A DNA stretch of 35,637 nucleotides, from positions 1-35,637 of the forward strand of contig CAMOCK010000217.1 in NCBI GenBank assembly GCA_946610645.1, given 5' to 3'. How positions within the stretch are numbered: the stretch's first letter is position 1; each line of letters begins with the position of its first letter. The notes under the pieces are model-generated. The model worked only from the letters and a program-made list of their open reading frames with translations, had not been told where the DNA came from and did not search any database. Shown here in pieces: positions 1 to 35,637 of the stretch. A program made the position numbers and the translations under genes. Origin of the DNA: an uncultured Bacteroidales bacterium. GTDB taxonomy: Bacteria > Bacteroidota > Bacteroidia > Bacteroidales > F082.

Positions 1-1
1 A

Positions 2-178
2 TGGGTCGTCAACGCCTCCGCCGACGCCACCGTGCAGGTGATTGACATGATGGGTCGCGTGGTTCTTAGTACAGACGTTGCGCGCAACGTCTCTACAAAG
101 GGAATGGCACCCGGTGTCTATGTGATGCGTTTGATCGACGGAAAGGATGTGAAGACGCAGAAGATCGTCGTCGATTGA
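2..178 (+). CDS. C-terminal fragment of a T9SS type A sorting-domain protein (5' end outside window)
   Basis: Frame 2 reads WVVNASADATVQVIDMMGRVVLSTDVARNVSTKGMAPGVYVMRLIDGKDVKTQKIVVD*, a typical T9SS type A C-terminal domain. It is nearly identical to the C-terminus of the 625..6108 ORF. Confidence 0.85.
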   Translation, partial: WVVNASADATVQVIDMMGRVVLSTDVARNVSTKGMAPGVYVMRLIDGKDVKTQKIVVD

Positions 179-187
179 TGGTCGGGT

Positions 188-264
188 CTGTAGGGCTGTC
201 GTATTACGGCAGCCGCCATATTGGCAACCCAAACAGCGGCTGCCACAATGTGACAGCCCTACAG
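188..264. repeat. Long imperfect inverted repeat: outer arms 188-200/252-264 (CTGTAGGGCTGTC/GACAGCCCTACAG), inner arms 208-216/236-244 (GGCAGCCGC/GCGGCTGCC)
   Basis: Both arm pairs are perfect reverse complements, 13 bp and 9 bp, read directly. Confidence 0.9.
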
Positions 265-268
265 GCCT

Positions 269-317
269 CGCCCTGAAAGGGCGTAACATACCCTAACCGT
301 AGGTCACCGACCTACGG
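269..317. repeat. Two tandem hairpins, CGCCCT-GAA-AGGGCG (269-283) and CCGTAGGTC-ACC-GACCTACGG (297-317), separated by a 13-nt linker; REP-doublet-like
   Basis: Perfect 6-bp and 9-bp stems with 3-nt loops, read directly from the intergenic sequence. Confidence 0.8.
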
Positions 318-355
318 CAACAAACAGAAACAGTAACAAACCAACAAACAATAAA

Positions 356-622
356 ATGAAAAAACTGACACTAACAATCGCAATCCTCATTAGCATGGCC
401 GCAGGTGCCGTGGCACAGCCTTCGGGCGGCGGCCTGTTCCAACGCGGCGACGAATCCAACGAAACAAGCGGCTTCCGCAGCAATGGCGGACCCATGCTAC
501 CAGCCCAACACGGCTTCACTGACGACCAAAACGCCGACGAAAGCCCCTTGGTAGGCGGAATGGGCCTGCTGTTCGCCCTCGGAGTGGCCTATCTTGTCAG
601 AAAAAGAGATACGGAGGACTGA
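356..622 (+). CDS. Small exported protein with N-terminal signal peptide and C-terminal TM helix followed by a basic tail
   Basis: MKKLTLTIAILISMAAGAVAQ signal peptide; C-terminus GGMGLLFALGVAYLVRKRDTED. The stop is 2 nt before the ATG of the 1827-aa ORF. Confidence 0.75.
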   Translation: MKKLTLTIAILISMAAGAVAQPSGGGLFQRGDESNETSGFRSNGGPMLPAQHGFTDDQNADESPLVGGMGLLFALGVAYLVRKRDTED

Positions 623-624
623 CC

Positions 625-3600
625 ATGAACAAAAAGACCTTACTATTCTTAATGGTGTTGGCCTTGGGCGCGCCTTGGGCGGCTTGGGGACAACAGGCAT
701 TGACCGTCAATGACGGGACCAAAACGAATACAATCATACCAATTTATGGCTATAATGCCAAGAATTACAATGTACAAAGCCAATTCATCATCCCTGCCAG
801 CGCATTGACTGATTTGGTAGGAATGGAAATTTCAAAAATCACTTTCCATACCGCTTCCTATTATCCATCAGTGACATGGCCGGATGCAGAGTTCAAAGTC
901 TATCTCCTCTCGACCGATAAGGAAAGCTTTTCATTCAACGATTACGTTAACTGGGAATCGTTGTCGAACATGGTGGTGTATAACGGTGTTTTGTCTGTGA
1001 ACAACAACGAGATGGACATCACGCTGACTTCACCTTATACTTATACGGGCAATAATCTGTTGGTGGCTTTCGAGGAAACGACGTTGGCTTCTTCGTCAAG
1101 CAGTGTAAGTTGGTTAGGAATCCAAACGAGTAATAATGCTGCGGTTTATCGCTTTGATTATAGTGGAAGCAGTTATTACATGCAGGAGCAATTCCTCCCC
1201 AAAATGACCTTCACCTATACAGACGGCTTCGTGTGCCCGATGCCCTACGGGATAAGCTGCACCGAAACCACCCTCACCTCAGCCACCCTCACTTGGACTG
1301 CCGGCGGCGAGGAAACCGAATGGCAATTGGTGTATTCCACCAATCCCGACTTCGACCCCGATGCGGCCACACCCATTGCGGTGACGCAACCCACCTACAC
1401 CCTTGGCATTGAACCCGACGTGACCTATTACGCCTACGTCCGTGCCAAGTGCGATGCCAGTCATTATAGCGACTGGAGCGGGCCGCGCAGCTTCGGCAGC
1501 GTGTTTGCTGCGCCCCACGACTTCTATCCAACCAACGTGACCGCCAACACGGCCACAGTCACCTGGACCAATGGCGACGACGAAACCTCATGGCAAATCG
1601 TGACCTCAACCACGCCCGACTTCAACCCCGACAACGCCTCGCCGACCAACGTGACCGAGAAACCCTTCACCCTGACCAACCTCACCGCCGAGCAGACCTA
1701 TTACGCCTACATCCGCGCCACGTCGGGCAACTACCACAGCGCATGGAGCAACGTTTGCTGCTTCACACCGACTAACGCCCGAAGCCTGACCGTGGGCGAG
1801 GGCGGCACCCGTGGCGACGTGCCCGTGCCGTTGGCCTATGCCAACCTCGGCAACACCAAGAGCGAGTTCATCATCCCCGCCGAGCGATTGACGGCGATGA
1901 AATACGGCACCATCACCCGCCTCACCTTCTACTGCGACGCACAAACGTGGATGGGCGCGGGCATCTGGGTCTATGTGGGCGAAACCGACCAAACCTCGCT
2001 CAACGCCGACAACCTGATTCCGGCCAGCGACATGACTTACGTCCACTACGGGAAAATGATCGTCGCCGACCAGCAGATGGTGGTCACGTTCAACAGAACG
2101 ACGCACCAGTACATGGGCGGCAACTTGGTGGTTTACTTCGAGCAATACAACGCAGGCGAAGCCAGCACAGGCCGCTGGTATGGCGTGCCTTCCGACAACC
2201 AAGCGATGTACTACGACGGCACCTCGAACCAATTTGTAGGTTTCATGCCCAAGACCACCATCAGCTACTTTGCCGGCTCATGCGCAGAGCCTGAATATTT
2301 GACTACAGAAAATGTCACCACCAACTCGGCCAACGTGGTTTGGACGGCTGGCGGCAGCGAAACCTCGTGGCTGCTGCAATACCGCGAAGCCAACGGCGAG
2401 TGGAGCGAGGCCGTTACGGTCAACGAAACGCCTTCCCATGTACTTAGCGGATTGACGGCTTCCACCACCTACGAAGTGAGGGTGAAAGCCGCCTGCTACG
2501 ACGACCTCCATAGCGACTGGACGGACGTTTACAGCTTCACCACTTGCGGCTCAGCGACCATCACCGCCGAAAACCCGTTTACGGAAGACTTCGACGGCGT
2601 GGAAGGCCAAATGCCCGATTGCTGGTCGGTGGCCAAAAGCAGTGAGAGCAACGTGGTGCGGATTAACGAAGATTGGCAATATGGGGGCGGGGAGCCAACC
2701 ATCTTGAAATACCTGAATTTCCATGTGTATGAATCGGATCATGCCACTACTGCCTACGCCGTTCTGCCCGAAATCACCAACATCAGCCAAACGCAGATGA
2801 AATTCAATGCCAGCGGCAACGCTTTCGCCGTCGGCGTGATGGAAAACGGTGTCTTCCATGAGGTGAAGGCTTTCGATGCCATGGAAAACACAGCTCCCTG
2901 CGTGGTTTATTTCGACCAATACACGGGCAACGGCACCAACATCGCCATTGGCCTCAATACGAGCGATTATGCCGAGTTGAATGTCGATGACGTGGAAGTG
3001 TCGCTGCTGCCCTCGTGTTTCGTGCCTTCCAGTTTGGAAGTGGTGGAGGCCGAAGAAAACGCCCTGACGCTGCAATGGTCGGCCTACGGCGACGAAACCG
3101 CTTGGCAGATGCAATACACCAACAACGGCACCGACTGGACCATGGTGGAGGTCAGCCAAACCGAGCTTGTCCAAGGGCAATACCGCCTGCAAGGTCTCTC
3201 GGCAAGCACGAACTACCAAGTCCGTTTGCGCGCCTCGTGCGGTGGCAACGACTTCAGCGACTGGACGCAGCCGATTGCGACCCAAACCTTGTGCGGGCTT
3301 TACACAGATGCATCCTATTTGGAGAACTTCGACGAAATCGTTTCCGAGCAATGGCAAGACGAAGAGCCCAACCTGCCTCTGTGCTGGCAATGGATCAATG
3401 CGTCGACGCACGAAAGCAACAAGCTTTTCCCGACCGTGTTTACCGTGAATCAATATGATAGCCAATACCAGTCGCCTTACAGCCTTTTGAAATTCCAAGT
3501 CAATGGCGACGTCAACAACTATGGCGAGGAAACCGTTTACGACCAATACGCCATCCTGCCCGAAATCGCCGACTTGGGGTCGAAGCAAATCAAGTTCTCG

Positions 3601-6108
3601 GCCCGTGCGGGCGAGTGGGGCTATCCGGTCAGTTTCGTCGTCGGCCTGATAACCGACCCGACCGATGCCACCACTTTCGCGCCCATACGCACCATGCAAA
3701 CCTCAGACATCGTGTATCACGACTTTACGGTCTATTTCGAGGAGAACCATTCGGGATATATCGCCTTCAAGTTGCCGGCAGTGGCCGAAACCCTCACCGT
3801 GCTTTACATTGAGGACATTGCCGTCACGCCCGCACCCGATTGCAAGATGCTGTTTGATTTCGCCTTGGTCGGGAACTCGATAACCGACGAATCCGCGACT
3901 TTGGATTGGACCCCCAACGGACACGAGACCCAATGGCAAATCCAATACCGCACCGACCGCGAAGATTGGACCACCGTGATTGCCGAGCAACACCCCTTCA
4001 CGCTCACGGGCTTGGAGGGCAACAATTACTACCATGTGCGAGTACGCGCCCGCTGCGGCGAAGACCAATACGGCGAGTGGTCGGATATGCTCAGCTTCAA
4101 CACCGATTGTCCAGAGTATCAGCCCATTCCGTACTATGAAGGCTTCGAGACTTGGACAGGCGACGAACTTGATGCACATGGCGACATGCTTCCATGCTGG
4201 TCGAAGTTGAGCACCTATACCGATGATTATGGCGGCACAGGTCCCTACGTTTTCTTGCTTGGAGGACACACTGGAGAGGGAGAATTGACCTTTGAAATGA
4301 GGCCCTCAAATGCCTGTCAGATGGCCATCTTGCCTGCCATCCAAAACCTGAAAGACATGCAAATCAGCTTCTATGCAAAAGGCCTGGAAGGCAGCAATTA
4401 TGTGGGCTATTTCTATTCCGACTTCGAAGTGGGCGTGATGACCGACCCAAACGATGCCTCAACCTACCAATTCATACAAAGCATCCATCCCGACGACGCC
4501 AATTACACGAAATACACGATTCCATTCAATACTTACACGGGCAATGGCAACTACATCGTCTTCAGGATGGTTGGCAATCCTTCCTTGAGAAGCCGTGCAT
4601 ATATTGACGACATTGTGGTCAGCGAAATCGTCAACTACACCAACGTTTTCACCTGCGAGAGCTACGACGGCGGCTATTGGAACGACCCAAGCTATTGGTC
4701 GGCGGCAACATTGCCCACGATGGACGACAACGTCACCATCAAAGGCAAGGCCATCATCCCAAGTGACTATGTGGCGGAGGCCAACATCGTTGAGTTTGGC
4801 GAAAATGGTTCGCTCCATGTCGAGAACAACGGCCAGCTGAAGCACAACAACATTGGAGTGGAGGCCACCTTCGCGAAAGCCATTGAAGGCTATGGCGAAT
4901 CGGTTCGTGGCGGATATTACCTCATTTCGTCGCCGATGGTGGGCAGCCTCGATGCCAAGACCAACCAATATTTCGGCACGGGCGACGTGCTCGGCCTGCT
5001 TGATGGCGAATACGACCTTTACCGCTTCAGCCAGTCCTACGACGAGGAATGGCGCAACTACAAGAAGGACCTCTTCACCATCGACATGAAGACGGGCTAC
5101 CTCTACGCCAACCGCGACGGCGTCACCCTGACCTATTCCGGCACGTTGCAGCCCAGCGGCAACGAAGTGGAAGTGACGCTTGAAAACGAAAGCACGGCCA
5201 CTTTCGACGGCTACAACCTGATTGGCAATCCGTTCCCATGCGATGCCTACCTTGCCGACGGACGGAGCTTCTACAGGCTCAATCCGGCGGGGACGAACCT
5301 GATGGAGGCCGAGGGATCCATTGCGCCATGCGAAGGCGTCTTTGTGCAATCCACGGCGCCGGGACAGACCGTTGCATTCACCAGAAACCAGCCTCGCAGC
5401 GAAGGCTCGATGGCGTTCACGCTGAGGAAGAGACAAACAGTTAGAGCCGGTGCTTCGACGGGCTCAGCGACCTCAACCTCAGCGACCTTGGATCGCGTCC
5501 GCATCCGCTTCGGAGAAGGCGACAACCTTGGCAAGCTCACGCTCATGGCCTCGTCCGACATGCTCTCAATCCCGCAAAACGGAACGGATTATGCCGTTGT
5601 CTTCAGCCAGCCCGTGGGCGAGCTGCCGCTCAACTTCGAGGCATCGGAAAACGGCACCTACACCCTCAGCTTCGAAAACGCCACCGAAGGCCTCGTCTAT
5701 TGCCACCTCATCGACAACCTCACTGGTGCCGATGTCGACCTCTTGACCCCGGCAGGCTTCCCCCTTTACAAAGGGGGTCAGGGGGATTCAAACGCACCCC
5801 GACAGGCAGAATACACCTTCACCGCCAAGAAGAGCGACTATGCCAGCCGCTTCCGCGTGGTGTTTGCTTCCGTTTGCGAGGACGCAGACGGCGACAGCGC
5901 GAGCAAATTCGCCTTCTACAACGGCAGCGCATGGGTCATCAATGCCTCAGCCGATGCCATCGTGCAGGTGATTGACATGATGGGTCGCGTGGTGGTTTCA
6001 ACCGACGTTGCGCACAACGTCTCTACAAAGGGCATAGCCCCTGGCGTGTATGTGATGCGCCTCATCGATGGCAACGACGTGAAGACGCAGAAGATCATCG
6101 TCGATTAA
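625..6108 (+). CDS. Large T9SS type A secreted protein with multiple fibronectin type III-like and choice-of-anchor-like modules
   Basis: Signal peptide MNKKTLLFLMVLALGAPWAAWGQ. About five FN3-like segments (e.g. LTWTAGGEETEWQLVYS...YYAYVRAKC). Three ENFD/EGFE...LPCW segments. C-terminal T9SS type A sorting domain. Confidence 0.9.
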   Translation: MNKKTLLFLMVLALGAPWAAWGQQALTVNDGTKTNTIIPIYGYNAKNYNVQSQFIIPASALTDLVGMEISKITFHTASYYPSVTWPDAEFKVYLLSTDKESFSFNDYVNWESLSNMVVYNGVLSVNNNEMDITLTSPYTYTGNNLLVAFEETTLASSSSSVSWLGIQTSNNAAVYRFDYSGSSYYMQEQFLPKMTFTYTDGFVCPMPYGISCTETTLTSATLTWTAGGEETEWQLVYSTNPDFDPDAATPIAVTQPTYTLGIEPDVTYYAYVRAKCDASHYSDWSGPRSFGSVFAAPHDFYPTNVTANTATVTWTNGDDETSWQIVTSTTPDFNPDNASPTNVTEKPFTLTNLTAEQTYYAYIRATSGNYHSAWSNVCCFTPTNARSLTVGEGGTRGDVPVPLAYANLGNTKSEFIIPAERLTAMKYGTITRLTFYCDAQTWMGAGIWVYVGETDQTSLNADNLIPASDMTYVHYGKMIVADQQMVVTFNRTTHQYMGGNLVVYFEQYNAGEASTGRWYGVPSDNQAMYYDGTSNQFVGFMPKTTISYFAGSCAEPEYLTTENVTTNSANVVWTAGGSETSWLLQYREANGEWSEAVTVNETPSHVLSGLTASTTYEVRVKAACYDDLHSDWTDVYSFTTCGSATITAENPFTEDFDGVEGQMPDCWSVAKSSESNVVRINEDWQYGGGEPTILKYLNFHVYESDHATTAYAVLPEITNISQTQMKFNASGNAFAVGVMENGVFHEVKAFDAMENTAPCVVYFDQYTGNGTNIAIGLNTSDYAELNVDDVEVSLLPSCFVPSSLEVVEAEENALTLQWSAYGDETAWQMQYTNNGTDWTMVEVSQTELVQGQYRLQGLSASTNYQVRLRASCGGNDFSDWTQPIATQTLCGLYTDASYLENFDEIVSEQWQDEEPNLPLCWQWINASTHESNKLFPTVFTVNQYDSQYQSPYSLLKFQVNGDVNNYGEETVYDQYAILPEIADLGSKQIKFSARAGEWGYPVSFVVGLITDPTDATTFAPIRTMQTSDIVYHDFTVYFEENHSGYIAFKLPAVAETLTVLYIEDIAVTPAPDCKMLFDFALVGNSITDESATLDWTPNGHETQWQIQYRTDREDWTTVIAEQHPFTLTGLEGNNYYHVRVRARCGEDQYGEWSDMLSFNTDCPEYQPIPYYEGFETWTGDELDAHGDMLPCWSKLSTYTDDYGGTGPYVFLLGGHTGEGELTFEMRPSNACQMAILPAIQNLKDMQISFYAKGLEGSNYVGYFYSDFEVGVMTDPNDASTYQFIQSIHPDDANYTKYTIPFNTYTGNGNYIVFRMVGNPSLRSRAYIDDIVVSEIVNYTNVFTCESYDGGYWNDPSYWSAATLPTMDDNVTIKGKAIIPSDYVAEANIVEFGENGSLHVENNGQLKHNNIGVEATFAKAIEGYGESVRGGYYLISSPMVGSLDAKTNQYFGTGDVLGLLDGEYDLYRFSQSYDEEWRNYKKDLFTIDMKTGYLYANRDGVTLTYSGTLQPSGNEVEVTLENESTATFDGYNLIGNPFPCDAYLADGRSFYRLNPAGTNLMEAEGSIAPCEGVFVQSTAPGQTVAFTRNQPRSEGSMAFTLRKRQTVRAGASTGSATSTSATLDRVRIRFGEGDNLGKLTLMASSDMLSIPQNGTDYAVVFSQPVGELPLNFEASENGTYTLSFENATEGLVYCHLIDNLTGADVDLLTPAGFPLYKGGQGDSNAPRQAEYTFTAKKSDYASRFRVVFASVCEDADGDSASKFAFYNGSAWVINASADAIVQVIDMMGRVVVSTDVAHNVSTKGIAPGVYVMRLIDGNDVKTQKIIVD
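5760..5777. repeat. Palindromic repeat CCCCCTTT-AC-AAAGGGGG inside the coding region
   Basis: Perfect 8-bp arms, followed by TCAGGGGGATT. Translated in frame as FPLYKGGQGDSN. Confidence 0.85.
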
Positions 6109-6132
6109 TTCCGGCATCCGCCGGTTTTCCCG

Positions 6133-6165
6133 AGCCGGCAGCCTTAGACTGCCGGCTGTTTTTGT
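6133..6165 (+). terminator. Rho-independent-type terminator after the large T9SS gene
   Basis: AGCCGGCAG-CCTTAGA-CTGCCGGCT followed by GTTTTTGTTG. Confidence 0.8.
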
Positions 6166-6249
6166 TGTAATCCACTGAAACACAATAAAACGATCCTAAC
6201 GCCGTTATTTTTCTTGCACGAAAAAAACCATGCAATGAAAAATAATCAC

Positions 6250-6257
6250 TATCTTTG
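6250..6257 (+). promoter_or_regulatory. Bacteroidota -7 promoter element (TATCTTTG) upstream of guaB
   Basis: Matches TAnnTTTG, 24 nt upstream of the guaB ATG; no clear -33 element. Confidence 0.5.
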
Positions 6258-6268
6258 CCGATTAATAA

Positions 6269-7753
<1,485 letters not shown>

Positions 7754-7755
7754 AC

Positions 7756-8166
7756 ATGAAAGCATCCATTACTTTTCCCGAACTGCAAAACATCCTTTTG
7801 GAGAAAACCAACCAAGCCTTGTCATTCGCTTTCGTCGATGGGCGCACTGTCAGGGTGAGCTATCCGATCAACCTCGGCTTCATCAAAAAGGACATTTCGG
7901 CCAATCTTGTCATCAAAGAACTGATTGGCAGCGACTTGCTTGTGCAACTCTCAGCCGGACTTGGCACCGACACGCTTCTCACCACCGCGCTCAACCTGCT
8001 GAAAGGCAAGATTCCGCACGGCTTGTTGGAACAACGTCCCGACAGCCACTTGCTGCTGCATCTGGGACAGATCCCGCAGGTGAAGTCGGTGTTCGACAAG
8101 GTCGATGTACGCGACCTCCACGTCCTCAACGAAGGCCTCGAAGTGGAAGGCGCATTGAAAATGTAA
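7756..8166 (+). CDS. Hypothetical protein, 136 aa
   Basis: Full ORF starting 2 nt after guaB; no family recognised. Confidence 0.7.
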   Translation: MKASITFPELQNILLEKTNQALSFAFVDGRTVRVSYPINLGFIKKDISANLVIKELIGSDLLVQLSAGLGTDTLLTTALNLLKGKIPHGLLEQRPDSHLLLHLGQIPQVKSVFDKVDVRDLHVLNEGLEVEGALKM

Positions 8167-8198
8167 CGAAAGAACAAAAAAGAAAAAGAATAATAAAA

Positions 8199-10217
8199 AT
8201 GAAAAAAAGCAATTTATTGAAAACCATTGCATTGGCATCGCTTTTGGTGCCGACCATGCTTTTGAACGCCCAGTCGAAACTCGACAAGGAAGTGCTGATG
8301 ACCATCGGCAACGAGAAAATCACCGTGAAGGAGTTCACCGACGTCTATTACAAGAACAACCTGAAGAGCGAGGTCATCGAGAAAAAGTCTGTCGATGACT
8401 ACCTCGACCTGTTCGTCAATTTCCGTATGAAGGTGATGGAGGCCGAAGCGCAAAAACTCGACACCTCGGCGAAGTTCCACAAAGAGCTGGCCGGCTACCG
8501 CAAGCAGTTGGCCAAGCCGTTCATGAGCAGCGACGACATCTCCGACGAATTGCTTCAAGAGGCTTATGAACGCTCGTTGAAAGACATTCGCGCTTCGCAT
8601 ATCCTCATCAGATGCGACAAGCACGCCTTGCCTTCAGACACGCTGAAGGCCTACAACAAGGCCATCGAAGTCAGAAACAAAGCCATCAAAGGCCAGGACT
8701 TTGGCGACTTGGCCGTGCGCTATTCCGACGACCCTTCGGCAAAAGACTCGCCAGCCACACAAGACATGCCCGCCCGCAAGGGCAATCGCGGCGATTTGGG
8801 CTATTTCACCGTGTTCAACATGGTGTATCCTTTCGAGACAGGTGCCTACAACACCAAGGAAGGCGAAATCTCCATGCCCGTGCGCAGCGACTTCGGATAC
8901 CATGTCATCAAGGTGCAAAGCGTGACCGAAGCCATGGGTACCGTTCAAGCCGCGCACATCTTCCTGCAATTACCCTTCGATGCCTCGGAAGAAGACGTGG
9001 CAGCCACTAAGCAGAAAGCCAACAATATCTACGACGAACTGATGGCCCAAAACGGCAAAAACTGGAACGAAGCCGTCACACAATATTCCGACGACCGTGG
9101 CACCGTGTCGCGTGGCGGTGCGTTGAGCAGCTTCACTGTGAGCCGTATCGTACCAGAGTTTATAGAAGTGTGCAAGTCGTTGAAAGAAAATGAAATAGCG
9201 AAGCCCGTGCGCACCATGTACGGCTATCACATCATCAAACTGTTGAACAAGACCGGTATCGGATCGTTCGAGAAGGAACGCAAGAGCCTCAGCGAACGCA
9301 TCGAAAAAGACATGCGCTCCAAGAAATCGGAGGAGATGGTGCTCAAGCAAATCAGGAAAGAATACAAATTCAAGGCCAACGACAAGAACATTGAGGCTTT
9401 CATGGCTACAATCGACAGTACCATTCTCAATGCTGCCTACAAACCCTCCGACAAGGCCGACATGAATGCTGTCCTGTTCACCATCGACGGCAAACCCACC
9501 AAGGCAAAAGAGTTTTCTGACTACATCACCCAAAAGCAGATGCCCCAAAAATATGTCACCCCAGGCACCTACGCTTATCAGTTGTATGAGAGCTTCTCAA
9601 ACGAAAAGATGATGGACTACGCCGACGCAAACCTTGAAAACAAATACCCCGAGTTCAAGGCAATGGTGCAGGAATACAAGGACGGCATTCTCCTCTTCGA
9701 CCTCATGGACCGCGAAGTGTGGACCAAAGCCGTGAAAGACACCACTGGCCTGAAGGAATACCACGAGCGTAATGCCGGCAAATACATGTGGAACGACCGC
9801 GTGTTGGCCACGGTAATCACGGTGGCTCGCGCCGAATCGCTGCCCAAGGTGAAGAACCTTATCGAAGCAGGAACGCCATTGGACAGCCTTAGGTCAGCCA
9901 TCAGCCGCGATTCCATCAATTTCGCCTATGTGCGCAAGGGATTCTACCAAAAAGGCGACAACCAATATGTTGACCAAACCGAGTGGAAAGAAGGCGTGAT
10001 GAACGAAATCCCCTCCACCGTCGATCAATCCACCGTCATCGTCTGCATCCGAGAGGTCCACAAACCCGAACCGAAAACATTGAAAGAAGCCAAAGGTCTC
10101 GTCACCTCCGACTACCAACTGGAACTTGAGGAAAAATGGATGGAGGTCTTGCACAAGAAATATCCTGTGAAAGTCGACGAGAAAGTTCTCGAAAAGGTTA
10201 GAAATCTTTATAAATGA
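8199..10217 (+). CDS. Peptidyl-prolyl cis-trans isomerase with two parvulin (PpiC) domains, SurA/PpiD-like
   Basis: Signal peptide; two parvulin modules (ASHILIRCDKHA...GDLGYFTVFNMVYPFE...SDFGYHVIKV and AAHIFLQLP...GGALSSFTVSRIVPEF...YGYHIIKL). Confidence 0.92.
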   Translation: MKKSNLLKTIALASLLVPTMLLNAQSKLDKEVLMTIGNEKITVKEFTDVYYKNNLKSEVIEKKSVDDYLDLFVNFRMKVMEAEAQKLDTSAKFHKELAGYRKQLAKPFMSSDDISDELLQEAYERSLKDIRASHILIRCDKHALPSDTLKAYNKAIEVRNKAIKGQDFGDLAVRYSDDPSAKDSPATQDMPARKGNRGDLGYFTVFNMVYPFETGAYNTKEGEISMPVRSDFGYHVIKVQSVTEAMGTVQAAHIFLQLPFDASEEDVAATKQKANNIYDELMAQNGKNWNEAVTQYSDDRGTVSRGGALSSFTVSRIVPEFIEVCKSLKENEIAKPVRTMYGYHIIKLLNKTGIGSFEKERKSLSERIEKDMRSKKSEEMVLKQIRKEYKFKANDKNIEAFMATIDSTILNAAYKPSDKADMNAVLFTIDGKPTKAKEFSDYITQKQMPQKYVTPGTYAYQLYESFSNEKMMDYADANLENKYPEFKAMVQEYKDGILLFDLMDREVWTKAVKDTTGLKEYHERNAGKYMWNDRVLATVITVARAESLPKVKNLIEAGTPLDSLRSAISRDSINFAYVRKGFYQKGDNQYVDQTEWKEGVMNEIPSTVDQSTVIVCIREVHKPEPKTLKEAKGLVTSDYQLELEEKWMEVLHKKYPVKVDEKVLEKVRNLYK

Positions 10218-11089
10218 ACAGATTAGCGATTCTTATCGGCTGTTTGTTGCTACTTCAAGGTTGCGACTTCTTCGAAAAGAAATCGAAAGAGGTGGTAGTG
10301 GCCGAGTGTTACGGCAAGTACCTCTATGCCTCCGACTTGAAAGGGATTGTGCCTGAAAACACGGCCACTTTGGATAGCATACAACGCATAAACTCCTACA
10401 TAGACTCGTGGATTCATCGACAAGTGATGCTCCATCAAGCCGAGACCAACTTGAGCACCGATGAACTCAACATGGAAAAACAACTGGAGGAATACCGCAA
10501 CTCGCTCGTACTCTATGCCTACGAAACACAACTCATCAAGCAGAAACTCGACACCGTCGTCGGAGACGACGAAATCACCGAGTTTTACGAGCAAAACAAG
10601 GAAGATTTCCAACTGCGCACCACGATGGTCAGGGTGGCCTACGTCATACTGAAAGGCGACTGCAAGCAAAAAGCGGCTTTTGAGAAGCTGATGAACGACC
10701 CGGACACGCTGATGTTGCAACACCTCGACGTGTTGGCCATGTACTATGCCGAAAAGAGTTTCCTCGACGTGGACCAATGGATTCGCCTGGACGAACTGAC
10801 GAACATCATCCCCATAGAGATTCTCAACGTCGAGAAATTCTTGAAGAAAAACAAGTACGTCCGACTTGATTCCGACGATTATGTCTATATGGTGCGTTTT
10901 GAAGACTACCTGCTGGAAAAAAGCATTTCGCCCCTCGAGATGCAATATGCCAATATACGCAGCGTTATCCTTACGCACCGCAAAAAGGCTCTCCTCGATC
11001 GCATGAGGGAAGCCGTTTATGAAAAAGCGAAAAAAGACCATGCGTTCGAAAAATACATGGGAACGCCAGTCATTGAAAGCAACAATTAA
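10214..11089 (+). CDS. SurA-like lipoprotein with degenerate parvulin region
   Basis: Lipobox LLLLQGC. SurA N-terminal-like helical region. Overlaps the upstream stop (ATGA) and lies between two PPIase genes. Confidence 0.75.
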   Translation: MNRLAILIGCLLLLQGCDFFEKKSKEVVVAECYGKYLYASDLKGIVPENTATLDSIQRINSYIDSWIHRQVMLHQAETNLSTDELNMEKQLEEYRNSLVLYAYETQLIKQKLDTVVGDDEITEFYEQNKEDFQLRTTMVRVAYVILKGDCKQKAAFEKLMNDPDTLMLQHLDVLAMYYAEKSFLDVDQWIRLDELTNIIPIEILNVEKFLKKNKYVRLDSDDYVYMVRFEDYLLEKSISPLEMQYANIRSVILTHRKKALLDRMREAVYEKAKKDHAFEKYMGTPVIESNN

Positions 11090-11101
11090 ACAAGATGAAA
11101 A

Positions 11102-12484
11102 ATGAAACGTAATTATTTGGTTATAAGTGCTTTGCTTCTTGCTCTCCCGATGTTTGCACAGAACCGTCAGCCCCAAGTGATCGACAAGGTGGTGGCAGTG
11201 GTCGGCAAAAACATCATTCTGCAATCGGATGTGGAAAACCAGTACATCCAGATGCGGCTTCAAGGTGGCGCTTCGGGCACTGGCCAATCCATGCGATGCG
11301 AGATCCTGGAAGAGCTCCTGCTTCAGAAACTGATGCTCAACCAAGCGGAAATGGATAGCGTGACCGTGACCGACGAGCGAGTGGAAGCCGAACTCGACAG
11401 CAAGATACGCTACTTCATCGCCCGTATCGGGTCGCAAGAAAAACTGGAAGAATATTTCAACAAAACCATCACCGAAATCAAGGATGAGGTGCGCCGCGCC
11501 GCCAAAGACCAATTGCTTCAAGAAGAAGTGCAGAGGAAAATCATGGAAAACGTGGTGGTGACACCCAACGAAGTGAAACGGCTTTACCGCGACTTGCCAC
11601 AAGACAGCATCCCGATGGTGGAACCACAATACGAAATCGTGCAAATCGTGAAAAGGCCTCCTGTCAGCATCGACGAGAAATTGCAGGTGAAAGACCGGCT
11701 CTACCAAATCCGCAAGCGTATCCTCGAGGGCGAAAGCTCTTTCTCGACAATGGCAGTGCTCTATTCCGAAGACCCAGGTTCGGCCTCGAAAGGGGGCGAG
11801 TTGGGCTTGACAGGCAAAGGCGAGTGGGCTTCGGAGTTTGAGGCAGTGGCCTTCAATCTCCGTGATGGCGAAATCTCCGACGTGGTGGAAACAGAGTTCG
11901 GATTCCACATCATCCAACTCATAGAAAAACGCGACAACATGGTCAATTGCCGACACATTTTGCTCAAGACTAAAGTCTCTATCGAAGCCCTCGAAAAAGC
12001 TCGAAACGAGCTGGATTCGGTGGCTCAGCTTATACGAAACGGCGACTTGAGCTTTGAACAGGCTTGCCTGAAAGTCAGCGACGACGATTCTAAAAGCAAC
12101 GGCGGATACATCACCAATATGGCCACTGGAGCCAAACGTCTGAGCACCAGAGAAATGCAGGAACTTGAGTCCTATTTTCCCGAATACAAGAACTTAGGAT
12201 TCGTCATCACCCGCCTGGACGAAGACGAGGTAAGCGACCCATTGCCCATGACGACCAACGAGAACAAAGACGCATTCCGTATCGTGATGGTGAAGAAAAG
12301 AATAGACGCACACAAGGCCAACCTCAAAGACGACTACAATCTCATCCAAGGATGGGCCTTGAACAAGAAGAAACAGCAAACCATCGTCAAATGGGTGGCC
12401 AGCAAGGCAGGAAAGGCTTTCATCCGCATCGACGAAAACTTTGCCGACTGCAACTTTTATTACAATTGGAACATTCAAAAATGA
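11102..12484 (+). CDS. surA: SurA-type periplasmic peptidyl-prolyl isomerase
   Basis: Signal peptide; IDKVVAVVGKNIILQSDVE SurA N-domain; parvulin motif GGELGLTGKGEWASEFEAVAFNLRDGEISDVVETEFGFHIIQL; second parvulin-like region CRHILLKTKVS. Confidence 0.9.
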   Translation: MKRNYLVISALLLALPMFAQNRQPQVIDKVVAVVGKNIILQSDVENQYIQMRLQGGASGTGQSMRCEILEELLLQKLMLNQAEMDSVTVTDERVEAELDSKIRYFIARIGSQEKLEEYFNKTITEIKDEVRRAAKDQLLQEEVQRKIMENVVVTPNEVKRLYRDLPQDSIPMVEPQYEIVQIVKRPPVSIDEKLQVKDRLYQIRKRILEGESSFSTMAVLYSEDPGSASKGGELGLTGKGEWASEFEAVAFNLRDGEISDVVETEFGFHIIQLIEKRDNMVNCRHILLKTKVSIEALEKARNELDSVAQLIRNGDLSFEQACLKVSDDDSKSNGGYITNMATGAKRLSTREMQELESYFPEYKNLGFVITRLDEDEVSDPLPMTTNENKDAFRIVMVKKRIDAHKANLKDDYNLIQGWALNKKKQQTIVKWVASKAGKAFIRIDENFADCNFYYNWNIQK

Positions 12485-13449
12485 CAAATTTGTATAACTC
12501 CGACATCGACGGCGCCAAGGCCTTAGTCGAGAAATATGAGACACTCCGCGATGAGACCGCCAAGGTCATCGTGGGACAAAATGACATTATCCACGACACG
12601 ATCCTTTCAGTTTTTTGTCAAGGCCATGTGCTTCTGGTTGGCGTTCCGGGTTTGGCCAAAACACTGTTGGTGAACACTATAGGAAAGGCCTTGGGCCTGA
12701 CGTTCAGCCGCATACAGTTCACTCCCGACCTGATGCCTTCCGACATCGTTGGCACCGAGATCTTGGACGAGTCGCGACAATTCAAGTTCATCAAGGGACC
12801 GGTTTTCGCCAACATCGTCCTTGCCGACGAAATCAACCGCACGCCTCCCAAAACGCAAGCCGCATTGCTTGAGGCCATGCAGGAAAAGCGTATCACCGTT
12901 TCGGGAAAGACCTATAAGTTGCAGGAACCGTTTTTTGTGCTGGCCACGCAAAACCCTATTGAGCAGGAAGGCACCTATCCATTGCCGGAAGCCCAACTTG
13001 ACCGCTTCATGTTCAATCTCATGCTCGACTATCCTACCTATGAGGAGGAAATAGACATCGTGAAGAATACGACAGTGGGTAAGGAAGTGGAAGTGAATGC
13101 CGTTCTCTCTCCAGAGGAAATCATTTATTTCCAGCAACTTGTGCGTCGTGTGCCCGTGCCCGACAACGTTTATGAATACGCAGTGAACCTGGTCGCAAAA
13201 ACCCGGCCTCACACCGAGAAAGCCCACGAATGGACCAACCGCTACCTCAGTTGGGGTGCCGGCCCGCGTGCATCGCAATACTTGGTTATCGGTGCCAAAG
13301 CCAATGCCTTGCTGTCAGGCAAGTATTCTCCCGACATCGAAGATGTGCAACGCGTGGCTGTCCCGATTCTGCGTCACCGTATCATCCGTAATTATACGGC
13401 TGAGGCGGAAGGCGTTGGTATCGAGACGATTATCAAGGCATTACAATAA
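12481..13449 (+). CDS. MoxR-family AAA ATPase
   Basis: GVPGLAKTLLVNTIGKALGL Walker A, LADEINRTPPKTQAALLEAMQE, ATQNPIEQEGTYPLPEAQLDRFMF. Start chosen at 12481 (ATGA overlap with the surA stop) rather than the ORF-track start at 12352. Confidence 0.93.
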   Translation: MTNLYNSDIDGAKALVEKYETLRDETAKVIVGQNDIIHDTILSVFCQGHVLLVGVPGLAKTLLVNTIGKALGLTFSRIQFTPDLMPSDIVGTEILDESRQFKFIKGPVFANIVLADEINRTPPKTQAALLEAMQEKRITVSGKTYKLQEPFFVLATQNPIEQEGTYPLPEAQLDRFMFNLMLDYPTYEEEIDIVKNTTVGKEVEVNAVLSPEEIIYFQQLVRRVPVPDNVYEYAVNLVAKTRPHTEKAHEWTNRYLSWGAGPRASQYLVIGAKANALLSGKYSPDIEDVQRVAVPILRHRIIRNYTAEAEGVGIETIIKALQ

Positions 13450-13475
13450 GAGCGACCCCTTTCGCGAGTCGCTCT
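13449..13475. terminator. Hairpin between convergent genes (AGAGCGAC/GTCGCTCT)
   Basis: 8-bp perfect stem 13449-13456/13468-13475 between the MoxR gene (+) and the HerA-like gene (-); weak T-tract. Confidence 0.45.
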
Positions 13476-13496
13476 CTTGAAGACTTTTCGACCAAC

Positions 13497-15020
13497 TTAT
13501 CTTTTCTTGAAAATGCCGCCCAAAATCGAGCGGACAATTTGGTTGCCGAGGTTGCGGCCTATGGTCGAGGCCGTTGTGTTGAGCGTCTTTTCGAGCGCTT
13601 TGGCTCCCGCCGATTTCTTTTTCCTCGTGGTCGTCGATCTTGAAGATGTCGTTCTCGCCCATTCTTTCTCCTTGGCTTCCTTGGCCTTGCGCTTTTCTTC
13701 CTCTTCGGCTTCTTTCTGGAGGCGTTTTTCCTCTTGCTTTTGCTGCTCGACGAGCATCTCGTAGGCGCTCTCGCGGTCGAAGCTCTTGTCATACACGCCG
13801 TAGATGCGCGATTTGCGAATCAATTCGCTGCGCTGGTCGTCGGTGATGGCCCCGATTTGGCTGAGCGGGAAGAGGATCTTGGCGCGTTCCACGATGCAAG
13901 GGGCACCTTTTTCGTCCAAGAAGGAGACCAAGGCTTCGCCCGTGCCGAGTTCTAGGATAGCGGCTTCGGTATTGAAGTTGGCGTTGGCGCGGAAGGTTTG
14001 CGCGGCGGCTTTCACGGCCTTTTGCTCTTTGGGAGTGTAGGCGCGAAGCCCGTGCAAAACGCGGTTGCCCAATTGCCCGGCTATGGCTTCAGGAATGTCG
14101 TCGGGGCTTTGGGGGACGAAATAGACGCCCACGCCCTTCGAGCGCACGAGGCGGATGACCTGCTCAATCTTATCGACCAAGGCTTTCGAGGTATCCTTGA
14201 AGAGCATGTGAGCCTCGTCGAAGAAGAAGATGAGCTTGGGCAGGGGCAGGTCGCCGACTTCGGGCAATTGGGTGTAGAGTTCGCTCAACAGCCACAGCAG
14301 GAATGTGGAATAAAGCTTCGGGTTGAGCATCAGCTTGTCGGCGGCCAACACGTTCATCACGCCGCGTCCGCCCTCAGTTTGGAGGAAGTCGAACACGTTG
14401 AACGAAGGCTCGCCGAAGAAGAGGTCGGCGCCCTCGGCTTCCAAGGCCAGCAGCGCGCGTTGGATGGCACCCACGCTCACCGAGGTGATGGTGCCGTAGG
14501 TGGTGGTGAACTCTTTGGCGTTCTTGGCCACATAGTCGAGCATGAGGCGCAAGTCCTTCATGTCGATCAGGAGCAAGCCACGGTCGTCGGCAATCTTGAA
14601 GACGATGTTGAGGATGCCGGTCTGGGTCTCGTTGAGGCAGAGCAGGCGCGACAGCAGTTGCGGCCCCATGTCGGAGATGGTGGCGCGAAGTGGATGGCCT
14701 TGCTCGCCATAAACGTCGAAGAAGCGCGTCGGGCACCCGTGGAAATTCGGGTTCTCGATGCCGAACTCCGGACAGCGTTTCTCGATGAAACCGCTCATCT
14801 TTCCGGCTTGGCTGATTCCCGAAAGGTCGCCTTTCATGTCGGCCATGAAGCAGGGCACGCCCGCCTGACTGAAGGTTTCGGCCAACACTTGCAGGGTGAC
14901 GGTCTTACCCGTTCCCGTGGCTCCGGCAATCAAGCCGTGGCGGGTGGCCATTTTACCAACCATATAAATCGGTCCGTTGTCGCAATGCGCGATGTAGAGT
15001 TGTTGGTTTTCTGTGTACAT
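13497..15020 (-). CDS. HerA/YjgR-like ATPase (DUF853 family)
   Basis: ATGTGKTVTLQVLAETFSQAGVPCFMADMKGDLSG; FFFDEAHMLFKD; FVPQSPDDIPEAIAGQLGNRVLHGLRAYTPKEQKAVKAAA; charged C-terminal tail. Confidence 0.9.
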   Translation of the reverse strand: MYTENQQLYIAHCDNGPIYMVGKMATRHGLIAGATGTGKTVTLQVLAETFSQAGVPCFMADMKGDLSGISQAGKMSGFIEKRCPEFGIENPNFHGCPTRFFDVYGEQGHPLRATISDMGPQLLSRLLCLNETQTGILNIVFKIADDRGLLLIDMKDLRLMLDYVAKNAKEFTTTYGTITSVSVGAIQRALLALEAEGADLFFGEPSFNVFDFLQTEGGRGVMNVLAADKLMLNPKLYSTFLLWLLSELYTQLPEVGDLPLPKLIFFFDEAHMLFKDTSKALVDKIEQVIRLVRSKGVGVYFVPQSPDDIPEAIAGQLGNRVLHGLRAYTPKEQKAVKAAAQTFRANANFNTEAAILELGTGEALVSFLDEKGAPCIVERAKILFPLSQIGAITDDQRSELIRKSRIYGVYDKSFDRESAYEMLVEQQKQEEKRLQKEAEEEEKRKAKEAKEKEWARTTSSRSTTTRKKKSAGAKALEKTLNTTASTIGRNLGNQIVRSILGGIFKKR

Positions 15021-15059
15021 ATTGTTTAATTTAAAATTTCAGGTTTCAAAGTTCAAGAT

Positions 15060-15743
15060 TTAAGGGTTTATCTTGAATCGGATGTATTTGATGGTCAAAC
15101 CTTGGTCGAGCCACATCTGTTCGTAGAAGGTGCGGATGGTCTTCACTTCGAGGTTGTCGTCGTTTGCGTAGAGGTCATCAGTGGCATAAAGCAGCGGAAG
15201 CCCCTGTTTCTCGATCACTTCATGCAATGTAAACTCATACATGATGGGGCTGTCGGTCTTGAGGTTGAGGATGCCGTCTGTTCGGACGATTTTGCGGTAA
15301 CGCTCCAAGAATGCCGATGAAGTGAGGCGGTGCCTCGCGTTGCGTGCGCCTTCTCCTGGATGCGGGTCAGGGAAGGTGACCCAGATTTCGGACACTTCGT
15401 CTTTGGCAAAGAAATGTTCGATCTGGTCGATGCGGGCACGCAGGAAAGCCACGTTTTTCAGGCCTTCCTCGTTGCTTTGCTTCAGTCCGCGCCAGATGCG
15501 CGCGCCTTTGATATCGACACCTATATAATTAATGTCGCGATGCGCGCGAGCCAAGCCCACGGTATATTCGCCCTTGCCGCAGCCCAGTTCGAGCACGATG
15601 GGATTGTTGTTGTGGAAAAACGCCTCGTGCCACTTGCCTTGCAGCGGAAAACCCTCGTTCATAATGCGCTCGTAGCTGTATTCGAACAAGTTAGGGAAGG
15701 TCTTGTTCTCCGCGAAACGTTCTAATTTGTTCTTTTTTGACAT
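15060..15743 (-). CDS. trmB: tRNA (guanine-N7-)-methyltransferase
   Basis: VLELGCGKGEYTVGLARAHRDINYIGVDIKGARIWRGLKQS; WVTFPDPHPGEGARNARHRLTSSAFLERY. Confidence 0.93.
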   Translation of the reverse strand: MSKKNKLERFAENKTFPNLFEYSYERIMNEGFPLQGKWHEAFFHNNNPIVLELGCGKGEYTVGLARAHRDINYIGVDIKGARIWRGLKQSNEEGLKNVAFLRARIDQIEHFFAKDEVSEIWVTFPDPHPGEGARNARHRLTSSAFLERYRKIVRTDGILNLKTDSPIMYEFTLHEVIEKQGLPLLYATDDLYANDDNLEVKTIRTFYEQMWLDQGLTIKYIRFKINP

Positions 15744-15754
15744 AGTTCATACAG

Positions 15755-16804
15755 TTATTTCAATATCCACGCCTTGTTGTCGCCTTTGGTCCTGATTTCG
15801 CGCAGTGCGGTCGTGGCTTCCTCGTCAGTGGCATAACGCCCGAAGGCCACAAACCACTTGCTGCCGCGTTTCTCCACGAAGGCTTGACTATATCCTTTGT
15901 CTTTCAATGTGTTAGCCATACGTTGCGCGTTCTCTTCTTGCGCAAAACATCCAGCGATAATACGAATCTTTGCTTCGGGTTCCGCTGGCTCAGATGCTTG
16001 CACAACCTCAACTTTCTGTTCCTCTTCAGGAGCCATGCTTGTTGTGTCTATGGCTTTTGTTGTCGTGTCAAGTGGTTGGTTCTCAGTTTTTTCTACTTCC
16101 CATGTCTTGACAAAGCTTGGGTATGTGACGGTCCAAGGCTCGATTTCGACGGGTTTTTCCGTGTGCGCTTTTTTAAGGTTGAGATCGACAATCTTGAAGT
16201 AGTGCAAAGCGTATCCGATTCCGGCCAGAACCAGCAGGGCCAACAAAACCCAAAGCCATGCATGGTGCTTGTCATGGCGTTCATCATCCTCATGAACAGC
16301 TTTTTCATCGACGGTCATCCGCGTGTTCTTGTCTTTATGCTGCTGCTCGATTTCCGACTTGATTTCGGCTTTCGATTTTGATTGCATGATAGGGGTAGGG
16401 GTGAAGTCGCACAATCCGAAGGCATCGGCGTTGTAATTGACATGCTCGTCTTGTTGGAAATTAATGTCGTTGTGCCAATCGAAAGAAAGCGTTCCGATCC
16501 GATTCAACGTCACCTTTTTGCCTGCTTTCATGCTGTTGAAGCAGTCTGAGACAAACATTACCAAAAGGCGTCGCGCTTCGTCTTCAGGTATGTTGTTCTT
16601 TTCTGCCATATAATTGGTTACCAAATCGTTGTCCTCGCGCATTTTGTTGTTGAATTCGATTTGGCAGGATGGCATTGTGAAATAATTGGCCACGGGATTG
16701 ACCTGTGCCGAAACTGGCTTTTTGACGAAAGCACCCAAGCCCGGCACCACAACGGTGTCGCGAACGAACAAAAGGTCTGATATGGCTTCAGCAATAGAAA
16801 TCAT
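15755..16804 (-). CDS. HU-CCDC81-like, single TM and SPOR domain protein
   Basis: N-terminal HU-like region (VVVPGLGAFVKKP...VTLNRIGTLSFD); TM HAWLWVLLALLVLAGIGYALHYF; C-terminal SPOR (RIIAGCFAQEENAQRMANTLKDKGYSQAFVEKRGSKWFVAFGRYATDEEA). Confidence 0.85.
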   Translation of the reverse strand: MISIAEAISDLLFVRDTVVVPGLGAFVKKPVSAQVNPVANYFTMPSCQIEFNNKMREDNDLVTNYMAEKNNIPEDEARRLLVMFVSDCFNSMKAGKKVTLNRIGTLSFDWHNDINFQQDEHVNYNADAFGLCDFTPTPIMQSKSKAEIKSEIEQQHKDKNTRMTVDEKAVHEDDERHDKHHAWLWVLLALLVLAGIGYALHYFKIVDLNLKKAHTEKPVEIEPWTVTYPSFVKTWEVEKTENQPLDTTTKAIDTTSMAPEEEQKVEVVQASEPAEPEAKIRIIAGCFAQEENAQRMANTLKDKGYSQAFVEKRGSKWFVAFGRYATDEEATTALREIRTKGDNKAWILK

Positions 16805-17565
16805 GGCTGCTTGATCATTTGTTTTTGAGCGAATCGCTCGGCCTTTTCAATATCATTCGGAATGTCAATCGACACGTTCTCGCTTTGTGTGATGCCTATG
16901 CGTATGCGCAACCCGTTTTCGAGCCATCGCAGTTGTTCCAGCGATTCGGATAATTCCAGTGTTGTGGGGGGCATTCCGGCGATTTGGCGCAGCGTTTCGG
17001 CTTTGTAGGCATAGATCCCTATGTGCTTGTAAAACACACCTTTATACATCCATTCCTTGGTGTCGATATTGCGCATGAATGGAATCGGGTTGCGACTGAA
17101 ATACAGCGCATTGCCGTTTTTGTCCATTACCACTTTCACCGAGTTGGGACTGAAAAGCTCTTCTTCGTCTTCGATGCGTTTGGCCAAAGAAGCCAAACAA
17201 GTGTCGTCGCGGGCAATCAATTCAATGACTTGGTTGATTTGCTGGGGGTCGATGAATGGCTCGTCGCCTTGTATGTTTACTACGGCATCGTGTTGTCTTT
17301 CAAGTAAATCCAAAGCTTCTCGGCAACGGTCGGTGCCGCTTCGATGGTTGGGGTCGGTGAGTACATACAGCCCGCCGAAATCCATCACCGCGTCGGCAAT
17401 GCGCACATCGTCGGTGGCAACAACAAGGGTGTCAATTCGCGACTTCAAAGCTTGTTCGTAGACGTGTTGAATCATCGGCTTCCCTTTGATCAAGGCCAGA
17501 GGCTTGCCAGGGAAGCGTGTTGAATTGTAACGGGCTGGTATGATTCCTACTATGCTCATATTCAA
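16801..17565 (-). CDS. kdsB: 3-deoxy-manno-octulosonate cytidylyltransferase (CMP-KDO synthetase)
   Basis: GIIPARYNSTRFPGKPLALIKGKPMIQHVYEQA; NIQGDEPFIDPQQI; EQLRWLENGLRIRIGIT. Confidence 0.97.
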   Translation of the reverse strand: MNMSIVGIIPARYNSTRFPGKPLALIKGKPMIQHVYEQALKSRIDTLVVATDDVRIADAVMDFGGLYVLTDPNHRSGTDRCREALDLLERQHDAVVNIQGDEPFIDPQQINQVIELIARDDTCLASLAKRIEDEEELFSPNSVKVVMDKNGNALYFSRNPIPFMRNIDTKEWMYKGVFYKHIGIYAYKAETLRQIAGMPPTTLELSESLEQLRWLENGLRIRIGITQSENVSIDIPNDIEKAERFAQKQMIKQP

Positions 17566-18173
17566 AACAATCCGTTGAGCGAACCTTCGATGCGGTCCAC
17601 GATGGTGCCGAGGTCTTCAGGCTTCTCAAGGTCGATGTTGTCGGTGTCGATGATGAGCAATTTGCCGTCGGTATAGTTTTTGATCCATTTTTCGTAGCGC
17701 TCGTTGAGGTTGGTCAGATAGCTGATGCTGATGGATTGCTCAAACTCGCGGTTGCGCTTGGCAATGTGGCGGATTAAGGTTGGCACCGAGGCGCGTAGGT
17801 AGATCAGCAGGTCGGGTGGTTGGAGAAACTTGGTCATCAGTTCGAACAGCGACTTGTAGTTCTCGAAGTCACGGGTCTCCATCAGGCCCATAGAGTAGAG
17901 GTTGGCCGCAAAAATGTTGGCATCCTCGTAAATCGTCCGGTCTTGGATGACATCCTTGCCGCTGTTGCGAATGTCCATCACTTGGCGGAAACGGCTGTTG
18001 AGGAAGAAGATCTGGATGTTGAACGACCAGCGTTGCATGTCTTCATAGAAACTATCCAGATAAGGGTTGTGCTCAACTTCCTCATAATGAGGCATCCAAT
18101 TGAAGTGTTTGGCCAGAAGACCCGTGAGCGTGGTCTTCCCCGACCCGATATTTCCGGCAATTGCAATGTGCAT
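17562..18173 (-). CDS. Deoxynucleoside kinase
   Basis: MHIAIAGNIGSGKTTLTGLLAKHF; EEVEHNPYLDSFYEDMQRWSFNIQIFFLNSRF; DRTIYEDANIFA. Start moved to the internal Met at 18173 because it directly precedes the P-loop strand. Confidence 0.92.
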   Translation of the reverse strand: MHIAIAGNIGSGKTTLTGLLAKHFNWMPHYEEVEHNPYLDSFYEDMQRWSFNIQIFFLNSRFRQVMDIRNSGKDVIQDRTIYEDANIFAANLYSMGLMETRDFENYKSLFELMTKFLQPPDLLIYLRASVPTLIRHIAKRNREFEQSISISYLTNLNERYEKWIKNYTDGKLLIIDTDNIDLEKPEDLGTIVDRIEGSLNGLF

Positions 18174-18276
18174 GTCTTGTGGTTTTTGCTTTGTGAATAA
18201 TGGGGCTAAATTAAGCAAAAGTCGGCAAAACGGTTGAAAAATTTTGCATAAAAATGAAATCTTGTTGTAAATCAGT

Positions 18277-19356
18277 TTATTTCGGTGCTTTCTTCAATAG
18301 GTAAATCCCGATGATGCAGAAGATGAAGTTGGGAATCCAGGCGGCGAGGGCGGGAGAGAGGCCGCCGGCAATGGCAAACGACTTGGAAACTTGCATGAAA
18401 AGGATGTAGGAGAAGGCAATGGTGATGCCGATGCCGAGGTGCATCCCGATGCCGCCGCGCACTTTGCGGCTCGACAAGGCTGCGCCAATCAACGTGAGGA
18501 TGAGGATGGCAGCGGGCGAGGCCATGCGTTGGTGCATCTCCACCTGATAGGCCTTGATGCCATCGGCGCCTCGCGCTTGCAGCCCTTGTATGTGGTCGCG
18601 AAGCTCGAAGAAATTCATCTCCTCGAAGTCTTCCTTCATGATGTATAGGTCGGTGGGACGAAGGTTCAAGACGGTGTCCAAGTTGCGGCCCAACTCTATC
18701 CTTTCCTCCTCATCCCCGATGTTGCGTATGGCATAAGGGTCGATGAGCCAGCGGTTGCTCTCAACCGTGTCATGAAAAATGACGTCCGACATAAGCTTGT
18801 ATTTCAATTCGCTGCCTTCGTATTTCTCCCACGCAAACTTGTAGCCGTATTGTTTTGTGATGTTGTAGGCTTCCACATACACGAACTCATCCTTGCCGAT
18901 TTGGATATGCACGTTGCGCCCCGCGCTCTGGCTCAAGCGTTCCATGTATTCGTCCTTGAATATGCGCCTGATTTCGTTGGTTTGCGGAATCAGGAAGTTG
19001 CCAAGATAGAGCGACAATACTGCCAAGGTGATGGCAGCCAGCATATAGGGGTAGAGCATACGCCAAAAACTGACGCCGCTGCTCAAAATGGCGATGATTT
19101 CGGAATGCCCGGCCATCTTGGAAGTGAAAAACACAACCGCGATGAAGGTGAAAAGATAGATGTAAAGGTTGATGTAATAAGGTATCGAGGTGATGTAATA
19201 GTCCACCAGCACGCGCTGCCATGGTGCGTTATGCTTCACGAAACTGTCGATGTTCTCCGAAAGGTCGAAGATGATGACGATCAAGATCAGCATCGAGATG
19301 GCGAAGAAAAACGTTCCGATGAACTTCTTGAATATATATAGGTCTATCTTCTTCAT
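18277..19356 (-). CDS. LptF/LptG-family permease (YjgP/YjgQ)
   Basis: MKKIDLYIFKKFIGTFFFAISMLILIVIIFDLSENIDSFV; C-terminal TMs with LSSRKVRGGIGMHLGIGI. Confidence 0.92.
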   Translation of the reverse strand: MKKIDLYIFKKFIGTFFFAISMLILIVIIFDLSENIDSFVKHNAPWQRVLVDYYITSIPYYINLYIYLFTFIAVVFFTSKMAGHSEIIAILSSGVSFWRMLYPYMLAAITLAVLSLYLGNFLIPQTNEIRRIFKDEYMERLSQSAGRNVHIQIGKDEFVYVEAYNITKQYGYKFAWEKYEGSELKYKLMSDVIFHDTVESNRWLIDPYAIRNIGDEEERIELGRNLDTVLNLRPTDLYIMKEDFEEMNFFELRDHIQGLQARGADGIKAYQVEMHQRMASPAAILILTLIGAALSSRKVRGGIGMHLGIGITIAFSYILFMQVSKSFAIAGGLSPALAAWIPNFIFCIIGIYLLKKAPK

Positions 19357-19390
19357 TCAGTGTTGTTTTTTTTGCTTCGTGAAGCGTGAA

Positions 19391-20521
19391 CTATAGCCTT
19401 CTTGTGACTTTCGGGAGCATTGCATCGCGCCAGTCGGCAAAGTCGCCTCCGATGATGTGTTTCCTCGCCTCGCGCACCAGCCAAAGGTAGAACCCGATGT
19501 TGTGAAGACTGGCAATCATGGGGCCAAGGATTTCTCCCGCCACGAACAGATGACGCAGATAAGCCCTCGAATATTGCGCATCGACGAAAGTTTCGCCGTT
19601 GGGATCGACGGGCGAGAAGTCGGTCTTCCACTTCTCGTTTTTCAGGTTGATGATGCCTTCGGAGGTGAAAATCATGCCGTTGCGTCCGTTGCGGGTAGGC
19701 ATCACGCAGTCGAACATATCGACGCCTCGCGAAATGCCTTCGAGGATGTTGGCCGGTGTGCCCACGCCCATCAGGTAGCGCGGCTTGTCTTTCGGCAGAA
19801 TGGCATTCACGAGTTCAATCATCTCGTACATGGTTTCGGTGGGTTCGCCCACGGCCAGTCCTCCGATGGCGTTGCCGTCGGCGTTTTTCGAGGCGATGTA
19901 TTCCGCCGACTGCTCGCGCAGGTCGCGATAAACACAGCCTTGAACGATGGGAAACAACGCTTGCTTGTAGCCATATTTCGGCTCGGTTTCGGCAAAACGG
20001 CTCAGGCAGCGGTCGAGCCAACGATGGGTCAGTTCCATCGACTGCTTAGCGTAGCGATAGTCGGCCGTCCCTGGCGTGCACTCGTCGAAAGCCATCATGA
20101 TGTCAGCCCCGATGCTGCGCTGTATGTCCATCACGCGCTCGGGAGTGAACAAGTGGCGCGATCCGTCGATGTGCGACTGGAACATGACGCCTTCTTCCTT
20201 CATCTTGCGGATTCCGGTGAGCGAAAACACCTGAAAGCCTCCGCTGTCGGTGAGTATCGGACGATCCCATCCGTTGAACTTGTGGAGGCCGCCTACAGCC
20301 TCAAGCACGTCCAAGCCTGGGCGAAGATACAGGTGATAGGTGTTGCCAAGTATGATTTGTGCCTTGACTTCGTCGCGCACGTCGCGAATGTGGCAGGCTT
20401 TCACCGTGGCCGCAGTTCCAACAGGCATGAAAATAGGGGTCTCTATCGGGCCGTGACCTGTGCTCAAAACACATGCGCGAGCGTTGCTTTTGCGGTCGTT
20501 GCTGACAATGCTGAATTCCAT
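19391..20521 (-). CDS. tgt: Queuine/archaeosine tRNA-guanine transglycosylase
   Basis: TPIFMPVGTAATVKACHIRDV; LTDSGGFQVFSL; MAFDECTP; GIIVQGCVY-like FPIVQGCVYRDLR; YLMGVGTPANILEGISRGVDMFDCVMPTRNGRNG. Confidence 0.97.
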   Translation of the reverse strand: MEFSIVSNDRKSNARACVLSTGHGPIETPIFMPVGTAATVKACHIRDVRDEVKAQIILGNTYHLYLRPGLDVLEAVGGLHKFNGWDRPILTDSGGFQVFSLTGIRKMKEEGVMFQSHIDGSRHLFTPERVMDIQRSIGADIMMAFDECTPGTADYRYAKQSMELTHRWLDRCLSRFAETEPKYGYKQALFPIVQGCVYRDLREQSAEYIASKNADGNAIGGLAVGEPTETMYEMIELVNAILPKDKPRYLMGVGTPANILEGISRGVDMFDCVMPTRNGRNGMIFTSEGIINLKNEKWKTDFSPVDPNGETFVDAQYSRAYLRHLFVAGEILGPMIASLHNIGFYLWLVREARKHIIGGDFADWRDAMLPKVTRRL

Positions 20522-20536
20522 CGTTCAAATTTTGCG

Positions 20537-20544
20537 CAAAAGTA
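20537..20544 (-). promoter_or_regulatory. Bacteroidota -7 promoter element (TACTTTTG) for tgt
   Basis: Reverse complement of CAAAAGTA, 16 nt upstream of the tgt ATG. Confidence 0.5.
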
Positions 20545-20569
20545 CGACTTTTTTTCCAACATTTTTCCC

Positions 20570-20577
20570 TACCTTTG
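20570..20577 (+). promoter_or_regulatory. Bacteroidota -7 promoter element (TACCTTTG) for the glycosyltransferase gene
   Basis: TAnnTTTG, 24 nt upstream of an in-frame GTG start at 20601. Confidence 0.5.
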
Positions 20578-20600
20578 TGGGCAATAATAAACATACAGCA

Positions 20601-21764
20601 GTGCATATCGATTTTTTCTATAACCGTTTCAGTTTCATTGTTTTGGCGATTTTTATTATTGCCCTCATCATCCAATTGGCCTACCATTGGGGGCTGTTTT
20701 CGCGGGTTGCGTTCTACAAGCGTAAACACCCCATCAAAAGCGATGCGGAGCTTGAGCCTGTTTCCATCGTCATCTGTGCCCGTGATGCCTACGAATATCT
20801 TGTGGACCTTGTTCCCGCCCTGTTGAAACAGGATTATCCTGATTTTGAGATAGTTATTGTTAACGACTGCTCCGATGACGAAACGGAGGAGTACTTGAAA
20901 GACCTTGAGCGCAAGGAGCCTCGCGTCAAGCCGGTGCAGCTTCTACAGCATCTCAACTTCTTCAACGGAAAGAAGTTCCCGCTTTCGATGGGCATCAAGT
21001 CGGCGTCCAACGACCTTATCGTTTTGACCGATAGCAACTGTATGCCTTCCAATGACTTATGGCTGCGTAGCGTGGTGGATTGTTACCAAAAAAACACGGA
21101 AGTCGTCATAGGATACAGTCCATACGAGCATAAAAAGGGCTTGTTGAACCAGCTCATTCGTTTCGATGCCCTGCAGCAGGGGCTGCAATACCTTTCAGCG
21201 GCCTTGTGCCGACGTCCGTATATGGGCATGGGGACCAATCTCTCTTATCGCAAGGAGTTGTTCTTCAGAAACAAAGGTTTTATTTCGCATTATACTACCT
21301 CTGTCGGCGACGATGACTTGTTTATCATGCAAGTGGCCAACAAAAGGAATACGGAAGTGCTCATCAATGCCGAGGACACGGTGTTCACTGCGCCCACTCG
21401 TAGTTTCAAACATTGGATGCGTCAAAAGAGTGCACGCTATTCCACCATCCCGAAATACAGTTTTGGAGCGCGGGTTTCGTTGGCCTTGTTTGCCTGGTCG
21501 CACACTTTGTTCTATGCGGCTTTCATTGCGCTCTTACTGATGAAGCCGGCTTTTGCACTGTCGATAGGGGCAATGTATTACATTCCTGCGTTGGTCTTCC
21601 TTTTCCTTTTGCGTTTTGGCAGCCAGTTGTTTGTCTATTTCAAGGCTTCTAAACGCTTGGGTGAACGCGGATTGCTGCCAGGCCTTTTGGCCTACGATTC
21701 CCTTTTTGCCCTGCTGACGCCATTGTTGCGTTTGATGGGCAGGATGAAAATCGGGGTGGAATAA
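20601..21764 (+). CDS. Family 2 glycosyltransferase with N- and C-terminal TM helices
   Basis: VSIVICARDAYEYLVDLVPALLKQDYPDFEIVIVNDCSDDETEEYL; LTDSNCMPSNDLWL; SVGDDDLFIMQVA. GTG start at 20601 preferred because the longer ORF overlaps tgt and the promoter. Confidence 0.88.
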   Translation: MHIDFFYNRFSFIVLAIFIIALIIQLAYHWGLFSRVAFYKRKHPIKSDAELEPVSIVICARDAYEYLVDLVPALLKQDYPDFEIVIVNDCSDDETEEYLKDLERKEPRVKPVQLLQHLNFFNGKKFPLSMGIKSASNDLIVLTDSNCMPSNDLWLRSVVDCYQKNTEVVIGYSPYEHKKGLLNQLIRFDALQQGLQYLSAALCRRPYMGMGTNLSYRKELFFRNKGFISHYTTSVGDDDLFIMQVANKRNTEVLINAEDTVFTAPTRSFKHWMRQKSARYSTIPKYSFGARVSLALFAWSHTLFYAAFIALLLMKPAFALSIGAMYYIPALVFLFLLRFGSQLFVYFKASKRLGERGLLPGLLAYDSLFALLTPLLRLMGRMKIGVE

Positions 21765-21772
21765 GGCTTAGG

Positions 21773-22447
21773 TCAGTCTTCCTCAACCAAGAACACGGCC
21801 ACTTGGCGGATGCCGCTGGCACCGATGACGAGGGTTTGCTCGATTTCTGTGGTGCGGCTTGGGCCTGTGATGATGGCCACTTGCGACGGTTTTTCGGTTT
21901 GGTATTTCTTCTTCAGCAACACAAACACGTCTTTCATCCCGTTCACGATTTGCTTTGTCGTGGCAAACACCAATAGCACGTCGGGGAGGGCGTAGGCTTG
22001 TCGCGATTGCGTCAGAATGTCGGAAAGCACGATGCTTCCCGTTTGGGCCACGAGGCACTCGCAGTCGGTCAGGCTAACCAGTTTTTGCTTGGCTTCGCGT
22101 GTTTTGTCGGTGGTGTATGGGATTCCGTAATGCGTCAGCATTTTCTGCATGGAAGGGCTGGTGCAACACAAAGGCTCCCATTCGTTTTCGGACGCGAGTT
22201 GTTTTAGGCAGTCTGAAAAGTCGGTTTCGGTGTCCAAATAGATGAAAATGCCGCCGTGTTCCTTGAAATTTTGCACAAAAGTGACAGCGGTGCCGTCTTC
22301 TTCCTTGATGGGCACCCAGGTTTCGCTGCGTTGGTCGATGTCCTTGAACAGGGCTTCGGGCTTCTCGATAAGGGCATTGCGCACCTTGGCCAGAATCTGT
22401 TCTTTATAGGTGGTGTCTTCGTTCTCCCCTTTGTTGTCCCAAGCCAT
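21773..22447 (-). CDS. LUD-domain protein (LutC/YkgG-like)
   Basis: LVAQTGSIVLSD, VLLVFATTKQIVNGMKDVF, VAIITGPSRTTEIEQTLVIGASGIRQVAVFLV. Confidence 0.88.
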   Translation of the reverse strand: MAWDNKGENEDTTYKEQILAKVRNALIEKPEALFKDIDQRSETWVPIKEEDGTAVTFVQNFKEHGGIFIYLDTETDFSDCLKQLASENEWEPLCCTSPSMQKMLTHYGIPYTTDKTREAKQKLVSLTDCECLVAQTGSIVLSDILTQSRQAYALPDVLLVFATTKQIVNGMKDVFVLLKKKYQTEKPSQVAIITGPSRTTEIEQTLVIGASGIRQVAVFLVEED

Positions 22448-22449
22448 GA

Positions 22450-24486
22450 TTATGCGTTTTCAGGTTCTTGTTCGGTTTGGTTTTGGCTCTCAGCGGCTTT
22501 CAATGCGGCGTTTTTCAGCTTTTCGTCTTCCGAGTTGCCCCACGGACGCTTGCCGAAGATACGCTCGAGGTCCTCGCCGAAAATGACTTCTTCCTCAATG
22601 AGCTTATTGGCCAGCTGGCTTAAGCCGTCGCGGTGTTCGGTGAGGATGGTGATGGCTTCCTGATACGCCTTTTCTACGATAAAGCTCACGCGCTTGTCGA
22701 TGGTCTCGGCGGTCTTCTCGCTGAAAGGCTTGGTGAGGCTATAGTCTTGTTGCCCCGTTGAATCATAGTAACTTAGGTTGCCGATTTCTTCGTCCAATCC
22801 GTAATAGGTCACCATGGCGAAGGCTTGTTTGGTCACTTTTTCGAGGTCCGACAAGGCTCCGGTGGAAATCTGGCCGAAGACGACCTGCTCGGCAGCACGG
22901 CCTCCAAGGGTGGCAATCATTTCGTGATACATCTGCTCCTTGGTGGTGATTTGCCTTTCTTCGGGCAAGTACCATGCCGCACCGAGCGAGTTGCCTCGCG
23001 GCACGATGGTCACTTTGACCAAAGGGTGCGCATATTGCAACAGCCAGCTTGTGGTGGCGTGGCCAGCCTCGTGGAAGGCAATGACCTTCTTCTCCTCTTG
23101 GGTGATGATCTTGTTTTTCTTCTCCAAACCGCCGATGATGCGATCAACGGCGTCAAGAAAATCTTGTTTCTCGATGATTTCCTTGCCTTTACGGGCGGCC
23201 ATCAGCGCGGCTTCATTGCACACGTTGGCAATGTCGGCACCCGAGAAGCCTGGGGTTTGCTTGGCCAAAAACTCTTTGTCCACGTCGTTGCCAAGTTTCA
23301 GGTTACGCATGTGCACCTCGAATATCTCCTTACGACCCACGATGTCAGGCAATTCAACGTAAATCTGGCGGTCGAAACGTCCGGCACGAAGCAAAGCCTT
23401 GTCCAAAATGTCGGCACGGTTGGTGGCGGCCAACACGATGACACCTGAGTTGGTTCCGAAGCCGTCCATCTCTGTAAGCAGTTGGTTCAGAGTGCTTTCC
23501 CGCTCGTCGTTGCCACCGGTGATGGCACTCTTGCCACGGGCGCGACCTATGGCATCGATTTCGTCAATGAAAATGATGCAGGGCGACTTCGACTTGGCGT
23601 TGTTGAACAAGTCGCGGACGCGCGATGCACCCACGCCGACGAACATCTCCACGAAGTCGGAACCCGAAAGGCTGAAGAACGGCACGTTGGCCTCGCCTGC
23701 CACGCTTTTGGCTAACAAGGTCTTGCCGGTTCCGGGAGGGCCGACGAGCAGCACACCCTTTGGGATCTTGCCGCCCAATTTGGTGTATTTCTCTGGATTT
23801 TTCAGAAAATCAACGACTTCCATGATTTCCACCTTGGCTTCTTCCAAACCAGCCACATCCTTGAAAGTGACATTGACGTTGGTGTTCTTGTCGTAGAGTT
23901 GCGCCCTCGACTTCCCGATGTTGAAGATGGAGCCCGAGCCGCCCATGTTGCGCCCCATGCCACGCATGAGGATGACCCAAAACAGGATGAGCAGGGCGAA
24001 AGGGACAATCCATCCGAGAATGTCCGACATCCAGTTGTTGCGCCGTACGTTTTTGATATACACGGGTTTGCTGAGACCTTCCTGCGCCTTTTCAACCCAT
24101 TCCTCGAAACGGTCGAGCGAGCCAATCTTATAGGTGTAGTTGGGCATCTTCGAAATGCCGTTTGAGGCTGGCTTCGCGTCGGGGAAATGCTTCGACAGGC
24201 CTTTCTGGTTCAAGTAAATCTCGGCATCCTCGCGGTTGACGAGTTCAATCTTGCCCACTTCTTCCATCTTCAGCATCTCGGTAAGCTTGCCTTGGTCGAT
24301 TTCCTCTTTGACTGTCGGGTCAGCGTCTCTGCCAAAAAAGTTCACACCAATCAGCACTGCGAACAAAACGGCATAAATCCAATAGAAACTGAATCGGCGT
24401 TTGTCTTTAGGTTGTTTGTTGGGTTGCTCGGATTGTGGCTGCTGATTGGGTTGGTTGTCAGCAGGGTTTGTTTCTTGGTTTTTCAT
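22450..24486 (-). CDS. ftsH: ATP-dependent zinc metalloprotease FtsH
   Basis: [76 protein letters not shown] zinc site; two N-terminal TMs. Confidence 0.97.
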
Positions 24487-24510
24487 GTAAATCGTTGGTT
24501 TTTGAGTTTG

Positions 24511-24885
24511 TTAGTCTTCGTTTTCCTTCACGATTCTTTCGGCATCGGCCCACAACTCCTCCAATTTGTAGTAGCCTCTTGCCGATTCCAGGAACACATG
24601 GACGACCACATCCACGAAGTCTATCAAAATCCATTCCGTATTGTCGCGGCCCTCAATATGGTAGGGCTTGTTGTGCGTCTTCTCGAAAACCAAGTCCTCC
24701 ACTTTGTCGGCGAGGGCATCCACCTGTGTTTTCGACGGAGCGTGGCAAATGACGAAATAGTCCGTCACGGCTGTGGTGATTTCGCGCAAGTCGAGGGTGA
24801 CGATGTCCTTTCCTTTCACAGTTTCCATGGCCTCAATCGTCGCGGCCACGATTTCCTCTGGGTTCGTTTGATGTCTTACTCTCAT
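24511..24885 (-). CDS. rsfS: Ribosomal silencing factor
   Basis: ETVKGKDIVTLDLREITTAVTDYFVICHAPSKTQVDALADKVED...EWILIDFVDVVVHVFLESARGYYKLEELWADAE. Start set at the internal Met (24885). Confidence 0.93.
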   Translation of the reverse strand: MRVRHQTNPEEIVAATIEAMETVKGKDIVTLDLREITTAVTDYFVICHAPSKTQVDALADKVEDLVFEKTHNKPYHIEGRDNTEWILIDFVDVVVHVFLESARGYYKLEELWADAERIVKENED

Positions 24886-24908
24886 AGTATCGCAAAAAAA
24901 ATGGAGTG

Positions 24909-24916
24909 CAAAATTA
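24909..24916 (-). promoter_or_regulatory. Bacteroidota -7 promoter element (TAATTTTG) for the rsfS-ftsH-LUD gene cluster
   Basis: Reverse complement of CAAAATTA, 23 nt upstream of the rsfS ATG. Confidence 0.5.
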
Positions 24917-24957
24917 AGCATTTTTGCTTTATGGAGCGTCTTTTCGCGAAAATTAAC

Positions 24958-24965
24958 TAATTTTG
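24958..24965 (+). promoter_or_regulatory. Bacteroidota -7 promoter element (TAATTTTG) for the kdsC-like gene
   Basis: TAnnTTTG, 18 nt upstream of the ATG at 24983; divergent from the rsfS promoter. Confidence 0.5.
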
Positions 24966-24982
24966 TCCAAAATTTCAACGTC

Positions 24983-25495
24983 ATGAACAACCCATTCCAA
25001 CCCATTACCACCTTTGTTTTCGACTACGACGGCGTGATGACCGACGGCAAGGTCTATTCCGACCACGAAGGACATCCATGGCGCGCCACCAACGTGAAAG
25101 ACGGATACGCGCTGCAACTGGCCTCCAAACTGGGCTACAATGTGGCCGTCATTTCGGGCGCAGTTTGCCCCTCGATGGAAGTCAGGATGAACAGCCTCGG
25201 CGTGTTAGATGTGTTCACTGGAATTCCCGACAAAGTGTTGAAACTCAACGAATATATGGCAGAAAAAGGCCTGAAGCCTGATGAAATTGTGTTCATGGGC
25301 GACGACATCCCCGACATCCGTGTGATGCAGGCTGTGGGCTTGGCTGCCTGTCCCGCCGATGCCGCTCTGGAAGTGCGCGAAATCAGCCATTACGTCAGTG
25401 CGAAAGAGGGCGGCAAGGGCTGTGTGCGCGACCTCATCGAGCAAGTGCTGAAGACCCATGGCAAGTGGATGAGTGCGGAAGCCTATTCGTGGTGA
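24983..25495 (+). CDS. kdsC: HAD-superfamily phosphatase, KdsC-like (KDO-8-phosphate phosphatase)
   Basis: TFVFDYDGVMTDGKVYSD; VKDGYALQLASKLGYNVAVISG; FMGDDIPDIRVMQAVGLAACPADA. Confidence 0.85.
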   Translation: MNNPFQPITTFVFDYDGVMTDGKVYSDHEGHPWRATNVKDGYALQLASKLGYNVAVISGAVCPSMEVRMNSLGVLDVFTGIPDKVLKLNEYMAEKGLKPDEIVFMGDDIPDIRVMQAVGLAACPADAALEVREISHYVSAKEGGKGCVRDLIEQVLKTHGKWMSAEAYSW

Positions 25496-25499
25496 AATG

Positions 25500-25529
25500 G
25501 ACTTCGGGACGCGGGACTTCGGGACGCGA
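25500..25529. repeat. Two tandem 15-bp units GACTTCGGGACGCG[G/A]
   Basis: Read directly; units differ only in the last base. They lie between the kdsC-like gene and maf. Confidence 0.85.
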
Positions 25530-25565
25530 GACAGATTCCCAGTCCCGCATAAAAAAAATAATACA

Positions 25566-26147
25566 ATGCTTGAAAACCTAAACAAATACCAAGTCATTCT
25601 GGCCTCCAAGTCGCCGCGCCGCCAGGAGTTGCTGCGCGGGATGGGAGTGGAGTTTGTCGTTCAAACCAAGGAAACGCCAGAAGAATATCCTCCTACCATG
25701 CCATTGGACGAAGTGCCGCAATACCTCAGCCTGCAAAAGTCGTTGGCCTTCACGGGAAACGAGCTTCCCGCTGGCTTTCTGTTGATTACGGCAGATACAG
25801 TGGTGATTAGCGAAGGTGAGATTTTGGGCAAGCCGAAAGACGCAAAAGACGCTTTCAGGATGCTCGCGCAGCTATCAGGAAAGACCCACCATGTGGTGAC
25901 GGGCGTGACGGTGCGCTCGGCGGAGAAAACCGAGTCGTTTGCGGCCACCTCGCAGGTGACTTTCGCGGCTTTGGAAAAAGACGAAATCGACTATTACATA
26001 GCGCATTGCAAGCCTTTCGACAAGGCGGGTGCCTACGGCATCCAGGAATGGATTGGCTATGTGGGTATCAGTGGATTGGAAGGCTCGTTTTATAATGTGA
26101 TGGGTCTCCCGACGCGACGTCTTTTTCAGATACTGAAAAGCTTTTGA
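25566..26147 (+). CDS. maf: Maf-family nucleotide pyrophosphatase
   Basis: VILASKSPRRQELLRGMGVEFVV; ITADTVVISEGEILGKPKDAKDAFRMLAQLSGKTHHVVTGV; KAGAYGIQEW. Start at 25566 preferred over the ORF-track start inside the repeat. Confidence 0.95.
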   Translation: MLENLNKYQVILASKSPRRQELLRGMGVEFVVQTKETPEEYPPTMPLDEVPQYLSLQKSLAFTGNELPAGFLLITADTVVISEGEILGKPKDAKDAFRMLAQLSGKTHHVVTGVTVRSAEKTESFAATSQVTFAALEKDEIDYYIAHCKPFDKAGAYGIQEWIGYVGISGLEGSFYNVMGLPTRRLFQILKSF

Positions 26148-26156
26148 AGATTTCAC

Positions 26157-26164
26157 TATATTTG
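26157..26164 (+). promoter_or_regulatory. Possible Bacteroidota -7 promoter element (TATATTTG) just after maf
   Basis: TAnnTTTG match upstream of the hairpin-rich maf-surE intergenic region. Confidence 0.4.
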
Positions 26165-26333
26165 TCGCCATGAAACGGAGAACCCGTTCTTCCGCATTTG
26201 CGATGCGGTAGCCGTGAGCCCCCGTACCCCGTAATGGCAAATGATGTTCAAATCGCAAGCGCGTAGCGGAGCCTGTACAAGGCACAAAAACAAAGGATTT
26301 TGTTCGAAATAGCGATCATTATCCTTTTTTTTA

Positions 26334-26341
26334 TACCTTTG
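26334..26341 (+). promoter_or_regulatory. Bacteroidota -7 promoter element (TACCTTTG) for surE
   Basis: TAnnTTTG, 16 nt upstream of the surE ATG at 26357. Confidence 0.5.
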
Positions 26342-26356
26342 CAAATTATTACAACA

Positions 26357-27142
26357 ATGAACACACAACGCCCACTGATACTGATAACAAATGACGACGG
26401 CCACGCCGCCAAGGGCCTGCAAAGGCTCATCGCCCTGATGCGCACCCTCGGCGAAGTGGCTGTGATTTCCACCGACGAGGTGATGTCGGCCAAAAGCCAT
26501 TCCTGCACCATCCACAACAAGCTGCGAGCCCGCCTTGTGCGGGAAGAGAAAGACTTCGTGGAATTCCGCTGCAATGGCACACCTGTCGATTGCGTCAAGC
26601 TGGCCTACCAAAAACTGCTTCCGCGCACCCCGGATCTGGTGGTCTCAGGCATCAATCACGGCACCAACGCAGCCTCCACGGTAGTCTATTCCGGCACCGT
26701 TGGAGCTGTCATCGAAGCCTGCATGAACGGCCTCGCAGCCATCGGTTTCAGCCTCGACACTCTCGACCCCGACGCCGATTTCGGCCATCTCGACACAACC
26801 ATCCTCGAAATCACCAAGAAAGTGTTGAAGGAAGGCCTGCCCAAGGGCGTATGCCTCAACGTGAACTTCCCCAAACGTTGCGATGAGCCGCTGAAAGGCA
26901 TCAAAGTATGCCGTCAGGCCGCCTGCCGCTGGGTGGAGTATTTCAGGGAACAATATGACGAGCACGGCGAATTGTTCTTCGACCTTTCGGGCGAGCTGGT
27001 CAGCGACGACATCACGCCGGGCACCGACCTCCATGCCATACGCAACAACTATGTGGCCGTGGTGCCCACTTGCTTCGACTGGACGGCATACACGCAAATC
27101 GAACCAATGAAGAATTACGAACAATTAAGTGTAAAACCATGA
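26357..27142 (+). CDS. surE: 5'/3'-nucleotidase SurE
   Basis: LILITNDDGHAAKGLQRLIALMRTLGEVAVISTDEVMSAKSHSCTI; GTPVDCVKLA; LVVSGINHGTNAASTVVYSGTVGAVIEACMNGLAAIGFSL. Confidence 0.96.
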   Translation: MNTQRPLILITNDDGHAAKGLQRLIALMRTLGEVAVISTDEVMSAKSHSCTIHNKLRARLVREEKDFVEFRCNGTPVDCVKLAYQKLLPRTPDLVVSGINHGTNAASTVVYSGTVGAVIEACMNGLAAIGFSLDTLDPDADFGHLDTTILEITKKVLKEGLPKGVCLNVNFPKRCDEPLKGIKVCRQAACRWVEYFREQYDEHGELFFDLSGELVSDDITPGTDLHAIRNNYVAVVPTCFDWTAYTQIEPMKNYEQLSVKP

Positions 27143-27387
27143 AAATCAAGGATGATTTTTGGATTGGGCTGCTGGCGGGTGCGGCTAGTTTTGGCTTGTT
27201 TTTCCTGCTGCTGAGCCTCATACCTTGGGGCGATCCGTACCGCCGCGCCCCTTATTTGCTGGCTTTCATCCCTGGCATCATACTTTTCAGGATGCTTTTG
27301 GTGAAATGGCACATGGACCGAGCAGGACGTGGCATCCTTCTGGTGACCATAATCGGTATGCTGCTCGTGTTTTTTCTGTTCAAATGA
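27139..27387 (+). CDS. Small integral membrane protein, 82 aa
   Basis: MKIKDDFWIGLLAGAASFGLFFLLLSLIPW...; about three hydrophobic segments; ATGA overlap with the surE stop. Confidence 0.75.
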   Translation: MKIKDDFWIGLLAGAASFGLFFLLLSLIPWGDPYRRAPYLLAFIPGIILFRMLLVKWHMDRAGRGILLVTIIGMLLVFFLFK

Positions 27388-27395
27388 ATTAGAAC

Positions 27396-28541
27396 ATGGC
27401 TAAGAAACAAACAAGAATCACAAAATACTACATCATCGCAGGCGAGGCCTCCGGCGACTTGCACGCCTCGAACCTTATCGCCGAAATCAAAAAAAACGAC
27501 CCTAACGCCGAGTTCCGTGGATTTGGCGGCGACTTGATGCAAAAGCAAGGCCTCGACTTGGTGAAACATTATCGCACGATGGCCTACATGGGTTTCGTCG
27601 AAGTGGCAGCCAATCTCCGTAAAGTATTGGACAACATTAATTTATGCAAGAAAGACATACTCGAATACCACCCCGATGCCATCATCCTTGTCGATTACCC
27701 AGGCTTCAACCTCCGTATTGCGGATTTCGCTCATAAACAAGGTCTTAAGGTGATTTATTACATTTCTCCTCAAGTGTGGGCTTGGAAACGCCGTCGTGTC
27801 AGCAAAATCAAGGCCACGGTTGATAAAATGCTGGTCATTTTGCCCTTCGAGGAAGAGTTTTACAAGCAGTATGGCATCGATGTGACCTATGTGGGCAACC
27901 CTCTGCTCGACGAATTGAAGAAGTTCGGTCAGGGCAACCGCTCCATTTTCTTGCGCCGCAACAACCTTGGCGCCAAACGGGAAATCATCGCCTTGCTGCC
28001 TGGTAGCCGGCCTCAGGAAATCAAACGCACCCTGGGAACGATGCTGAAAATTGTTCCGCATTTTCCTGAATACCAGTTTGTTGTGGCAGGTGTTTCGTCT
28101 GTCGATAATGCATTGTACAAACGAATCATTGGCAAAACTGACGTGTTTTTGGTGGAAAACCAAACCTATGACCTGCTTCAAAACGCCAGCGCAGCTGTGG
28201 TCACTTCGGGTACGGCCACGCTCGAAACCGCATTGCTCTCGGTTCCCGAAGTGGTGTGTTACAAGGCAACGCGTTTCTCCTTTCGCATCGCCAAATGGCT
28301 CGTCAAGGTGAAATATATCTGTCTCGTGAATTTAGTGATGGATAGGGAAGTGGTTAAGGAATTGATTCAGAATGATATGACAGAAGAAAACATGGTTTCT
28401 GAGTTGAGTCGATTGCTTCGCGACGGCAATCGTCAGCGCGAGTTGCTTGAAGATTACGACGAACTTCACGAGCGTCTCGGCAGTGCTGGGGCTTCGGCCA
28501 AAGCCGCCGAAGTGATCATTGGGGAATTGAGGAAAAACTGA
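27396..28541 (+). CDS. lpxB: Lipid-A-disaccharide synthase
   Basis: YYIIAGEASGDLHASNLIAEIKKNDPNAEFRGFGGDLMQKQGLDLV; YISPQVWAWKRRRV; LLPGSRPQEIKRTLGTML; TSGTATLETALLSVPEVVCYK. Confidence 0.97.
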   Translation: MAKKQTRITKYYIIAGEASGDLHASNLIAEIKKNDPNAEFRGFGGDLMQKQGLDLVKHYRTMAYMGFVEVAANLRKVLDNINLCKKDILEYHPDAIILVDYPGFNLRIADFAHKQGLKVIYYISPQVWAWKRRRVSKIKATVDKMLVILPFEEEFYKQYGIDVTYVGNPLLDELKKFGQGNRSIFLRRNNLGAKREIIALLPGSRPQEIKRTLGTMLKIVPHFPEYQFVVAGVSSVDNALYKRIIGKTDVFLVENQTYDLLQNASAAVVTSGTATLETALLSVPEVVCYKATRFSFRIAKWLVKVKYICLVNLVMDREVVKELIQNDMTEENMVSELSRLLRDGNRQRELLEDYDELHERLGSAGASAKAAEVIIGELRKN

Positions 28542-28551
28542 GCCTTCGACA

Positions 28552-30666
28552 ATGTTCGCCTGGAGCAAATACCCATTCCTCAAGTTGTTGATACCGATGG
28601 CCTTAGGTATTTGGTTCGGCACTGTTTTTGGTTTTGACGCTTTTACAACCCAGCTAACCTTTGGCTTGTCCATAGCCTTGTTTTGCATGGCGGGCATGGC
28701 TGTTCTCTTGTTGAAAAGCTTCCGTTTCAACTGGCTTTTCGGTGGCATCATCGCCTGCTATTTGTTCGTGATGGGAATGGCCATGACGCAAGTGCACGAA
28801 ATATCAGTGAAAAAGAACTATTTCCGAAACCATGAAACGGATGCAAAGTATTATGTCGCAAGGATCTACGAGTATCCTTCGGAGCGTGAGAACAGCATCA
28901 AAACGGTCTTGGAGTTGGAATATCAGTTTGGCGACAGCCTAACTTCTCGGCCAGTCACAGGCAAGGTTATGGCTTATTTCCAAAAAACCGACTCGGCCTT
29001 TTCTCTGCGCTACGGCGACTTGATTGCCATCAATGCGCCGGCTGGTGAGGTGGCATCGCCCAAGAACCCGGGTGAGTTCGATTACCGCGCTCATCTCACG
29101 CGCAAAGGCATCACTGGACAATGCTGGCTGAAAGACGCTGATTGGATTGATCTACAGATGAATAGTGCCAATCCACTGTTTGCGTTATCATATCGCTTTC
29201 GTGATAACTTGTTGCGCTCCCTGCAACGCTGCGGAGTGAAAGACAAGGAATTTGGCGTGGCAGCGGCCATTCTTTTGGGCTACGACGACAGCCTTGCCGA
29301 CGAGGTGCGAAAAAACTATGTGGCGGCAGGGGCGATGCATATTCTCTGCGTGTCGGGTCTGCATGTGGGCATCATCTATATGCTGGCTTCGTTCTTGTTG
29401 GGTTTCCTGAAAAGGAAAAAGTGGCAGACGGTGCTGAAAAGCATCCTGCTGCTTTTGCTTGTTTGGTCTTATGCTTTCATCGCAGGGCTGTCGCCTTCCA
29501 TCCTTCGCGCCACACTGATGGTGTCCTTCGTCGTCATCGGCGAGATGATTCAACGCAAAGGGTTTGTAATCAATTCGATAGCCGCTTCTGCATTCATTTT
29601 GTTGTGCGTCAATCCTAACAATCTCTTCGAAATTGGGTTCCAACTTTCTTATGTGGCTGTCGTTGGAATCGTGGTGCTACAACGTCCGATCTACCATCTT
29701 TTCTATTTGAAAAACAGGCTTTTGGACAAGGCTTGGGAAATCACGGCAGTGGCTCTCGCGGCACAGGCGGCCACCATGCCTTTCACATTGTTCTATTATC
29801 AGCAGTTCTCCACCTATTTCTGGCTCAGCAACCTTTTCATGACACCGATCTCCTTTTTTGTGGTCATAGGTGGAATGTTGTTGCTGGTCGTGTCATGGAT
29901 ACCTTATCTTAATACAGCTTTGGGTTATCTTGTTTGGGGAGTGCTCTATGTGATGAACCAGTTGGTGTCGTGGATTGAAGGATTACCGTATTCTATACTT
30001 AAAGGATTGTATATTAGTAGGTTAGAGTTTGTTTTGCTACTCGTGTCATTCCTGCTCCTATTGCTTAGTGTAACGATGCGAAAGAAGCGGTTGCTCATCG
30101 CAATGCTGGCCTCCATGCTGCTGTTCATGGGTTCAATCACTTTGCGGAATTACGATACGGATTCTTACGAAGGTATGACTTTTTTTAGTTTGCGCAAACA
30201 TACGGCGGTCGATTTCGTTTGGAAAGGGGAACATGTGCTTTTGGCCGATTCCACTTTGATGGCCGACAAATCCACGGTGGATTACAGCCTGTCGGGGTCA
30301 TGGACGATGAAGAACATAACTCATTCGCCGCAAGTCATTGGCTTTGAAGAAGATTTCGAGAATCCATATATGAAAAAGAGGGCGCATTTCGTGTCGTTTG
30401 GAGGCAAATTGCTGGTCTTGTGGAGCGATGATTGGGCTGTTGAGGATAGCCTTTCCTTCCGTTTGCCCGTTGATTTTCTCCTTGTGACAAATAGGCAAAA
30501 ACCAGAAGTGCAGTCTGTCATAAACTCTTTTGATGTGGGATTGCTCCTTATCGACGGGTCCGTTCCCTATTATTTGGCAGAGAAATGGGAAAATCAAGCG
30601 CAAAAACTGCATATACCTTATTATAATATAGCCCGAGGGGCCTATGAAATAAGCCTTGATGAATAA
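28552..30666 (+). CDS. comEC: ComEC/Rec2-family competence membrane protein
   Basis: DUF4131-like N-terminus; AAGAMHILCVSGLHVGIIYMLASFLLGFL; AGLSPSILRATLMVSFVVIGEMIQRKG; many TMs. Confidence 0.9.
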   Translation: MFAWSKYPFLKLLIPMALGIWFGTVFGFDAFTTQLTFGLSIALFCMAGMAVLLLKSFRFNWLFGGIIACYLFVMGMAMTQVHEISVKKNYFRNHETDAKYYVARIYEYPSERENSIKTVLELEYQFGDSLTSRPVTGKVMAYFQKTDSAFSLRYGDLIAINAPAGEVASPKNPGEFDYRAHLTRKGITGQCWLKDADWIDLQMNSANPLFALSYRFRDNLLRSLQRCGVKDKEFGVAAAILLGYDDSLADEVRKNYVAAGAMHILCVSGLHVGIIYMLASFLLGFLKRKKWQTVLKSILLLLLVWSYAFIAGLSPSILRATLMVSFVVIGEMIQRKGFVINSIAASAFILLCVNPNNLFEIGFQLSYVAVVGIVVLQRPIYHLFYLKNRLLDKAWEITAVALAAQAATMPFTLFYYQQFSTYFWLSNLFMTPISFFVVIGGMLLLVVSWIPYLNTALGYLVWGVLYVMNQLVSWIEGLPYSILKGLYISRLEFVLLLVSFLLLLLSVTMRKKRLLIAMLASMLLFMGSITLRNYDTDSYEGMTFFSLRKHTAVDFVWKGEHVLLADSTLMADKSTVDYSLSGSWTMKNITHSPQVIGFEEDFENPYMKKRAHFVSFGGKLLVLWSDDWAVEDSLSFRLPVDFLLVTNRQKPEVQSVINSFDVGLLLIDGSVPYYLAEKWENQAQKLHIPYYNIARGAYEISLDE

Positions 30667-30756
30667 ATTGTTGTTTTCTTGATTTTGTAAATAGCTGAAA
30701 AATAGCTGAATAAACCTGTTCGAGAAAAAAATAATAAAAAAAATGCAGAAAAAAAC

Positions 30757-30786
30757 TTGCCAGTTTCAAAAAAGGTTGTACTTTTG
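30757..30786 (+). promoter_or_regulatory. Bacteroidota promoter: TTG (30757-30759), 19-nt spacer, TACTTTTG (30779-30786), upstream of tRNA-Asp
   Basis: Both -33-like and -7 elements present with typical spacing. Confidence 0.7.
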
Positions 30787-30824
30787 CACCCGCAAAGCAA
30801 AGCAATAGAGTTCTTTTTCAGGTT

Positions 30825-30899
30825 GGTCCGGTAGTTCAGTTTGGTTAGAATGCCTGCCTGTCACGCAGGAGGTCGCGAGTTCGAGTCTCGTCCGGACCG
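30825..30899 (+). tRNA. tRNA-Asp (anticodon GTC at 30860-30862), CCA not encoded
   Basis: Acceptor GGTCCGG/CCGGACC; anticodon stem CCTGC/GCAGG with loop CTGTCAC; T-arm CGAGTTCGAGTCTCG. Confidence 0.95.
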
Positions 30900-30906
30900 C
30901 TCAGAG

Positions 30907-30934
30907 AGCAACCCCACAAAGGTTGCTTTTTTTA
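30907..30934 (+). terminator. Rho-independent terminator after tRNA-Asp
   Basis: AGCAACC-CCACAAA-GGTTGCT followed by a T-tract. Confidence 0.85.
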
Positions 30935-30959
30935 TTGGCATCTTGAAATACTGAGCGTA

Positions 30960-32534
30960 ATGTCATTCATCGATGAAATCAACAGGCGACGCACCTTCGC
31001 CATCGTCAGCCATCCCGACGCGGGTAAGACCACTTTGACCGAAAAACTGCTGCTTTACGGCGGCGCCATTCAGGTGGCCGGTGCCGTGAAGTCGAACAAG
31101 ATCAAGAAAACCGCCACGTCCGACTGGATGGAAATCGAACGGCAACGCGGCATTTCGGTGGCTACCTCCGTGATGGGTTTCGAGTATAAAGATATAAAAA
31201 TCAACATCTTGGACACGCCTGGCCACAAAGACTTCGCCGAAGACACCTTCCGCACCTTGACTGCTGTGGACAGCGTCATCGTCGTCATCGACGCGGCCAA
31301 AGGCGTGGAGTCGCAGACGGAGAAGTTGGTCGAAGTGTGCCGCATGAGGAATACGCCCATCATCGTGTTTATCAACAAGATGGACCGTCCGGGCATGGAC
31401 CCGTTTGAACTGTTGGACGAAATCGAGCAAAAGCTGAACCTGAAACTCACGCCGCTGAGCTGGCCCATCAACAGCGGACCGAAATTCAAGGGCGTTTACA
31501 GCATCTACGACAAGAGCCTCTATCTCTTCAACTCTGACAAACAACACATTACCGAGGGCATTGCTTTCGATGATTTGAGCAATCCCGACCTTGACAAGAT
31601 GATTGGCGAGGATGCCGAAACCCTTCGCAACGAAACGGAATTGGTGCAAGGCGTTTACGACGATTTCGGCCGCGAGGCTTACTTAAAAGGTGACATTTGC
31701 CCCGTGTTTTTCGGCTCGGCCTTGAACAATTTCGGCGTGAAGGAACTGCTTGACTGCTTCATCGAGATTGCGCCCACGCCGATTGGTCGCGACACGGTGG
31801 AACGCCGCATAGAGCCGACGGAGGAGAAGTTTACGGGCTTCGTGTTCAAGATCCACGCCAACATGGACCCCAACCACCGCGACCGCATCGCCTTCGTGCG
31901 CGTGGTTTCGGGCCGCTTCGAGCGCAACAAGAACTACTTCCACGTGCGCCAACGCCGCGAACTAAAATTCTCGAACCCGACAGCCTTCATGGCGCAGAAG
32001 AAGTCCGTCCTTGACGAGGCTTATCCAGGCGATATTGTCGGTCTTTACGATGCTGGCAACTTCAAAATCGGCGACACCCTGACAGAGGGCGAAATCCTGA
32101 ACTACAAGGGCATCCCGAGTTTCTCGCCCGAGCAGTTCCGCTATGTGGAAAACGCCGACCCAATGAAGTCGAAGCAATTGGCTAAGGGCTTGGAACAATT
32201 GACGGATGAGGGTGTGGCTCAATTGTTTACGGGCAAGATGACGGGCCGCAAAATCATCGGAACGGTGGGCGAGTTGCAGTTTGAAGTGATCCAATATCGC
32301 CTACTGCACGAGTACAACGCCTCTTGCCGCTACCAGCCGATTTCGCTCTACAAAACCGCGTGGATTACCAGCACTAACGAGGCACAACTGGCTGATTTCA
32401 AGATGCGCAAGTCGATGAACTTGGCAGAGGACAAGGAAGGCCGCGACGTGTTCTTGGCCGAGTCGCCATACGCCTTGCAGATGGCAATGGAGAAATACCC
32501 CGACATCGAGTTCCATTTCACTTCGGAATTTTGA
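30960..32534 (+). CDS. prfC: Peptide chain release factor 3
   Basis: [89 protein letters not shown]. Confidence 0.97.
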
Positions 32535-32575
32535 AAATTTTGCTTTTTTTTGTAAAACCGAACACTTTTTATTCC

Positions 32576-32583
32576 TAATTTTG
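32576..32583 (+). promoter_or_regulatory. Bacteroidota -7 promoter element (TAATTTTG) for mscL
   Basis: TAnnTTTG with an upstream TTTG about 23 nt away. Confidence 0.5.
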
Positions 32584-32639
32584 CACTGATTAACAACACA
32601 ACAACTCAATAACAACAATTCAAAATCAAACAAAGCGTT

Positions 32640-33056
32640 ATGGGAAAGCTTCTCAAAGAATTCAAGGAATTTGCCGTTAAAGGCAACGTGATGGACATGG
32701 CCATCGGTGTCGTAATCGGTGGTGCGTTTGGAAAGATTGTCACCTCTTTGGTGTCAGACATTATCATGCCATTGATTGGCGCTGTCACGGGTGGCCTGAC
32801 CTTCACCGACTGGAAATGGGTCATTCGTGAGGCCGAAATGGTGGGCGAGGAAATCGTCAAACCTGAATTGGCCGTCACCTGGGGCAACCTGTTGCAGGTC
32901 ATCTTCGACTTCATCATCATCGCCTTCTGCATCTTCATGGTGGTGAAAGGCCTCAACAAGCTGAAGAAGGCCGAGGAGCCCGCACCCGCCGCACCCGCCG
33001 GCCCGACGCAAGAGGAACTCCTCGCCGAAATCCGCGACCTGCTGAAGAACAAGTGA
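32640..33056 (+). CDS. mscL: Large-conductance mechanosensitive channel
   Basis: LLKEFKEFAVKGNVMDMAIGVVIGGAFGKIVTSLVSDIIMPLIGAVTGG; C-terminal LLAEIRDLLKNK. Confidence 0.97.
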   Translation: MGKLLKEFKEFAVKGNVMDMAIGVVIGGAFGKIVTSLVSDIIMPLIGAVTGGLTFTDWKWVIREAEMVGEEIVKPELAVTWGNLLQVIFDFIIIAFCIFMVVKGLNKLKKAEEPAPAAPAGPTQEELLAEIRDLLKNK

Positions 33057-33077
33057 TTCTTGGCTGGATTTGAATGA

Positions 33078-33115
33078 AAAAGCATCCGCATTTTTACGGA
33101 TGCTTTTTCTTTTTT
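33078..33115 (+). terminator. Rho-independent terminator after mscL
   Basis: AAAAGCATCCG...CGGATGCTTTTTCTTTTTT (stem 33081-33088/33097-33104). Confidence 0.85.
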
Positions 33116-33125
33116 GAAAAATTGC

Positions 33126-33133
33126 TACATTTG
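33126..33133 (+). promoter_or_regulatory. Bacteroidota -7 promoter element (TACATTTG) for the T9SS type B gene
   Basis: TAnnTTTG, 20 nt upstream of the ATG at 33154. Confidence 0.5.
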
Positions 33134-33153
33134 CAGTTCCAAAATCGGCTTTT

Positions 33154-35418
33154 ATGATGCGTAAATTGACGCTGATATTGATTTTATTGCTCGGCCTCGC
33201 TTCCCCAGCCATGGCCACACACCAACGTGCTGCTGAAATCACCTACACTTGGCTTGGAGGAAATGCATACGAGTTTACGCTTACTTGCTACACCTACACA
33301 CCCAGCCCGGCTGGAATGCAGCGCGACTCGCTCCCCATCAGATGGGGCGACGGAATGGAGGAATACATCCCGCGCGTGGTGCTCCAAAACCTGGGCGACA
33401 ACTACACACTAAATGTCTATAAAGCGGTGCATAACTATTCATCCTCAGGTACTTACATAATCAGCATGGAGGATGCCAACCGCAACTACGGCGTGGTAAA
33501 CGTGCCCAATTCGGTGAACGTGCCGATGTATATCGAAACGGAATTGGTCATCAATCCCTTCTTGGGCAACAATAATTCAGTGCAACTGCTCAACGCACCC
33601 GTCGATAAAGGCTGCGTGGGCAAACTCTACCTGCACAATCCTTCGGCTTACGACCCCGACGGCGACAGCTTGAGCTACAAATTGGTGAAATGCAAAGGCA
33701 TGGACGGCATGGAGATTCCTGGCTACAACTTCCCACAGGCTTCGCAATCGTTTGAAATCGACCCCGTTAGTGGTGATTTGCGTTGGGAAAACCCCTTGCT
33801 TCAAGGCGAATACAACGTGGCCTTCATGGTGGAAGAATGGCGCCACGGCGTGAAAATCGGTTCCATTGTTCGCGATATGCAAATCCTGGTTGCGGCTTGC
33901 GACAACGACATGCCTCAAATTCATTGCGACGACGAGTTTTGCATAGTGGCAGGCGAACAATTGACTTTCTCCATCTCCGCCTCCGATCCCAATCCATATA
34001 ACAACGTGACGCTGACCGCATCAGGGGCACCTTTGGAATTGGCGGTAAGCCCAGCAATCCTAAATCCAGAAACCTCAACCGCGCCAAATCCCGCGTTGGA
34101 GTTCATTTGGAACACCACTTACAGCCACATCCGTAACTCACCCTATCAAGTAGTGATTCACGCCAAAGACGACGACACTCCTGTCAACTTGACCAACGTC
34201 AAAACCATAAGTATCAAAGTGATGGCTCCGAAAGTCCAAAATCTGTCGGCTTCAGTTGTGGGTCACGATGTCGCGCTTTCATGGTCAGCTTATCCCTGCT
34301 CGAATGCTTCGGCTTTGTTGGTGTACCGCAAAGCCGGTTGCAACGCCTACGAGCCCGATGCTTGCGAGACAGGCATCCGCGACGGCTACCAACTAGTGGC
34401 ATCTTTGAACGATGTTTCTTCAACTGTTTTCACCGACCTGAATCTTTCGCAAGGCATTGACTATGAGTATCGTGTTGTTGCGCAATTCCCCGATGGAGCT
34501 GAAAGCATCGTCAGTAATGCCGCTTGCGTATCACTCAGCAACGACAGCCCGCTGATGACGCATGTCAGCAATGATAGCATCGACCTCGTTCCAGGGCATG
34601 TTATTACTTGTTGGACTAAACCGCAAGATATTGACGAACAATATGTTGCACCATTCTTCTACACTTTGAAACGCTTCCTTGACGGTGTGGAATCCTTCGT
34701 TTACGAAGGAACGGACACGACTTTCCTTGACACCAACCTTGACTTGGCTGAAGCGGCTTCGTTATTATATAAGGTGGAGATGCGCGATGCCAACCAGCAA
34801 ACGATGGGCGAGAGCGCGGCAGCCTCGGCGGTGATGCTCACAGCCAACGGAGCTTTCAGCGAAGCACGCCTCACATGGACGGAATCCGTGCCTTGGATTG
34901 TGGACAGCACTCATGTTTTCAAGGAAATCAACAGCCGTTTTGTAAGAATCGCTTCGGTGACGGGAATGGAATATGTTGATGCTGATGTGGAAAGCGATAA
35001 AACCTATCGCTATTATGTACGCACCTTCGGACACTATACGATTGAAGATGTTCTGAAGCCTTTGGTCAATTATTCGGCCATCAAGACGGTGCGTATTGGG
35101 CACGAGGAGCCAGTGGAGGAGTTTTCCTATAACTTGCCCAATGTGTTCACGCCCAATGGCGACGGCTTCAACGATGTCTTTGAACCGATAGCTACGGGTA
35201 TAAACTTGATTGTCAGTGCAAAAACTGTGATTTTCAACCGTTGGGGTAATGTGTTATGTGATACGGATAATCCTCTGATTCAGTGGGACGGTAAGAGCAA
35301 AGTGACGAAATTGGACTGCCCGCCAGGTACTTATTTCTATGTCACTGATATCACCTACGTCGGCGAGGCAGGCGAGGAGAAATTGCATCTTCAAGGTTCC
35401 ATCGCAATAATTAAATGA
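33154..35418 (+). CDS. T9SS type B sorting-domain (gliding-motility-associated C-terminal domain) secreted protein
   Basis: Signal peptide MMRKLTLILILLLGLASPAMA; FN3-like regions; C-terminus NVFTPNGDGFNDVFEPIA...AKTVIFNRWGNVLCDTD...WDGKSKVTKLDCPPGTYFYVTDITYVGEAGEEKLHLQGSIAIIK. Confidence 0.9.
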   Translation: MMRKLTLILILLLGLASPAMATHQRAAEITYTWLGGNAYEFTLTCYTYTPSPAGMQRDSLPIRWGDGMEEYIPRVVLQNLGDNYTLNVYKAVHNYSSSGTYIISMEDANRNYGVVNVPNSVNVPMYIETELVINPFLGNNNSVQLLNAPVDKGCVGKLYLHNPSAYDPDGDSLSYKLVKCKGMDGMEIPGYNFPQASQSFEIDPVSGDLRWENPLLQGEYNVAFMVEEWRHGVKIGSIVRDMQILVAACDNDMPQIHCDDEFCIVAGEQLTFSISASDPNPYNNVTLTASGAPLELAVSPAILNPETSTAPNPALEFIWNTTYSHIRNSPYQVVIHAKDDDTPVNLTNVKTISIKVMAPKVQNLSASVVGHDVALSWSAYPCSNASALLVYRKAGCNAYEPDACETGIRDGYQLVASLNDVSSTVFTDLNLSQGIDYEYRVVAQFPDGAESIVSNAACVSLSNDSPLMTHVSNDSIDLVPGHVITCWTKPQDIDEQYVAPFFYTLKRFLDGVESFVYEGTDTTFLDTNLDLAEAASLLYKVEMRDANQQTMGESAAASAVMLTANGAFSEARLTWTESVPWIVDSTHVFKEINSRFVRIASVTGMEYVDADVESDKTYRYYVRTFGHYTIEDVLKPLVNYSAIKTVRIGHEEPVEEFSYNLPNVFTPNGDGFNDVFEPIATGINLIVSAKTVIFNRWGNVLCDTDNPLIQWDGKSKVTKLDCPPGTYFYVTDITYVGEAGEEKLHLQGSIAIIK

Positions 35419-35446
35419 AAAACGGTCGGCATTGCCGACCGTTTTT
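35418..35446. terminator. Bidirectional terminator between the T9SS type B gene and gapdh
   Basis: AAAAACGGTCGGCA-T-TGCCGACCGTTTTT-type symmetric hairpin between convergent genes. Confidence 0.85.
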
Positions 35447-35454
35447 CATTCAAT

Positions 35455-35637
<183 letters not shown>

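What the first reader, a model, noticed from the sequence alone, without database searches (positions are those of the whole stretch)
5746..5807. Palindromic repeat CCCCCTTTACAAAGGGGG translated in frame inside the T9SS protein
The C-terminal module reads DLLTP-AGFPLYKGGQGDSNAPRQA-EYTFTAKKSDYASRF. The FPLYKGGQGDSN stretch is the translation of a perfect palindrome plus TCAGGGGGATT. It interrupts a segment that, in T9SS proteins of this type as I recall them, usually runs directly from DLL-P into the YTF strand. Near-identical 12-mers flank it (ACCCCGGCAGGC at 5746, ACCCCGACAGGC at 5796). This looks like a REP/MITE-type element captured as coding sequence. Caveat: the 50-nt spacing of the 12-mers is not a multiple of three, so a simple clean insertion with target duplication would not preserve frame.
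Basis: partly seen in the sequence, partly recalled or inferred. Interest (0 to 1): 0.6.

Follow-up and report, generated by a model that had tools for sequence, protein, structure and literature searches.

The report
Genomic repeat translated within protein loop
A short DNA repeat that normally sits between genes has been inserted, in frame, into an exposed loop of a secreted protein, and in this group of uncultured Bacteroidales the same loop (and loops of some housekeeping enzymes) has been filled again and again by several unrelated repeats.

Summary
CCCCCTTTACAAAGGGGG at 5760-5777 is a two-arm inverted repeat inside a 54-nt in-frame segment that the closest empty-loop paralogs of the T9SS-type protein lack. 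It is one of about ten copies in the genome, and 30 of 99 congeneric genomes have related copies, most of them outside long ORFs. The palindrome is only part of the unit: the full core is CCCCCTTTnnAAAGGGGG-(1-3 nt)-AGGGGGATT, the layout of known intrastrand-triplex motifs (PIT/TM). Its third strand covaries with the hairpin (AAA:ATT 81 copies, AGA:AGT 32). The flanking 12-mers are not target duplications; they are a module that also flanks many intergenic copies. In this genome the same loop holds the motif in 7 of 12 paralogs, an unrelated repeat (CTTCGACAGGCTCAG) in 1, and nothing in 4. Across the genus several repeat families occupy this loop, and PolA, SufS and IleS loops show the same thing. 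Best reading: insertion or exchange of a repeat that is open in its sense frames, tolerated at exposed loops, as described for Rickettsia RPEs and REP-decorated proteins. New variant of a known kind. Function of the inserts and the transfer mechanism are not shown.

The parts
625..6108 (+). Host gene: 1827-aa secreted multi-domain protein (fibronectin III repeats, choice-of-anchor J domain, T9SS type A sorting tail)
   Evidence: Pfam fn3 E=3.5e-33; NCBIfam choice_anch_J 2.1e-13; TIGR04183 9.4e-9 at residues 1773-1826
5746..5757 (+). Upstream flank module ACCCCGGCAGGC (read TPAG)
   Evidence: CCGGYAGGC-type module lies just upstream of 56 of 117 genus copies of the hairpin, intergenic ones included
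5760..5777 (+). Hairpin CCCCCTTT-AC-AAAGGGGG (read PLYKG)
   Evidence: exact; 11 places in genome at <=2 mismatches, control 0
5778..5788 (+). Spacer TCA plus third strand GGGGGATT of the triplex-type motif
   Evidence: third strand covaries with the hairpin: AAA:ATT 81, AGA:AGT 32 copies
5796..5807 (+). Downstream flank module ACCCCGACAGGC (read in another frame, PRQA)
   Evidence: found downstream of 30 of 117 copies, both modules in 25
5746..5799 (+). Extent of the net 54-nt in-frame insertion relative to empty-loop paralogs (ends uncertain by a few nt because of local similarity)
   Evidence: DNA alignment with L147 and L148
5450..5490 (+). Second dispersed repeat read in frame in the same protein: CTTCGACGGGCTCAG (ASTGSAT) in another variable loop
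   Evidence: 12 places of CTTCGACRGGCTCAG in the genome, control 0; same loop varies among paralogs
6003..6032 (+). GACGTTGCGCACAACGTC-type inverted repeat read as DVAHNVST in the sorting tail; possibly a third captured repeat, not established
   Evidence: sequence; similar palindrome at 65-100

Best explanation
The segment is a copy of a dispersed DNA repeat of the intrastrand-triplex type (hairpin plus a mirror third strand), together with its usual flank modules, sitting in frame in a surface loop between two beta strands of a secreted protein. The core of this subfamily has no stop codon in any of its three sense frames, so it can be inserted in any phase if the net length is a multiple of three; insertions elsewhere or out of frame are presumed removed by selection. 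The loop is permissive, and in this genus it has been filled independently by unrelated repeats. Once present, a filled loop probably spreads or is exchanged between the many paralogs by gene conversion through the conserved strands on either side. Shown: multi-copy repeat, in-frame 54-nt insertion, empty and filled paralogs, different repeats in the same loop, hairpin/third-strand covariation. Inferred: insertion mechanism, gene conversion, neutrality, triplex folding in the cell.
For: Copy number and control. Seven of 12 own-genome paralog loops hold this motif, 1 the CTTCGAC repeat, 4 are empty. 54-nt insertion against L147/L148. Of 60 genus loops 20 are empty and 40 filled by several repeat families. 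The TM label needs at least 8 changes on strongly supported branches. L154 and L182 share nearly identical flanks but carry different repeats. The same motif lies in frame in IleS, PolA and SufS loops that are short or otherwise filled in sister species. All three sense frames open; internal ORF copies are 36 sense to 4 antisense. Insert is coil, pLDDT below 50 at 206-214, between strands. Covariation Fisher p=8e-22, not corrected for relatedness of copies.
Against: No transposase, target duplication or donor copy identified. Some paralogs may have inherited the filled loop through gene duplication, so insertion events are fewer than copies. Translation of the insert is inferred from the open frame; no expression data. 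The genomes are mostly metagenome assemblies. The 62-nt segment does not fold more stably than its shuffles as single-stranded DNA (z=-0.38), though triplex pairing is not modelled by that program.
Confidence: 0.85

Rival explanations
1. One ancestral insertion, then spread purely by gene duplication of the T9SS family; later loss gave empty loops.
For: The motif label is clustered on the paralog tree (10 changes against a shuffled mean of 16.4); several close paralogs share near-identical inserts.
Against: At least 8 label changes on well supported branches; unrelated repeats in the same loop; the same motif in IleS, PolA, SufS and other unrelated genes.
Confidence: 0.08
2. Loop cassettes are exchanged as an adaptive diversification system for surface proteins, the repeats being used as interchangeable loop sequences.
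For: Swap of one repeat for another between nearly identical flanks (L154/L182); several variable loops in one domain hold repeats.
Against: Cytosolic enzymes (IleS, PolA, SufS) show the same, which suggests plain tolerance; no selection test done.
Confidence: 0.12
3. REP element mobilised by a REP-associated tyrosine transposase (RAYT).
For: Y1_Tnp genes are present in most relatives and one in this genome.
Against: No copy of the motif near nine Y1_Tnp loci examined; genomes rich in the motif can have a single weak Y1_Tnp hit (G000, G022).
Confidence: 0.07
4. The peptide is ordinary conserved protein sequence and the palindrome a coincidence.
For: The DLL...YTF frame around it is conserved.
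Against: The motif is dispersed and mostly outside long ORFs (72 of 127 copies), translated in different frames in different genes, and missing from 20 of 60 loops.
Confidence: 0.01

Closest known systems
Intrastrand triplex motifs (PIT / TM, Holder et al. 2015, PMC4666352)
   Same: Pyrimidine strand, short loop, purine strand, about 3-nt loop, second purine strand; G.G-C, A.A-T and T.A-T triads; dispersed, many copies, many phyla
   Different: Sequence differs from the E. coli consensus CCCTCNCCC...; the E. coli motif was reported always intergenic, here it is also translated inside genes
Rickettsia palindromic elements (RPE; reviewed in PMC2229807)
   Same: Palindromic repeat found between genes and in frame inside conserved protein genes, tolerated
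   Different: RPEs are 105-146 bp, Rickettsia-specific and unrelated in sequence; here the core is about 30 nt and one loop receives several unrelated repeats
REP-decorated proteins (GTAG/CGTC REPs, PMC3733652)
   Same: Short hairpins, often encoding 20-30 aa as dimers, inside genes, including PolA and tRNA synthetases in other bacteria
   Different: No GTAG/CGTC tag in the window copy, no nearby RAYT seen; the passages of that paper that were read do not describe this motif or T9SS proteins

Membership tests
Intrastrand triplex motif (TM/PIT), general class | Order Y strand - loop - R strand - loop - R strand with 8 or more triads | tested here: met
   CCCCCTTT-AC-AAAGGGGG-TCA-GGGGGATT, 8 triads by sequence
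Intrastrand triplex motif (TM/PIT), general class | Third strand matches the purine strand position by position | tested here: met
   AAA:ATT 81 and AGA:AGT 32 of 124 copies; the neighbouring positions hardly vary, so one position carries the covariation
Intrastrand triplex motif (TM/PIT), general class | Folds as a triplex in vitro | not testable with these tools
   needs CD/NMR
TM-ECO subfamily | Consensus CCCTCNCCCN3-6GGGNGAGGGN3GGGNGAGGG and intergenic location | tested here: not met
   different letters; window copy is inside a gene
Rickettsia palindromic elements | 105-146 bp element of Rickettsia | tested here: not met
   54-nt insertion in Bacteroidales
Rickettsia palindromic elements | In-frame presence in conserved protein genes | tested here: met
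   IleS, PolA, SufS, T9SS proteins
REP with RAYT | GTAG or CGTC tag at the hairpin foot | tested here: not met
   window copy lacks both; the flank module of many intergenic copies (GCGTCCGGTAGGC) contains these letters but not directly at the stem
REP with RAYT | Copies flank a Y1 transposase gene | tested here: not met
   none within about 1 kb of nine Y1_Tnp loci; not exhaustive
MITE | Target-site duplication at the insertion | tested here: not met
   12-mers recur with intergenic copies; no duplication apparent against empty loops L147/L148

The most novel reading that the evidence does not exclude
In this Bacteroidales group exposed protein loops act as exchangeable sockets: unrelated short repeats are inserted and swapped in frame at fixed loop positions by an active DNA process (for example triplex-induced breakage plus conversion among paralogs), generating loop diversity in secreted and housekeeping proteins.
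Probability: 0.2. Interest if true: 0.82.

Novelty: new variant of a known kind. Interest (0 to 1): 0.62.

Why it matters
In-frame palindromic repeats were known mainly from Rickettsia and REP-rich proteobacteria. Here a triplex-type repeat, whose E. coli counterpart was reported as purely intergenic, is read as protein in an uncultured Bacteroidales group, together with several other repeats at the same loop positions. The group gives many paired empty, filled and swapped loops, so the question of how non-coding repeats become protein sequence can be tested directly. It also warns that peptides such as KGGQGDS, STGSAT or VPRND in such proteins are probably repeat-derived and should not be taken as functional motifs.

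Tried and rejected
Target-site duplication: rejected. RAYT link: examined nine loci, none found. The two CTTCGAC repeats next to the genome's Y1_Tnp gene on C207 turned out to be inside an upstream T9SS gene, so they are not evidence of a REP-transposase unit. RNA family search gave nothing above the gathering score. DNA fold of the 62-nt segment is not unusually stable. Literature search for the CTTCGAC repeat by its letters found no paper. PDB fold search gave only weak matches, among them T9SS C-terminal domains. One alignment call failed on coordinates.

Full report
Observation. The finding's coordinates are correct and the motif does not occur by chance: 0 expected in the window at 2 mismatches, 11 places in the 2.44-Mb genome against 0 for the reversed control pattern. 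BLAST of the 76-nt segment finds it at several unlinked loci and in a tandem array of about 68-nt units at the end of contig C95 and the start of C91. The array has no ORF of 200 aa. The host ORF encodes an 1827-aa secreted protein with fibronectin III repeats, a choice-of-anchor J domain and a T9SS sorting tail.

The repeat. Copies from 99 congeneric genomes (30 with a match at E<=0.01) show that the palindrome is part of a longer unit: CCCCCTTTnnAAAGGGGG, a 1-3 nt spacer, then AGGGGGATT. Read as a folded strand, GGGGGATT lies antiparallel to AAAGGGGG, which gives G.G-C, A.A-T and T.A-T triads, the layout of the intrastrand triplex motifs of Holder et al. (PMC4666352). A second subfamily supports this: where the hairpin has TCT/AGA the tail is AGT, where it has TTT/AAA it is ATT (81 and 32 of 124 copies; Fisher p=8e-22, which ignores relatedness). 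This holds with different flanks and with spacers of 2-3 or of 12-14 nt. Only one position varies enough to test, so this is two subfamilies obeying the triplex rule rather than many independent changes. The exact core also occurs in many other phyla (the scan stopped at its limit, so frequencies cannot be compared). In 396 genomes spread over the phylum only 8, the window's own included, hold the exact 18-mer.

Flanks. The two 12-mers are not a target duplication. A CCGGYAGGC-type module stands upstream of 56 of 117 copies and a CCCCGGCAGGC module downstream of 30, both in 25, many of them intergenic. The window holds the whole composite.

Empty and filled loops. In the window's genome 12 paralogs could be read at this loop: 7 hold the motif, 1 the unrelated CTTCGACAGGCTCAG repeat, 4 are empty. 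Among 60 loops of the genus 20 are empty (DLLxxPxYTF) and 40 filled, by this motif (19), by CTTCGAC repeats in various frames (14; read as STGSAT, LRQAQGP, PELVEG), by a DVARNVST-type sequence (3) and by others (4). The labels were assigned by peptide patterns. Against the closest empty paralogs (L147, L148) the window carries exactly 54 extra nucleotides, so the frame is kept. On a tree of the domain without the loop, the motif label changes at least 8 times on strongly supported branches (quick method). L154 and L182 have almost identical DNA on both sides, yet one holds a CGSSPAMT-type repeat and the other the CTTCGAC repeat: a replacement at one place.

Other genes. The motif is in frame in isoleucyl-tRNA synthetase (one species; sister species have other loop sequence), in the linker of DNA polymerase I, in cysteine desulfurase SufS, in a TPR protein and in an O-antigen-ligase-like membrane protein. 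These names come from reading the translated sequences and were not run against family libraries. The SufS loop is a short form (29-residue motif) in some species and is filled in others by this motif in either orientation, by CFVPRNDAKR-type or by NSQLSTLNSQLS-type sequence.

Why it can be translated. The TTT/AAA core is open in all three sense frames and has stops in two of three reverse frames; the TCT/AGA core has a stop in one sense frame. Internal ORF copies are 36 sense and 4 antisense; 72 of 127 copies lie in no ORF of 200 aa, far more than the small intergenic share of a typical bacterial genome, which fits removal from most coding positions. ORF length stood in for annotation.

Structure. 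AlphaFold2 on the C-terminal 322 residues with 40 relatives (mean pLDDT 82.6) places the insert (fragment residues 203-223) entirely in coil between strands 198-200 and 224-229, with pLDDT below 50 at 206-214. Fold search gave weak matches only, several to T9SS C-terminal domains.

Mechanism. Shown: a dispersed repeat, in-frame insertion, empty, filled and swapped loops, unrelated repeats at the same positions. Inferred: selection leaves only in-frame insertions in tolerant loops, and conversion among paralogs spreads and swaps filled loops. How a first copy enters is open; no transposase is tied to it. Triplex motifs have been linked to local instability in E. coli (PMC4666352), which could promote insertion or replacement; this is a lead, not a test.

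Known context. In-frame palindromic repeats are known as Rickettsia palindromic elements (PMC2229807) and as REP-decorated proteins, including PolA and tRNA synthetases elsewhere (PMC3733652). The kind is therefore known. What differs is the triplex-type repeat, the Bacteroidales T9SS host, and the repeated filling of one loop by unrelated repeats. The literature library holds only open-licence papers, so earlier reports may have been missed.

Noticed in passing
window 5450-5490: CTTCGACGGGCTCAG repeat read in frame as ASTGSAT in another variable loop of the same protein; 12 places of the repeat in the genome, several inside T9SS-type proteins.
   Followed up: partly
window 1-179 and 5931-6109: 85% identical stretches: the start of the window looks like the 3' end of a neighbouring paralogous T9SS gene, so the host gene probably sits next to a tandem paralog.
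   Followed up: no
window 65-100 and 6003-6032: GACGTTGCGC..GCAACGTC-type inverted repeats, read as DVAxNVST in sorting tails; possibly another captured repeat family.
   Followed up: no
G000 contig C95 10441-10862 and C91 1-107: Tandem array of about 68-nt units, each holding the motif plus flank modules; it runs off the contig ends and probably broke the assembly.
   Followed up: partly
L140 736-777: The motif lies between an acetyltransferase-like part and a DUF559-like part of one ORF (read by eye), which may be a repeat-mediated gene fusion.
   Followed up: no
L154 and L182: Loops with nearly identical flanking DNA but different repeats: a clean repeat-for-repeat replacement.
   Followed up: yes
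Genome-contig hits L284-L402: The roughly 29-nt core is found exactly in many bacterial phyla, with no explanation yet for its spread.
   Followed up: partly
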